64,000 bases of DNA from Providencia manganoxydans. Its GTDB lineage: Bacteria; Pseudomonadota; Gammaproteobacteria; Enterobacterales; Enterobacteriaceae. The stretch lies in assembly GCF_016618195.1 (NCBI RefSeq), contig NZ_CP067099.1:4216001-4280000 (forward strand). The letters are read 5' to 3'. The translations under genes and the position numbers were made by a program. Under the pieces are notes generated by a model that had not been told where the DNA came from, searched no databases, and saw nothing but the letters and a program-made list of their open reading frames with translations. Position 1 is the stretch's first letter. Every line of letters starts with the position of its first letter. Positions 1 to 64,000 of the stretch are shown piece after piece.

Positions 1-686
1 TTGCCCTTGCCGTCTACCTCACCGCAGGGATTTCGGGCGCTCACCTAAACCCTGCTGTCACTATTGCACTATGGCTATTCGCAAGTTTTGAAAGACATAA
101 AGTTACCCCTTACATTGTTGCACAAATGTTAGGAGGCTTCTTCGCTGCTGCTTTAGTTTACTTTATGTATTCACCTGTCTTTGTTGATTATGACCAAGTG
201 CATCACATTATCCGAGGTACACAAGAAAGCTTGTTTACTGCGGGGGTGTTCTCAACTTATCCAGCTCCACAGCTGACTGAACTACATGCCTTCTTTATTG
301 AAGTTGTGATTGCAGCCATCCTGCTATGTCTGATTCTAGCATTAACCGATGATGGTAACGGTATCCCTAGAGGGCCTTTAGCACCGCTACTGATCGGTAT
401 TTTAATTGCAGTCATTGGTGGTTCATTCGGCCCGTTGACAGGCTTCGCACTAAACCCTGCCCGTGACTTTGGACCAAAAGTCGTGGCATATTTGGCTGGC
501 TGGGGTGATATCGCATTAACTGGCGGCCGTGAAATTCCTTATTTCTTAGTACCACTCATTGCACCTATTGTAGGTGGATTAATTGGTGCATTTGCATATC
601 GCACACTGATCTCTCGTCATTTACCAAGCTTCGTCCATACGAAAAAAGATGAAAAATCAGTAAAAACATCTAGTAAAAACGCTTAA
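1..686 (+). CDS. glpF: Glycerol uptake facilitator GlpF (5' end cut off by window)
   Basis: Aquaglyceroporin of the inner membrane that lets glycerol diffuse in for GlpK to phosphorylate. The reading frame is open from position 3 and runs to the TAA at 684-686, giving 227 visible residues. Both aquaporin half-helix motifs are visible: GAHLNPAVT near the start and GFALNPARDFGPK in the second half. The D after NPAR is typical of glycerol-conducting rather than water-only members. Hydrophobic segments alternate throughout and the tail is lysine-rich. The start codon lies outside the window, with only the first few dozen residues missing. glpK follows 24 bp downstream, the usual glpFK operon. Confidence 0.96.
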   Translation, partial: ALAVYLTAGISGAHLNPAVTIALWLFASFERHKVTPYIVAQMLGGFFAAALVYFMYSPVFVDYDQVHHIIRGTQESLFTAGVFSTYPAPQLTELHAFFIEVVIAAILLCLILALTDDGNGIPRGPLAPLLIGILIAVIGGSFGPLTGFALNPARDFGPKVVAYLAGWGDIALTGGREIPYFLVPLIAPIVGGLIGAFAYRTLISRHLPSFVHTKKDEKSVKTSSKNA

Positions 687-707
687 TCATTACCGGAACA
701 GGTTTAA

Positions 708-2237
<1,530 letters not shown>

Positions 2238-2267
2238 TACAGCTTTAATCCATTTTTTCTAACCAAT

Positions 2268-2293
2268 CAAGCAACACTTCGGTGTTGCTTTTT
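2268..2293 (+). terminator. Rho-independent terminator of glpFK
   Basis: AAGCAACAC and GTGTTGCTT form a GC-containing stem around a short loop, followed immediately by a run of Ts. It sits about 30 bp after the glpK stop and closes the glpFK transcript. Confidence 0.85.
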
Positions 2294-2433
2294 TGTTCAT
2301 TACACCCTATAAATCAAATAATTAGCTTATTAGTGTATTAATAATAAATTAGACGCCGCTGCCTCATTATTGAAAAATAAATAGCGAATTTAAATAAAAT
2401 TAAGCCTATTTTTCACTAAAATGGAGACCAGCT

Positions 2434-5400
2434 ATGGATAACCCAAACGAGGAACAATTTTTGTATCAACAGGCCAGCAAAGGCCACCTTACATTTGGCT
2501 ATTATCATTCACAAGGCCGAATCGCCATCATTGATAAAAGCTCACCATTATTTGATGCCCTTCAGAACTCGCCAGATCACACCATAGATGGAAATGCGAT
2601 TTTCTTAATCATGAATTGGTTAAATGGTCAGCAATATCAAGCTGAGAGTAATAAACTCTTGAGTGCTGTCAGTCCGGAGCTATTTGCTGGAAATACCTTA
2701 CACCCCAAACAAAATCTCTATATTGATAGCTTTGATTCGCCTTATCTATGGAATAAAGGTGAAACTCGCGCCGCTGAACAGCTTGCCGACGCGTTGTTAC
2801 CCAATGGTCAGTGGCATCGCAGCTACAGTACCTTAGTGCTTTCATCCAACGCCAATGATCAACAAATCCAGTTAGCTCGCCATATGATGTCTGTGACAGG
2901 TAAAGGGTTACTCATTATTAAAGAGAAGAACACTTCTCCTGCGGTTAGGAAGCTCATTAATGATATTACACCTTCGCAATATCAGAGAAAGTCATCGCGC
3001 CACAGCACTACTGCCTTAGAACAACCGACTAAATCAGGTATTGCCGTTTATGCCTATAGACATAAACACCCACCAGAGGAGCTGCAATCAGCATTGCTAG
3101 CAACACTTCCTCATTTACAAGGATCACAGCATCATTTACCCAGCCAACCCACAGAAACGGTCTGGGTTTATGATATGAAAGTGGCAATTCCACAAACGGG
3201 GAAGTTTACCTTTGCTCTTGATATATCCAACATACAGGATAATGTGCAGTTTAAAGTTGGAAACTATAAAGTCACCGTTAAGCAAGGTGATCCAACAGCA
3301 ACAATTAGTTTGGATAATTTAAAACAGGGTGAAAGCTGCTCTGTACGTATTACGACAACAACGAATGGGACTCCACCAAAATTTCGATTGGGCTGGGCAC
3401 TACCTGACACTAAACAGTTATCATTGATCCCCCAGCAAGCTTTTTCATATCCCTTGATACCTCAGCCATTAAAACCCAAGAAAGAGATTCTTTCGGTTGA
3501 ATGGATGCCTTTCGCTGATGTGGTTGCAGTTAACCCCTTATCATCGAATTTACATCAAACCATCACGCTGCCGCCAACCGCAATTAACCAATTACAATTG
3601 ACCGCTCTACACGCTAAAGCCGCACAATACTTTTCAATTGAAATTAAGGATAAGCAGCGAGACATTGTTTTAAAACTCGATGATATAAGCCTTTCATCGC
3701 ATTTAACATGGGAAACGCTCAGTAAAGAAATTGAAGAGATTATCAACCAGCAACTCGCCCCATTAGCTCAAGCAATTACTATTAGCTATCATAATAATAA
3801 AATGATAATTAAAGGTGATGGTTTAATTTTTACGCAGTTTCAGTTAAAAAAGCGCCAACAAATCAGTTATGTTGAGTTATTAAAACATGTCGATACTCAA
3901 CGGCAACACCAAACTGTACATCAAATTCATTTTACACCAGAACAACTTAACCACCTGACACATTTGACTTTTTTGTTAACTTCCCCCAATGGCCATCATA
4001 TCGATATACAACGAGTAGCATTCAAAGCACCTACCACACAATTTGCATCACCAAATGAATTCGCCGACTATTTGCAACATGCATTACATTATTATAGCGA
4101 AGATAATTCACTACAAGTGAGTTGGAATAAAGCAAACAATGCTCTCGTGATTACCGACCCACAAAATCGGCAACTTGAAAAACTGAGCTTCGGATACCAA
4201 GAACAAATTTTGCCCTTTATTATTGCCGAAAATCTAACAGAAACCCCAAACCAACTCACTGTTGGTGCGGTTACAGGCACCTTACCTCGACACCCTGATA
4301 TTCAATATTATCAATTAATTGAAGATACTAATTCGGGGAAAGTGACTCTAAATCGCTATACAGGTGAATGGCAATACCAACCCAATGTTCATACTCCATT
4401 TTCTGGCTTTGAACAGTTTGATTTTGTGGCCGTGATGCGCGATGGCAGCCAATCAGCGCCAATGTCGGTGCAACTACAAACGGATAACGCACCTATAGTC
4501 TCAATACCGGGAAAAAGAACTTTTCACATAGCAGATCCGATTTACCAAGAGCCAAAACCTCACTCACATCCACTTCCTGATGACATGTATGTTCATGATA
4601 TTTCACTCACCCAAACCCACCAGCAACACATTGACTCCCCTTATTTAAATTTGGTTGCAGGCCGTTGGGCCTTACTAAAAATCGATATTACCAGCCCAAA
4701 TTCCCTAATCTCACCTAATGTTGAGGCGATTGTTAGCGATAAGCAGGGATATGAATTAGGTCGAGTACGCCTTACTGGACCCAATCGGCTCGCCAAACAG
4801 ATCGATCCGCTACCAGCACAGCCATCAATCGATCATCAAATAGCGGATAAAAATAGTTTCACTGCCCCACTAAAAGGAGAGTGGATAAAACCGGGTATCC
4901 AAATTCAGCTTATGGCAAATAATCGCCCGATCATTACACCTTATACAAACCAAAACGGTTATTTTTCACCACCAGTTCATCCAGCCACTCATCTGGTCGC
5001 TCGAGTTGAAAATAGTAGTCTCTATCAATATGGGCAAGGGCTTTACGCGTATTCACCTCTCAGTTGGGGAACAGAGGCCGCAGCTAAACTGCCAGTTTCA
5101 CAATTCACTTTATACAACAGCCCATCAGAAACGCGAGCACCGGCGCTTTTTTATTATAACAATCCTAACTTTACCAACTCAGTGCTCACCATGCCCCAAT
5201 ACGACAAAAACCCTCTTCTCCATGACTTTTCCGATATGTCAGTTGCATGGGCTTATTTACAAGGAGAGATGATCAGGCAAGCCAATAAACAAGATAATCT
5301 CCTCACTTATATGGCAATTAATCCTTCAATTCATGGATCGATACTGGGTATGGCCTCACCATTTTTTGGTGGGGGAATGGCGCAATCAGATATCTTATGG

Positions 5401-6843
5401 CATGAATGGGGGCACAGCTTAGGTTTAAGACATACAACAGACGAAAACTACCCATTTTCGCCAAACAGTAATGGATTTGAAATCGCTTATGACCAGTCAC
5501 AACAACGTTATGTCACTTATAAATATACTGATCCATACAATGGTAGTGTACAAGAAATATATCCAGCGATGTACCCGATAGCAGCAGGAGAAAACAAAGC
5601 TGAATATGATGCTTTTACTCCTCACTCTTCTTACTACAATAATAAAATTCAAGAAATTTTGTCTTATACACCAACCACTGAACAGTTATCCAACGATGTT
5701 CCGGTTTACAGGGTCAGTGGCTCAATCATCCCGCTCGCTAACGGCAAAAATCACCCTTATAGCTATCTTTCGCTCAAACGTACCCTCGGTGCTTTACCTG
5801 CAAACACACACAATAAAACATCTTCCTATTCATTACAGATAACTTACGCCACCGCATATGGGTTAATCACTGATACACGCCATATTGAAGATCAGAAATT
5901 AATTAGCTTTGAAACGCCTGAACTCCTAAGCCTAAACATCCCAGATAAAGGCGAATTAGTTAAACTTCAATTAATTGAAACGAATAACCAAAAAACTGTT
6001 TACACCTATATCAATCCAGATTCTTTGGCAAATCGACTGTTCAGCCTATGGGATGGAAAATCGCCTTTGGAAAGAGTAGTACTTGATCATTATTGGCAAG
6101 GTAGCCAATTGTTTTGGTCATCCAATCAACCTCATTTACTTGATGCATTGACAGAACAAATAAATACTCAAGCGCTCACGAAAGACAGCGTACTTTGTGC
6201 TATGTGGATAAAAGGTGGGCGGTTACAAAAGCAATACTTTTCATTAAATGACCCTTGGGGTAATAAACCCGCCATTAATGCCATACACGCCTATACACCT
6301 ATCAATCACCTAAAGCAGATACCACATCAATATAGTACTCCATTAGCCTATAATGTTGAGTCTCATGTTCCTCTGTTTTCAGATAGTTACGTTAACCAAG
6401 TTATCGATATCTCAATAATGCAATTACCAAAAGAACAAAACAGTTATTGGCTGACATTATTAGTAGAAGAAGAGTCTGGTACGGTCAAAGAACAGATCCC
6501 TTTAGAATGCTGGCAAATCACTCGCCAAGGAGAACAGTTATCGATTATAGGCGCAATTGATAGTACGCCAAACTTGAAGCTCAAAGGCCTCAAAATTTAT
6601 ATCGATAATCACCTACAAGATAGCATCCCAGCCAGCACGGTGACACTCACACAACATGCTTCGGCGGCAATGGTCGATCATCGTCAATTTATCGACGATA
6701 ACCACCCTATTCTTTTTCATCCAATAGAGCAAAGACCTGAATTAATCGCTTCAATGGGAGCAACAGAAAACTACGTTACAACACGTAGTCAAAGAAACTT
6801 ATATACCGCACCACACCCTGTTTCAGCGCCGTTAACGCGATAA
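2434..6843 (+). CDS. Large M66-like (StcE/TagA-type) zinc metalloprotease
   Basis: Predicted 1469-residue zinc metallopeptidase. The motif HEWGHSLGLRH at residues 990-1000 fits HExxHxxGxxH: three zinc-binding His and the catalytic Glu at 991. The stretch from about residue 735 (LVAGRWALLKIDI) through the motif resembles the M66 module of StcE/TagA, proteases of mucins and other O-glycosylated host proteins. The N-terminal third resembles the helical and alpha/beta domains preceding IMPa/M60-type proteases. Residues about 605-685 look like a cadherin/VCBS-like beta domain (TGTLP, then YQPN and a phenylalanine-rich strand). No N-terminal signal peptide or lipobox is visible, odd for this family. 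The start is supported by GGAGA about 7 bases upstream of the ATG. It lies alone between glpK and emrD, in neither operon, so it is probably accessory. Family call is good; substrate and secretion route are unknown. Confidence 0.8.
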   Translation: MDNPNEEQFLYQQASKGHLTFGYYHSQGRIAIIDKSSPLFDALQNSPDHTIDGNAIFLIMNWLNGQQYQAESNKLLSAVSPELFAGNTLHPKQNLYIDSFDSPYLWNKGETRAAEQLADALLPNGQWHRSYSTLVLSSNANDQQIQLARHMMSVTGKGLLIIKEKNTSPAVRKLINDITPSQYQRKSSRHSTTALEQPTKSGIAVYAYRHKHPPEELQSALLATLPHLQGSQHHLPSQPTETVWVYDMKVAIPQTGKFTFALDISNIQDNVQFKVGNYKVTVKQGDPTATISLDNLKQGESCSVRITTTTNGTPPKFRLGWALPDTKQLSLIPQQAFSYPLIPQPLKPKKEILSVEWMPFADVVAVNPLSSNLHQTITLPPTAINQLQLTALHAKAAQYFSIEIKDKQRDIVLKLDDISLSSHLTWETLSKEIEEIINQQLAPLAQAITISYHNNKMIIKGDGLIFTQFQLKKRQQISYVELLKHVDTQRQHQTVHQIHFTPEQLNHLTHLTFLLTSPNGHHIDIQRVAFKAPTTQFASPNEFADYLQHALHYYSEDNSLQVSWNKANNALVITDPQNRQLEKLSFGYQEQILPFIIAENLTETPNQLTVGAVTGTLPRHPDIQYYQLIEDTNSGKVTLNRYTGEWQYQPNVHTPFSGFEQFDFVAVMRDGSQSAPMSVQLQTDNAPIVSIPGKRTFHIADPIYQEPKPHSHPLPDDMYVHDISLTQTHQQHIDSPYLNLVAGRWALLKIDITSPNSLISPNVEAIVSDKQGYELGRVRLTGPNRLAKQIDPLPAQPSIDHQIADKNSFTAPLKGEWIKPGIQIQLMANNRPIITPYTNQNGYFSPPVHPATHLVARVENSSLYQYGQGLYAYSPLSWGTEAAAKLPVSQFTLYNSPSETRAPALFYYNNPNFTNSVLTMPQYDKNPLLHDFSDMSVAWAYLQGEMIRQANKQDNLLTYMAINPSIHGSILGMASPFFGGGMAQSDILWHEWGHSLGLRHTTDENYPFSPNSNGFEIAYDQSQQRYVTYKYTDPYNGSVQEIYPAMYPIAAGENKAEYDAFTPHSSYYNNKIQEILSYTPTTEQLSNDVPVYRVSGSIIPLANGKNHPYSYLSLKRTLGALPANTHNKTSSYSLQITYATAYGLITDTRHIEDQKLISFETPELLSLNIPDKGELVKLQLIETNNQKTVYTYINPDSLANRLFSLWDGKSPLERVVLDHYWQGSQLFWSSNQPHLLDALTEQINTQALTKDSVLCAMWIKGGRLQKQYFSLNDPWGNKPAINAIHAYTPINHLKQIPHQYSTPLAYNVESHVPLFSDSYVNQVIDISIMQLPKEQNSYWLTLLVEEESGTVKEQIPLECWQITRQGEQLSIIGAIDSTPNLKLKGLKIYIDNHLQDSIPASTVTLTQHASAAMVDHRQFIDDNHPILFHPIEQRPELIASMGATENYVTTRSQRNLYTAPHPVSAPLTR

Positions 6844-6846
6844 CTA

Positions 6847-6877
6847 AATAGGCGGTATACTTTCTATGCCGCCTATT
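6847..6877. terminator. Hairpin between convergent genes
   Basis: AATAGGCGG pairs with CCGCCTATT (9 bp, extendable inwards through TATA/TATG) between the stop of the metalloprotease and the stop of emrD. Position and symmetry suggest a bidirectional terminator, though neither side has a long T run. Confidence 0.6.
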
Positions 6878-6882
6878 CTAAA

Positions 6883-8067
6883 TTATACCGTGTGTTCTGT
6901 TCTATCCATACGGTGGGCGATTGGCAGCCAACATAGCAGGACTAACAGTGACATCAAGAACATCAATAACCCTAAACTAAACTGGCCATTTTGTGGTAAC
7001 AATGCGGAAACCCATGTTGCCACCCCCGAGCCAACATTTTGCATACCACCGACTAATGCCCCTGCAGCACCTGCTAAATAAGGGAAAGGTTCCATTGCCC
7101 CTGTTGTCGCTAAAGGAAACAACATACCCGCACCAAAGAAAAAGACCGATGCAGGAACGAGCAAAGTCCAAATATTCATAACGCCAAACCATCCAGGGAT
7201 CCACATCATCAAACCTGCAATCAAGCAGCAGATCACGGATTGCCACATCAAGGTATAAAAGCTTTTCCCATCGCGCCCTGCAAACCATGCGCCAAAAAAG
7301 GCGGCTGGGATAGGGATAATAAATAAAATACTGACGGTAATACTATTAAGGCCTAACACTCCCCCCATCAATACGCCGCTACTTGATTCAAAAACCGCAA
7401 TACCGGCTAGTGCACCAATCAACATCACCAAATAAGAAACAAAAGAGCCACTGGATAATAATTGGCGGAATGACGCGAGCATTTTGTGTTTTTCAGGTGA
7501 AACAGGCCGAGTTTCAGGTAACCAGCGATACATACTTAAAAGGACAAAAGCACCTAAGACAAACAAAAAGATATAACATGCATGCCAGCCCCAAAAATGG
7601 GCTAATAAGCCGCCGAACATGGGTGCCAATAGCGGGCTAACAAGTACCCCCATATTTAAAAGGCTGTTCGCATAGCGAAGTGATGTCCCTTTATAGAGGT
7701 CACGAGGCATAGTACGCACCATTACCCCTGCAACACCAGTCCCTAAGCCCTGTAAACCACTTGCTAATACAAGAACATCCAATGTTGGCGCAAAAATTGC
7801 CAACGTCGTCGATAGCAAAAAAATCACCATACCTGCGAGGATCACCGGACGGCGACCAATCTGATCAGACAGAGGTCCATAAACCAGTTGAGAAAAACCG
7901 TAAGTAAACAGATATGCCGCCATGACTCGTTGCACCGAACCAGATGGCTCACTAAAGTAAACCGCCATATCAGCAATAACAGGGACATACACTGTTTGCG
8001 TCATCTGACCAACTGCCGCTAAGGCAATCAGCAGGATCAATAAATTGAAGTTTTCTATTTTTCTCAT
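6883..8067 (-). CDS. emrD: Multidrug efflux MFS transporter EmrD
   Basis: Inner-membrane proton-driven drug antiporter of the major facilitator superfamily. The chosen start gives 394 residues, the length of E. coli EmrD. Close matches run through the whole protein: VGQMTQTVYVPVIADMA in the first helix region, the loop 2-3 motif GPLSDQIGRRPV, PRDLY and SVICCLIAGLMMWIPGWFGVMN. Twelve hydrophobic helices are expected. The frame is open 22 codons further upstream, but the ATG at 8065-8067 matches the family start and has a GAGA-like ribosome site just before it. The gene is monocistronic and convergent with the metalloprotease gene. Confidence 0.95.
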   Translation of the reverse strand: MRKIENFNLLILLIALAAVGQMTQTVYVPVIADMAVYFSEPSGSVQRVMAAYLFTYGFSQLVYGPLSDQIGRRPVILAGMVIFLLSTTLAIFAPTLDVLVLASGLQGLGTGVAGVMVRTMPRDLYKGTSLRYANSLLNMGVLVSPLLAPMFGGLLAHFWGWHACYIFLFVLGAFVLLSMYRWLPETRPVSPEKHKMLASFRQLLSSGSFVSYLVMLIGALAGIAVFESSSGVLMGGVLGLNSITVSILFIIPIPAAFFGAWFAGRDGKSFYTLMWQSVICCLIAGLMMWIPGWFGVMNIWTLLVPASVFFFGAGMLFPLATTGAMEPFPYLAGAAGALVGGMQNVGSGVATWVSALLPQNGQFSLGLLMFLMSLLVLLCWLPIAHRMDRTEHTV

Positions 8068-8595
8068 TTTATTCTCAAACAAATTTGCCAACCTGAATAC
8101 ACACCAAGCCCGCCTATTTAATAGCAATGGCATGACGATTTAATTTCAGGGCATTATCACAAATAGTTATTGCTTGTTTTTTCTCGATAAAACTACAAAA
8201 CGCACATGTTCTGTGAGAGCGTGACTAAGATAACAAAATTAAATATTTTTTCGAGGTAGGACAGCATTTTAATTAATAAGCTAACGTCAGCGATATTCGC
8301 CAGATATGGCAACAAAACTGTACATTAACTTCAGTTAACATCTATTTTAATAGCATAATTAACTGCGCTTTAAATGATTCCATACACAATAACATGACTA
8401 TTCAGTGAGATTATAAGATTTGCAAAAGTATCTGATGCGCTGAACCAATGAATGCGGCTACACAGCTTAATAGAAGCACTGAGAATCAAAGCATGACAGG
8501 TCAGAGACACATTATCGATAAACGTAAATCTCAAACTCACTTAGTATGAACCCCTGATGTACAACAAGGCTAGAAAAGTTCAGAGGTGAAAATTT
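8068..8595. other. Divergent intergenic region emrD / fpr
   Basis: About 530 AT-rich bases between two divergently transcribed genes. It must hold both promoters. I see no convincing coding frame, repeat or terminator. The fpr ribosome site (AGAGGTG) lies at the right edge. I could not identify a SoxS/MarA box with confidence. Confidence 0.5.
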
Positions 8596-9342
8596 ATGGC
8601 AAATTGGGTGACTGGAACCGTTATAGAAGCAAAATTTTGGACAGATTCTTTGTTCAGCCTCATCATCAATGCCCCCATTAAACCTTTTATCGCCGGACAA
8701 TTTGCGAAACTTGCTTTAGAAATTGAAGGTGAACGTGTACAACGCGCTTACTCTTATGTTAATGCGCCGAGTGATAATCGCCTTGAGTTTTATTTTGTCG
8801 TTGTTCCAAACGGTAAACTTAGCCCTAAACTCGCTCAACTGCGCCGTGGAGATACTCTACAAGTAACCGATGAAGCATCTGGTTTTTTTGTACTCGATGA
8901 AATTCCTGACTGCAAACATCTGTGGATGTTATCAACAGGTACCGCTATCGGGCCATTCCTATCTATCCTACAAGAAGGTAAAGGGCTTGAACGCTTTGAG
9001 AAGATCGTGTTATTGCATGCTGTTCGTTATCAAAAGGATCTGAGTTATTTGCCACTAATGGAGCAATTAGCTAAGCGCTACCCAGAAAAATTACGTTTAA
9101 TCACCGTGGTTAGCCGTGAGCAATGTGCCGATTCTTTGCATGGTCGAGTACCTGCATTAATAGAAAATCAAGCACTGGAACACGCCGCAGGCATTTCATT
9201 AGATGCTGAAAATAGTCATATCATGCTATGTGGCAACCCTGAAATGGTCAGAGATACCCGCGATCTACTGATAAAAACACGCTCCATGAGCAAACATCTG
9301 CGTCGCAAGCCTGGCCACATCAGCAGTGAGCAGTATTGGTAA
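8596..9342 (+). CDS. fpr: Ferredoxin/flavodoxin-NADP+ reductase Fpr
   Basis: FAD enzyme that moves electrons between NADPH and flavodoxin or ferredoxin, supporting radical enzymes and redox stress repair. At 248 residues it equals the E. coli length. The FAD-binding signature RAYSYVNAP (about residues 50-58), the NADP-binding STGTAIGPFLSIL, the segment MLCGNPEMV and the C-terminal aromatic end HISSEQYW are all present. The start has AGAGGTG about 8 bases upstream. In E. coli fpr neighbours glpX and yiiR; here yiiR is retained, converging from the other strand 33 bases downstream. Confidence 0.97.
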   Translation: MANWVTGTVIEAKFWTDSLFSLIINAPIKPFIAGQFAKLALEIEGERVQRAYSYVNAPSDNRLEFYFVVVPNGKLSPKLAQLRRGDTLQVTDEASGFFVLDEIPDCKHLWMLSTGTAIGPFLSILQEGKGLERFEKIVLLHAVRYQKDLSYLPLMEQLAKRYPEKLRLITVVSREQCADSLHGRVPALIENQALEHAAGISLDAENSHIMLCGNPEMVRDTRDLLIKTRSMSKHLRRKPGHISSEQYW

Positions 9343-9353
9343 TACGCGCTTTT

Positions 9354-9377
9354 GATCCCCATCGTTGAATGGGGGTC
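9354..9377. terminator. Possible shared terminator between fpr and yiiR
   Basis: GATCCCCAT pairs with ATGGGGGTC (9 bp with one G-T pair) around a 6-base loop. It overlaps the yiiR stop codon and lacks a clear T run on either strand, so function as a terminator is only likely. Confidence 0.35.
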
Positions 9378-9798
9378 AAGAAAGGCGATCTACCGCTTGC
9401 GTTTTCTCACCATATTTATTTTCAGAATCCATCCCTACAAACACACCGCAATCTAATAACATAATCATTGCAATTAATAGCGGTAGAAAACGACCAATTC
9501 CCCATTGCCAGAACGGTGCCATATGGCTGACGTCCATGGAGAATAAAGCAAATGCAAGGATCACTAATGCAAACCATCCACCAGGTTTTCCTCTATCATG
9601 CAGTCGTTTAGTAAATATTGCCGCTAAAGGATATAACAATAAAATAAATAATATGGCCACAACACTTTCAGGTAATGAAAATGCATTCTGAAATAGCACT
9701 ATCACGGTCATCAAAATAAAACATGAGGCGATGCCGGCCCAAAATGGCCGGCGGCCGATTCGGCCTTTGAAGGAAAAAGCCCATTGTTGTAATGTCAT
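9376..9798 (-). CDS. yiiR: DUF805 inner-membrane protein (YiiR)
   Basis: Small inner-membrane protein of unknown role. The N-terminal FKGRIGRRPFWAGI is the standard opening of the DUF805 family, and HDRGKPGGW in the middle is its second conserved loop. About four hydrophobic helices are visible in 140 residues. Synteny with fpr on one side and yiiQ-tpiA on the other matches E. coli yiiR. The function of the family is not established. Confidence 0.9.
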   Translation of the reverse strand: MTLQQWAFSFKGRIGRRPFWAGIASCFILMTVIVLFQNAFSLPESVVAILFILLLYPLAAIFTKRLHDRGKPGGWFALVILAFALFSMDVSHMAPFWQWGIGRFLPLLIAMIMLLDCGVFVGMDSENKYGEKTQAVDRLS

Positions 9799-10062
9799 TA
9801 CATCCGTTCCTGATATACTTGTGATACTTAAAGGTACAGCGTATTTGCTTTCGGTACTTATTATATTTCCAGATGTAAGGTGGTTGATGCCCCTCAGCTA
9901 GTCGAACCACATAGTTGATTTGGGCTCTCTGACTATCTTAGTTTATCGCCTACTTACATCCCGAATTATTGAGAGTATCTATTTATTGCTAACGACCAAT
10001 TAATTTGTCGCTAACTGCACCTCAAAGTATTTTGAAAACCATAGAATGAGTGGCAAAAACCA

Positions 10063-10677
10063 ATGAAACAACACGCACTCCATCCAATTTACGTCATCAT
10101 AACCGTTTTTGTGCTCGGTTTGCCACAAATGGTATTCGCACAAAAAGTACCGACGCTACCTGATACCAATTTTGAAGTGGCGTATCTCGCGCCTGATGCT
10201 CCTTCATTTGACTTGACTATCCCACAGTTACGAAACCAGTTTAATCAAGCAAATCCGACCTTACCACTTCATGAATACAAGGTGCTCGCAAGCCAAGATA
10301 TTTCTGCACCTTATATTCGCGCAGCCTCCTCGATTAATCCCTATATCTACTCCTCAGCAGTACTTGAGCGGGGCAGTGAGAAAATTAAAAGTTTGCAACT
10401 CACCTTACTCCCCGCAGATGATACTAAACGTGCACAGGCTAATAGAGCATTAATCGAGCAATATATTATTGCCTTAATCCAACAGTTCGATCCGCAAGTT
10501 TCTCCTGATAAAGCCCCTGAGCTCACAGAAGCACTGAATAAATTTATGGCAGATAAAAACCCAACACGTGCAGAAGAAGCTCGCTTAGGCGCTCTTCGCT
10601 ATGTTTTAGTAAAAAGTGATAATAATGTGCTTACTTTTGCTGTTGAACCGATTAAGCTAGAAGTAGAGACACCTTAA
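10063..10677 (+). CDS. yiiQ: Periplasmic DUF1454 protein YiiQ
   Basis: Exported protein of unknown function, 204 residues. The N-terminus has a short basic region, a hydrophobic stretch and a cleavage site near VFAQ, a normal Sec signal peptide of about 26 residues. The mature part contains FEVAYLAPDAPSFDL and LTLLPADDTKRAQANRALIEQYI, typical of DUF1454. It lies directly upstream of tpiA on the same strand, as in E. coli, with 162 bases between. Confidence 0.9.
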   Translation: MKQHALHPIYVIITVFVLGLPQMVFAQKVPTLPDTNFEVAYLAPDAPSFDLTIPQLRNQFNQANPTLPLHEYKVLASQDISAPYIRAASSINPYIYSSAVLERGSEKIKSLQLTLLPADDTKRAQANRALIEQYIIALIQQFDPQVSPDKAPELTEALNKFMADKNPTRAEEARLGALRYVLVKSDNNVLTFAVEPIKLEVETP

Positions 10678-10839
10678 GCTGATGTAGATCACAGCAATTA
10701 TCATCGACGTGATAAAAAGCAAAGCTATAGTTAGGCATTATCTCTATAATATCTAACAAATGCTGATTTTCTCGCTGCATCAAGATGATGCAATGAGCCA
10801 CTTATTGATAAATCAAACTCTCTGGTTGGAGGAATTAAC

Positions 10840-11610
10840 ATGCGACATCCATTGGTTATGGGTAACTGGAAACTTAACGGCAGTACCCATATGGTTAATG
10901 ACCTGATTGCAGGCCTGCGTAATGAACTTAGCAGCGTTGATGGCTGTGATGTTGCCATCGCACCACCAGCAATCTACCTAAGCCAAGCAAAACATGCTAT
11001 TGCGGGCAGCCGAATTGCTTTAGGCGCACAAAATGTTGATGTAAACCTTTCTGGTGCATTTACAGGCGAAACATCTGCTGAAATGCTCAAAGATATTGGT
11101 GCAAAATACATCATCATTGGTCACTCAGAGCGTCGTACCTATCACCATGAGAGTGATGAATTTATTGCGAAAAAATTTGCCGTATTAAAAGAGCAAGGGC
11201 TGATCCCAGTACTTTGTATCGGTGAAACTGAAGCAGAAAATGAAGCAGGTAAAACGGAAGAAGTTTGTGCACGCCAAATTGATGCTGTTCTCAATACATT
11301 AGGCGCGCAAGCATTCGAAGGTGCAGTGATTGCTTATGAGCCAATTTGGGCTATTGGTACTGGTAAGTCAGCAACACCAGCACAGGCACAAGCAATCCAT
11401 AAATTCATTCGTGATCACATCGCGAAGAAAGATGCTGCAATCGCGGAGCAAGTCATTATTCAATACGGCGGTTCTGTTAATGCAAGTAATGCAGCTGAAC
11501 TGTTTACTCAGCCAGATATTGATGGTGCCCTTGTTGGTGGCGCATCACTAAAAGCAGATGCATTTGCGGTGATTGTTAAAGCAGCAGCAGAAGCCAAAAA
11601 AGCAAAATAA
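10840..11610 (+). CDS. tpiA: Triosephosphate isomerase TpiA
   Basis: Glycolytic enzyme interconverting dihydroxyacetone phosphate and glyceraldehyde 3-phosphate. The 256-residue TIM barrel has its catalytic residues: Lys11 in GNWKLNG, His95 in IIGHSERR and Glu167 in [11 protein letters not shown]. The phosphate loops GGSVN and ALVGGASLK follow. The ATG is preceded by GGAGG at good spacing. It is followed by a hairpin terminator and an accessory region. Confidence 0.98.
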
Positions 11611-11690
11611 TTATTTTGCTAAGTGATACTTTGAATAATTCTAAGTGTCGTTAGACAACATCTACGACAACTTAAAATATAATAAGTATG

Positions 11691-11725
11691 TGACCGTCAA
11701 TATTTATTGGCGGTTATCTTATTTA
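11691..11725 (+). terminator. Likely terminator of tpiA
   Basis: TGACCGTCAATA pairs with TATTGGCGGTTA (two G-T pairs) around a very short loop, followed by TCTTATTTAT. It lies 80 bases after the tpiA stop. Confidence 0.5.
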
Positions 11726-12044
11726 TATCGAATAATAAAAACAGACACAGATTACTAATAAATAATTGTCTCCTCTGAATCTAAATTTTAATTTACTTAA
11801 TCTACTCACAAAATTAAAAATACCTTAACTCAAATTATTCCTTCAATCTTTAATTTATCCCTCATAGAAAACAAATTGAAATCATTGTGATATAAACTTT
11901 CATATCTTATTAATTACAATCATTATTCTCAATCTACCACCCGTGACGAATGCTAGACAGCGCATATTTCTTAACATTATATTTACACGGTTCGTGATTA
12001 ATCGCCTATCTATTTATTATGAATAAATAGATTATTTCTTTCAC

Positions 12045-12170
12045 TATACACTAAATAGTTCGAGGTGCAGTTAGACGACAAGTCAATTAATCACCAATTA
12101 CATATACATCATCTAATTAGTGATAATACACTGAGTCAATCATACTGTGGCTTGAAGTATCACAGGTATA
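12045..12170. repeat. ERIC element (diverged)
   Basis: The left end TATACACTAAATAGTTCGAG and the right end CTTGAAGTATCACAGGTATA match the inverted ends of the enterobacterial repetitive intergenic consensus, and the length is 126 bp. The inner part is degraded. The rest of the roughly 640-base gap between tpiA and the porin gene is AT-rich and shows no coding frame. Confidence 0.75.
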
Positions 12171-12253
12171 TATTAATAAACAATAACCACCGTCAGTTTT
12201 AATTATATTGTTATCGAAATTTATAAAATAAAACATTCGCTATAGGGATGATT

Positions 12254-13201
12254 ATGAAATATCTAAAGGGTTTAATTCTAAGCACTATAATAGTTTTACT
12301 CACCGCTACTGTATCTCAAGCAAATAATGACTATTGGCGTATTGATAGCGATATTTATGTAGAGGTTGAGGAGTATCGAGGGCAACGCGATAACCTTGAT
12401 AATAAAGTATTCGATAAAGCAAGTATGGTCGGTAAACTCGCACTGACAAATCCGGCATCACTATGGAGTTTTTATTTTGATCACCGCGAATCTTTGCGCA
12501 ATTATGGTCGCAATTTTTCCACTTCCCGTGATTCATACATTCGTAACCGCACACAAATCGGTGCTACCCGCCAACTGTATAAAAGCCATTCCACAATACT
12601 TAATCTCAATGGAACTTACCGAAAAGAATCGAATGATTCTGCACCTAACATGCCATCGCGATCATCAGGCAGTTTATATTGGTTAATGCCAACAGGAAGT
12701 TTTTATTTTAATAAAAAATGGTCATTTGATTTTTGGGATGCGATTTTCTACTACAGTAATTTTTTAAGATCAAATAACTATGAATGGGAGGCTGAGCACG
12801 GTTTCAGCTACCAACATTCTGAGGCGATTAAAGCAAAAATAACCTTATATACCGATAGAGTGTGGGATAACAACTTCCATAAAATCTTTTCACAAGATCA
12901 AATTAGAGGTTACTTCTCGATTAAGCTAAATGAAAAATGGTCAATCTCTCCCTATTTTCGCTACTTTCTTAACGAAAGTGGCTACACTGCTCGTGCAAAT
13001 TTAACCCAAAAAGTCAAAAATGGCTATCGCGTTGGAACACAGCTAGCGTATAACCTGACCCCAAAGTTGATCTTGTGGGGAGGAGCCGCGATAGAACCCA
13101 CACAATGGAAATATCCAAAAGATAATTATGCAACATCAGGTAGTAATAATAGACAAACCTTCTATTTAGCCCAATTTGGCATTAAATATTTCTGGCAATA
13201 G
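12254..13201 (+). CDS. OmpG-like outer-membrane porin (paralogue 1)
   Basis: Predicted monomeric beta-barrel porin of the outer membrane, 315 residues. A signal peptide ends near SQA. The mature protein alternates polar and aromatic residues, as in a transmembrane barrel, and ends with an aromatic C-terminus (KYFWQ). The segment QDQIRGYFSIKLNEKWSISPY resembles the matching strand of E. coli OmpG. OmpG and KdgM porins pass oligosaccharides. AGGG six bases upstream favours the ATG at 12254 over the one at 12248. A close paralogue lies at 15634-16590; both share NNDYWRI at the mature start, RKESNDSAP and SGSNNRQTFYL. A GH3 hydrolase lies between them. Substrate is unknown. Confidence 0.8.
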   Translation: MKYLKGLILSTIIVLLTATVSQANNDYWRIDSDIYVEVEEYRGQRDNLDNKVFDKASMVGKLALTNPASLWSFYFDHRESLRNYGRNFSTSRDSYIRNRTQIGATRQLYKSHSTILNLNGTYRKESNDSAPNMPSRSSGSLYWLMPTGSFYFNKKWSFDFWDAIFYYSNFLRSNNYEWEAEHGFSYQHSEAIKAKITLYTDRVWDNNFHKIFSQDQIRGYFSIKLNEKWSISPYFRYFLNESGYTARANLTQKVKNGYRVGTQLAYNLTPKLILWGGAAIEPTQWKYPKDNYATSGSNNRQTFYLAQFGIKYFWQ

Positions 13202-13239
13202 TGAGTAAATATATCTCTAGCCATTATTTTACTGTGTGA

Positions 13240-13275
13240 AAAAAGTCGCAATCAATAAGCTGCGACTTTTTATTT
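13240..13275 (+). terminator. Terminator of porin paralogue 1
   Basis: AAAAAGTCGCA and TGCGACTTTTT form a perfect 11-bp stem with a 10-base loop and a T-rich tail, 39 bases after the stop codon. Confidence 0.88.
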
Positions 13276-13411
13276 AACTTCAAATTTAGCCTACTTCAGC
13301 AATCTCTAAATCCTATTTTTAAATTTAATTAACATAAAATTTGAGTTTTAGATAATTACTAAGGCGATTAATTCATATGTCTAACTTTACCATTGAGATC
13401 ACAGAATAGAG

Positions 13412-13459
13412 TAATTCCAAAATGGAATTATTCTATTGGAATATTAATTATTCCAATAG
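13412..13459. promoter_or_regulatory. Two adjacent perfect dyads upstream of the GH3 gene
   Basis: TAATTCCA/TGGAATTA (8 bp, 3-base gap) is followed three bases later by CTATTGGAATA/TATTCCAATAG (11 bp, 5-base gap). All four arms carry the same TTCCA/TGGAA core, which looks more like a multi-site operator than a terminator because there is no T run. It lies about 170 bases upstream of the GH3 start in an otherwise empty 424-base gap. Confidence 0.4.
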
Positions 13460-13625
13460 GATTGATTATTAAAATCATATAGATACATGACATAGCACAA
13501 TTTGTTAAATTGCAAACTATTCTTAAGCACTAGCAAATGAGAATAATCTTATCTGTGACTTGTCTCACTTTATAATTAATTTACCCTACTTATTATTCAT
13601 CGAAAAATAACCAAGGAATAATGCG

Positions 13626-15506
13626 ATGAAAAACCTTACCCTACTTTCTCTTTGCTTATTAAGTGCCATGTCACTCGCCGACCCGATTTCACAAACACAG
13701 CTTGATAATATGTGGAAAGATAAACAAAAATCTGCTGATGAGATCGTCAAAAATATGTCTGAGGCAGAAAAAATTGGTCAGCTTTTCATGCTAGATTTTA
13801 GATATTGGAATAAAGACAATAATGGCGAGCCCGCGCCATTTCTAGCAATGAATGATGAAGTTGCGAAAGTCATCAATCAGTATCACCTCGGTTCAGTGAT
13901 CTTATTTCGTGAAAATTTAATTGATACACCGCAGACCGTAGAACTTATCAATCAATTACAAGCCGCTCGCAGTAATTTACCCCTATTTATTGGTACCGAT
14001 CAGGAAGGTGGTTATGTCACTCGTTTACGTGTCGGTACAGAAATGCCCGGAAACATGGCATTAGGTGCGACACGTAACCCTGCGCTAGCAGAGCTAACAG
14101 GTATGATCCACGGTTATGAATTATCCAGCTTAGGCTTTAACATCAACTTCGGCCCTGTTGTCGATGTGAATAATAACCAAAACAACCCTGTGATTGGAGT
14201 ACGTTCATATTCAGATAATAAAGAACTTGTTGAACAACTTGCAACCAATTATATCAAAGGTATTCATAAATATAACTTGTTGACATCATTGAAACATTTC
14301 CCTGGTCACGGTAATGTTTCTTCTGATTCGCATGTTGACCTACCTGTTGTAAATTCAGATGAAAAAACATGGCGCTCAACAGAATTGCCCCCTTTCCAAT
14401 ATGCCCTGAACCATGGCGCAGATGCTGTCATGACCGCACATATTATCGTTCCTGCATTGGATAACAGTAAAATTAAAACCCTTAGTGGCAAAGAGGTTGG
14501 GACACCTGCTACATTATCAAAACCTATTCTGCACGATATTTTACGTGATGAGCTTAAATATGATGGTTTAATCGTCACAGATGCGATGGATATGGGCGCT
14601 ATTGCCGATAATTTCGATATAAACTGGGCAGTAGAAACATCATTACTTGCTGGTTCTGATGTGATCTTAATGCCAATTAAAATGTGGGATACGGAATCAG
14701 TTGCACGTTTGGACAACATGTACCGCCATCTTGAAAGTGAGGCTCAAAAAAATCCTGAGCTGAAAAAACGCATTGATGAATCAGCAAAACGTGTCGTGCT
14801 GAAAAAATTACAGCAACAGATCACCGCACAGCCAATCGATTTACATAATGCGCAGCAAGTTGTCGCTTCTAAAAGCCATAAAGATCTTGAAAATATGGTC
14901 TCAGAACAAGCAATTACGCTAATCAAAAACGATAATGTGCTTCCTTACACCTTAAAATCACAAAATAAGATTTTAGTTGTATCGGATGAAAAACCACGTA
15001 ATGAATTAATTCAAAAGCACTTAAATGACATCGCTAATGAAACAGGCACAACAATAGAAAGCAAAGAAACCGTTGTTAAACTGACTGAAAATACCCTCAA
15101 TGCAAAAGATGTTCAGCCTCTTTTGCAAGGTCAAGATCTGGTAATTTTAACCACTTATAACCTGAAAGATAATCCTGCTAATGCTCAGCTATTCATTGAT
15201 GAAGCAAATAAAGCCAATATCCCACTGGTAGTGATTTCTTCACGTAATCCCTATGACATTGCATACCTAAAAGGGGTTAAAGCTAACCTTGCCATCTATG
15301 GGATCACCGGATTCGACGTCACTAACAATAACCGTAACTCACTCGAAACCAATATTCGTAGTGGTTTACGTACCTTGTTTGCAGACCAACAAGCACAGCC
15401 ATTAAACCCACCGAAAGGGCTGCTCCCCGTCAATATTAAAAATCCACAAGGTAACAAAATCCTGTTCCCTTATGGTCATGGTGAAACGTACAACACCACT
15501 CATTAA
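13626..15506 (+). CDS. Secreted two-domain GH3 beta-N-acetylhexosaminidase
   Basis: Predicted exported glycoside hydrolase of family 3 that removes terminal N-acetylglucosamine-type residues. A Sec signal peptide ends near SLADP. Domain 1 (about residues 40-400) is a NagZ-type barrel: KHFPGHG at 223-229, the acid/base dyad Asp234-His236 in SSDSHVDLP, and the nucleophile Asp319 in IVTDAMDMGA. Domain 2 (about 430-626) is an alpha/beta sandwich. This two-domain, roughly 640-residue layout is that of secreted Bacillus NagZ/YbbD rather than the short cytoplasmic NagZ of E. coli. It sits between two paralogous OmpG-like porins, suggesting joint work on an extracellular oligosaccharide. Substrate could be chitin oligomers, muropeptides or host glycans; this is inference. 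Confidence 0.85.
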   Translation: MKNLTLLSLCLLSAMSLADPISQTQLDNMWKDKQKSADEIVKNMSEAEKIGQLFMLDFRYWNKDNNGEPAPFLAMNDEVAKVINQYHLGSVILFRENLIDTPQTVELINQLQAARSNLPLFIGTDQEGGYVTRLRVGTEMPGNMALGATRNPALAELTGMIHGYELSSLGFNINFGPVVDVNNNQNNPVIGVRSYSDNKELVEQLATNYIKGIHKYNLLTSLKHFPGHGNVSSDSHVDLPVVNSDEKTWRSTELPPFQYALNHGADAVMTAHIIVPALDNSKIKTLSGKEVGTPATLSKPILHDILRDELKYDGLIVTDAMDMGAIADNFDINWAVETSLLAGSDVILMPIKMWDTESVARLDNMYRHLESEAQKNPELKKRIDESAKRVVLKKLQQQITAQPIDLHNAQQVVASKSHKDLENMVSEQAITLIKNDNVLPYTLKSQNKILVVSDEKPRNELIQKHLNDIANETGTTIESKETVVKLTENTLNAKDVQPLLQGQDLVILTTYNLKDNPANAQLFIDEANKANIPLVVISSRNPYDIAYLKGVKANLAIYGITGFDVTNNNRNSLETNIRSGLRTLFADQQAQPLNPPKGLLPVNIKNPQGNKILFPYGHGETYNTTH

Positions 15507-15534
15507 TTAATTTATAAACACTCGCACTTTCCGA

Positions 15535-15561
15535 CCTTTATATCCTTTAAGGATATAAAGG
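15535..15561. terminator. Perfect 11-bp hairpin between GH3 gene and second porin gene
   Basis: CCTTTATATCC and GGATATAAAGG surround a 5-base loop. No T run follows on the plus strand, so it may be a weak terminator, an mRNA-stabilising hairpin or an operator. Confidence 0.45.
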
Positions 15562-15633
15562 CGGGCTATAACACACAAAATTCAACTAATAACGCTACGT
15601 TACTGAACAATAATTAAAAATTAAAGGGTCATC

Positions 15634-16590
15634 ATGAAAACATCATTGAATGGTTTACTACTACTTACCGCGATGGGCTTTACTGCTTCTGCACTCTCAA
15701 CAGAACAAGTGAATAATGACTATTGGCGTATTTCCTCTAACGTCTATATGGAATTGGAAAAATTCGAAGGCCACCATAACACTAGCGGGCGGAAGGTTTA
15801 CGACAAAACAACCATGGTTGGTCAATTGTTTTTATCAAATCCCGAATCTAAATGGAGCTTCTTTCTTGAGCATAAAGAGTCACTTAGAAGCTATAACCAT
15901 AATTTTTCAACATCAAAGGACTCATTTATTCGTAACCGAACCCAAATTGGTGTAACACGAAAAATGTACTCCAGTGATGTTGGACAATTCAACCTCAACG
16001 TTACCTACCGTAAAGAATCAAATGATTCAGCGCCTGGCACCATGGCTCGTCCATCCAATACCTTGTTTTGGTTAATGCCAAGCGGGACTTATCACTTTAA
16101 TGATAAGTGGGCATTCAACTTTTGGGATGCGTTCTACCACTACGATAACTTCCATGCGCCAAATAGCTACGAATGGGAATCCGAACACGGTTTGGTATAC
16201 AAAATCAATGACTCCGCTACAGCGAAAGTTTACATGTACACGGACTGGACATGGGATAAAGATTTCAACAAAACATGGGAGCAGAACCAAATTCGTGGTT
16301 ACTTCCCTGTGACGTTAAATCAAGACTGGAGCATTATGCCCTACTTCCGCTACTACCTAAACGAACACAACTACGATAATAAGCAGCGCACAACCCAAAA
16401 AGTGAAAGATGGCTACCGTGTTGGTACCCAAGTTTTCTATAACCTAACACCGAAACTGACCTTATGGGGTGGATTTGCGGTTGAGCCAAGTACATGGGAA
16501 AATCCAAAAGGTGCAGGGATCACCTCTGGCAGCAACAATCGCCAAACGTTCTATTTAGGACAATTGGGTGTGAAATACGTGTGGCAATAA
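15634..16590 (+). CDS. OmpG-like outer-membrane porin (paralogue 2)
   Basis: Second predicted monomeric barrel porin, 318 residues, paralogous to the product of 12254-13201 along its whole length. A signal peptide ends near SALS. Shared blocks include NNDYWRIS, SFIRNRTQIGVTRKMY, RKESNDSAP, YNLTPKLTLWGG and SGSNNRQTFYLGQLG, and both end in an aromatic-glutamine C-terminus. QNQIRGYFPVTLNQDWSIMPY is the segment closest to OmpG. AAAGGG lies about 6 bases upstream of the ATG. It follows the GH3 gene on the same strand with 127 bases between, so the two may be co-transcribed. The pore substrate cannot be read from the sequence. Confidence 0.8.
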   Translation: MKTSLNGLLLLTAMGFTASALSTEQVNNDYWRISSNVYMELEKFEGHHNTSGRKVYDKTTMVGQLFLSNPESKWSFFLEHKESLRSYNHNFSTSKDSFIRNRTQIGVTRKMYSSDVGQFNLNVTYRKESNDSAPGTMARPSNTLFWLMPSGTYHFNDKWAFNFWDAFYHYDNFHAPNSYEWESEHGLVYKINDSATAKVYMYTDWTWDKDFNKTWEQNQIRGYFPVTLNQDWSIMPYFRYYLNEHNYDNKQRTTQKVKDGYRVGTQVFYNLTPKLTLWGGFAVEPSTWENPKGAGITSGSNNRQTFYLGQLGVKYVWQ

Positions 16591-16602
16591 AATCATAGTT
16601 AT

Positions 16603-16633
16603 CCAGCTAACCTGCCCCTCACAGGTTAGCTGG
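16603..16633. terminator. Bidirectional terminator-like hairpin
   Basis: CCAGCTAACCTG and CAGGTTAGCTGG form a perfect 12-bp stem with a 7-base loop in the 77-base gap between convergent porin 2 and sbp. No long T run is present on either side. Confidence 0.6.
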
Positions 16634-16667
16634 AGTGCCATAAATAATAGAGTAATAATATTGTTCG

Positions 16668-17669
16668 TTAGTCACGACGACTAATCTCATCAAAGACTCC
16701 ACCATTCGAAAAATGAGTTTCCTGCGCCTTAGTCCAGCCACCAAACTCTTTATCTACCGTCAGTAATTTTAACTGTGGAAAGCGCTGTTGATATTTTTGC
16801 GCAATTTCAGCGTTACGTGGCCGATAATAATTTTTTGCTGCGATTTCTTGGCCTTCCGGCGAATAGAGATATTCTAAATAAGCTTGAGCCACTTCACGAC
16901 GATCTCGCTTATCAACCGTTTTATCTACCACTGCAACTGTGGGTTCCGCTAAAATTGAAATACTTGGAGTAACAATTTCAAATTGACCATTTTCACCAAG
17001 CTCATTAATAGCAAGTAATGCTTCATTTTCCCATGCGATCAACACATCACCGATACCCCGCTCAACAAAACTGTTTGTTGCACCGCGAGCCCCTGAGTCC
17101 AGTACTTCAACATTTTGATAAAGTTGCTTCACAAACTGTTTTGCTTTTTCAGGATCTTGCTGCTCCTTTTCTAATGCATACCCCCAAGCAGCCAAGTAAT
17201 TCCAACGTGCGCCACCTGAAGTTTTCGGATTCGGCGTCACGATAGAAACATCTTTACGTATGAGGTCATTCCAATCTTGAATATTTTTAGGATTTCCCTT
17301 GCGAACAAGAAAAACAATTGTTGAAGTGTAAGGCGCAGAATTATCAGGAAGACGCTTGATCCACTCTTTATCAATACGTCCACTTTGTGCAATTGCATCA
17401 ACATCATAAGCCAAAGCAAGAGTCACAACATCCGCTTCTAATCCATTAATGACCGAAGTCGCTTGCTTTCCTGAGCCCCCATGAGATTGACGAACGATAA
17501 CGGTATCTCCCGTTTTTTCTTTCCAATGTTGGCTAAACGCTTGGTTATATTGTTGATAAAACTCTCGAGTGGGATCATAAGAAACATTCAACAATTGAAT
17601 ATCTTTCGCCCATGCTCCCGTTGTGAGTATCAGCAACAATGCCGTTGCTACATGCCATTTTTTCGCCAT
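16668..17669 (-). CDS. sbp: Sulfate-binding periplasmic protein Sbp
   Basis: Periplasmic receptor that delivers sulfate to the CysTWA ABC transporter. The 333-residue product begins with a signal peptide ending at AWAKD. The mature N-terminus [19 protein letters not shown] and the ligand loop [17 protein letters not shown] are characteristic, as are [22 protein letters not shown] and the C-terminal GGVFDEI. It lies upstream of nothing co-directional except the convergent porin region and follows pfkA on the same strand with 181 bases between. The sbp-pfkA order matches E. coli, where cdh also lies nearby; cdh is absent here. Confidence 0.96.
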
Positions 17670-17792
17670 TCCTCTATCCTCATCAATTTAATGTTAAGGC
17701 AGGCTGACAGATCTCATCCATAACTTGAAATAATTAAAAATGACAATTTATGCTACAAAAGAATATACAAACAGAAGATAGGTAGGATCAGA

Positions 17793-17824
17793 CTTGCATA
17801 ACCCGAGCAATCGGGTCATACAAG
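17793..17824 (-). terminator. Hairpin downstream of pfkA
   Basis: ACCCGA pairs with TCGGGT around GCAA, and the stem extends outwards to CTTGCAT/ATACAAG with two mismatches. It lies just beyond the pfkA stop and before sbp. There is no clear T run. Confidence 0.45.
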
Positions 17825-17850
17825 TGAGATTTGCAATACATAGAGGTGAA

Positions 17851-18828
17851 TTAGTACAGTTTTTTCGCTGTGTCGTACCAATCTTTCTTAAACACACGCT
17901 TCATATTCATCACTGCATCAATAATATCATGATGAACCAATTTTTCGTTTTGAATACCAACGCAACGGCTACCATAGCCTTCTAACAATAATTGGATTGA
18001 ATACGCTCCCATGCGCGATGCCAAAATCCGATCATACGCAACAGGCGAGCCACCGCGCTGAATGTGCCCAAGTACTGTAGCACGTGTTTCATGATGAGTT
18101 TCCGCTTCAATATATTTGGCTAATTCATCCACATCACAAACATGCTCAGTAATCGCTACGATAGCGTGACGTTTACCCTTTTCAATCCCTTGTTTGATTT
18201 CAGATAGTAGCTCTTCACGATCAAATGACATTTCATTTTCAGGTAAAACTAAGAATTCACATCCACCAGCAATCGCTGCTGATAGCGTTAAGTCACCACA
18301 ATAACGCCCCATGACTTCGACAATAGAAATACGTTTGTGAGAAGTCGATGTATCACGTAAACGGTCAATAGCCTCAACCACGGTTTCCAGCGCAGTGAAG
18401 TAACCAATAGTATAGTCCGTTCCTGCGACGTCATTATCGATGGTTCCCGGCAAGCCAATACAAGGGAAACCAGCTTCAGTCAATGCTTTAGCGCCAAGGT
18501 AAGACCCATCACCACCAATAACAACCAAGGCATCAATATGATTTTTTTTCAGATTCTCAATAGCAACAGCACGAACTTTTTCATCGCGGAATTGAGGGAA
18601 GCGAGCTGAACCTAAGAAGGTACCTCCACGGTTGATCATGTCAGAGACACTATAGCGGTCTAGCTGTTTCATGCGGTTTTCATATAAGCCAAGGTATCCA
18701 TCATAAATACCCATCACTTCTAAACCTTCACTTAATGCCGCTCGTACAACACCGCGGATTGCAGCATTCATACCGGGTGCATCACCACCACTTGTTAATA
18801 CCCCAATTCTTTTAATCTGCTTGACCAT
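17851..18828 (-). CDS. pfkA: 6-phosphofructokinase PfkA
   Basis: ATP-dependent phosphorylation of fructose 6-phosphate, the committed step of glycolysis. At 325 residues it is close to E. coli PfkA (320). ATP loop [18 protein letters not shown] at the N-terminus, GGDGSYLGA, the catalytic [16 protein letters not shown] with its Asp pair, and the substrate/effector segment [10 protein letters not shown] are all visible. The C-terminal [21 protein letters not shown] is conserved. It is followed by sbp as in E. coli. The fieF gene that separates pfkA from the cpx genes in E. coli is missing; a hok/sok locus lies on that side. Confidence 0.98.
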
Positions 18829-19290
18829 GATGACCTCTGATTAATGAATATAAATTGCAAATCAATGAAAAACACCGTTCAACACCGTGCTTTTCTAAAC
18901 CAAATTCTGTTACAAACCGCCAATGCTGAATTGATTCACCTAGCACTATAATACGGTATAGCTAATTGTATATACCTGCTTTCTATCAAGCTTTGATTGT
19001 TTATTGTGATCCAGCTTACATAATTTTAGCGCATAAACATGATTACCACAGAATAGCGAACCACTATAGCGGTTGTTACCTTACTTCGAAACAGAAATTA
19101 AGTGCTTATACTCTAAATAATAACATTTATCGCTCATGAGGGCTTAACCTTATGAGTGACACAGATATTAGGAACGGGTCGCCTTAACTGATATCCCCTA
19201 TTAGGGTTAAAAATACAGATAAAAATGCGGGCTCAACTGTGCTAATCACAATGTCAAAATGCAGAAGGAATTTAATTTTGATAGGCTTTC
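18829..19290. other. Intergenic region between pfkA and the hok locus
   Basis: About 460 bases holding the pfkA promoter (minus strand) and presumably the hok promoter at its right edge. I see no coding frame or ERIC element and no recognisable remnant of fieF. Confidence 0.5.
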
Positions 19291-19335
19291 GGTGGGTGCT
19301 TGATCCTTTTTGGTTCAAGCATGCAGTTTGAGCCA

Positions 19336-19398
19336 AAAATGAGAAAGCCCCGTTAGTGAATATGTTCAACCAACGGGGCACAGATCTCAAACCAGACA
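19336..19398 (-). ncRNA. sok: Sok-like antisense RNA (predicted)
   Basis: Antisense to the hok leader. A minus-strand promoter is visible: TTGACC (plus 19428-19433), 17-base spacer, CACAAT (plus 19405-19410), predicting a start near 19398. The transcript would have a single-stranded 5' tail, a GCCCCGTT...AACGGGGC stem-loop and then TTTCTCATTTTT, a complete Rho-independent terminator. Size (about 60 nt) and layout match Sok of plasmid R1. Ends are estimated. Confidence 0.75.
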
Positions 19399-19404
19399 TT
19401 TGAG

Positions 19405-19433
19405 ATTGTGCCTCTTAGCCAATAAGAGGTCAA
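19405..19433 (-). promoter_or_regulatory. Sigma70 promoter of the Sok-like RNA
   Basis: Minus-strand -35 TTGACC and -10 CACAAT are exactly 17 bases apart, located immediately upstream of the predicted antisense start. The -35 box overlaps the hok ribosome-site region. Confidence 0.65.
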
Positions 19434-19439
19434 GGAGAA

Positions 19440-19586
19440 ATGACTAAGTATGCCTTTATGGCACTGTTGGCAGTATGCATCACTATTTTGAGTTTATCAT
19501 CGATGTTACGCGATAAACTCTGCACGTTGCATATCACCAGTGGTCACACTGTAGTCCAAGCGACCCTCGATTACGAACTGAGGTAA
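19440..19586 (+). CDS. hok: Hok/Gef-family type I toxin
   Basis: Small inner-membrane toxin of the Hok family, 48 residues, that depolarises the membrane when made. One hydrophobic helix (about residues 5-21, FMALLAVCITILSL) is followed by a charged segment with the family pattern RDKLC-x(3)-I-x(2)-G and the tail ATLDYE. Both Cys (13 and 28) sit where Hok proteins have them. AAGGAG lies about 4 bases upstream of the ATG. The gene has the full hok context: structured leader, antisense Sok-like RNA with promoter and terminator, and a strong terminator after the stop. It lies where E. coli carries fieF, between pfkA and the cpx region. The reading frame is intact, so the locus may be functional. 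Confidence 0.85.
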   Translation: MTKYAFMALLAVCITILSLSSMLRDKLCTLHITSGHTVVQATLDYELR

Positions 19587-19593
19587 TTGCTGA

Positions 19594-19627
19594 GCAGAGG
19601 GAGCTTTTCCCTCTGCTGTTTCTCTTT
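19594..19627 (+). terminator. Terminator of hok mRNA
   Basis: GCAGAGGG and CCCTCTGC form a perfect 8-bp stem with a 7-base loop and are followed by TGTTTCTCTTT. Confidence 0.88.
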
Positions 19628-19683
19628 CAAATGTTAAAGTTAGGCTTCAAGCACCCTGTCTTTAGATTTCAATCAACCTAGTA

Positions 19684-20628
19684 TTAGGTATAAAAATAAC
19701 GCGTAAAATGAAAGAAAATAGGGGCGGCAAAACATAATGAGTCAATGCGGTCTAACATTCCGCCATGTCCTTCAATAATGGCTCCAAAATCTTTAATGCC
19801 GCTGTCTCGTTTGATCGCAGACATACACAATCCACCAACAAACCCCATTAAGGTAATTGCAAGAGACATTAACCCCGCAACCCACCAGTTAAATGGCGTA
19901 ACCCAATACAAGCAGATCCCGATCAATACAGAAGACAGTATCCCACCTAAAAAGCCTTCTATCGTTTTATTCGGGCTCAACTTAGGCACAATTGGGCGTT
20001 TGCCAAAGAGCTTACCAAATACATACTGTAAAACGTCTGAAAGTTGCGTCACGACAATAAGGAATAATAGCAGTTTTACATTTTCACCTTCGTAGCCTTT
20101 AATATCTAGCATCAATAATGCAGGTACATGGCTTAAACAGAATACAGTGACTAACATTCCCCACTGAATTTTGGCAGTACGCTCAAGAAAATGGTAAGTG
20201 TCTCCTGCTATTGCAATACGGGTTGGTAAAAATAAAAACACAAATACAGGAACAAAGATTGAAAACATGCCATACCATTGGATCCCAACTAACACATATT
20301 GCAGAGGGAGAAAAATAAAGAAACACCAAAACAACGCTTCGTGATCACTACGCCTTGTCGGTGCTAAAGTAATAAACTCTCTCAAAGCAAAAAAGGAGAT
20401 CAAGGCAAATAAGATAACAACCCCGATATTACCAATCACTACAGCCAATACACACACAATACACATTAACCACCAAGCACGTATTCTGGCATTTAAATTA
20501 TCAATTGTTGGGTTACTCTTTTCCCCTGAATAACGATAGGCAAGGATCCCACCAATAATACTTGCCACAACCAGGATGCTGAAAACACCTGATAACAATA
20601 AAGCTATTTCGCTATCCCAAATACTCAT
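19684..20628 (-). CDS. CDP-diglyceride synthase family (CdsA/YnbB-like) membrane protein
   Basis: Predicted phosphatidate cytidylyltransferase, making CDP-diacylglycerol from CTP and phosphatidic acid in the inner membrane. The C-terminal signature SAIKRDSGIKDFG followed by GHGGMLDRID is the CdsA family motif with its Lys-Asp, His and Asp-Arg-x-Asp residues. At least seven hydrophobic helices are visible in 314 residues. It overlaps the upstream acyltransferase gene by 4 bases (ATGA), so the pair is translationally coupled. It resembles E. coli YnbB and is probably a second copy beside the essential cdsA near lpxC/bamA, which lies outside this window. Confidence 0.88.
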   Translation of the reverse strand: MSIWDSEIALLLSGVFSILVVASIIGGILAYRYSGEKSNPTIDNLNARIRAWWLMCIVCVLAVVIGNIGVVILFALISFFALREFITLAPTRRSDHEALFWCFFIFLPLQYVLVGIQWYGMFSIFVPVFVFLFLPTRIAIAGDTYHFLERTAKIQWGMLVTVFCLSHVPALLMLDIKGYEGENVKLLLFLIVVTQLSDVLQYVFGKLFGKRPIVPKLSPNKTIEGFLGGILSSVLIGICLYWVTPFNWWVAGLMSLAITLMGFVGGLCMSAIKRDSGIKDFGAIIEGHGGMLDRIDSLCFAAPIFFHFTRYFYT

Positions 20629-21266
20629 GGCATCAACTCCTCTAAAGCAAGTTTTGCTCGTTGTAAAAACTCGGCTTTAGACTCTTCTTCCGCTAATGGC
20701 GCTAAAGGTTGACCGACAACCGCAGAGCAAATAATTGGCACAACCAATTTTGAGCCTTTTGGTAAAACACGATTTAAATTCTCAAGATATACAGGTACCA
20801 CTTCAACATTGGGGTATTTTTTAGAGAGATGGTAAATACCACTTTTGAAATGACTCAGCTCTTCACCATCTCCACGGGTTCCTTCAGGAAATAATATCAG
20901 TGACTCACTTTTTGCTAATATCGCTTCAAGGGGTTCTAATACATTTTCTTTGGCTGGGCCATCCCCTTTTCGATCAATTAATACTGCGCGAAAAACTTTA
21001 TTAACCAAATAACGCCTAAATGGCGTTTTATCCCAATAATCTTTAGCAGCAACAGGATGAACCGCATGGCGCATTAAAGGCGGTAGCCCCGCCCAAATAA
21101 CTAACCCATCTAAATGACTAGAGTGATTCGCATAATAAATCCGTGAAGTGATTGTTGGCTGACACCCAACCCAACGTGTTCTTACCCCTGTTAATAGTCG
21201 ACAAGTAAACGACAATAACATCCCCATACCTTTTGCTAACAAAGAAATTCTTTGTGGTTTTTCCAT
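20625..21266 (-). CDS. PlsC-like 1-acyl-glycerol-3-phosphate acyltransferase
   Basis: Predicted membrane-bound lysophospholipid acyltransferase, 213 residues. Motif I HSSHLD (pattern HxxxxD, preceded by Asn) and motif III FPEGTRGDG are both present, with the hydrophobic N-terminal anchor of the family. It lies directly upstream of a CdsA-like gene with a 4-base overlap. Together they could turn lysophosphatidate into CDP-diacylglycerol. The start at 21264-21266 is chosen because AAGGAA lies 7 bases before it; the frame stays open 6 codons further. It is probably a paralogue of plsC. The pair's specific lipid product is unknown. Confidence 0.87.
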   Translation of the reverse strand: MEKPQRISLLAKGMGMLLSFTCRLLTGVRTRWVGCQPTITSRIYYANHSSHLDGLVIWAGLPPLMRHAVHPVAAKDYWDKTPFRRYLVNKVFRAVLIDRKGDGPAKENVLEPLEAILAKSESLILFPEGTRGDGEELSHFKSGIYHLSKKYPNVEVVPVYLENLNRVLPKGSKLVVPIICSAVVGQPLAPLAEEESKAEFLQRAKLALEELMP

Positions 21267-21537
21267 CTTTATTCCTTGCAACACGTTTTCTATTTTTATT
21301 TATCAATACTTATTTTTCTTTTACAAAAATAAAGATATATAGCCCCACTAAAGAGCACAACAAGGAAGGTCTGATTTCACTTTTTTTGAGAGGATACTCT
21401 CAGATAAATAAGTAGAAATAAGTCTGGAAGGGAACAAAAGAGAATAGTGGTAGCAAGAAACCTGTTATGTTTGGCGGCAGTGACTACAGTTCTTACAATA
21501 GATTAGGAAATCAATTCATTAATTTTCGACAGGTAAC

Positions 21538-21574
21538 ACGAAGCGGGAAAAACGATGTTTTTATCCCGCTTCGT
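21538..21574 (-). terminator. Terminator-like hairpin downstream of loiP
   Basis: ACGAAGCGGGA and TCCCGCTTCGT form a perfect 11-bp stem whose loop itself pairs (AAAAAC/GTTTTT). It lies 49 bases beyond the loiP stop. The rest of the roughly 350-base gap to the acyltransferase start shows no coding frame. Confidence 0.6.
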
Positions 21575-21622
21575 CAACAACTTCAGTAGTAGTAACGACT
21601 GAATAGCTTTAACAAATACAGA

Positions 21623-22372
21623 TTACTTGTCTGCGGCGATGCGCTCACGAATGTGCTGAGCACGCTCCGCTGATGGTGGGTGAGAATCAAACATACTGCT
21701 TTCACTACCACCTAATTTTGCTAGTTTCTCAAAGCTAGTTGCTAAACCTTCGGTTTTAATACCGCGTTTTTTCAACAGGTCATAAGAGAAATCATCCGCT
21801 TGACTTTCTTGGTGCTGAGAGAACTGAGAATTAACCAATTTCTCACCCAAAGCAGCAACTTGTGATGCGCTTAGTTGTTCAACCACGCCACCTGCTGAAG
21901 CAGCGGCTGTACGTGCAGCAACTGTTGCATAAGCAACTTGCATTGCTTTACGTGAATGACCTAGCGCAACGTGGCCCATTTCATGACCAAGAACACCTTC
22001 GATTTCGTTGTCATTCATCAGATCCATCATACCGCTATACACACGTACACAGCCATTTGCCATAGCCCATGCGTTAACATCATCAGTCATATAAACTTTA
22101 TAGTTAACAGGTGTTCCATCAACTTCATTTCCTAGCGCTTTAGCAATTTTGTCTAAACGTTTTGAATACTTGCTAGAAGAAGGAGCGATTTTATTTTGAG
22201 CGTCCATCTCTTTACATGATTGGTCGCTTAGTTGCTTCACATCGCTATCAGTTAATGTAGCAGCTTGAAATAGTTGCATACCTGAATTCGTTAGCATGCC
22301 CTGATCTAAATTTTTACACCCAGTCAAAATGACAGCTGATACAGCGACTGCAACAAGTGCCTTCATTTTCAT
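21623..22372 (-). CDS. loiP: M48 metalloprotease LoiP (lipoprotein)
   Basis: Outer-membrane-anchored zinc metalloprotease linked to low-osmolarity and envelope stress. The 249-residue product starts with a lipoprotein signal whose lipobox LTGC puts the lipidated Cys at 19. The M48 motif HEMGH follows NDNEIEGVLG, with the downstream Glu supplied by ESQADDFSYDLLKKRG. DSHPPSAERAQHI is the conserved C-terminal block. Nearly every segment matches E. coli LoiP (YggG, 252 residues), including NYKVYMTDDVNAWAMANGC. The start at 22370-22372 has AAGGA 9 bases upstream. In E. coli loiP lies elsewhere (near speB/tktA), so this placement by the cpx genes is different. Cpx control is plausible but I saw no CpxR box at it. 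Confidence 0.93.
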   Translation of the reverse strand: MKMKALVAVAVSAVILTGCKNLDQGMLTNSGMQLFQAATLTDSDVKQLSDQSCKEMDAQNKIAPSSSKYSKRLDKIAKALGNEVDGTPVNYKVYMTDDVNAWAMANGCVRVYSGMMDLMNDNEIEGVLGHEMGHVALGHSRKAMQVAYATVAARTAAASAGGVVEQLSASQVAALGEKLVNSQFSQHQESQADDFSYDLLKKRGIKTEGLATSFEKLAKLGGSESSMFDSHPPSAERAQHIRERIAADK

Positions 22373-22686
22373 AATATTTTTTCCTTTGCAATACACACAA
22401 CTATTTTTTTAAGCGTTAAAGACTATAAATTCTGAAAAAAATAACAATAGGAATATAGAGAGATAATACTCATCATACGAATTTTATCTGATTTCTATTC
22501 AAATAGCAGAATCGCTAGCAGAATAAGTCATACTATCTCAAATAATTCACTGAAATTTCAATAATTGCAAAAAATAATATTTTATAAATGGCTTAAAATG
22601 CAAGATGAATAAGATATCAGGCAAGACAAACATGGGGGGATTAACAAGCCAACAAAGTCACAATCGATAATGCAAACATGACGACC

Positions 22687-22714
22687 AGCAAAAAAATAGC
22701 CCCTAAAAGGGGCT
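22687..22714 (-). terminator. Rho-independent terminator of cpxP
   Basis: On the minus strand AGCCCC-TTTTA-GGGGCT is followed by ATTTTTTT, a classic terminator about 95 bases after the cpxP stop. The remaining 310 bases towards loiP hold no visible gene. Confidence 0.88.
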
Positions 22715-22807
22715 GTAAAAGACAGGGATGGTGTCTATGGCAAGGAAAAACTTCACTTATTGCTACTTCACTACTACGATCAAGAGAATTTAGATCAAAA
22801 GAATTCG

Positions 22808-23350
22808 TTACTGCAAAGCCTGAAACTGAGACATTTTTTGTTGATGTATCTTCTCTAATTGGGCTTTCTGCTCAGGTGTTAATAACTGGTACAATTCATG
22901 ATGAATTCGAGCCATTTCAACACGCTGATTCAATTCTTTTTGCAAACTTTTTTCTAACTGTTCACGAATGGCTTTTTCATCAAAGTCGTCCGCGACAATT
23001 AGATTGTGCAGTGCTTCACGCTCTTGCACAGAAACTGGGTTATCAAATTGATAACGACGCTGAGTTGCCATTAAATCACGCAATTGCTGACGCTGTTTTT
23101 CATTTAACGTGATACCATTAAACATAAATGTACTTGTGCGTTCTTCACTACCAAACAACTCATAGTGTTGAAGTTGAGTCATGACAGGCACTGAAGATGC
23201 AGACTCATTTTGCATTTGTAGCATTAGCGGGCTAGATGTATCACCAGTTTGTTGAACACTTTCTGGTGTATCCCCAAAAGCCGTCACTGAACCGATAATA
23301 AATGCAGAAGCTAACACTAACTTGACTGTTGTTTGTGAAGTTCTTTGCAT
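22808..23350 (-). CDS. cpxP: Periplasmic Cpx stress adaptor CpxP
   Basis: Periplasmic inhibitor of the CpxA sensor that also recognises misfolded proteins. The 180-residue product has a signal peptide ending near TAFGD. The family's LTxxQ pattern appears twice: LNEKQRQQLRDLM in the middle and LTPEQKAQLEKIHQQKM near the end. FMFNGITL and DDFDEKAIREQ match CpxP between them. The N-terminal part of the mature protein is longer and less conserved than in E. coli. The start at 23348-23350 has AAGGAG 7 bases upstream; the frame stays open 13 codons further. It is divergent from cpxRA with a CpxR box between, as in E. coli. Confidence 0.93.
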   Translation of the reverse strand: MQRTSQTTVKLVLASAFIIGSVTAFGDTPESVQQTGDTSSPLMLQMQNESASSVPVMTQLQHYELFGSEERTSTFMFNGITLNEKQRQQLRDLMATQRRYQFDNPVSVQEREALHNLIVADDFDEKAIREQLEKSLQKELNQRVEMARIHHELYQLLTPEQKAQLEKIHQQKMSQFQALQ

Positions 23351-23434
23351 TCCAATACTCCTTGTTCTCGGACAGTGCTCGTGATTCAATGTGGATAACT
23401 ATACGCCGGTGGCTGCAAACTAGCGTCAGAGCAT

Positions 23435-23449
23435 GTAAAAGAACGTAAA
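23435..23449. promoter_or_regulatory. CpxR-binding box between cpxP and cpxR
   Basis: GTAAA-AGAAC-GTAAA is a perfect match to the CpxR consensus GTAAA(N5)GTAAA. It lies in the 154-base divergent region, so phosphorylated CpxR can activate cpxP and autoregulate cpxRA. Confidence 0.85.
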
Positions 23450-23504
23450 GTCATGGAATCGTGAAGATTGTTATCGTATTTTGGCAGTTGGAGGACTTAA
23501 ACAC

Positions 23505-24203
23505 ATGCATAAAATCCTATTAGTTGATGACGACCGTGAACTCACGTCGCTCTTAAAAGAACTGCTCGAAATGGAAGGTTTCAACGTTGTCATCGCCTAT
23601 GATGGTGAACAGGCTTTACAACAGATTGACTCATCCATTGATCTATTATTACTCGATGTCATGATGCCAAAGAAAAACGGCATTGAGACCTTAAAAGAAC
23701 TACGTCAGATCCACCAAACCCCTGTCATTATGTTGACCGCACGCGGTAGCGAACTCGACAAAGTATTAGGGCTTGAATTAGGTGCAGATGACTATCTTCC
23801 TAAACCATTCAATGACCGTGAATTAGTTGCCCGTATTCGTGCGCTACTACGCCGTTCAAATTGGAGTGAACAAACCCAAGGTGACAATAGCAATACACCT
23901 GTTCTGCAAGTGGATAAGCTACAACTCAATCCAGGCCGTCAAGAGGCCAGTTTCGATAATGAAATCCTTGACTTAACCGGAACTGAGTTCACCTTACTGT
24001 ATTTATTAGCGCAGCACCTTGGCCAAGTCGTTTCAAGGGAACATTTAAGCCAAGAAGTACTCGGAAAACGTCTGACTCCGTTTGACCGTGCGATTGATAT
24101 GCACATCTCAAACTTACGTCGTAAACTGCCAGAACGAACAGATGGCCAACCTTGGTTTAAAACCTTGCGTGGTCGTGGATACTTAATGGTTTCTGCAACA
24201 TGA
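23505..24203 (+). CDS. cpxR: Response regulator CpxR
   Basis: OmpR-family transcription factor of the envelope stress response. The 232 residues equal the E. coli length. Receiver domain: acidic pocket in LLVDDDREL, phosphoacceptor Asp51 in LLLLDVMMP, conserved Thr in VIMLTARG and Lys in DDYLPKPF. A winged-helix DNA-binding domain follows (LTGTEFTLLYLLAQHLGQVVSREHL and RGRGYLMV). GGAGG lies about 10 bases before the ATG at 23505; the frame stays open 8 codons further, but the family starts here. The stop overlaps the cpxA start. Confidence 0.98.
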   Translation: MHKILLVDDDRELTSLLKELLEMEGFNVVIAYDGEQALQQIDSSIDLLLLDVMMPKKNGIETLKELRQIHQTPVIMLTARGSELDKVLGLELGADDYLPKPFNDRELVARIRALLRRSNWSEQTQGDNSNTPVLQVDKLQLNPGRQEASFDNEILDLTGTEFTLLYLLAQHLGQVVSREHLSQEVLGKRLTPFDRAIDMHISNLRRKLPERTDGQPWFKTLRGRGYLMVSAT

Positions 24204-25570
24204 TAAATAGCTTAACCGCAAGGATATTTGCGATTTTCTGGTTCACCCTCGCACTAGTATTGATGCTAGTGCTGATGGTGCCCAAGCTTGACTCTAGGCA
24301 GCTCACTGTCCTTATGGAGAGTGAGCAACGCCAAGGGGAAATGCTTGAGCAGCACATTGAAGCTGAACTGGCACAAGCACCGATGAACGACCTACTTTGG
24401 TGGAGGCGAATTTCCAATTCCATCAAAAAATGGGCGCCCCCTGGCCAACGTCTCATTATTGTGACCAGCGAAGGACGTGTTATTGGTGCGATGCCAAGTG
24501 AAATGCAAGTTATCCGTAATTTTATTGGGCAATCAGACAATGCTGATCACCCTAAAAAGAAAAAGTATGGTCGTGCCGAAATCTTAGGCCCTTTTTCCAT
24601 ACGCGATGGTGAAGACCATTACCAACTCTATTTAGTTCGTCCTGCAAATAGCCCACAATCTGACTTTATCAACTTATTGTTTGACCGGCCATTCTTACTG
24701 TTAATTGCCACCATGCTCATCAGTGCCCCGTTATTGCTCTGGCTATCTTGGAGCCTTGCCCGCCCTGCGCGCAAACTCAAAATGGCAGCAGATGATGTCG
24801 CAAAAGGCAACTTACGGCCTCACCCAGAACTGGAAGCTGGGCCTCAAGAATTTTTATCTGCGGGGAACAGTTTTAACCAAATGATCAGCGCTCTCGATGG
24901 CATGGTGAGTGCCCAGCAGCGACTTATCTCTGATATCTCTCATGAACTGAGAACCCCACTGACGCGTTTGCAATTAGCGACAGCTTTATTACGCCGTCGG
25001 CATGGTGAAAGTAAAGAATTAGAGCGTATTGAAACCGAAACCCACCGCCTTGATAGCATGATCAATGACTTACTCGTACTATCACGCAGTCAGCACAAAA
25101 ATGAAATCTTAAGGGAGAACATTAAGGCTGATGATCTGTGGGGCGATATTTTAGAAGACGCAAAATTCGAAGCGGAACAGATGAATAAAACCCTTGATGT
25201 CACATCACCACCGGGCTCATGGCCTATCTATTGCAATCCATCGGCGATTGGTAGTGCCTTTGAAAACATCGTCCGTAACGCACTGCGCTACTCAAATACT
25301 CATATCGCTGTCGATTTCAAAGAAGAAAACAATGGTGTACTAATCACTGTTGACGACGATGGCCCTGGCGTTAGCCCAGCCGACCGTGAACACATCTTCC
25401 GCCCTTTCTACCGCACAGACGAAGCACGAGATAGAGAAACCGGAGGCACTGGCTTAGGCCTTGCCATTGTGGAAACTGCCATCTCACAGCATAAAGGTTG
25501 GGTGAAAGCCGATGATAGCCCATTAGGGGGGCTACGTTTGCAAATTTGGCTTCCTGAACATGGGCGCTAA
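24200..25570 (+). CDS. cpxA: Sensor histidine kinase CpxA
   Basis: Inner-membrane sensor kinase/phosphatase for CpxR, inhibited by CpxP. The 456 residues include an N-terminal membrane helix (about 7-29), a periplasmic sensor domain, a second helix (about 162-185) and a HAMP linker. His248 in ISDISHELRTPLTRLQ is the phosphorylation site. The ATPase boxes follow: N box NIVRNALRYS, G1 DDDGPGV and G2 GGTGLGLAIV. The ATG overlaps the cpxR stop by 4 bases. A terminator follows at 25595. Confidence 0.98.
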   Translation: MINSLTARIFAIFWFTLALVLMLVLMVPKLDSRQLTVLMESEQRQGEMLEQHIEAELAQAPMNDLLWWRRISNSIKKWAPPGQRLIIVTSEGRVIGAMPSEMQVIRNFIGQSDNADHPKKKKYGRAEILGPFSIRDGEDHYQLYLVRPANSPQSDFINLLFDRPFLLLIATMLISAPLLLWLSWSLARPARKLKMAADDVAKGNLRPHPELEAGPQEFLSAGNSFNQMISALDGMVSAQQRLISDISHELRTPLTRLQLATALLRRRHGESKELERIETETHRLDSMINDLLVLSRSQHKNEILRENIKADDLWGDILEDAKFEAEQMNKTLDVTSPPGSWPIYCNPSAIGSAFENIVRNALRYSNTHIAVDFKEENNGVLITVDDDGPGVSPADREHIFRPFYRTDEARDRETGGTGLGLAIVETAISQHKGWVKADDSPLGGLRLQIWLPEHGR

Positions 25571-25594
25571 CGCCACTCAATCATAAATCTAACT

Positions 25595-25636
25595 TAAGGC
25601 TTCTTGAATATTAAGTTGAAGAAGCCTTATTTTATT
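25595..25636 (+). terminator. Terminator of cpxRA
   Basis: TAAGGCTTCTT and AAGAAGCCTTA form a perfect 11-bp stem followed by TTTTATTA, 25 bases beyond the cpxA stop. Confidence 0.87.
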
Positions 25637-25701
25637 ACACATCATTAACAGTGTATTAATTTCAACCTAAGCAATATTCCTGATATTTATTACACACCAA
25701 A

Positions 25702-25739
25702 CTAAATAACTTTTTTAATCAAGAATAAAAGTTATTTAG
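25702..25739. repeat. AT-rich perfect inverted repeat upstream of wzi
   Basis: CTAAATAACTTTT and AAAAGTTATTTAG are perfect 13-base arms around 12 bases. The roughly 490-base gap between cpxA and wzi is otherwise AT-rich, holding this and the cpxA terminator but no gene that I can see. Confidence 0.5.
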
Positions 25740-26058
25740 AAAAAATAGACACGGAATAATTGTCAAAATAACACTTAACCTCTGAATTCTAATAAATCCT
25801 ATTTAGAGTTATATCGTTATACCGATATCTAGAAAATGCCGTTTGTCTGATATATTGATATTCTGCTTTTTATTTACAGATAGATTACCTATTATAAAAA
25901 GGCCGAAGCACGCATACCTAATCAACACAACGAATATAAGGGTAATGTTAGCGTGGGTATTACCACACTAAATTCGTGTGCTGCATTAAATTAATATTTT
26001 GCATATTTTTTTCATAAAAACACAAAAAATTAGACGACTCAACTCAATGGATTCATCA

Positions 26059-27498
26059 ATGAAAAATATCAAGTTGACCAAACTAGCCATCCTAACGTTA
26101 TTGAGTGCAATGAGTGGCAGCACACTAGCGGGTGGACTAGTCCTTCCAGACAACAACTTAAGAAACGATCTTGCGTGGCTCTCAGAACGGAACGTTATCC
26201 AAATTAGCCTTTCGACTTGGCCGTTATCTTCAGAAGAAATTACCCGCGCGTTAAATAACGCCAATATCACCAATAATGAACAAGAAGCTCTTGTCCAACG
26301 TATCAAACAACAGCTCAACCGCACGAAGAACAGCGTTCAGCTACAAACCTACCTATCAACGGGTAAATCACCAATGCCACAAGGGTTCGCACAAAGCGAA
26401 TACAGCGACTTCCGCTACACCGTTGAGGGTAACTACAGCACTGATGATGTTGATTTAAATTTAAAAGCCAATGCGGAACGCGCACTGCGAGTTGAAAATG
26501 GTTCCGACTACAACCTAAACGGCTCCTATGGCGGCGTTAAAGTGTGGAACCAATGGATAAGTTTTGGTGAGATCCCTCAATGGTGGGGGCCTGGCCATGA
26601 TGGCAGCTTAATTCGTACTGACGCTGCAAGACCAGTAACAGGTTTCCTACTACAGCGTGCTGACCAAAGCCCATTTGAGACGCCTTGGCTTTCATGGATT
26701 GGCTCATGGCAATATCAGCTAACCGCAGGGCAAATTAAACAGTACTCCTCACAGCCGCATACTAAATTGATTGGCCTACGTATGACCATGAACCCAACTG
26801 ACTTCTTTGAATTGGGCGGTTCACGTGTAGTCATGTGGGGTGGTGAAGGCCGTCCAAATAACTGGAATTCGTTCTGGAATGCCATGGCTGGTAGAGATAA
26901 TACGGGCGATGTTAATGATGACCCAGGTAACCAACTTGCTGGCCTAGATGCAAAAATTAAACTTTATCCGCTAATTGGTTTACCTGTCAGTATTTATGGT
27001 CAAATGATCGGTGAAGACGAAGCTGGCATGTTCCCATCGAAAAATGCGTTCATGGGCGGTATTGAAGGTTATCACACCGCTTGGGGTCAACCTCTGAGCT
27101 GGTATATTGAAGGCGCCAATACGCATACCGAGTGGAATAAAAATGGCGTGATGTATCGTCACTTTATTTATAAAGACGGTTATTACCAACAAGGTGCCCC
27201 ACTAGGCCATGCAATGGGCGGTGACGGTCGCATGATATCAGGGAAAGTAGAATATACCCTTGATGATGATAACCGTGTCAGCACTCGCTTAGTGTATGCC
27301 AAGGTCAATAAAGAAAGTTATCCACAAAATAAAGCCTATCCAAGATCCGAAACCATTAAAGGTATTGATTTAGGTTGGTGGCATAACTTTGATGACCGAG
27401 TTAATACCGATGCTAAAGTCTGGGTTTCTCAATCAGATTACAACACACGTGATGACGTGGGTGCATCCGTTATGGTTACCCTGCCATTTAAGTGGTAG
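26059..27498 (+). CDS. wzi: Wzi-type capsule surface assembly protein
   Basis: Outer-membrane beta-barrel that anchors group 1-type capsule on the cell surface. With the chosen start it is 479 residues, the length of E. coli K30 Wzi. A signal peptide ends at TLAGG, followed by GLVLPDNNLRNDLAWLSERNVIQISLSTWP, split over the typical periplasmic helical part. GEIPQWWGPGHDGSLI and WWHNFDDRVNTDAKVWVSQ are family landmarks, and the C-terminus ends in FKW. Neither this ATG nor the one at 26047 has a strong ribosome site; the signal peptide favours 26059. It lies upstream of the polysaccharide cluster, separated by ERIC repeats, rather than next to wza. Confidence 0.88.
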   Translation: MKNIKLTKLAILTLLSAMSGSTLAGGLVLPDNNLRNDLAWLSERNVIQISLSTWPLSSEEITRALNNANITNNEQEALVQRIKQQLNRTKNSVQLQTYLSTGKSPMPQGFAQSEYSDFRYTVEGNYSTDDVDLNLKANAERALRVENGSDYNLNGSYGGVKVWNQWISFGEIPQWWGPGHDGSLIRTDAARPVTGFLLQRADQSPFETPWLSWIGSWQYQLTAGQIKQYSSQPHTKLIGLRMTMNPTDFFELGGSRVVMWGGEGRPNNWNSFWNAMAGRDNTGDVNDDPGNQLAGLDAKIKLYPLIGLPVSIYGQMIGEDEAGMFPSKNAFMGGIEGYHTAWGQPLSWYIEGANTHTEWNKNGVMYRHFIYKDGYYQQGAPLGHAMGGDGRMISGKVEYTLDDDNRVSTRLVYAKVNKESYPQNKAYPRSETIKGIDLGWWHNFDDRVNTDAKVWVSQSDYNTRDDVGASVMVTLPFKW

Positions 27499-27503
27499 TA
27501 GTT

Positions 27504-27641
27504 GGTTTAAATAATTCGAGTTATAAGTAGTCGGTAAGTCAAGATAGTCGGGGAGCATAAGTAAACTGTGTGACCCGTCTAACTGAGTACAGTTGTCACA
27601 CCTCAACAGAGAACATTGCAACTTGCAGTATGACGAGTAGA
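27504..27641. repeat. ERIC element, tandem copy 1
   Basis: The left end is partly worn (TTTAAATAATTCGAG) and the right end is GCAACTTGCAGTATGACGAG, joined directly to the next copy. It begins a few bases after the wzi stop. Confidence 0.85.
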
Positions 27642-27779
27642 TACTCTAAATAATTCGAGATGCAGGTAGGCGACAAGCGAAGATAGGCGGGGAGCATAGA
27701 TAACTATGTGACTCAGCTAGCTGAGCGCAGTCACCACACCTCAACCCAAAGCGTTGCAACTTGCAGTATGACGAGTAGA
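27639..27779. repeat. ERIC element, tandem copy 2
   Basis: It starts ATACTCTAAATAATTCGAG and ends TTGCAGTATGACGAGTAGA. The core retains GGCGACAAGCG and GGGAGCATAG, typical of ERIC. Confidence 0.88.
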
Positions 27780-27902
27780 TACTCTAAATAATTCAAGGTG
27801 CAACTAGGCGACAAGTGAGTGAGACGCTAGGAGCATACATCAGTATGTGACTGGCGCGAATGAGCGCAGTCAACACCCCTGTATCTTGAAGTATGACGAG
27901 TA
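27778..27902. repeat. ERIC element, tandem copy 3
   Basis: It starts GATACTCTAAATAATTCAAG and ends CTTGAAGTATGACGAGTAC. The centre has CTAGGAGCATACAT and TATGTGACTGGCGCGAATGA, close to the ERIC consensus. Confidence 0.9.
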
Positions 27903-28477
27903 CCGTGTTGTTATTTATTCACCCCCCAACTACACTTCATTATATCGACATAAAAGACAATAAACGTCGGTAAAATTAATTTACTCTAGACGCTTATTAA
28001 TTGTTTTCAGATAATTTATAGTTGTTTTTTATTAATAAAACACTGTTTACGCGTTTGAAACACAATTAATGAACAATAATTATGTTTCTCTAAGTTATTT
28101 AACTTAAATCAACACGGTACTAATGTGCCAATAGATACTTAGCGTCAATAAATAGAATACCTCGATAAAATATAAGGTTATTTTCATCAGCCCTAAAATA
28201 AAATTTCAGACTTTCGGCAAGCGATGATTAGAATACGCATAACATAATAATTTAAAAGAAGTTATATAATTGACTGGATAAATAAGACTATTCTCTAAGA
28301 CAATTACACCAATAGTCACAACCTATATTTAATGCTATTATTAGGCGCATTTGCTTGACCGTGTCAGTGCAGAGGCATACTCTTTCACGAGTATAAAATG
28401 ATAAGAAATGCTTATCAATTGACCAGTTGCGAAAAAAGGTAACATTTTCAATTAATAAGCGTGACTACAGAATTCAA
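27903..28477. other. Long leader region before the rfb operon
   Basis: About 575 AT-rich bases between the ERIC array and JUMPStart with no coding frame that I trust. The main promoter of the polysaccharide operon should lie here; I could not choose one. Confidence 0.45.
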
Positions 28478-28478
28478 T

Positions 28479-28514
28479 GGTGCTCTGGGACCCGACAACC
28501 CAGTGCGGTAGCTA
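28479..28514 (+). promoter_or_regulatory. JUMPStart sequence with ops element
   Basis: GGTGCTCTGGGA followed by AACCCAGTGCGGTAGCTA matches the JUMPStart leader of enterobacterial surface polysaccharide operons. The ops core TGCGGTAGCTA is at 28504-28514 (consensus GGCGGTAGNNT). In other enterobacteria RfaH is recruited here and prevents termination through the long operon. Confidence 0.85.
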
Positions 28515-28599
28515 TGGTCTAACCTAATTAAATCATGAACATTTATACCATAGTTAAATCCCTCCTTACTTAATAGATTATTAATTAGCAAGGTTTTCA

Positions 28600-29676
28600 G
28601 TGAAAATATTAGTTACTGGTGGTGCAGGCTTTATTGGTTCTGCGGTTGTTCGTCATATTATTAATAATACCAATGACGCTATTATTAATGTCGACAAACT
28701 AACTTATGCAGGAAATTTAGAGTCGCTTAATTCTGTTTGTGAAAATAATCGCTATACATTTATTCAAGCAGATATTTGTGATGCAAAATTAATTACAGAT
28801 ATATTTAAGCAACATCAACCTGATGCCATAATGCACTTAGCAGCCGAATCACATGTTGACCGTTCTATTGATGGCCCAAGTGAGTTTATCCAAACCAATA
28901 TTATTGGTACTTACACATTATTAGAAGCCGCGCGCCAATATTGGAATCAACTCCCAACAGATAAAAAAGCCGCCTTCCGCTTTCACCATATATCCACTGA
29001 TGAAGTCTATGGCGACCTTGAATCAACAACAGATCTTTTCACTGAAACAACACCATATGCGCCAAGTAGCCCTTACTCTGCGTCAAAAGCGTCTAGTGAT
29101 CATTTAGTCAGAGCGTGGCAACGTACCTATGGTTTACCAACCATCGTAACAAACTGCTCTAATAACTATGGTCCATTCCACTACCCTGAAAAACTGATCC
29201 CTTTAATCATCTTAAATGCATTAGAAGGAAAAGCTCTGCCTGTTTACGGTAACGGACAACAGATCAGAGATTGGTTATATGTAGAAGACCATGCACGAGC
29301 GCTCTATAAAGTCGTTACTGAAGGTAAGATTGGTGAAACTTACAATATTGGCGGTCACAATGAAAAAGCCAACATTGATGTGGTAAAAACAATTTGCAGC
29401 ATTCTTGAAGAACTCGTACCAAACAAACCGAATAATATTGAGAATTATAGCGATCTGATTACTTATGTGACTGATAGGCCAGGTCACGACTTACGTTATG
29501 CCATTGATGCTACAAAAATTAAAAATGAACTGAACTGGGTACCGGGCGAAACATTTGAAACGGGTCTACGTAAAACGGTTGAATGGTATTTAAGTAATTC
29601 AGAGTGGGTAGAACATATTAAGAGTGGTAGCTATCAACAATGGTTACAACAACACTACGGAAATAGTGAAAAATGA
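28600..29676 (+). CDS. rfbB: dTDP-glucose 4,6-dehydratase RfbB
   Basis: Second step of dTDP-L-rhamnose synthesis: dTDP-glucose to dTDP-4-keto-6-deoxyglucose with bound NAD. The 358-residue short-chain dehydrogenase/reductase has the nucleotide loop [14 protein letters not shown], the substrate loop [10 protein letters not shown], the catalytic [15 protein letters not shown] (Tyr-x3-Lys) and the Asp-Glu pair in [11 protein letters not shown]. The start is GTG at 28600 with AAGG about 7 bases upstream. It is the first gene after the JUMPStart leader and overlaps rfbD by 4 bases. Confidence 0.97.
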
Positions 29677-30566
29677 AAATCCTTCTTTTAGGAAAAAATG
29701 GGCAAGTTGGATGGGAACTCCAACGGGCATTATCTCCACTAGGAGAACTGTTCGCATTAGATCGGCATTCAGATATTTATTGTGGTGATCTAACTAAACC
29801 AATAGAATTAGCTAAAACTATTCTTAAAATAAAACCAAACGTTATTGTAAATGCCGCTGCATATACAGCCGTTGATAAAGCTGAAAGTGAGCCCGAGTTA
29901 GCTAAGTTAGTTAATAGTGAATCAGTTAAAGTAATTGCTGAATCTGCACAAAAAATCAATGCATTGCTGATTCACTATTCAACAGACTATGTATTCTCAG
30001 GAGAAGGTAATCATTACTGGGGTGAAAGTGATCAGACATCTTCACTAAATGTTTATGGTCAAACTAAACTTGAAGGTGAATTGTATATTCAAAAGTATTG
30101 TACTAACTATTTAATCTTACGTACTAGTTGGGTTTATTCTACGTTTGGTAACAATTTCGCTAAAACTATTCTTAACTTAGCAAAAAATCGAGAAAAATTA
30201 TCAGTTATTAACGACCAGTATGGGGCTCCAACTAGTGCTGAACTTATCGCCGATTGTACCGCTATAGCATTAACACAAGTTTTACAAAACAAAAATAACT
30301 CAGGGATTTACCATTTGGTATCATCTGGTGAAATCAACTGGTATGAATATGCAAAACTAGTGATAGAAGAAGCTAAAAAAAATAATATTAAATTAACTTG
30401 TAATGAGCTTAGTCCAATACCTGCAACTAGCTATCCTCTCCCTGCCAAACGTCCATATAATTCAAGAATGAATAATACAAAATTTAAAGAAACCTTTAAT
30501 GTAAATTTGCCTGAGTGGCAAGAAGGTATTATTCGCTTGATGAAAGAACTTTCAAATTATCAATAA
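29673..30566 (+). CDS. rfbD: dTDP-4-dehydrorhamnose reductase RfbD
   Basis: Last step of dTDP-L-rhamnose synthesis, reducing the 4-keto sugar with NAD(P)H. The 297 residues carry the N-terminal loop [23 protein letters not shown] text ([19 protein letters not shown]), the [10 protein letters not shown] motif and the catalytic YGQTKLEGE. It is translationally coupled to rfbB (ATGA overlap) and followed by rfbA 12 bases later. From about here codon and base use become markedly AT-rich compared with rfbB. Confidence 0.97.
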
Positions 30567-30578
30567 TAAAATTTCATT

Positions 30579-31460
30579 ATGAATAAAAAATATAAAGGCA
30601 TTATCTTAGCCGGAGGATCTGGAACTCGTTTATATCCTGTAACAATGGCTGTTAGTAAGCAATTGTTACCTGTTTACGATAAACCTATGATCTATTATCC
30701 ATTAAGTACTTTAATGTTGGCGGGAATCCGAGATATCTTAATTATCAGTACTCCCCAAGATACCCCTAGATTCCAGCAATTATTAGGTGATGGAAACCAA
30801 TGGGGGTTAAACCTAGAATATAAAATTCAAGAGAGTCCTGATGGTCTGGCACAAGCATTCATTATTGGCGAAGAGTTTATAGGAAGTGACCATTGTGCCC
30901 TAGTACTTGGTGATAATATCTTCTATGGTCATGATTTACAAAGACAACTCGAGAAAGCAACTGAAAAAGAGTCAGGAGCAACAGTTTTTGCCTATCATGT
31001 TAATGATCCTGAAAGATATGGTGTAGTTGAATTTGATCAGTCCGGTATTGCAATCTCTTTAGAAGAGAAGCCTAAAAAACCGAAAAGTAACTATGCTGTT
31101 ACAGGTCTATATTTCTATGATAATAGTGTTATCCAACTTGCAAAAGAGCTTAAGCCTTCAGAGCGAGGAGAGCTAGAGATTACGGATATAAATAAACTTT
31201 ACTTAGAGAAAGGTAACTTATCTGTTGCAATGATGGGTCGAGGCTACGCATGGCTGGATACAGGAACTCATCAAAGCCTAATTGATGCAGGAAATTTCAT
31301 TCAAACCTTAGAAGAACGACAAGGTCTAAAAGTTGCTTGTCCAGAAGAAATTGCATATAGGAAAGGTTTCATTAGTGCCGACGATGTGAAAAAATTAGCT
31401 AAGCCTTTAGCAAAAAATGATTATGGAAAATATCTACTTAGAATGGTTAAAAATAAATGA
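30579..31460 (+). CDS. rfbA: Glucose-1-phosphate thymidylyltransferase RfbA
   Basis: First step of the rhamnose pathway: glucose 1-phosphate plus dTTP gives dTDP-glucose. The 293-residue nucleotidyltransferase opens with [16 protein letters not shown], followed by [21 protein letters not shown]. The metal-binding region [11 protein letters not shown] and the substrate loop [20 protein letters not shown] are intact. It overlaps rfbC by 4 bases. Confidence 0.98.
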
Positions 31461-32011
31461 ATATTATCGATACAAATATACCTGACGTCAAAATTATAGA
31501 ACCTAAAGTATTCGGTGATGAAAGAGGTTTCTTTATGGAAACCTGGAACCAGAAAAAGTTTGAGAAGCTAGTTACAAGGCAGCCTACTATATTTGTTCAA
31601 GATAATCATTCCAAATCAAAAAAAGGTATTTTACGAGGACTTCACTACCAAACAGAAAACACCCAAGGAAAACTAGTTCGAGTAATTTCTGGAGAAGTCT
31701 TCGATGTTGCTGTTGATATTAGAAAACACTCTCCCTATTTTGGGCAATGGATAGGAGTTTATCTTTCCGCAGAAAATAAACGTCAACTCTGGATTCCTGA
31801 AGGATTTGCCCACGGTTTTTATGTAACCAGCAATGATGCAGAATTTGCCTATAAATGTACTGATTATTATAATCCAAAATCTGAGCTATCAATTGCATGG
31901 AATGATCCTGACTTATTAATTAATTGGCCAATAGCTATAAATACCCCTATTCTATTATCTTTAAAAGATAAAAGTGCAATGTCTTTCCAGAAAATAAAAG
32001 ATATAATTTAA
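31457..32011 (+). CDS. rfbC: dTDP-4-dehydrorhamnose 3,5-epimerase RfbC
   Basis: Third step of the pathway, epimerising C3 and C5 of the keto sugar. The 184-residue cupin shows [17 protein letters not shown], the catalytic His in [24 protein letters not shown] and [12 protein letters not shown]. This completes a B-D-A-C rhamnose set. A 627-base gap with no gene follows, so the next genes may have their own promoter. Confidence 0.97.
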
Positions 32012-32638
<627 letters not shown>

Positions 32639-34189
32639 ATGTTAAAAAAAAATAAAGATCCAAAAATGAAAGTTATTTCTAATACCATTATAGTTTACGC
32701 AAAAATGGCCTTATTAATAGGAATATCTTTATATACAGTTCGTGAATTATTAAACAATTTAGGAGTAGATAGCTATGGAATATTTACCTTAAGCGCTGGG
32801 TTAATTACCGTTTTTACTTTTTTGAATTCGGCAATGTCAATATCCACACAACGTTATTTATCATTTTATCAAGGCACTAGCAAACTTGATATGCAAAATA
32901 ATGTTTTCGTCGCAAGTTTAATACTACATTTTTTTATAGCTATAATAACAACATTTATTTTATTTTCTATTATCCCTATACTATTTAGTGTTAATGGGGT
33001 TTTAGATATAGAAGCTCAGTTCCTTAATGATGCTAAAAATCTATATATGTGCATGATAGTCACATTATTTTTTACTATTGTATCAGTTCCATTTGTAGCT
33101 ACTTTATTTTCAAGGGAAAATATCTTATTAGACTCCATCATACTGATACTACAAGCTTTATTAAAGCTAATAGCAGCTAAAATAATATGTTTTTATCCAG
33201 CATCTGAAAGACTAACTATTTATGGATTACTTTTGATTGTAATTAGCGGACTAACATTTTTTTTCTATGCTTTCTATTGTTGTATACATTATTCTGAATG
33301 TAGAATAAAAAAACAAACTAAATCTAAAAGTTTATTCAAAGAGATGTCTTCTTTTGCTGGTTGGAATCTATATACTAATTTATGTTATGTTCTTAATACT
33401 CAAGGATTAAATATTGTATTGAATATTTTTTTAGGCACCAAGATAAATGCGGCATATGGAATAGCTTCACAAGTTAATGGTCAAGTGAGAGAATTATCAC
33501 TATCATTATTACGTGCATTAAATCCACAAATAATGAAAAGTGAAGGAATGGAGAAAAGGGAAAGAACAGTTAAATTATCAATGCTTGCAAGTAAGGTAGG
33601 TTTCTTTCTTGTATCAATTGTAGCTATCCCCGCAATGTATGTTATGCCTAAAATACTAGAACTTTGGCTTAATATCGTCCCTGAATTTACTGCTAACATT
33701 TGTATATTTCTTTTGTTTTCTAGTATTATAAATCAACTCACTATAGGGATAACCTCAGCAATACAGGCAATAGGAAATATAAAACGATTTCAATTAATTA
33801 TAGGTACGACAGCCCTTATTACTTTACCTATTAGTTATTTTCTACTTAAGCTTGGTAACTCAATTTATAGTGTCTTGATTTTAATAATCTTAATTGAAAT
33901 TCTTACTGGTTATATAAAATTATATTTCTTTGCTCATCTATGTAATATGAAAATCAAAACATATTTTGTAGACTGTATTTTTAGAACCACAGTGTCTTTA
34001 TTAGTATCTATGACTTTAGGATATTTTTTCATTACGCTAGTAGGCTTTAATTTTTTTTGGCTTATCCCATTTATTATAATGTTTGTTATTTACCCTCCGA
34101 TTTTTTATTTCATTGGGTTTAATAATCATGAAAAAATTAGTTTCAAAAATATCGTTAGCAACATTAAACCAAAACTTAAAGGTTTATAA
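32639..34189 (+). CDS. wzx: Wzx-type O-unit flippase
   Basis: Predicted flippase moving undecaprenyl-linked oligosaccharide across the inner membrane. The 516-residue product is hydrophobic throughout, with 12-14 likely helices. The N-terminus VYAKMALLIGISLYTVRELLNNLGVDSYGIF is the opening of the polysaccharide-synthase (MOP) superfamily, recognisable in the segments YTVRELLNNLGVDSYGI and FAGWNLYTNLCYVLNTQG. No strong ribosome site precedes either the first ATG (32639) or the one at codon 10. It is AT-rich and abuts the next gene with 2 bases between. Confidence 0.88.
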   Translation: MLKKNKDPKMKVISNTIIVYAKMALLIGISLYTVRELLNNLGVDSYGIFTLSAGLITVFTFLNSAMSISTQRYLSFYQGTSKLDMQNNVFVASLILHFFIAIITTFILFSIIPILFSVNGVLDIEAQFLNDAKNLYMCMIVTLFFTIVSVPFVATLFSRENILLDSIILILQALLKLIAAKIICFYPASERLTIYGLLLIVISGLTFFFYAFYCCIHYSECRIKKQTKSKSLFKEMSSFAGWNLYTNLCYVLNTQGLNIVLNIFLGTKINAAYGIASQVNGQVRELSLSLLRALNPQIMKSEGMEKRERTVKLSMLASKVGFFLVSIVAIPAMYVMPKILELWLNIVPEFTANICIFLLFSSIINQLTIGITSAIQAIGNIKRFQLIIGTTALITLPISYFLLKLGNSIYSVLILIILIEILTGYIKLYFFAHLCNMKIKTYFVDCIFRTTVSLLVSMTLGYFFITLVGFNFFWLIPFIIMFVIYPPIFYFIGFNNHEKISFKNIVSNIKPKLKGL

Positions 34190-34191
34190 TT

Positions 34192-35184
34192 ATGTCTTTA
34201 AAAAATGACTATCCTATAGTATCAATAATTATACCTATTTATAATGTTGAAAAATATCTTTCTCTATGCATTGAATCCATTATTGAACAAACATATTCAA
34301 ATCTTGAAATTATTTTAATAAATGATGGCTCTCCAGATAATTCTAGTAATATAATCAATAATTATGCATCTAAAGATAAAAGAATTAAATCTATACATAT
34401 AAATAATAAAGGTGTCAGTGCAGCAAGGAATTTAGGTTTAGATATCGCAACAGGAGAGTATATTGTATTTGTAGATGCAGATGATTATTTGAGTATTGAT
34501 TTTGTTTCTTATATGTTAGATATCTTTAATAAAACTCAATGTGACTTTGCAATGTCTAAAAACTGCTTTAAAGTACCTGGTGATAAAATTCAAATTAAAA
34601 ATGATAATGTAATAAAAATATCATCACATGAAGCATCCACATTATTAATGTATCCCGATGTTGTTGATATCGGTTGCTGGAACAAAATGTTTAGCACTCG
34701 ATTTTTATTGAAAAATAAAATCAAATTTCCTGAAAACTTTTATATGGGTGAAGGCCTAAACTTTATTATCTTAGCTGCCCAGCAATCAAAATGTGTTGGT
34801 GTTGGCAATAAAAAAGTATACTACTATCGAAAAGATAATATGACTAGTGCTACAACTGTCTTAAATGTTAAAAAGTATATTAATGCGCTATATGCAATTG
34901 ATAATATAGAAAAAAACTCCACCATCGTCTCAAGTGAATTTAAAAAAGCGCTAATGCTACATAAATATTTAACCATATTTGCCACAATTAGAGCAATATT
35001 AATAAAAAACAAAAAAAATGAATTTAGCATTGAATATAATGAATACATGTTTTTCTTAAGAAAAAACATGTTTAGAATATTAGCTGAACGAATAAGTTTA
35101 AGAAAAAAAACTATAGTCTTTCTTTATTGCTTAAATCCAGTATTGGCATCAAAAATAACTAAACTTTTAAATAAGTTAAAGTAA
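34192..35184 (+). CDS. Family 2 glycosyltransferase
   Basis: Predicted inverting glycosyltransferase acting on the cytoplasmic face during O-unit assembly, 330 residues. The GT-A fold opens with VSIIIPIYNVEKYLSLCIES, then EIILINDGSPDNS. The metal-binding DxD-type motif is in VFVDADDYLS. The C-terminal third is lysine- and hydrophobic-rich, probably for membrane contact. It lies 2 bases after the flippase gene, so it is co-translated. Donor and acceptor sugars cannot be read from sequence. Confidence 0.9.
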   Translation: MSLKNDYPIVSIIIPIYNVEKYLSLCIESIIEQTYSNLEIILINDGSPDNSSNIINNYASKDKRIKSIHINNKGVSAARNLGLDIATGEYIVFVDADDYLSIDFVSYMLDIFNKTQCDFAMSKNCFKVPGDKIQIKNDNVIKISSHEASTLLMYPDVVDIGCWNKMFSTRFLLKNKIKFPENFYMGEGLNFIILAAQQSKCVGVGNKKVYYYRKDNMTSATTVLNVKKYINALYAIDNIEKNSTIVSSEFKKALMLHKYLTIFATIRAILIKNKKNEFSIEYNEYMFFLRKNMFRILAERISLRKKTIVFLYCLNPVLASKITKLLNKLK

Positions 35185-35250
35185 TAGCCTGACCCATTAT
35201 CATATAATAGTATTTGTTCATTATTCTAATCAGAGATAATAATTTTTAAT

Positions 35251-36381
35251 ATGAAAAGTAATATAAAAAAAAGTGTTGGTGTACTAACTATGCATAGAGT
35301 AATAAACTATGGTTCATTTTTACAAGCATACGCTACACAAAAAATAGTCACAGACTTAGGCTTTAAGTGTGAGATTATAGACTATGTTTTTCCAAATGAA
35401 TGGCATTACACACACGGATTAAATAAAAACAAAAATCTCAAAAAATTTATTTCTGATAACATATATAAATTAGGATTAATAAAAAGTCATAGAAAAAGAA
35501 AGCATATAAATAACGCAATAAAAAAATATCTTCACCTTTCACCTATCTATAGAAATCCTACACAAATTACGAATACACCACCGAACTATGATATCTACAT
35601 TACAGGCAGTGATCAAACTTGGAATACTAAGCACACAAGGGGTGATACTACTTTCTTATTATCATTTGCACCTAATAACTCAAAAAAAATCTCATTTTCC
35701 GCAAGTATAGCAGGGGATAGTCTAGATGATGTGTATAGAGATAATTTCCAAAAATACCTAAGAAAATATGATGCTATTTCAATTCGAGATTCTAATGGTA
35801 ATAAAGTTATAGAAGAAATGATTAATAGGCCGGCAGAAATAACCCTTGACCCAACACTAATTTTAGATCATAACAGTTGGGCTACCTTTGCAAGTTATGG
35901 AACACCAAGATTTCAAGAATCAAATTATATAGTTTTTTATTTGATTACGCATTCATTTGACCCCACTCCATATATATATGAATTGTTAAAAAAACTGCAA
36001 GAAAAAGTAGGTTTGAAAGTCTATTCCTTTACAAAAATTCCTGAACAGTTTAATATTGATTATATAAATTGTTCAGATATATGCATAGAGCACTTTATAC
36101 AACTATTCAAAAATGCCTCATTTGTTGTTACATCATCATTTCACGGAACTGCTTTTTCTGCTAATTTTGGAATTCCTATGTATTCTGTAGTTGATGATAT
36201 AAATAATAGAGATGATAGACAAGCATCTTTATTATCCAAACTCGGAATAAGCAATTGTCTTGTTCCTGTAGGGACAATATTTGAAAATATTGATCCAACA
36301 TACAATTTTGAAGAAGAGCAAGCTAAACTCAGTTTTATGCGTGAAGAATCAATAAGGTATCTAATTAAAAACTTAGTTTAG
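35251..36381 (+). CDS. Polysaccharide pyruvyltransferase family protein
   Basis: Predicted enzyme adding a pyruvate ketal from phosphoenolpyruvate to a sugar of the repeat unit, 376 residues. The N-terminus GVLTMHRVINYGSFLQAYA and the segment YDIYITGSDQTWN are typical of the family, as is the C-terminal FVVTSSFHGTAFSANFGIP, matching the conserved S/T-x-FHG block. There is no signal peptide or membrane helix. Flanked by a GT2 gene and the polymerase gene. Pyruvylation would make the glycan acidic; the acceptor sugar is unknown. Confidence 0.85.
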   Translation: MKSNIKKSVGVLTMHRVINYGSFLQAYATQKIVTDLGFKCEIIDYVFPNEWHYTHGLNKNKNLKKFISDNIYKLGLIKSHRKRKHINNAIKKYLHLSPIYRNPTQITNTPPNYDIYITGSDQTWNTKHTRGDTTFLLSFAPNNSKKISFSASIAGDSLDDVYRDNFQKYLRKYDAISIRDSNGNKVIEEMINRPAEITLDPTLILDHNSWATFASYGTPRFQESNYIVFYLITHSFDPTPYIYELLKKLQEKVGLKVYSFTKIPEQFNIDYINCSDICIEHFIQLFKNASFVVTSSFHGTAFSANFGIPMYSVVDDINNRDDRQASLLSKLGISNCLVPVGTIFENIDPTYNFEEEQAKLSFMREESIRYLIKNLV

Positions 36382-36476
36382 ATACTATTGGTGTATAAAT
36401 ACCGCTAATAAAAATATACCGATAGTGAATGTAACCATATACTTTATATTTTATATCATACTTAATACATACTCCA

Positions 36477-37547
36477 ATGATTACTCTCTATTCGATTTTT
36501 ATCTTTGTTGCAATTGGTTATTTACTACAGTTATTTAACATTATAGGTAACAACATTAATGATAAATTACTTTTACTAGTTGTAGCTTATCTCTTAATAT
36601 TACTAGCCGGATTGAATACTACTAGTAATGATTATAGAGAATATATAGATATGTTTATGCGAGCATCAATGCTCCCATTAGACCAATATAATCAAATACA
36701 TGGGGAATTCTTTTTTCTAGCTATAACTGGATTTATTTATAATATGTTTGGCTCACATGAATATGTTTTTGTGTTCATTGCAACCATCAGTATATTCATA
36801 ACATTTTATATAATATTTAAAGATAGCCAGCTAGCTTTTTTATCTATATTGATTTATCTTTCTCATGCTTTTTTAAATAAAGAAATGATCCAAATAAGGG
36901 CTGGAATAACAAGTGCTATAGTATTATTTGCTATTTCCATGCAGGCAAAAGGTCAAAAGTGGAACTCCCTATTATTAATCCTCTTATCTGGGCTATTTCA
37001 TAGTTCAGGATTTATTGCTATTATACCACATTTAATTTGTAGATTTGTAAAGGACTCTAATCAAGTAAAACTATCTTATTGCTTAATAACTTTAGCGTGT
37101 GTTTTTTATATCCTAGATGGTTTCAAATTATCAATACCGGTGCTTCAATCTCTAGGTTTACTATCTGATAGTGTACAGAACTATTTAGTATGGGATGAAT
37201 ACAACTACGACTTAGGCATTCTTAACCCAAATACAGTAAAACAGTTGATAGTGCTAATCTTAGCAATGTATTATTTCAACGAAAATAAATTCTATGCAAC
37301 TTATTACTGCTACTTTTATATTGGTATTTCTTGGCTTATAGCATTTTCGTCTACTGCTATTATTGCAGCTCGTGTTTCATCTATATTAAGTGTTTCTGAA
37401 TTAATTCTTATTCCCGCTATCGTACTGAATGCAAAAAAGAATCGAATTATTTTAGGGTGCTTCTTTTTGTTTCTTTATTCTGCAATGTTTATCATAAATA
37501 TTGAATATAAGGAAATTATAAAAAATCTCGAATTAGGAGTATTTTGA
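36477..37547 (+). CDS. wzy: Wzy-like (EpsG-family) polysaccharide polymerase
   Basis: Predicted inner-membrane polymerase joining O-units in the periplasm. The 356 residues are almost entirely hydrophobic, with about ten helices. Two features recall the EpsG family: YREYIDMFMRAS after the second helix and the pair EMIQIRAGI ... LLSGLFHSSGFIAII. It is the only gene in the cluster fitting Wzy, which supports the symbol by elimination. The stop codon is directly followed by the TTG start of the next gene. Confidence 0.78.
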   Translation: MITLYSIFIFVAIGYLLQLFNIIGNNINDKLLLLVVAYLLILLAGLNTTSNDYREYIDMFMRASMLPLDQYNQIHGEFFFLAITGFIYNMFGSHEYVFVFIATISIFITFYIIFKDSQLAFLSILIYLSHAFLNKEMIQIRAGITSAIVLFAISMQAKGQKWNSLLLILLSGLFHSSGFIAIIPHLICRFVKDSNQVKLSYCLITLACVFYILDGFKLSIPVLQSLGLLSDSVQNYLVWDEYNYDLGILNPNTVKQLIVLILAMYYFNENKFYATYYCYFYIGISWLIAFSSTAIIAARVSSILSVSELILIPAIVLNAKKNRIILGCFFLFLYSAMFIINIEYKEIIKNLELGVF

Positions 37548-38411
37548 TTGAACCATATTAAATATAGCCTTATTTTAGCAACCTTAAATCCGAAGTTAAA
37601 CCTATTATTACGTCTTTTAGATAGCTTATCGAATCAATCCATAAAGAACTTTGAACTAATCGTAGTTGACCAATCAACACAACCAGTCAACAAAGATCTT
37701 ATTAACAATAAGTATAGTGATTTTTTTAATATTTATTTTACTACGAGCAAAAAAGGCCTTTCTAGAGCTAGAAATTTAGGGGCTAGGTTTGCTAAAGGAG
37801 AGTTTTTGCTATTTCCTGATGATGATTGTTGGTATGACTGTGATTTTTTCTATCTGTTAACGAAATATGTTAATAATGAAAATAACAAAATCTTAACATT
37901 TAGAGCGGCAAATGATCAAAACATAAATATTGCAAAATTTGACTCTCAGCCCGGTCTCTGTGATAAGTTTAATATATGGAGACGTGTTTCATCAATCAGC
38001 TTGTGCGTTAAAAAAGATATATTTGAGGACTTATCAGGTTTTGATGAAAACCTAGGTCTTGGCTCTGGGACCTTGACAGGTGCATGTGAAGATATTGAGC
38101 TTCCTCTAAGAGCGATGTCATTAAATTTATCTGTTAAATATAACCCAGTAATTGTTGCCAGACATGATATTCCAATGCAGAGAGATTATAATTTAGTTAT
38201 CCATAGAGCTAAAACTCATATGTTTAGTGTTGGATACTTATATAAGAAATACAACTACCCTTTGAGTTTTATTTTATTTTCTATTTCAAAAAATATAGCA
38301 GGAATACTTTTATACACATTTAGATTCAATAAAAAAATGGCTAAATACCATTATTATACCGCTCTTGGAAAAATCAACGGTTACTTAAGCAATGATAATA
38401 TCAAAAACTGA
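37548..38411 (+). CDS. Family 2 glycosyltransferase (TTG start)
   Basis: Predicted GT-A glycosyltransferase, 287 residues. N-terminal YSLILATLNPKLNLLLRLL and ELIVVDQST are followed by the metal-binding FPDDDCWYD, and GACEDIELPLRAMS holds the likely catalytic Glu-Asp pair. The start codon is TTG at 37548, supported by GGAG at 37536-37539 with 8 bases between; no ATG lies near. It starts right after the polymerase stop and its 3' end overlaps the next gene by 20 bases, so translation is probably coupled through all three. Confidence 0.87.
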   Translation: MNHIKYSLILATLNPKLNLLLRLLDSLSNQSIKNFELIVVDQSTQPVNKDLINNKYSDFFNIYFTTSKKGLSRARNLGARFAKGEFLLFPDDDCWYDCDFFYLLTKYVNNENNKILTFRAANDQNINIAKFDSQPGLCDKFNIWRRVSSISLCVKKDIFEDLSGFDENLGLGSGTLTGACEDIELPLRAMSLNLSVKYNPVIVARHDIPMQRDYNLVIHRAKTHMFSVGYLYKKYNYPLSFILFSISKNIAGILLYTFRFNKKMAKYHYYTALGKINGYLSNDNIKN

Positions 38412-39483
38412 TGAAACTAATATAAATATAGCCTTTGTTGTCACCTCACTCTCGAATAAAGGACCTATTATTGTTATAAAAGATATTATTGAAAATTTAC
38501 CAGTTAATTGGGAAATTACAATTTATTACTTTGATGATATAATAGAAGTGGATTTTCCCAACCATGTAACTCTAACAAAAATCACAAATTTCAGAACAAA
38601 AATAGATTTATCTATACATGATATAGTGCACTCGCACCTACTCAGAGCTGATATTTTTTGTTTTATGAACCGTAAAAGTATAAATACCCATGTTGTTACA
38701 TTACACTCCGATATATTAAAAGACCTTCGAATGTCACATGGTACCTTTGTTGGAAGTTTATCAGGATTATTTTGGAAGTATATTTTAAGCTATGCCGACC
38801 ATGTCGTTTTTTTAACCAAATTACAACTTGAACAACACACTAACCTCAAGCACCACTCTGTCATTTATAATGGTAGACCTACAGCTCCAGCTGATATTAG
38901 AAGTAATGACTATCTATTAAATATAAAATCACTAAACAAAGATTGCATAATATTAGGGGCTTGTGCAAATGTTGTAAAACGTAAAGGTTTTGATCAAATC
39001 ATAGATTTAATGACAAGAGCTGATGCTCAGCAATACCTTTTCGTACTTGTTGGTGACGGCCCTGAGTTAGAAAATTTAAAACAATACTCACACGATAAAA
39101 GGGTTAGTTCACGATGTTTTTTTATAGAAAAAACACAAAATGTTCAACAATATTTAGTCTTGTTCGACATTTTTGTCATGACATCTCATTCTGAAGGAAT
39201 GCCACTAGCATTATTAGAAGCAGCTTCTTGCAACTTACCTATTGTTTGTTCATCTCTTCCCGTAATAAATGAAATATTTACTTCAAATGAAATTTCTTTT
39301 TATAATTATGGCGACATTGATTCATTATCAAAATCAATTATATTTGCTATAAATAATTCTGCTATGCTAGCTAAAAATGCCAATTATAAATTTAGACATA
39401 ATTATACCGATTTAATTATGTCTAAAAAATATAAGGAACTATATTTGGCCTTAAAAAACGCCTCTTACATTAATAAAAATTAA
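38392..39483 (+). CDS. Family 4 glycosyltransferase
   Basis: Predicted retaining glycosyltransferase with a GT-B fold, 363 residues. The N-terminal Rossmann half begins IAFVVTSLSNKGPIIVI. The C-terminal half shows NVVKRKGFDQIIDLM, FVLVGDGPELENLKQY and the donor-binding EGMPLALLEAASCNLPIVCS, containing the E-x7-E motif. It overlaps the preceding glycosyltransferase gene by 20 bases. Linkage and sugars are unknown. Confidence 0.88.
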   Translation: MIISKTDETNINIAFVVTSLSNKGPIIVIKDIIENLPVNWEITIYYFDDIIEVDFPNHVTLTKITNFRTKIDLSIHDIVHSHLLRADIFCFMNRKSINTHVVTLHSDILKDLRMSHGTFVGSLSGLFWKYILSYADHVVFLTKLQLEQHTNLKHHSVIYNGRPTAPADIRSNDYLLNIKSLNKDCIILGACANVVKRKGFDQIIDLMTRADAQQYLFVLVGDGPELENLKQYSHDKRVSSRCFFIEKTQNVQQYLVLFDIFVMTSHSEGMPLALLEAASCNLPIVCSSLPVINEIFTSNEISFYNYGDIDSLSKSIIFAINNSAMLAKNANYKFRHNYTDLIMSKKYKELYLALKNASYINKN

Positions 39484-39542
39484 CAATGTGACTTAAAGTA
39501 TCACGACTATAACATTTAACCATAACATTACAAATGTACAAT

Positions 39543-40334
39543 ATGAAAATCTATATTGGTGTTGTTTCTCACAAACACTCAAAATTAATTAATGACCTAG
39601 CATGTTTAGAACAACTTTGTAATCACTTCGTTGTCGTAATAAAAAGCAACACCCCTGGTGATAACTTTCCTGCGATGGTAGATAACCCCAACTTTCATTG
39701 GATCGATGACAATTACCACTGTGGATTTGGTCATAATAATAATATAATCTATAACTATTGTTATAACCAATTAAATATGAAAACTGACGATTATTTTATT
39801 ATACTAAACCCTGATGTTATCATTGACTACAATGTCATAACCCATTTAATAGATAATATGTTAAAAAATCATGATTTGATTGCAACTGTTAATTTATTCA
39901 AGGATATTGATAATCATATATATGATAATTCCATAAGGAAATTCCCATCTTTATCTGATTTTATTAAATCATTCTTGGGTTTTAACAATCCATCTGTTGT
40001 AGATAAATCTTTGTTAACAGAACCATGCTCAATTGACTGGGCAGCAGGATCATTTCTTGTTATTAAAGCGAGCCATTACTCTAATTTGAAGGGTTTTGAT
40101 GAAAATTATTTCATGTACTGTGAAGATATCGATATCTGTTATCGTAGTGCTCTCCTTAACATACCGGTAAAATATTATCCTAATTTTCATGCCTTACATT
40201 TGGCTAAACATGCAAACCGTAATTTCTTATCCAAACATTTTTATTGGCATATATCTAGTGTTCTACGTTTTTTATTGACAAAATCTGGATTGACAAAGGT
40301 CAAGTCAAGTATCAAAAATAAAGCATCCTATTGA
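39543..40334 (+). CDS. wbbL: WbbL-like rhamnosyltransferase (GT2)
   Basis: Predicted to transfer L-rhamnose from dTDP-rhamnose onto undecaprenyl-linked GlcNAc. The 263 residues resemble E. coli WbbL over the full length: YHCGFGHNNNI, FIILNPDVII, RKFPSLSDFIKSFLG, WAAGSFLVIKASHY, GFDENYFMYCEDIDICYR and the C-terminal HFYWHISSVLRFL. The ATG at 39543 aligns with the start of WbbL; another lies three codons upstream. It is the last of the AT-rich cluster genes. The match fits well with the rfbBDAC genes upstream. Confidence 0.85.
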   Translation: MKIYIGVVSHKHSKLINDLACLEQLCNHFVVVIKSNTPGDNFPAMVDNPNFHWIDDNYHCGFGHNNNIIYNYCYNQLNMKTDDYFIILNPDVIIDYNVITHLIDNMLKNHDLIATVNLFKDIDNHIYDNSIRKFPSLSDFIKSFLGFNNPSVVDKSLLTEPCSIDWAAGSFLVIKASHYSNLKGFDENYFMYCEDIDICYRSALLNIPVKYYPNFHALHLAKHANRNFLSKHFYWHISSVLRFLLTKSGLTKVKSSIKNKASY

Positions 40335-40462
40335 TTTATTTTTGAATGCGTACTCATATCACCTATTTACTTCTCTGACCCTAAATAGCAATCTTATATC
40401 TTTATTTTGATTTTTCATAAATCTATAACATCGATATAAACTATCTCCAGTTATCTTATTGT

Positions 40463-40500
40463 GTATAAGTGGGATGATGATAACAACCCATCACTTATAC
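40463..40500 (+). terminator. Hairpin in front of wza
   Basis: GTATAAGTG and CACTTATAC form a 9-bp stem 34 bases before the wza start, followed after about 10 bases by a run of Ts. It may be the terminator of the upstream unit or an attenuator read through by RfaH-modified polymerase. Confidence 0.4.
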
Positions 40501-40534
40501 CTTATCTAAACATTTTTTATCATAGGATGGTCTT

Positions 40535-41689
40535 GTGCTTAGTAAGCGTCTCCCACTTACACTACTCGCAGCCAGCATTTTGCTCACCGGCTGTACCGTT
40601 ACCCCTGGTGTCTATATGTCCACATCAGGCAAAAATGTCGTCGACACTGGCGATCGTGATATCTCGAAATTTGTGGATATCTATCCGATTTCACCAAAAC
40701 TGTTAGATGAGATGTACGTGGCTCCAGTGATCGCCAAACCAAACCCTACCCTTGAAAAGCAACTTTCAACCTATGAATACCGTGTGGGAGTGGGTGACGT
40801 ATTAACCATCACTGTGTGGGATCACCCTGAATTAACTATTCCAGCGGGTTCTTACCGTAGCGCTGCCGACTCAGGTAACTGGGTTCATTCCAATGGCACC
40901 ATTTACTACCCTTATATCGGTAACGTGAAAGTTGTTGGCAAAACGCTGTCGGAGATCCGTAATTTAGTTAGCAGTAAACTGGCTACCTATATTGAATCAC
41001 CGCAAGTGGATGTCAGTATTGCGGCATTCCGCTCACAAAAAATGTATGTTTCTGGTGAAGTGGCTAAACCAGGTACATTGCCAATTACCAATATCCCTCT
41101 GACCGTTCTGGAAGCCTTTAATAATGCGGGCGGCCTCACCGAAAAAGCCGATTGGGATAACGTCGTGCTGACCCGTAATGGCAAAGAAATTAAGCTCTCA
41201 TTGCAATCATTGGTACAGTATGGCGATATGACCCAAAACTACCTAATGATCCCAGGTGATACACTTTATGTACCACGCAACGACGGGCAAAAAGTATTTG
41301 TGATGGGTGAAGTCGGCCAGCCAAATACCCTAACTATTGACCGTGCAGGTATGAGTATCACTGAAGCACTGAGTAAAGCCGGGGGTACCGATCAAACAAC
41401 CGCTAATGCAACCGGTGTGTTTGTTATCCGTCCAATTAAAAACCAAACCTCTGGCGATAAAGAACTTGATGCGTTGCTACCGAAAAAAATGGCAGCGGTG
41501 TATCAGTTAGATTTATCGGATGCCACGGCAATGGTGATGGGTACAGAGTTTAAACTACAACCATACGATCTGGTTTATGTTACCGCCGCTCCGGTTGTGC
41601 GTTGGAACCGTCTGATCACTCAGTTATTACCAACCATCGCGACCTATAATCAGTTAACTGAAGGTACAAAACGTATTCACGACTGGTAA
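40535..41689 (+). CDS. wza: Outer-membrane polysaccharide export lipoprotein Wza
   Basis: Octameric outer-membrane channel for capsule-type polysaccharide. The 384-residue product begins with a lipoprotein signal; the lipobox LLTGC puts the lipidated Cys near residue 20. The polysaccharide-export domain [19 protein letters not shown] and two SLBB-like domains ([19 protein letters not shown] and [18 protein letters not shown]) follow. The start is GTG at 40535 with AGGA 7 bases upstream. It is followed by wzb after 5 bases. Base use returns to that of the housekeeping genes here. Confidence 0.96.
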
Positions 41690-41694
41690 TCGTC

Positions 41695-42123
41695 ATGTTT
41701 AACAATATCCTAGTTGTTTGTATGGGTAATATCTGTCGCTCCCCCACAGGGGAGCGTTTATTACAAGCCCATTTCCCCAATAAAAAAATACACTCTGCTG
41801 GCATTATTGCCAAAGATGATCGCCCCGCTTATGACAGTGCTATCCGTATCGCACAGCAACATGATCTCTGTTTAAACAATCATCAATCACGGCGTTTAAC
41901 CAGTGAATTATGTAAAGAAGCAGACTTAATCCTAGTGATGGAAAACGATCATATTGATAGGATCCATCAACAGTTTCCCGAAACTCGTGGCAAAGTCATG
42001 TTATTCGGCCAGTGGCTTAATAAAACCGAGATCCCAGATCCACATAAACGCAGTGATGAAATGTTTGAACATGTTTATCAACTGATGGAAAAAGCCGTTA
42101 TACAGTGGCAAGGGAAAATTTAA
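41695..42123 (+). CDS. wzb: Low-molecular-weight protein tyrosine phosphatase Wzb
   Basis: Cytoplasmic phosphatase that dephosphorylates Wzc and so keeps polymer export cycling. The 142-residue product has the P-loop VCMGNICRS (Cys-x5-Arg-Ser) near the N-terminus and the catalytic Asp in IPDPHKRSDEMFEHV. It sits between wza and wzc as in other Wzy-dependent systems. Confidence 0.97.
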   Translation: MFNNILVVCMGNICRSPTGERLLQAHFPNKKIHSAGIIAKDDRPAYDSAIRIAQQHDLCLNNHQSRRLTSELCKEADLILVMENDHIDRIHQQFPETRGKVMLFGQWLNKTEIPDPHKRSDEMFEHVYQLMEKAVIQWQGKI

Positions 42124-42157
42124 TTTTAATTTTGGAAGGCTTAGCATTTAACTGATT

Positions 42158-44236
42158 ATGAACACGACAAAAAATAGCTCCCCTGCCTCGGACGAGATCG
42201 ATCTGCTGGCGCTTTTTAAAGTATTAAAGTCCAGTTATCTTAAAATCGGCTTTTTTACTCTGTTTTTTATTTTGCTTGCAGCAGCTTACAGTTTTTTAGC
42301 GACTCCTATCTATCAAGCTAATGCGACACTGCAATATGACAAAGCCAGCCAAGTTTCTCTTGTTGACCAAATGAGTGAAATGATGCCTTTGTCTAATAGC
42401 AATGGCCAAGTCGATTCCGAAATTGAAGTCATTAAGTCACGAATGGTGCTGGGCAAAACCGTGACTAACCTGAATTTAGATACTCAAATCGCACCGGCAG
42501 GCTTTTTTGATAAGCTGTGGGGTGATAAAATCGATGCTGTCGTGGCTCTCTATTTAGTTCCTGAAGACTTTATTGGAAAGCCTGCGACGTTGACCTATTT
42601 GGGCGATAACAAATATTCTCTCAATATTGAAGGTCAAGTTCTTGAAGGCACCGTTGGTATTCTCTTAAAACAAGACGATATTAGTTTATTGGTTTCATCC
42701 TTAGTTGCAGAGGTTGGTCAAGAATTTACCTTAGTTAAAAATGCGCGTTATTCAACCATTGAAAACCTACGTAACACTTTAACTATTGCAGAAGTGGGTA
42801 AAGGAACCGGTATTATCAATATGGCCATTAAAGGTGCCGATAAAACCGAAAACGTGCAAATCTTAAACAGCATTATTCAAAATTACGTCGACCAAAATAC
42901 CGAGCGTAAAAAAGAAGTCACAAATAACACCTTATTATTCTTAGATGAATATCTGCCTAAGATTAAAACCAAGCTGGATAACTATGAAAACCAGTTAAAT
43001 ACTTTCCGTAAAAAGAATGAATCTATCGACTTATCATTAGAAGCCAAATCCGCCCTTGATAGTGCTTTGCAAGTCGAAGAAAAGTTAAATGAACTCACCT
43101 TTAAAGAAGTTGAAATTCAGCAATTATATACACGCAACCACCCAGCTTACCAATCACTGCTTGATAAGCGCCAGCAGCTGTTACGTGAGAAAGAGAAAAT
43201 CAGTAAAGCAATTCAAAAACTGCCGAATACTCAACAACAAATTGTTCGTTTAACCCGTGATGTAGAGTCTGAGCAAGCTATTTACAATCAATTAGTGGCA
43301 AAACAGCAGGAACTGAGTGTATTAAACTCAGGGATCACTGCTGATGTGCGTATTATTGACTCTGCCGAATCTCAACCGAATGCCGTAGCGCCTAAGAAAG
43401 CATTAATCTTAGTATTAGCTGCAATACTGGGCTTTATTGTGGGTTGTGCATATGTGATTGCTCGTGAGTTCTTTAATAATAAAATTAAAGGCACTGAGGA
43501 TATTGATGCACTGGGTATCAACGTCTATGCCACTATTCCTTTCTCTAGCTATGAGAAGAAATTAATTGCAGAAGGTAACAAGCACCCACTCGCATTAGAA
43601 AACCCTGCCGATACGGCGGTTGAAGCCATTCGTTCTTTACGTACTAGTGTTTACTTCTCGGTCATGAACCAAGGTAATAATCTGGTTATGGTCACCTGTG
43701 CTTCACCGGGTGTAGGTAAAAGCTTTGTTACCTCCAATATGGCGGTGGTGCTAGCAAATGCAGGCAAAAAAGTATTGTTAATCGATACTGACTTGCGTAA
43801 AGGCCGTATCCATAAAGCCTTTGGATTAAGCAATAAATTAGGTCTATCTGATTATCTCTCGCAATCAGATACTAGCCAGCCAAATATTCATAACAGTGTG
43901 ATTGAAAACCTCGACGTGATTTGTCGCGGTAAGAATGTCACGCACTCTTCTGAATTGCTGATGAGCGAGCGCTTTAAACGTTTACTTGATACGGTGAAAG
44001 GTCAATACGATATCGTCGTGATTGATACTGCGCCAATACTGGCAATTACTGACTCAGCAATTATTGGTAAATATGTCGGTACCTCATTGCTGATTGCTTA
44101 CTACGGTGTGAATACCGTAAAAGATGTCGAGCTGTCACTAAAACGCTTTAAGCAAAATGATATCGAAATTACCGGTGTGATCTTAAATGGTATCGATGCG
44201 AAATCAGACGATTATAACTATGTCTATGAGTACTAA
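42158..44236 (+). CDS. wzc: Bacterial tyrosine kinase / chain-length regulator Wzc
   Basis: Inner-membrane co-polymerase and tyrosine autokinase controlling polymer length and export with Wza. The 692-residue product has an N-terminal Wzz domain between two membrane helices (about 35-55 and 420-440), with a coiled-coil region about 270-390. The cytoplasmic kinase follows: Walker A SPGVGKS at 516-522, Walker A' VLLIDTDLRKG and Walker B IVVIDTAP. The C-terminal cluster holds only four tyrosines (686, 688, 690, 692), fewer than in E. coli K-12 Wzc. It is followed by galE after 18 bases. Confidence 0.96.
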   Translation: MNTTKNSSPASDEIDLLALFKVLKSSYLKIGFFTLFFILLAAAYSFLATPIYQANATLQYDKASQVSLVDQMSEMMPLSNSNGQVDSEIEVIKSRMVLGKTVTNLNLDTQIAPAGFFDKLWGDKIDAVVALYLVPEDFIGKPATLTYLGDNKYSLNIEGQVLEGTVGILLKQDDISLLVSSLVAEVGQEFTLVKNARYSTIENLRNTLTIAEVGKGTGIINMAIKGADKTENVQILNSIIQNYVDQNTERKKEVTNNTLLFLDEYLPKIKTKLDNYENQLNTFRKKNESIDLSLEAKSALDSALQVEEKLNELTFKEVEIQQLYTRNHPAYQSLLDKRQQLLREKEKISKAIQKLPNTQQQIVRLTRDVESEQAIYNQLVAKQQELSVLNSGITADVRIIDSAESQPNAVAPKKALILVLAAILGFIVGCAYVIAREFFNNKIKGTEDIDALGINVYATIPFSSYEKKLIAEGNKHPLALENPADTAVEAIRSLRTSVYFSVMNQGNNLVMVTCASPGVGKSFVTSNMAVVLANAGKKVLLIDTDLRKGRIHKAFGLSNKLGLSDYLSQSDTSQPNIHNSVIENLDVICRGKNVTHSSELLMSERFKRLLDTVKGQYDIVVIDTAPILAITDSAIIGKYVGTSLLIAYYGVNTVKDVELSLKRFKQNDIEITGVILNGIDAKSDDYNYVYEY

Positions 44237-44254
44237 TTCTACAAGGGACATGTA

Positions 44255-45280
44255 ATGAAAAATGCAAAAGTATTAGTGACAGGTGGCCTTGGTTATATCG
44301 GTAGCCATACTTGTGTGCAGATGATTGAGCAAGGCATGCAGCCGATTATTTTAGATAACCTCTGCAATGCTAATCCTGAAGTGCTCAATCGCATTGAAAC
44401 TATCACGGGTACCAAACCGATTTTCTACGTCGGTGATGTACGTGATAGCAACGTTTTAGATACCATTTTCGCTGAACACCAAATCGCATCAGTTATTCAC
44501 TTTGCTGGCTTAAAAGCGGTTGGTGAGTCAGTTCAGAAACCGATTGAATACTACGACAATAATGTTAATGGTACTTTGGTACTAATCGCATCAATGCAAA
44601 AAGCAGGTGTGAAGAGCATAATTTTTAGCTCTTCAGCGACGGTGTATGGTGATCCTGAAGAAGTTCCATTAACTGAAGAATCTAAAGTTGGTGGTACAAC
44701 CAACCCATATGGTACTAGCAAATATATGGTTGAACGCATTCTTACCGATTTACATATTGCGCATGATGAATGGTCACTGACTTTATTACGTTATTTTAAC
44801 CCTGTCGGAGCTCATACTTCAGGTTTAATGGGGGAAGACCCTCAAGGTATTCCAAATAATTTGACCCCTTATATTGCTCAAGTTGCTGTTGGTCGTCATA
44901 AAGAAGTGATGGTATTTGGCGCTGACTACCCAACACCAGATGGTACTGGTGTTCGTGATTATATCCATGTTATGGATTTAGCGAGTGGACACATTGCTGC
45001 CTTGAATGGTGTTAGTCAAAAAGCAGGGCTCCATATTTATAATTTAGGCACCGGTAAAGGCACTAGTGTATTAGAAATGATCGCTGCTTTCGAAAAGGCA
45101 TCAAGCAAACAGATCCAATACAAAATAGTTGCTCGCCGCCCCGGTGATATTGCTGAATGCTGGTCTAGCCCTAATAAAGCCTTTACTGATTTAGGCTGGC
45201 AAGCTCAGTACTCCGTGCAAGATATGGTGAACGATAGCTGGCGTTGGCAATCGCAAAATCCCAACGGCTATAAAAAGTAA
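44255..45280 (+). CDS. galE: UDP-glucose 4-epimerase GalE (or UDP-HexNAc epimerase)
   Basis: NAD-dependent epimerase supplying galactose-type donors. The 341-residue protein shows GGLGYIGSHTCVQMIEQG, the FAGLKAVGESV loop, the catalytic Ser-Tyr-Lys set in SSSATVYGD and NPYGTSKYMVER, and the substrate loop VGAHTSGLMGEDPQGIPNN. The resemblance to E. coli GalE is strong. In polysaccharide loci close relatives (Gne) also act on UDP-GlcNAc, which I cannot exclude. It is the last gene of the cluster and ends at a clear terminator. Confidence 0.9.
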   Translation: MKNAKVLVTGGLGYIGSHTCVQMIEQGMQPIILDNLCNANPEVLNRIETITGTKPIFYVGDVRDSNVLDTIFAEHQIASVIHFAGLKAVGESVQKPIEYYDNNVNGTLVLIASMQKAGVKSIIFSSSATVYGDPEEVPLTEESKVGGTTNPYGTSKYMVERILTDLHIAHDEWSLTLLRYFNPVGAHTSGLMGEDPQGIPNNLTPYIAQVAVGRHKEVMVFGADYPTPDGTGVRDYIHVMDLASGHIAALNGVSQKAGLHIYNLGTGKGTSVLEMIAAFEKASSKQIQYKIVARRPGDIAECWSSPNKAFTDLGWQAQYSVQDMVNDSWRWQSQNPNGYKK

Positions 45281-45303
45281 TTGTCACCGTTCATAATCAC
45301 ACT

Positions 45304-45336
45304 AAAGCAGGCTTAATTTTCAGCCTGCTTTTTTAT
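45304..45336 (+). terminator. Terminator of the polysaccharide operon
   Basis: AAAGCAGGCT and AGCCTGCTTT form a perfect 10-bp stem with an 8-base loop and a T-rich tail, 24 bases beyond the galE stop. Confidence 0.9.
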
Positions 45337-45441
45337 TTACATCATTTAAAATCCAACAACTACATGCATCTTCTTTCATTTACGCGTAAAATCCCTGTCC
45401 ATTGTTTTCTTTAACCATGCTGTTCACTACAGCCATTCGTT

Positions 45442-45945
45442 ATGCCACATATCGTTTTATTCGAACCTGAAATTCCACCCAATACGGGCAATATTATTCG
45501 TCTTTGCGCTAACACAGGCTTTAGTCTGCATCTGATCCACCCGTTAGGCTTTACTTGGGATGATAAACGTCTACGCCGTGCGGGCTTAGATTACAGTGAA
45601 TTTGCTGATATCAAACATCATCATGACTATTTTGCTTTCTTAGAAAGCGAAGGGCTCAATCCAGATAATAATCAGTCTGCAACCGGTGCCCGTGTGTTTG
45701 CTTTAACCACCAAAGGTAAGCCAAGCCATAGCAATGTGAGCTATCAACAAGATGACTATTTGATGTTTGGGCCAGAGACGCGTGGATTGCCACCTTACGT
45801 ACTCGATAATATGCCAATCGAGCAAAAAATTCGTATTCCAATGCTAGCAGATAGCCGCAGTATGAATTTATCTAACTCTGTTGCGGTAGTGGTGTTCGAG
45901 GCATGGCGGCAGTTGGGTTACGCTGGGGCATTATTACGCGACTAA
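45442..45945 (+). CDS. trmL: tRNA (cytidine/uridine-34 2'-O)-methyltransferase TrmL
   Basis: SPOUT methyltransferase that methylates the wobble ribose of certain tRNA-Leu species. The 167-residue product opens [20 protein letters not shown], holds the SAM-knot segments [14 protein letters not shown] and [26 protein letters not shown]. About ten extra residues lie in a loop ([14 protein letters not shown]) compared with E. coli YibK (157). It marks the right boundary of the polysaccharide locus. Confidence 0.96.
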
Positions 45946-46026
45946 GTTAGTAATTATGCTTTACTAGAACTTCCCTCATCACACGACTATTCTTGTACAG
46001 AATTCAGTACAAGTATTGGAAGGTAA

Positions 46027-46281
46027 ATGAAAACCATTTCATTCAGTGATGCAAGAAGTAATCTAAAAGCAGTATTAGATAGGGTTGTTGATGATGCAGA
46101 TGCAACTATCATCACTCGTCGTGATTCAAAGGATGCTGTGGTTATGTCTTTAGAGTATTACAATAGCCTTATAGAAACGATTTATTTATTACGCTCACCA
46201 TCAAATGCCGAACATCTAATTAAATCAATCGCTTAATTTAAAGCTGGTAAAGTAAAGAAAAGAGAGCTTATAAATGAGTAG
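46027..46281 (+). pseudogene. yefM: YefM-family antitoxin, truncated by in-frame TAA
   Basis: Antitoxin of the Phd/YefM family that would bind YoeB and repress its own promoter. The first 69 residues are intact (MKTISFSDARSNLKAVLDRV, then LITRR-like IITRRDSKDAVVMSLEYYNSL and YLLRSPSNAEHLIKSI). A TAA at 46234-46236 interrupts the frame, but translation past it (FKAGKVKKRELINE up to TAG at 46279-46281) still reads like a YefM C-terminus, so this is one recent nonsense change. The lost part is the YoeB-binding tail. A ribosome site (GGAAGG) precedes the ATG. The partner toxin next door is also broken. Confidence 0.85.
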
Positions 46282-46533
46282 ATTTTTAATATGGACTGAC
46301 CAAGGATGGGAAGACTATCGATACTGGCAAACCTAAGACAAAAAACGCTCAAACGCATTAGTAAGCTCATTGATAATACTAAAAGACCCCCCTTTTATGG
46401 GATAGGAAAACCACAACCACTAAAAGAAAACTTAGCTGGCTTCTGGTCTAGACGAATAGATGAAACAAACAGGCTAATTTATTCAATAGATAATGAGGGT
46501 TTAGCTATTATTGCTTGCCGTTATCATTATTAG
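46274..46533 (+). pseudogene. yoeB: YoeB-family toxin, broken by a stop and a frameshift
   Basis: Remnant of a ribosome-dependent mRNA interferase. The ATG at 46274 overlaps the ancestral end of yefM by 8 bases. The frame reads LIWTDQGWEDYRYWQT, then TAA at 46334-46336. After DKK the reading frame shifts by one base in a run of six As, and the homology continues in another frame to the end: TLKRISKLIDNTKRPPFYG, then FWSRRIDETNRLIYSI and the catalytic end ACRYHY. Restoring CAA for TAA and one A would give a normal YoeB of about 86 residues. The downstream 75-residue frame alone lacks the N-terminus. Confidence 0.87.
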
Positions 46534-46641
46534 AAGATTCAATAACTTCTGATGCAGTAACATGAAACAATTCATCTGAGTGGCAATTATATTCATCCAA
46601 ACCTTTTAACAGTGCCAATTCAGACAAAATAATTACCTTTC

Positions 46642-47463
46642 TCAAATCCCATCACCATCTTCAAAACCATAAATCGCGCCATTAAAGTTCTGATCCATCT
46701 CAAATGATGGCTTATCACTATTGGGTTTACCGACAATACGTGCAGGTACCCCTGCAACGGTCGTATGAGGTGGGACGGGATGAAGTACCACAGAGCCTGC
46801 GCCAATTTTCGCACCGCGGCCAATCTCAATATTCCCCAAGATCTTCGCGCCTGCACCAATCATCACCCCTTCACGAACTTTAGGATGACGATCGCCACAC
46901 GTTTTACCCGTACCGCCCAATGTTACTGATTGCAATATCGAAACATCATTTTCAACGACTGCGGTTTCACCGATAACAATGCCTGTTGCATGGTCAAGCA
47001 TGATGCCACAGCCAATACGCGCAGCGGGGTGAATATCAACGGCAAAAGAGACGGAAACTTGGTTTTGTAGATAGATAGCGAGTGCTTGACGGCCTTCTTT
47101 CCATAGCCAATGGCCAATACGATAGGCTTGCAGTGCGTGGAAACCTTTTAAATACAAAAGTGGCGTCGAGTACTTATCCACTGCGGGATCACGTAAACGC
47201 ACAGCGGATAAGTCCATAGCAGCAGAAAAAATCATTTGTTCATCATTACGATACGCTTGTTCAACAATCTCCCGCACTTCCATCGCTGGCATAATTGGGG
47301 AGCTAAGTTTGTTGGCTAACATATAACTCAGGGCACTACCTAAGTTATCGTGTTTTAGCAGCGTTGCATTGAAAAAACTGGCTAACAGCGGTTCACAATC
47401 AGCAAGTGATTTTGCTTCATCTTTAATAAACCCCCAAATCCTATCCAGTTCTTCACGCGACAT
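46642..47463 (-). CDS. cysE: Serine O-acetyltransferase CysE
   Basis: Makes O-acetylserine, the precursor for cysteine. The 273 residues equal the E. coli length. An N-terminal helical domain is followed by a left-handed beta-helix with hexapeptide repeats: HPAARIGCGIMLDHATGIVIG, interrupted here, with the catalytic His in DHATG and RHPKVREGVMIGAGAKILGN-type text. The C-terminal tail ends EDGDGI, matching the end through which CysE binds CysK. Last gene of a yibN-secB-gpsA-cysE run on the minus strand; 22 bases follow gpsA. Confidence 0.97.
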   Translation of the reverse strand: MSREELDRIWGFIKDEAKSLADCEPLLASFFNATLLKHDNLGSALSYMLANKLSSPIMPAMEVREIVEQAYRNDEQMIFSAAMDLSAVRLRDPAVDKYSTPLLYLKGFHALQAYRIGHWLWKEGRQALAIYLQNQVSVSFAVDIHPAARIGCGIMLDHATGIVIGETAVVENDVSILQSVTLGGTGKTCGDRHPKVREGVMIGAGAKILGNIEIGRGAKIGAGSVVLHPVPPHTTVAGVPARIVGKPNSDKPSFEMDQNFNGAIYGFEDGDGI

Positions 47464-47485
47464 AATAACTCACTTAATTTTTCGT

Positions 47486-48514
47486 TTAGTCCTTTGACGT
47501 TGGCGTATGTGCAATTTCATCTTTGGTTGCTCGGCCTAATAAGGCTTGCGCTGCCTCTAACACATTTTTATGACAATAGAGGATTTGATAAATTTGCTCC
47601 GTGATCGGCATCTCAACACCCGCACGCTCAGCTAATGCTTTCACTTCTTTGGTATTACGATAACCTTCCACCACCTGACCGATCTCTTTTTCAGCTTCAG
47701 CCACACTCACGCCGTTACCTAGCATCATACCGAAACGGCGGTTACGTGATTGGTTGTCAGTACAGGTTAACACTAAATCACCTAAACCGGCCATGCCCAT
47801 AAAGGTGGAGGGGTCGGCACCTAAAGCGGCACCCAATCGACTCATTTCTGCAAGGCCCCGTGTAATCAAGGCGGTACGTGCATTAGCGCCAAAGCCCATA
47901 CCATCAGAAATACCTGCACCGATGGCGATCACGTTTTTCACGGCACCACCAAGTTGCACACCAATCATATCGGGGTTTTTGTATACACGGAAACTTTTGC
48001 CACAATGGAAAAGTTGTTGCAGTTCATCGCCAAACTGGCTGTCAGTTGCCGCAATTGAGATAGCAGTAGGCATACCTGCCGCTAATTCTTTAGCAAATGT
48101 AGGCCCAGATAGCACTGCAAGTGGAATTTCATTACCTAATACCTCACGCGCCACATCTTGTAATAAGCGCCCAGTATCTCGTTCCAAACCTTTGGTTGCC
48201 CAAATAATACGTGAACCCGTTTGGAGGTAAGGTTGGATCTGCTTAAGTACATCACCAAAGACATGGCTTGGTACTACAATCAAGATATTAAGACTCGCTT
48301 CGACGGCGCTTTTTAGATCCGTTTCCAGCGATAAACTATCAGGGAAAGAAACACCAGGCAAAAACGCCTGATTACTACGTTCTTGTTGTAATTTTTGGAT
48401 ATGCTTAGGGTCATGACCCCATAGCACGACCTGATGGCCATTACGCGCTAACGTAATCGCTAAAGCGGTGCCGTAAGAGCCGGCACCGATCACTGTCATT
48501 GAAGCAGTATTCAT
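47486..48514 (-). CDS. gpsA: Glycerol-3-phosphate dehydrogenase [NAD(P)+] GpsA
   Basis: Makes sn-glycerol 3-phosphate from dihydroxyacetone phosphate for phospholipid synthesis. The 342-residue protein has the N-terminal nucleotide loop [20 protein letters not shown], the segment [17 protein letters not shown] and the substrate-site [22 protein letters not shown] with its catalytic Lys. [14 protein letters not shown] and [10 protein letters not shown] are also conserved. It lies 8 bases after secB in the same operon. Confidence 0.98.
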
Positions 48515-48522
48515 TAAGCGTC

Positions 48523-48990
48523 CTATTGAACTTCTGTGTTCTGCGCTTCTTCACCTTGCTGCTGTTGTAGGTAATTCATGAACAGAGCATCAAAGTTGAC
48601 TGGCGCAAGGTTCAGTTGAGGGAATGTACCACGACCCACCATGCTAGTGATTGCTTCACGTGCATATGGGAACAGAATGTTCGGGCAGTATGCACCTAGG
48701 CAATGTGCCATTTGTGTGCCTTCAATACCTTCGATAGAGAAAACACCTGCTTGTTGAACTTCACACAGGAATGCCGTTTCTTCACCGAGTTTTGCAGTCG
48801 TTGTCACGCGCAAAACAACTTCGTAAACACCTTCAGTCAGTTGAGTTGAAGAAGTATCTAAATCAAGTTTAATTTCTGGCTGCCACTCATGTTGGAAGAT
48901 GTGTGGTGCGTTAGGTGCTTCAAATGAAACATCTTTTGTATAGATACGTTGGATCTGAAATACCATTTCTGAGTTGTTTTGTTCTGACAT
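48523..48990 (-). CDS. secB: Export chaperone SecB
   Basis: Cytoplasmic tetrameric chaperone that holds precursors unfolded for SecA. The 155-residue product matches E. coli SecB in length and in [51 protein letters not shown] and [22 protein letters not shown]. The acidic, glutamine-rich tail is that of the zinc-independent contact with SecA. Between yibN and gpsA. Confidence 0.98.
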
Positions 48991-49084
48991 AATGTTAATA
49001 CCTTTTAACTTCCGTATGAGTTTGACTATATATACTCACATACCCGTAAAACAAGAGAGTATAGAGCTATATCAAGCAGATAAA

Positions 49085-49522
49085 TTACTTCTTACCACGC
49101 GCTAATGGTAGGTTTTCACCTGACCAACCAGCAATCCCTTCTTTCAGGACAAAGACTTTTTCAAAACCGTGTTGCACTAAATGCTCAGCAGGTTTGCCTG
49201 ATTCCATGCCACTTGCAGAAACAACAATCACCGGTTTTTGTTTATGTTTTTCTAACTCACCTAAATTATTATCTTTAATTTCAGAAGGTGTTAAGTTGAT
49301 AGAATCAATAATGTGTCCCTTGCGGAAATCATCACGAGAACGTAAATCCACAATGACTGCCTCTTCTTTATTAATCAGAGCAATCGCCTGCGCGCGAGTG
49401 ATTACTTTTGACTTAGAGAACAAACCTTTAAAGGTCATTACGACCACCGCGACGAGCAGCGCTATCCAAACCAGACTCAATAACATGTTCCGGCTGACAA
49501 ATTGCATGATTTCTTGGATCAT
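49085..49522 (-). CDS. yibN: Rhodanese-like membrane protein YibN
   Basis: Inner-membrane protein with one N-terminal helix (about residues 12-32) and a cytoplasmic rhodanese-like domain, 145 residues. The domain shows [22 protein letters not shown] and [18 protein letters not shown]. The loop that would carry the catalytic Cys reads [13 protein letters not shown] and has no Cys, so sulfurtransferase activity is unlikely. The ATG at 49520-49522 matches the family start; a TTG three codons upstream also lies in frame. It is the first gene of the secB-gpsA-cysE run. Confidence 0.92.
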
Positions 49523-49676
49523 GGGGGGCAATCACTCCCGTTAGTTAAAAATGAATATCAAAGGGCTCAGAGTATACCTTTGTGTTGAGCTAATTACAGC
49601 CAGTTAGCGCAAACTAGATTGATTTTTTTGCGAAACGCTACGCAGAAACGGTCTTTTTTCCAACAAAAACGTCATT

Positions 49677-49806
49677 TATACTCCAAATAATTAATGTGCA
49701 GTTAGGCAACAAATGAACCAGCCACTAGACGCATGCCTAAGTAGGTCGCTGACTCAGGTCACCATGCCTTAACCAAAGGTGCTGCAACTTGAGCTATAAA
49801 GAGTAT
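49677..49806. repeat. ERIC element
   Basis: It starts TATACTCCAAATAATTAATG and ends GCAACTTGAGCTATAAAGAG, 130 bp. The centre is diverged. Confidence 0.8.
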
Positions 49807-49960
49807 CACTCTCAATATAGACCTATAATCCATCCTATCACAAACCCATTACCCCTCAAAAAGTCACGAATAAAGAGGATCTATACTCGGTTTAGCTAAA
49901 ATTTAGCCCATAATATTTGATTTAATGATACTAATTAGCGAGATAAGCGATACAATCAAT

Positions 49961-50057
49961 TATACTCTAGATCATTCTAGGTGCGGCTAGGCGATAAGTA
50001 AGCGTAGTCACTTCGACTTCAACGAAAAGCGCTACAGCATGAAGTATGGCGGGTATA
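49961..50057. repeat. ERIC element, internally shortened
   Basis: Both ends are clear (TATACTCTAGATCATTCTAG and GAAGTATGGCGGGTATA) but the element is only 97 bp, so about 30 bp of the core is missing. Confidence 0.82.
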
Positions 50058-50226
50058 GATTAAAAAATAATGGCGGCGAAACCATAGCTAACCTGTCATG
50101 TTAAATCACAGTGTAGCCTTTTGGTTTATCACTGTTTATTTTGTAAGATTCAGAATTGGGCACTGGTAACCATACCTATCAGATGAAATAATTAGCTATC
50201 GTATTTATTCGAGGTTTTCTATCAGA

Positions 50227-51519
50227 ATGGCCAATATATATAACCGGATGAAAATAACCTTTATTCGTCAGGCTATTACCTCAGCACTGTTTGCTTGTGG
50301 ATTAATAGCGCTATCGCCAACTCAGGTGATGGCGGCCAATCAGATCACCCAAAATAAAGATCAGCTACAAAATTTACTGCAAAATATCGCTGAAAAAGAG
50401 AAAAGCGTCAAAGATCAACAAGCAAAACGAGCGGCGTTGCTTAATCAGCTTCAACAGCAAGAAAAAAATATTTCAGCGGTAGGTCGTGGGCTTCATGAAA
50501 TACAAACTGAATTAAAACAATTAGATAAAGAAATATCTACCTTAAATAGTAATATTACGCGCCTACAAAAACAAAAAGCCGCACATGAAAAACTACTGGC
50601 TGAACAACTCGATTCTGCATTCCGTTTGGGTAAACACCAAGGTCTATCACTGTTTTTAAAAGGTGAGGAAGGCCAACGTGAAGAGCGGATCCTCGCTTAT
50701 TACAGTTATCTTAACCAAGCCCGTGAAAAAAATATCAAACAACTCGAAGAAACAACGCTTGAACTCAATCAGCAAAAGCAGCTAGAACAGAAAAAACAAG
50801 CTGAGCAAAAAGCCGCGTTAGCCAAACAGCAGCAAGAAAAACGCAAGTTGGATAATGCTCAAGCAGCTCGTAAGCAAACACTTACTGCGCTTGAAAGTAC
50901 GTTAAAAGAAGATCAAAAAAATCTCGCTGTGATGAAACAAAACGAGTCCCGACTGCGTGATAAAATAGCTCGAGCAGAGCGTGAAGCCAAAGCGAGAGCG
51001 GAACGTGAAGCACGTGAAGCGGCGCGTATTCGTGCAGAAGTTGCCGAAAAAGAACGTAAAGCGAAGCAAACTGGTACTTCTTATAAACCATCCGAAAGTG
51101 AGCGTTCACTCATGTCGCGAACTGGGGGACTTGGTCGCCCAGCGGGGCAAGCTTTGTGGCCAGTTCGAGGGCAAACGCTGCATAATTATGGCGAGGCAAT
51201 TTCAGGCGAGCTGCGCTGGAAAGGCATGGTTATTGGTGCCAATGAAGGTACCCAAGTGAAAGCGATCGCCGATGGTCGTGTTTTACTGGCTGACTGGCTG
51301 CAAGGTTATGGTCTGGTTGTGGTGGTTGAGCATGGTAAGGGTGACATGAGTTTATATGGCTATAACCAAAGCGCACTGGTTAATGTAGGCCAAGAAGTGC
51401 GCGCGGGTCAGCCTATTGCATTAGTGGGAAGTAGTGGTGGTCAGGAACGCCCTGCACTGTACTTCGAAATTCGCCGGCAGGGTAAAACAGTTAACCCTCG
51501 CCCTTGGCTAGGTCGATAG
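50227..51519 (+). CDS. envC: Murein hydrolase activator EnvC
   Basis: Periplasmic activator of the amidases AmiA and AmiB at the division site, working with FtsEX. The 430-residue product has a signal peptide ending near VMAANQ, two long coiled-coil segments (about residues 40-120 and 160-270, rich in Gln, Lys and Glu) and a C-terminal LytM-like domain: ELRWKGMVIGANEGTQVKAI, then VVVEHGKGDMSLYGYNQSAL and YFEIRRQGKTVNPRPWLGR. The LytM domain lacks the zinc ligands of active peptidases, as expected for an activator. An ATG at 50248 is an alternative start. yibQ follows directly. Confidence 0.96.
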   Translation: MANIYNRMKITFIRQAITSALFACGLIALSPTQVMAANQITQNKDQLQNLLQNIAEKEKSVKDQQAKRAALLNQLQQQEKNISAVGRGLHEIQTELKQLDKEISTLNSNITRLQKQKAAHEKLLAEQLDSAFRLGKHQGLSLFLKGEEGQREERILAYYSYLNQAREKNIKQLEETTLELNQQKQLEQKKQAEQKAALAKQQQEKRKLDNAQAARKQTLTALESTLKEDQKNLAVMKQNESRLRDKIARAEREAKARAEREAREAARIRAEVAEKERKAKQTGTSYKPSESERSLMSRTGGLGRPAGQALWPVRGQTLHNYGEAISGELRWKGMVIGANEGTQVKAIADGRVLLADWLQGYGLVVVVEHGKGDMSLYGYNQSALVNVGQEVRAGQPIALVGSSGGQERPALYFEIRRQGKTVNPRPWLGR

Positions 51520-51557
51520 ACAACAAAATAGCCGAAAAAATTGTTAGGAAAATAAAT

Positions 51558-52550
51558 ATGTTGAAACACCAGCCTTCTAAGTTACTCATTGGTTTATCGT
51601 TGTTAATGGTGACTCTTCAGGCTAGTGCGGCAAAATTAGCGATAGTCATTGATGATTTTGGCTATCGCACTAAGGAAGATAACCAAATATTAGCACTACC
51701 AACGCCTATTACTATTGCCATTCTTCCTGACTCCCCTCATGGTAAACAGGTTGCCACAAAAGCACACCAGCAGGGTCGAGAAATTATTATTCACATGCCA
51801 ATGAAACCATTGAGCAAACAGCCGTTAGAGAAAAATACCCTAGCGCCTTCAATGAGCGCAGAAGAAGTTGATCGCATCATTAAACGCGCCATTGGCCAAG
51901 TGCCTTATGCAACCGGTATGAATAATCATATGGGCAGTGAAATGACATCGAGTCTTTCAGGCATGCGCAATGTAATGGGCTCACTTTCTCAGTCTAATTT
52001 CTTCTTTTTAGATAGCGTCACCATCGGTAATACTCAAGCCGCGAATGCAGCAAAAGAGTTTGGTGTCCCTGTTGTTCGTCGAAACATCTTTCTTGATAAT
52101 CATCAATCAGAAGAAGAAACTCGCATTCAACTTAATAAGGCCGTTGCCTATGCACGTAAAAATGGTAGTGCCATTGCAATTGGCCACCCACACCCATCGA
52201 CAGTACGTGCATTACAAAAATATTTACCACAACTGCCAGCAGATATTGAATTAGTCGCGGTTAGTGCATTACTGAATGGTCATGAAATGCCAAAACAAGA
52301 CAAACCGCTGAAAATGCAGCCTGAACAGCCAAAACCATTGCCTAATGACCCCCCTGTAATGCCAAAAGATAAGCATCCTCAGTTGATCCATGTGGGGACT
52401 TGTGAATTTGAACTGTCAGAAAATCAAACGGTTAAATTAAGTGGTATTCAGTTTTTAATGTCAGTGGTTGAATCTCTTTATCAAGACAAAACGTTACAGC
52501 CATTATTATTAAACAGTAAAAAACCCCTGTTTTCTCAACAAAAACCATAG
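51558..52550 (+). CDS. yibQ: Divergent polysaccharide deacetylase family protein YibQ
   Basis: Exported protein with a polysaccharide deacetylase-like (NodB-related) fold, 330 residues. A signal peptide ends near ASAAK. KLAIVIDDFGYR holds the Asp-Asp pair, and IHMPMKPLSKQPLEKNTL, NNHMGSEMTS and IGHPHPSTVRALQK hold the usual His positions. Its precise substrate is not established. AGGA about 9 bases upstream supports the ATG at 51558. It lies 38 bases after envC, as in E. coli. The proline-rich segment after residue 255 differs from E. coli. Confidence 0.93.
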   Translation: MLKHQPSKLLIGLSLLMVTLQASAAKLAIVIDDFGYRTKEDNQILALPTPITIAILPDSPHGKQVATKAHQQGREIIIHMPMKPLSKQPLEKNTLAPSMSAEEVDRIIKRAIGQVPYATGMNNHMGSEMTSSLSGMRNVMGSLSQSNFFFLDSVTIGNTQAANAAKEFGVPVVRRNIFLDNHQSEEETRIQLNKAVAYARKNGSAIAIGHPHPSTVRALQKYLPQLPADIELVAVSALLNGHEMPKQDKPLKMQPEQPKPLPNDPPVMPKDKHPQLIHVGTCEFELSENQTVKLSGIQFLMSVVESLYQDKTLQPLLLNSKKPLFSQQKP

Positions 52551-52558
52551 ACCGCCTA

Positions 52559-52588
52559 ACGGATTGCTGCCATTAAACAGCAATCCGT
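52559..52588. terminator. Bidirectional terminator between yibQ and tdh
   Basis: ACGGATTGCTG and CAGCAATCCGT form a perfect 11-bp stem with an 8-base loop in the 45-base gap between two convergent genes. Confidence 0.7.
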
Positions 52589-52595
52589 ATTTGGA

Positions 52596-53624
52596 TCATT
52601 CATCCCAATTTAAAATCACTTTACCTGATTGGCCTGAACGCATAATGTCGAAGCCTTTTTGGAAGTCATCGATAGAAAATTGATGGGTAATAATAGGTGA
52701 GAGGTCGAGACCTGATTGAATAAGCGTCGCCATTTTATACCAAGTTTCAAACATCTCACGACCATAAATACCTTTAATAAATAGCCCTTTGAAAATCACC
52801 TGCCCCCAATCGATCGCCATTTCCGAGGAAGGGATCCCCAACAGAGCAATACGCCCGCCGTGATTCATGGTTTCTAGCATAGAATGAAATGCTGCTGGGG
52901 AGCCAGACACTTCCAACGCCACATCAAAACCTTCTTGCATACCTAATTCTTTCATTACATCTTTAAGATTTTCACGACTGACATTCACGGCGCGAGTGAC
53001 GCCCATTTTTTTAGCAAGTTCGAGTCGATAATCATTAACATCAGTGATCACAACATGGCGTGCGCCAACGTGCCGACACACTGCGGCAGCCATAATTCCA
53101 ATCGGCCCCGCCCCTGAAACTAAAACATCTTCCCCTACTAAATCAAATGACAGCGCAGTATGAACAGCATTACCAAACGGATCGAAAATAGCCGCAATTT
53201 CATCTGGAATATTATCGGGGATCTTGAATGCATTAAAGGCAGGTAGCACAAGGTATTGTGCAAAGCACCCTGGGCGATTTACCCCAACACCAACCGTATT
53301 TCGACATAAATGTGTACGGCCACCTCGACAGTTCCGACAGTGTCCGCAGGTAATGTGCCCTTCACCTGACACCCTATCGCCTATTTTAAAACCTTTAACT
53401 TCCTGTCCTATTTCAACAATTTCGCCAATATACTCATGACCTACAACCATCGGAACAGGGATAGTTTTTTGCGACCATTCATCCCAGTTATAGATATGCA
53501 CATCCGTACCACAAATTGCGGTTTTACGGATCTTAATCATCACATCATTGTGCCCAAGTTCCGGTTTCGGCACATCTGTCATCCATATACCTGGTTCTGC
53601 TTTTAATTTGGACAATGCTTTCAT
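52596..53624 (-). CDS. tdh: L-threonine 3-dehydrogenase Tdh
   Basis: Zinc medium-chain dehydrogenase that oxidises threonine to 2-amino-3-ketobutyrate, which Kbl then cleaves. The 342-residue protein shows the catalytic zinc site [17 protein letters not shown] and [14 protein letters not shown], the structural zinc Cys cluster [19 protein letters not shown], and the NAD loop [14 protein letters not shown]. It follows kbl with 23 bases between, forming the kbl-tdh operon. Confidence 0.98.
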
Positions 53625-53647
53625 AGAGTGGCCTTATTTAATGATCA

Positions 53648-54844
53648 TTAAGCAATGACACCTAATTTTTTGCCAATGCGGGTGAATGCGTCAACAACAC
53701 GTAGGATATCCTCTTCACTATGAGCAGCAGACATTTGCGTGCGAATACGCGCCTGCCCTTGAGGAACAACAGGGTAGAAGAAACCGGTAACATAGATCCC
53801 TTCTCCAAGTAATTCATTGGCGAAAACCTGTGCTAGTGCAGCATCGCCTAACATAACTGGGATGATGGCATGATCCGCTCCCGCTAAGGTGAAGCCCGCA
53901 GCAGACATTTTTTCGCGGAACAAGGCCGCGTTGCGCCATAAACGTGCGCGTCGCTCGCCCCCCTCACTCATCATATCGATAACTTTAATTGAAGCGGCAA
54001 CAATTGCTGGGGCTAAGGAGTTAGAAAATAAATAAGGACGGGAACGTTGGCGTAACCACTCTACCACCTCTTTTTTCGCTGCCGTATAACCTCCTGAAGC
54101 CCCACCGAGAGCTTTACCCAATGTGCCAGTAATAATGTCAACACGCCCCATAACATCGCAATATTCATGGGTGCCGCGACCATTTTTACCAACAAAACCA
54201 ACCGCATGAGAGTCATCCACCATCACCAGTGCTTGGAATTCATCAGCAAGATCACAAATGGCTTTCAGGTTAGCTATCACACCATCCATTGAAAATACCC
54301 CATCCGTTGCGATCAAAATATGTCGAGCTCCCGCAGCTTTAGCATCTTCAAGGCATGCCCTTAATTCAGCCATATCATTATTTGGATAACGATAGCGCTT
54401 AGCCTTACACAAACGTACACCATCAATAATCGATGCATGGTTAAGTGCATCCGAAATCACTACATCTTCAGGCCCTAACAGAGTTTCGAATAAGCCACCA
54501 TTCGCGTCAAAACAGGAGGAATAGAGGATGCTATCTTCCATACCTAAAAAATCCGCCAGTTTTTTTTCTAATTGTTTATGGGCGTCTTGTGTACCACAGA
54601 TAAAACGCACTGAAGCCATACCAAAACCATGGCTATCCATACCTTGCTTGGCGGCTTCAATAAGATCAGGATGATTAGCTAAACCGAGGTAATTATTAGC
54701 ACAAAAATTAACCACATGCTGACCTCCAGCAATTTCAATATCAGCATCTTGCGATGAGGTAATAATGCGCTCGTTTTTGAATAAACCTGCGGCCTCAGTT
54801 TCATTGAGTTGTTGTTTGATTTGCTGATAAAATTGCTGCGACAT
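53648..54844 (-). CDS. kbl: 2-amino-3-ketobutyrate CoA ligase Kbl
   Basis: PLP enzyme converting 2-amino-3-ketobutyrate and CoA to glycine and acetyl-CoA. With the start at 54842-54844 it is 398 residues, the E. coli length; GGAG lies 7 bases upstream, and the frame stays open 8 codons further. [17 protein letters not shown], the PLP-phosphate loop [12 protein letters not shown], the Asp in [11 protein letters not shown] and the PLP Lys in [14 protein letters not shown] are present. It is divergent from hldD. Confidence 0.98.
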
Positions 54845-55045
54845 GATGTTCTCCCATAACTTAACCATTTCTAGAGTTTAATAATAGACACCAGAACTAT
54901 CGACTTACGCAGCATAAATAAGTTAAGTTTGTAGCCAAGATCACGATCATTAGCTTATAAAAATATCGCGAGTAGAATGTTTACCTATCAGTTAAAGCTG
55001 TTGTCACCCTATATAAATGTTATTATGGAAAGATTCATATTCTGT

Positions 55046-55188
55046 ATAGACTCTAAATCATTCGAGGGGCAGCTAGGCGGCAAGTGAATGAGTCGCTAGG
55101 AGCATAGAAAACGATGTGGCTGATGCGAGTGAGCGTAGTCACTTCGACTTCAACAAAAAGCGCTGCAACTTGAAGTATGACGAGTATA
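55046..55188. repeat. ERIC element
   Basis: It starts TATAGACTCTAAATCATTCG and ends CTTGAAGTATGACGAGTATA, 143 bp. The core GCTAGGAGCATAGAA and GCGAGTGAGCGTAGTCAC is well kept. It occupies most of the 369-base gap between kbl and hldD, ending 25 bases before the hldD ATG. Confidence 0.9.
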
Positions 55189-55213
55189 TCATTAACCCAC
55201 TGAGGTACACCCG

Positions 55214-56152
55214 ATGATCATAGTCACTGGCGGAGCTGGTTTTATTGGTAGTAACATTGTGAAGGCATTAAATGATGCTGGCCGCACCGATATTTTAGTT
55301 GTCGATAACCTGAAAGATGGTACGAAATTCGCTAACCTTGTTGATCTCGATATCGCTGATTACATGGATAAAGAAGAGTTCATTGTCAGTGTGATGGCGG
55401 GTGATGACTTTGGTGATATTGATGCGATATTCCATGAAGGAGCTTGCTCATCAACCACCGAGTGGGATGGAAAATACATGATGGATAACAACTATCAGTT
55501 TTCCAAAGAGCTCCTGCATTTCTGCTTAGATCGTGAAATACCTTTTCTCTACGCATCTTCAGCTGCAACCTATGGTGGCCGTAGTGATAACTTCATTGAA
55601 GAACGCCAATTCGAAAAGCCATTAAACGTTTACGGTTACTCCAAATTCCAGTTCGACCAATATGTACGTAATATTTTGCCTGAAGCGCAATCACAAGTGT
55701 GCGGCTTCCGTTATTTCAACGTTTATGGACCACGTGAAAACCATAAAGGCAGTATGGCCAGTGTGGCTTATCATTTAAATAAGCAAATTAACGAAGGGCA
55801 AAATCCAAAGCTCTTTGAAGGTAGCGAAACTTTCCGTCGCGATTTCATTTACGTTGGTGATGTTGCTGCCGTCAATTTATGGTTCTGGCAGAATAATGTG
55901 TCAGGGATTTTTAACTGCGGTACGGGCCGTGCAGAATCTTTCCAAGCTGTTGCTGATGCAGTCACGCAGTTCCACAATGATAAAAACGTTTCTGTTGAAT
56001 ACATTGAGTTCCCTGAGAAACTCAAAGGTCGCTATCAAAGCTTTACCCAAGCGGACATGACTAAATTACGCGCAGCAGGCTATCAGGCACCATTTAAAAC
56101 GGTGGCCGAAGGTGTCGCTGAGTACATGCAGTGGCTGAATCAAGCAGACTAA
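55214..56152 (+). CDS. hldD: ADP-L-glycero-D-manno-heptose 6-epimerase HldD
   Basis: Final step in making the ADP-heptose donor for the LPS inner core. The 312-residue SDR enzyme has the loop [37 protein letters not shown], the catalytic [13 protein letters not shown] and [20 protein letters not shown]. It is the first gene of the hldD-waaF-waaC operon, 10 bases before waaF. An ERIC element lies immediately upstream, within the likely promoter region. Confidence 0.98.
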
Positions 56153-56162
56153 TAAATAATCT

Positions 56163-57209
56163 ATGAAAATATTGGTGATCGGCCCCTCTTGGGTAGGGGA
56201 TATGATGATGTCACAAAGCCTTTATCGTACATTAAAGGCGCAATATCCTCACGCACAAATCGATGTGATGGCGCCACAATGGTGTCGTCCTCTTTTAGCA
56301 AAAATGCCAGAGGTCAATGCAGCGATCCCTATGCCACTCGGTCACGGCGCTCTCGCTATTGGTGAGCGCCGGCAACTCGGTATTAGCCTGCGTAACCATA
56401 ACTATGACCAAGCGATCGTGTTACCTAACTCATTTAAGTCTGCCTTAATACCGTTTTTTGCAAAAATCGCCAAACGTACTGGCTGGCGTGGTGAAATGCG
56501 TTACGGTTTGCTTAATGATATCCGAACTTTAGATAAAACCGCATTTCCTCTTATGGTACAGCGTTATGTAGCACTTGCTTATGATAAGCACACTATCCAT
56601 AACGCAACCGATATTCCTGAGCCTATCCTGTGGCCAAAACTAGCCGTTAAACAGCAAGAAGTTATTGATGCCGCTAACACATTTAATATCGATACTTCAC
56701 GCCCGATTATTGGTTTCTGCGCCGGTGCCGAATTTGGTCCAGCGAAACGTTGGCCTCACTATCATTACGCAACTTTAGCAGAGCAGCTAATCAGTGAAAA
56801 AGGTTATCAAGTGCTGTTATTTGGTTCACAAAAAGACCATGAGGCAGGCGAAGACATCAAACAGAGCCTAACGGATACGGCTCGCGAGCATTGTATTAAC
56901 CTCGCAGGTAAGACATCGTTAGAACAAGCCGTTAACTTAATAGCTAGCTGCCAAGCCGTTATTACTAACGATTCAGGTTTAATGCACGTTGCAGCAGCAC
57001 TAGATAAACCACTCGTTGCTTTATATGGCCCTAGCAGCCCTGATTTTACGCCGCCGTTATCAAATAAAGCGGAAGTGATCCGCCTAATCAGCGGATACCA
57101 TAAAGTACGCAAAGGCGATGGCGAAAGTGGTTATCATCAAAGTTTAATCGATATCCAGCCTAAATTAGTCATCGAAGCTCTCGCTCGCTTACAAATAGGT
57201 TTCGATTAA
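56163..57209 (+). CDS. waaF: ADP-heptose:LPS heptosyltransferase II WaaF
   Basis: GT9 transferase adding the second heptose to the LPS inner core at the inner membrane. The 348-residue protein opens KILVIGPSWVGDMMMSQSLY, has the donor-binding GFCAGAEFGPAKRWP and the conserved TNDSGLMHVAAALDKPLVALYG. The stop overlaps the waaC start by one base (TAATG). Confidence 0.97.
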   Translation: MKILVIGPSWVGDMMMSQSLYRTLKAQYPHAQIDVMAPQWCRPLLAKMPEVNAAIPMPLGHGALAIGERRQLGISLRNHNYDQAIVLPNSFKSALIPFFAKIAKRTGWRGEMRYGLLNDIRTLDKTAFPLMVQRYVALAYDKHTIHNATDIPEPILWPKLAVKQQEVIDAANTFNIDTSRPIIGFCAGAEFGPAKRWPHYHYATLAEQLISEKGYQVLLFGSQKDHEAGEDIKQSLTDTAREHCINLAGKTSLEQAVNLIASCQAVITNDSGLMHVAAALDKPLVALYGPSSPDFTPPLSNKAEVIRLISGYHKVRKGDGESGYHQSLIDIQPKLVIEALARLQIGFD

Positions 57210-58171
57210 TGCGTGTGCTTTTAGTCAAAACATCATCCATGGGGGATGTCTTACATTCCCTACCTGCATTAACCGATGCTCAGCACGTTTTTCCTGAGAT
57301 CCAGTTTGATTGGGCCGTCGAGGAAGGATTTGCACAAATTCCAACTTGGCACAGTGCGGTTAACCAAGTGATCCCCGTTGCAATAAGACGTTGGCGTAAA
57401 AATTGGTTTTCAGCACCGATCCGTGCTGAACGAGCGGCATTTCGTCAACAACTTACTGCAACTCACTATGATGCCGTTATTGATGCGCAAGGGCTACTTA
57501 AGAGCGCATTTTTAGTGACGCGCCTCGCCCATGGTGCAAAACATGGTTATGATCGCCACAGCATACGCGAACCGATTGCCAGTTTTTTTTATGACTACAA
57601 ACATCAAATCAGTAAGCAACAGCATGCTGTAGAGCGCATTCGCCAATTGTTTGCCGCAAGCCTTGGCTATGATTGCCCAAAAACACAAGGTGACTACGCC
57701 ATCGCCCAGCACTTTTTACATGCACCCACAGAGTTACAAGGTGAGTATGTCGTTTTCTTGCACTCGACAACGCGTGATGATAAACATTGGCCAGAAGAAC
57801 ATTGGCGTAGCTTAATCGCTCTTATGGCTGAAAGTGGTGTCAAAATAAAATTACCTTGGGGTGCCGAACATGAGTATCAAAGGGCACTACGTCTTGCTGA
57901 AGGATTTGACTTTGTCGACGTTTTACCCAAACTCACCTTGGCCGAAGTGGCACTTCAAATTGCCAATGCAAAGGCTGTTGTCTCTGTTGATACTGGTCTT
58001 AGTCACTTAACCGCAGCGCTGGATAAGACGAATTTTACCCTATTCGGCCCAACAGACCCTGGGTTAATCGGCGGCTATGGTTTAGGCCAACATGAGATTA
58101 AGTCAGTAGATAAGACAATGAAGTCGATTGAACCCGATCTTGTCTTTAAACAGTTGAAAAATTCTTTGTAA
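57209..58171 (+). CDS. waaC: ADP-heptose:LPS heptosyltransferase I WaaC
   Basis: GT9 transferase adding the first heptose to Kdo2-lipid A. The 320-residue protein opens MRVLLVKTSSMGDVLHSLPA, with DWAVEEGFAQIPTWH, VIDAQGLLKSA and the donor site VSVDTGLSHLTAALDKTNFTL. It is translationally coupled to waaF. A short AT-rich gap and an unrelated-looking gene follow. Confidence 0.97.
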   Translation: MRVLLVKTSSMGDVLHSLPALTDAQHVFPEIQFDWAVEEGFAQIPTWHSAVNQVIPVAIRRWRKNWFSAPIRAERAAFRQQLTATHYDAVIDAQGLLKSAFLVTRLAHGAKHGYDRHSIREPIASFFYDYKHQISKQQHAVERIRQLFAASLGYDCPKTQGDYAIAQHFLHAPTELQGEYVVFLHSTTRDDKHWPEEHWRSLIALMAESGVKIKLPWGAEHEYQRALRLAEGFDFVDVLPKLTLAEVALQIANAKAVVSVDTGLSHLTAALDKTNFTLFGPTDPGLIGGYGLGQHEIKSVDKTMKSIEPDLVFKQLKNSL

Positions 58172-58241
58172 GTTTGACGATATGTTAACCTATATATTAT
58201 ACCTAATTCTGCCCTTAAACTAACAGATATTATTATTTATT

Positions 58242-59102
58242 ATGAATAAATCAATAACGATAGTCACAGCCTTTTTTGATATAGGCAGAGGTAATTGGAA
58301 TAGAGAACATGGGCGTTCTAATTCTTTGGAACGCTCTAATGATACCTATTTGAATTATTTTAAAAAATTAGCAAAACTAGACAATAAAATTATTATCTAT
58401 ACAACATCTAATTTTAAGGACAAAATCTTAGATATAAGAAAAGGTAAACCAACCCACGTAATTACTATTGATCTCAAGAAAAAATTTAAATTTATCCTTG
58501 AAAAAATAGCAACAATTCAAAATAGTGATACATTTAAAAATTTAATTGACCCTAAATTATTACGCCACCCTGAATATTGGTCATCTGAATATGTTTTGAT
58601 TAATAATTTAAAACCTTTTTTTGTTAAAAAAGCCATTGACTTAAATTTAGTTGAGAGTGAATTAGCTGCATGGGTTGATTTTGGTTATGTCCGAAATAAT
58701 AAAACTCTTTATGGTATCACTGAGTGGTATCACCCGTTTGATCAAAATAAAATTCATTTTTTTTCCATTAAAAATACGTTGGATCTAACGGATGAGAAGG
58801 CAGTATTAGAAAAAGTTCTAAATAATGATCCTCACATCATTGGGGGAGTATTAGTTGCAGGTAAAGAAAAATGGCCTGAATTCTACAAAATAGTTTTCAA
58901 AACACAAAAAGACTTTCTTTCATCAGGTATCATAGATGATGATCAGGGCATATCTTTAACATGCGCAAGTAAATACCCATCCGTTTTTCAATTAAATTAT
59001 TTAGGTCATATGAGATGGTTTAGAGTATTTCGACTATTCCATGACGGTTCAAAATCAAACAGGTTTGTTCGTTTAGGTATTTTGTTGCGGTTAATCAAAT
59101 AA
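58242..59102 (+). CDS. HtrL/YibB (WlaTC) family protein
   Basis: 286-residue cytoplasmic-looking protein of the HtrL_YibB family, sometimes annotated as a glycosyltransferase-related family. The N-terminus ITIVTAFFDIGRGNWN, then ERSNDTYLNYFKKLAKLDN, VWVDFGY-like AAWVDFGYVRNN and HIIGGVLVAGKEKWPEFY are characteristic. In E. coli yibB also lies beside the kbl/hldD genes. It is more AT-rich than waaC and may have arrived with a core-region exchange. The catalytic role is not established. Confidence 0.82.
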   Translation: MNKSITIVTAFFDIGRGNWNREHGRSNSLERSNDTYLNYFKKLAKLDNKIIIYTTSNFKDKILDIRKGKPTHVITIDLKKKFKFILEKIATIQNSDTFKNLIDPKLLRHPEYWSSEYVLINNLKPFFVKKAIDLNLVESELAAWVDFGYVRNNKTLYGITEWYHPFDQNKIHFFSIKNTLDLTDEKAVLEKVLNNDPHIIGGVLVAGKEKWPEFYKIVFKTQKDFLSSGIIDDDQGISLTCASKYPSVFQLNYLGHMRWFRVFRLFHDGSKSNRFVRLGILLRLIK

Positions 59103-59117
59103 GTTAGTATTTAGTTT

Positions 59118-59149
59118 ATAGAGTGCCTTGATGCACTGAGACACTCTAT
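59118..59149. terminator. Possible terminator between convergent genes
   Basis: ATAGAGTG and CACTCTAT (8 bp) surround 16 bases in the 55-base gap between the HtrL gene and the GT39-like gene. The tail is not T-rich. Confidence 0.4.
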
Positions 59150-59157
59150 CTTGTACA

Positions 59158-60618
59158 TTATTTCTCTGGCGCAATAAACCCAAAACACATGGTTTCTGGC
59201 TTAGCATCAGGCTCAGAACGGTAAATCACATCTTCTTTTTCAATCGTAAATTGTGGCCAATATTTACGCACTTTATCAAAGTTCTCGTGAGCACAATCAT
59301 CATATTTACGACCTAATAATATTGCCCCATTCTGACGGATCTCTGCTTCTGTAATATCGCGGTTATACACATTAGGTGGCATATGGTGTTCTAGGGTCCA
59401 TGGTTGGATCACATGCGGTCTGTCTTTTGCATAAATAATAAACCATTGGTGTAAATTATCTTCACCACCAACATATTTTAGAGGTGTGCCATAACGTTGA
59501 TGCCAACGTTGTTCACCTTCTGCAATCAAGGTTTTGACACCAATAAACTTTTGTCCAGCACCACGAATATTCGCGCTTTGTACGATAGAGTAACCCATCA
59601 GCACCAACACGCCAAAGAAAGCTAAGCCAATTAATGGTTTTCGAAGTGGCTTTTTCGGCATGACAGTAATTGAACCAATAAATAGAGGCGCGCACACTGC
59701 CATAAAAGGTTGTAACCACTCAGTGATCCGACCGCCATCATGGAAAGAAAACCAACCATAAATAACCACTAAAGGGAACAGGATAATAAAATTAACCATG
59801 CGATTAGCCAATGGCTTTGGCCAACCGAGTTTACCACCGCAACTGTATACAATAATGGCTGCGATAATTAATGGATAAAAAACACTTAACGCTGCTTGAG
59901 TGGTATGTAAGTTAAATCCAGGATCAATCTGTGAATCTACCCATTTGAAGGCCGAGAAGTCACTCGCCATCAACCAAAAGAAGTTAGGTAAAACAATCGC
60001 AAACCAGAGCGCTATCGCTAAATAGAAAACAGGGTGTCGATAGCTTTGACGAACTTGCTTAACAAATAGCGTTAATAAAAATACGGAGCCAACTAAAGCG
60101 AGAGTTGAGTATTTACCCATTGTGGCAAGGCCTGCACACAAAGCAAATAACAGCCACCATGCTGGATTGTCATAAACTGCACGCAAAAAGAAATATAGGA
60201 TCCACGCCCAGAAGGTGACTAAAATATAGTTGTCATTATAAGGAATGATATCGAAATTAATTACACCAGATAAATTCAACATCAACATCGCAAACCATGC
60301 AAGATCACGACGTCCTGTTAAGCGATATGCCAGCTTCCAGACACCTAACAATCCAAATGCGATACCAATAAAATGAATAAAGTACCAATAAAAACTATAA
60401 GAAATACCTAGATGTATAGCAGGCCACATCACCATTCCCACAAACCAAGGGTTTTTTGGTGAGCCCCATTCTCCATTCATACCCCAGTTAACGGCTTCAA
60501 CTGTATCGTAAGGTACTGTTGGATCTAAATAAAAACTGGCCAAAATCCATGCAATGGCATAGCCAATGACCCACAAATAAACATATTTGTTCGATATCGA
60601 TTGATTGATTGCTGGCAT
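59158..60618 (-). CDS. GT39/ArnT-like membrane glycosyltransferase
   Basis: Predicted polyprenyl-phosphate-sugar transferase working on the periplasmic face, 486 residues. An N-terminal helix is followed by a loop with an acidic pair DPTVPYDTVEAVNWG, the position of the catalytic Asp/Glu in PMT/ArnT enzymes. About ten or eleven helices follow, then a soluble C-terminal domain of about 130 residues. The location among LPS core genes suggests it decorates lipid A or core, as ArnT and RgtA do. It is monocistronic, on the strand opposite waaC. Donor sugar unknown. Confidence 0.82.
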   Translation of the reverse strand: MPAINQSISNKYVYLWVIGYAIAWILASFYLDPTVPYDTVEAVNWGMNGEWGSPKNPWFVGMVMWPAIHLGISYSFYWYFIHFIGIAFGLLGVWKLAYRLTGRRDLAWFAMLMLNLSGVINFDIIPYNDNYILVTFWAWILYFFLRAVYDNPAWWLLFALCAGLATMGKYSTLALVGSVFLLTLFVKQVRQSYRHPVFYLAIALWFAIVLPNFFWLMASDFSAFKWVDSQIDPGFNLHTTQAALSVFYPLIIAAIIVYSCGGKLGWPKPLANRMVNFIILFPLVVIYGWFSFHDGGRITEWLQPFMAVCAPLFIGSITVMPKKPLRKPLIGLAFFGVLVLMGYSIVQSANIRGAGQKFIGVKTLIAEGEQRWHQRYGTPLKYVGGEDNLHQWFIIYAKDRPHVIQPWTLEHHMPPNVYNRDITEAEIRQNGAILLGRKYDDCAHENFDKVRKYWPQFTIEKEDVIYRSEPDAKPETMCFGFIAPEK

Positions 60619-60824
60619 ACTATTTTAAATATTCAAGTAAAGGTACCCATTATCTATTAGGTGCATGTATAACACCCATGAATATGCGCCTAATAGTGCA
60701 AATGGAAATAGAACGGCGAATTCTACTATAGTTTAGAGTGAATAATAAGGAAGGGAGACAAATAGTCATCATCTATTGTCGTTTTATTCAAGTTTTCTGT
60801 CACAGACTCAAAAATTTGACCGTG

Positions 60825-62102
60825 TTATTGTTCTTTCGGCGGTAAGTATGGCTGTAATAACTTGAGCAAACGCTGCAATGCCCCTTGATTTTCATGCAAT
60901 ACTTCTGCGGCATGGCGACCATAATATAGGCGATAGTCTTCATCAGAGAGCAGACTAGTGACAGCTTGCGCCATTGTGTCACTATCAGTAACCGTGATCA
61001 TCCCATCAGCTTGCTTTAATTTTCCACAAATATCTTTGAAATTAAACGTATGCGGTCCCATCAACACAGGTAAAGCGTGCGCTGCGGCTTCTAACGGATT
61101 ATGCCCCCCCGTTTCTACAAGGCTGCCACCAACAAAAGCTAAATCGGCAATGCCATACAGTAGCATCAGTTCACCCATAGTATCACCGATCACCACCTGA
61201 ACATCTGAAGTAGGAACGATACCTTGGCTACGGCGAATAGATTTTAGCCCAGCCTTAGTCGTTAACTCTTCAGCTTTCGCAAAACGTTCAGGATGGCGGG
61301 GAACTAAAATGAGCAATAAATCAGGGAAACGTTTTAACAATTGCTGATGTGCATCTAAAACAATGGCTTCCTCACCTTCATGGGTACTTGTTGCTATCCA
61401 AACCGGCCGATGTGCAGCCCATTGTCGACGCAAGGTAACGGCTCTCACCGCAAGCTCAGGTGTCACTGAAATATCAAATTTTAAGCTACCAGTCACATTC
61501 AATTGAACTCGTCGTAACCCTAACTGAATAAAACGTTCACCATCTTCTTGATGCTGCGCCGCAACCATTGTGACATTACGCAGCATTCGCTTCACAAAAC
61601 TACCTAATTTTTGATAACCAGCGGCCGAGCGTTCAGATAAGCGGGCATTAGCAATCACCAAAGGTATTTTACGGCGGTGAAGCTGATTTATCATATTCGG
61701 CCATAGTTCAGTTTCCATAATAATCACCAACTTTGGATCAACTTGATTAAGGAAACGACGCATAGAGCCGGGAAGATCATAGGGAAGATAGACATGATAA
61801 ACATCATCACCAAAAGCTGACACAACACGTTCTGAACCCGTAGGTGTCATCGTTGTTACTGTAATTGGCAATGAGGGGTAATGATGGCGTAGTGCACGAA
61901 CTAAAGGCACTGCGGCAAGTGTTTCTCCGACCGAAACAGAGTGCAGCAATATCCCACCTGACGCAACTTTGCCTGCACAGAAACCATAGCGTTCCCCCCA
62001 ACGTTTGCGATACGCGGGTGCTTTGCGGCCTCGCACTAATAGGCGAACCCAAATAAGAGGCTGAATGAGATAAAGGAGTACCTGATATAAACGCAATAAC
62101 AT
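60825..62102 (-). CDS. waaA: Kdo transferase WaaA
   Basis: Transfers two Kdo residues to lipid IVA at the inner membrane. With the ATG at 62100-62102 it is 425 residues, the E. coli length; a TTG seven codons upstream is less likely. The N-terminal membrane segment is followed by LIWVRLLVRGRKAPAYRKRW, LLHSVSVGETLAAVPLVRAL with the catalytic Glu, the segment GSLKFDIS, HEGEEAIVLDAH and the donor site GGSLVETGGHNPLEAAAHAL. It is divergent from coaD. Confidence 0.97.
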   Translation of the reverse strand: MLLRLYQVLLYLIQPLIWVRLLVRGRKAPAYRKRWGERYGFCAGKVASGGILLHSVSVGETLAAVPLVRALRHHYPSLPITVTTMTPTGSERVVSAFGDDVYHVYLPYDLPGSMRRFLNQVDPKLVIIMETELWPNMINQLHRRKIPLVIANARLSERSAAGYQKLGSFVKRMLRNVTMVAAQHQEDGERFIQLGLRRVQLNVTGSLKFDISVTPELAVRAVTLRRQWAAHRPVWIATSTHEGEEAIVLDAHQQLLKRFPDLLLILVPRHPERFAKAEELTTKAGLKSIRRSQGIVPTSDVQVVIGDTMGELMLLYGIADLAFVGGSLVETGGHNPLEAAAHALPVLMGPHTFNFKDICGKLKQADGMITVTDSDTMAQAVTSLLSDEDYRLYYGRHAAEVLHENQGALQRLLKLLQPYLPPKEQ

Positions 62103-62201
62103 TCGATCTGATTCACTTACCAAAATTGGCGCTATCTTAACACAAACCTTTCGTGAAGGTGTGTAGAATATACACCTAAAAATAGCCTTAAAATTAGATA
62201 G

Positions 62202-62327
62202 TCTACTCTAAATAATTCAAGTTGTGGCTAAGTAGTACATGAATGAGTCGCTAAAAGTATATGATGAGAGAATTGGTATAGTCACGATACTGTAAACAAA
62301 AGCGCCGCAGCCTAAAGTATGGCGAAC
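62202..62327. repeat. ERIC element (diverged)
   Basis: It starts TCTACTCTAAATAATTCAAG and ends CCTAAAGTATGGCGAACA, about 126 bp. The core is worn. It fills a large part of the 341-base divergent gap between waaA and coaD. Confidence 0.75.
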
Positions 62328-62431
62328 AAAGCCATTCGTCAGTTGCAACAACGCCCAATTGTCGATAATGTTGAGTCCATTCATATGTTACTTAATCCAA
62401 ACGGTTTACATTAAGTACTTACAAACGTTGA

Positions 62432-62929
<498 letters not shown>

Positions 62930-62933
62930 AACG

Positions 62934-63743
62934 CTATCTTTGGCAATTTGGGCAATAAAATGTACTGCGCTGGCCTTGTTTAATACTTAAGATTAATGTG
63001 CCACACATTAAGCAAGGCTCACCTTTTTTGCCATAAACAAATAATTCTTGTGCAAAGTATCCCGGTTTACCATCTGATTGCAGAAAATCTTTTAATGTCG
63101 TACCACCCTGCTCAATCGAACGCTGTAGGACTTTTTTGATTTGAGCGACTAGCTCAATCGATTGTTCCAGTGTCAGAGTGTTGGTGATCTTCTCTGGCGA
63201 AATTCCTGTCGCAAATAAAGCTTCATTCGCATAAATATTACCAACACCAACCACCACTTTGTTATCCATTAGCCAAGGCTTTATCGCAATTTTTCGTTTT
63301 GCTGCTTGTTCAAATAAATATTGGGCATTAAATTCATCCGAGAGTGGTTCTGGCCCTAAATGAGCAAGAACTGAGCTTGTTTCAAGATCTTCACACCATA
63401 ACCAAGCTCCAAAACGCCTCGGGTCGGTATACCTCAAAACTTTACCATCTTTCAAAACAAGATCGACGTGGTCGTGTTTTTCTTCGGGCAGTTCTTCTAG
63501 CAAAATACGCAAGCTACCAGACATACCTAAATGAATGATGATCCAACCTTTTTCCAATTCAAGCAGCAGATATTTAGCACGACGCTGTACACTGAGGATC
63601 TTTCCATCAGATAAACGTTTTATTTGTTCAGAAACAGGCCAACGCAAACGGCTATTGCGTACAATCGCATATTGAATTGAGTTTCCAACAAGATGAGGTT
63701 CTATTCCTCTACGACTGGTTTCGACCTCAGGTAGTTCTGGCAT
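62934..63743 (-). CDS. mutM: Formamidopyrimidine-DNA glycosylase MutM
   Basis: Removes 8-oxoguanine and formamidopyrimidines from DNA and cuts the strand. With the start at 63741-63743 it is 269 residues and begins [13 protein letters not shown], so that Pro2 becomes the catalytic N-terminus and Glu3 the acid. The beta-zone Lys, the helix-two-turn-helix [14 protein letters not shown] and the C-terminal zinc finger with Cys pairs (GEPCLMCGT and TFYCPNCQR) are intact. The frame stays open 7 codons upstream of this ATG. Confidence 0.98.
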
Positions 63744-63773
63744 GAGTAGATCCCTCAGTAACAATTAATTTTA

Positions 63774-63906
63774 CATACGCTAAATAATTCTAGATCCAAC
63801 AAATCAACAAATCGCTAGGAACATAGAAAACACCGCAAGTTGCATGAATGAACCTGATCACCATAGGTTAACGAGAAGCGCTGCAACTTGAAGTATGACG
63901 AGTATA
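63774..63906. repeat. ERIC element
   Basis: It starts CATACGCTAAATAATTCTAG and ends CTTGAAGTATGACGAGTATA, 133 bp, upstream of mutM. The last 94 bases of the window are AT-rich with no visible gene. Confidence 0.85.
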
Positions 63907-64000
63907 AATTAACAAATCTTAAACTAAAATATCGCTTTTTCCGCTAGGTCGCTGGACATCTTTCCATATGATAAATACAATCCTGATATAAGCAATATAA

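Follow-up and report, generated by a model that had tools for sequence, protein, structure and literature searches.

The locus described here lies in a 64,000-nucleotide stretch of the Providencia manganoxydans genome (hereafter the window), which corresponds to positions 4,216,001–4,280,000 of a single 4.34-Mb contig. It is flanked by pfkA (PF00365) on one side and by the cpxP side, with a cpxP-like gene of the LTXXQ family, on the other, in agreement with the placement between pfkA and the cpx region given in an earlier description of the DNA (the sequence-only reading). That reading had also assigned the locus to the place where Escherichia coli carries fieF. The gene order at the equivalent slot of E. 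coli K-12 is indeed cpxP-cpxQ-fieF-pfkA; however, the pfkA-cpxP slot of the window contains a gene for a loiP-type protease, an acyltransferase gene and a cdsA-like gene in addition to hok, and the sole cation-efflux (PF01545) match of the genome is found elsewhere, outside the pfkA slot. Since three other genes occupy the slot, hok is not a plain substitute for fieF. The elements of the locus, in window coordinates, are the following.

19279–19287, plus strand: candidate hok mRNA promoter of the extended −10 type (TGnTAnnnT), its five letters invariant in 18 of 18 aligned loci
19294–19303, plus strand: putative 5′ end of the hok mRNA and partner of the fbi element, overlapping the 5′ arm of the metastable hairpin (complementarity; start of the Rfam match)
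19297–19321, plus strand: metastable 5′ hairpin (inverted repeat I7; pairing conserved)
19308–19338, plus strand: alternative stem, which we take to be tac-like, mutually exclusive with the 5′ hairpin (MFE folds; inverted repeat I1)
19336–19398, minus strand: predicted Sok antisense RNA of about 60 nt, its ends placed from the promoter-like site, the terminator-like hairpin and the positions of K-12 SokB, SokC and SokE
19343–19447, plus strand: open frame at the place of mok, with no ATG or GTG and with two TTG codons that lack a ribosome site, stopping at hok codons 2–3 (frame scan)
19347–19379, plus strand: Sok target hairpin, which read on the opposite strand gives a terminator-like GC stem and T-rich tail for Sok (inverted repeat I5; minus-strand fold; conserved in alignment A1)
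19405–19433, minus strand: Sok promoter-like site, TTGACC, 17 nt, CACAAT (score 9 of 12)
19410–19430, plus strand: hairpin just 5′ of the hok ribosome site (MFE folds; pairs counted in the alignment)
19432–19437, plus strand: Shine-Dalgarno-like AAGGAG of hok (sequence)
19440–19586, plus strand: hok, 48-aa Hok-family toxin (Pfam HOK_GEF, 38.8 bits)
19593–19617, plus strand: GC-rich 3′ hairpin, probably a stop for 3′ trimming and not a terminator (inverted repeat; role suggested by plasmid R1 and by the fragment and accessibility results)
19618–19628, plus strand: segment predicted to pair with the ribosome site of hok when the RNA is full-length (MFE fold; tail-shuffle control)
19647–19656, plus strand: fbi (fold-back inhibitory) element (complementarity; pairing conserved)

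The product of the 48-aa open reading frame belongs to the Hok/Gef family (PF01848), scoring 38.8 bits against a cut-off of 22 (E = 6.9e-10), and the intact 48-residue toxin of the sequence-only reading is thereby upheld. The narrower NCBIfam models remained under their cut-offs (HokA, 36 of 89 bits; Hok-subfamily, 27.3 of 73 bits). The closest named Hok protein (P0001), from Providencia manganoxydans, is 94% identical and carries the NCBI name Hok/Gef family protein; two other protein clusters are 94% identical over the full length. For the adjacent cdsA-like gene the best named loci likewise come from Providencia. The suggestion that such a short gene would be missed by annotation consequently holds only in part: one protein database entry (P0003) is a 27-aa truncated product, but P0001 has been named as to family. 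Across the 17 aligned loci with an intact hok frame, variability is 0.385 at third codon positions versus 0.203 and 0.130 at the other two, an excess as in proteins under selection. A search of the genome-contig collection with the Hok protein gave no match, and near relatives may be absent from that collection. In one Providencia Hok group (L073, L074, L075 and L090) the cysteine of the DRLC motif is replaced by serine (DRLS).

The leader is equally recognizable at the RNA level. Positions 19294–19452 match the sok RNA family (RF01794) with 101.2 bits (gathering score 59), and nothing else in the window reaches an Rfam gathering score; the RNA 19292–19627 folds with a z-score of −6.9, none of 100 shuffles being equally stable; the structured leader proposed earlier is thus well founded. 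Nucleotides 19294–19303 and 19647–19656 can form 10 of 10 Watson-Crick pairs, the classic fold-back (fbi) pairing. Conservation was assessed in an alignment (A1) of 18 of 21 non-redundant loci, from which L069 and L072 (distant) and L071 (broken) were omitted and in which L066, with a broken Hok frame, was retained for RNA structure; in this last locus, from a Providencia alcalifaciens plasmid, the leader and fbi persist. Pairing is kept in 96.7% of 180 cells for the fbi helix and in 98.1% of 162 cells for the metastable 5′ hairpin, with at most 50.6% and 45.7%, respectively, when the partner is slid by 1–3 columns. Covariation is slight: each helix contains one change on both sides, found in the second hok copy of the same genome, where an identical base substitution has its counterpart in each of the two alternative helices. 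Shuffled columns attain the percentage of paired cells seen here in 111 of 500 cases for fbi and in 61 of 500 for the 5′ hairpin, and for fbi they attain the observed number of pair types in 498 of 500 and the covariation score in 480 of 500.

When the fbi partner was sought 280–430 nt downstream with G-U pairs allowed, 16 of 30 Rfam-matched loci displayed 10 of 10 pairs and 12 more displayed 9 of 10, among which L069 (at 418 nt) is unlike fbi and L088 is a tie. A second, unrelated place also scores 9 in 14 of the 30 loci, so that a score of 9 alone carries little weight. In the alternative leader stem the nine outer pairs (19308–19316 with 19330–19338) are kept in 151 of 162 cells and the four inner pairs less so. 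Individual pairs, counted without controls, show substitutions on both sides: pair 19310–19336 of this stem is T-A in 6, C-G in 11 and T-G in 1 of the 18 loci; pair 19353–19373 of the Sok hairpin is T-A in 10 and A-T in 4; and the 3′ hairpin has both-sides changes at 19594–19616 and at 19595–19615, the latter being C-G in 13 loci and T-A in 5. Two R1-type features are therefore present, the fold-back pairing by sequence and conservation, and the metastable 5′ hairpin with its alternative leader stem by prediction and conservation.

The 3′ part of the locus requires a different view from that of the sequence-only reading, which ended the transcript at 19627 behind a strong terminator. In plasmid R1, 3′ processing halts at a hairpin of this sort. 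The GC-rich hairpin 19593–19617 does exist; the fbi element, however, lies beyond 19627, and the transcript probably extends past that point. The hairpin is thus more likely a barrier to 3′ trimming than a terminator. The long-distance 5′–3′ helix is a known feature of hok transcripts (PMC2891591), and the R1 mRNA is activated by 3′ processing (PMC8309996).

Candidate signals for an antisense RNA of the R1 type overlie the leader. Conserved promoter-like and terminator-like motifs are present, and the number of promoter-like matches in the region (two found versus 1.7 expected) does not exceed chance. All 18 loci of A1 share the complement of TTGAC without change, although the same run borders the hok ribosome site. 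The annotated SokC, SokB and SokE of K-12 start 49, 48 and 44 nt upstream of the respective hok starts; the predicted Sok would start 42 nt upstream here.

The accessibility of the hok ribosome site in alternative forms of the mRNA was expressed as the mean unpaired probability over the start codon of hok and the 8 nt that precede it. In the window locus the value rises from 0.11 in the full-length RNA to 0.77 upon trimming to 19617. An increase on trimming to the hairpin was obtained for 17 of 18 loci, with medians of 0.18 and 0.58; when the RNA was trimmed at 19627 instead, the increase was seen in 15 of 18 loci and was weaker (median 0.34; window 0.48). None of 25 shuffled tails closed the hok site of the window as well as the real tail, and over all 18 loci 70 of 450 shuffled tails left it as closed, the real tail having little or no effect in L062, L065, L067 and L077. 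The switch is thus predicted well for the window locus and most of its relatives and poorly for some. Omission of the leader, a crude stand-in for Sok binding, left the median at 0.58 both ways with trimming at 19617, the site not being closed, and lowered it from 0.34 to 0.15, closing the site, with trimming at 19627. Because closure depends on the 19627 end, these predictions do not settle whether Sok controls hok directly by refolding.

We then consider the distribution of the locus. Among 24 Providencia genomes, 16 (its own included) contain a PF01848 match above cut-off. RF01794 exceeds its cut-off in 20 of 60 relatives, 18 of which belong to the set of 24 from Providencia, and, within the GTDB family, in 51 of 149 genomes. 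Runs of two or three adjoining hok copies, spaced by about 0.5 kb, occur at G017:C1:4519280-4520513, and tandem copies were also seen in G002, G003, G005, G006, G008, G009, G011, G012, G014 and G020. A weak third RF01794 match in the genome of the window (C1:2680392-2680545, plus strand; L229) scores 31.3 bits, below the gathering score, has no Hok frame by our filter and is probably a leader relic.

The pfkA-cdsA interval could be read in 22 of the 24 Providencia genomes, G012 and G015 yielding only another cdsA-type gene, and Hok is present at this site in 1 of the 22, the genome of the window. Among 21 measured intervals the length is 860 bp here, 400–464 bp in 15 and 536–578 bp in three (G021, G004 and G019); the interval of G005 (L048), outside these 21, is about 410 bp judging from coordinates. 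The remaining two, of 1114–1149 bp, contain by eye a cold-shock-like gene. Such a gene was noted by eye in L042 and L051 (Providencia rustigianii and P. heimbachae), so the site seems open to insertions.

A fragment search of the 21 intervals (that is, without L048 of G005) returned, besides the window, only G021, G019 and G004 with E ≤ 1. G021 retains 48 bases of the 5′ region (79%; 42.8 bits versus 24.7 for the best resampled control, n = 200) and G019 retains 37 bases of the Sok hairpin (84%; 37.4 versus 30.1 bits, n = 200), the controls being first-order resamplings, which are near but not exact dinucleotide shuffles. The candidate remnant of G004, 15 bases close to fbi, scores 23.8 bits and was discarded because resampled controls reach 29.2 bits. 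At a loose Rfam threshold no sok remnant was found in L032, L033, L034 or L052, and four weak matches to other families at this threshold were taken as chance. The cdsA-like gene beside the hok remnant in G019 (L052) contains several stops and frame changes and may be a pseudogene.

The simplest reading of this series would be an old insertion in this sublineage that has stayed whole in the window and decayed in relatives; independent arrivals of hok at the site are a possible alternative history. Absence of the frame from relatives that keep the flanks was what the sequence-only reading had named as evidence against its proposal, and at this site that pattern is formally observed. We read it as lineage-specific decay rather than as refutation, because two relatives keep fragments and the frame is conserved in the 94% identical proteins and in paralogues.

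The same remnants bear on the locus of the window itself, which could be a relic: the toxin frame would be intact, but regulation or expression would have ceased and the locus would be disappearing, as in the sister genomes. The fragments of G021 and G019, both above their controls, would fit such a fate, as would the description of the K-12 hok loci as non-functional in PMC7232551. However, the locus still has its toxin, the two promoter-like motifs, fbi and a predicted accessibility switch, and two other protein clusters retain 94% identity over the full length. We therefore regard a relic as unlikely.

In textbooks hok/sok exemplifies the toxin controlled by RNA, with an indirect control that runs through mok. 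The sequence-only reading had called the locus complete, with a full hok architecture, and in this respect it does not hold: when all frames of the window leader were scanned, no mok with a start codon and a ribosome site overlapped hok, and the R1-type arrangement, where mok overlaps hok and has its own ribosome site within the Sok target, is missing. In hok's own frame the leader is closed by stops at 19401 and 19416, and a second frame is open over just the last 14 nt before hok. The remaining one, 19343–19447, contains TTG codons at 19400 and 19406 and ends with TAA inside hok.

This last frame might represent a cryptic mok of a classic hok/sok locus, started from a non-ATG codon and coupled to hok through the stop in hok codons 2–3. 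Its geometry would be good for coupling and the two TTG codons are available, but neither has a ribosome site in the motif list, the second hok copy of the genome (L094) has no ATG, GTG or TTG in any overlapping leader frame, and the open frame and its stop position are not kept among Providencia loci. We consider a cryptic mok quite unlikely.

To compare loci, a canonical mok was defined as an ATG, GTG or TTG located 44–66 nt upstream of hok, behind GAGG, GGGG, AGGA or GGAG, with the frame open past the hok start. Among distinct, Hok-bearing loci it was found in 0 of 38 from Providencia, 0 of 6 from related plasmids and 23 of 43 from other genera, the last figure being a lower bound since the narrow test rejects L197 (despite an ATG at −55 with GAGG upstream) and K-12 hokA and hokE. 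A looser rule, any overlapping ATG frame, accepts 3 of 38, 1 of 6 and 31 of 43, respectively. Of the E. coli controls, hokB and hokC pass the strict test and hokA and hokE fail; mokC is in frame with hokC, mokA is a pseudogene next to IS150, hokE is without an annotated mok, and hokD stood outside the comparison. The locus set comprises part of the RF01794 matches together with 40 stretches added by hand, so that the counts refer to the loci examined. Eight Providencia loci, one plasmid locus and eight others were omitted for want of a Hok frame (40–60 aa, hydrophobic start, ribosome-site motif), one of the eight from Providencia, L220, overlapping a Pfam Hok match in a longer frame; L068 was left out. 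One exact Providencia duplicate was removed and near-identical loci were counted apart; as loci within a genus are related, the counts are not independent.

The absence of mok alone is not unique to Providencia, since 20 of the 43 loci elsewhere fail the strict rule. With these and E. coli hokA and hokE failing too, lack of mok may often mean decay. What stands out is that a single genus lacks it consistently and has intact toxins. A further mark of the Providencia-type loci as a group is the motif GTCAA in the 22 nt before hok, present in all 38 loci from Providencia, all 6 from plasmids and 2 of the 43 others, in part through a shorter distance between ribosome site and start, which is only 2 nt from AAGGAG to AUG in the window. 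No mok-less hok locus appears in titles or abstract openings among the matches listed from the open literature, which is weak evidence.

That the toxin gene is a chance short open reading frame in a structured intergenic region is extremely improbable: short frames are frequent in the window, but the Pfam, Rfam and fbi pairing matches agree in rejecting it.

The window thus harbours a real and probably functional chromosomal locus of the hok/sok type in a mok-less variant. We consider it likely, with appreciable room for doubt, that the best explanation is a chromosomal type I toxin-antitoxin system of the hok/sok kind, representing the mok-less variant of the examined Providencia and related plasmid loci. 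In such a system a stable hok mRNA would begin near 19294 and extend past 19656. With its 5′ end tied to fbi and the hok ribosome site paired, the full-length mRNA would be silent, and 3′ trimming back to the hairpin 19593–19617 would free the site. Sok, a short-lived RNA read off the minus strand between about 19398 and 19336, would pair with the leader. As there is no mok to block, Sok would have to act on hok directly, most likely through duplex formation and RNase III cleavage or through altered access to the leader and ribosome site; once Sok is lost or outnumbered, Hok would enter the membrane. The toxin and RNA families, the conserved pairings, the lack of a detectable mok and the predicted accessibility switch support this scheme, and we infer that the locus can yield active toxin restrained directly by Sok. 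Possible benefits on a chromosome are stabilisation of the region, a stress response or phage defence.

A more general proposal, which we put forward tentatively and would not yet bet on, is that the Providencia and related plasmid loci form a hok/sok class of their own that has entirely lost the mok relay; in it the folding switch alone would gate the hok ribosome site and Sok would act directly. If true, this would be another route to the same post-segregational or stress-killing logic. The locus is ordinary in toxin and RNA anatomy and lineage-specific in position, and its interest lies chiefly in the absence of mok: a genus whose Hok-bearing loci, as far as examined, keep toxin, folding switch and antisense signals without mok would make the need for mok testable in natural variants. 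The pfkA-cdsA site in turn offers a small natural series within one genus, in which a chromosomal locus is found intact, in fragments or missing.

Compared with known systems, the window locus shares with hok/mok/sok of plasmid R1 the Hok family, a predicted antisense Sok, alternative leader structures, the long-distance 5′–3′ helix and a probable 3′ processing (for R1, PMC2891591 and PMC8309996). In R1, however, translation of hok requires that of mok (PMC4147584), whereas the window locus has no mok; its AAGGAG lies only those 2 nt from AUG. Repression by Sok in the R1 type goes by way of mok, with cleavage by RNase III. According to PMC8309996, such type I toxins depolarise membranes, and HokB is pore-forming. 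E. coli K-12 hokB and hokC are chromosomal like the window locus, and their SokB and SokC start 48 and 49 nt upstream versus the predicted 42, but they pass the canonical mok test, which the window locus fails. The best DNA matches in the plasmid collection were to hok loci of Proteus, Providencia and Morganella plasmids (e.g. NZ_CP126337), 67–71% identical over 83–84% of the 461-base query (38 records with ≥80% coverage); a canonical mok is absent from six of the seven fetched, namely those with a Hok frame, and, unlike the window locus, they are plasmid-borne. The closest comparison is the second hok/sok copy of the same genome (C1:1384785-1384898, minus strand; L002, L094), which has a 48-aa Hok, the same layout, 9 of 10 fbi pairs and, like the window locus, no mok frame. 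It differs in its site, between genes for a GFO/IDH/MocA-type protein and a thiamine-pyrophosphate enzyme, and since the two copies are 69% identical in DNA sequence, their antisense specificities probably differ.
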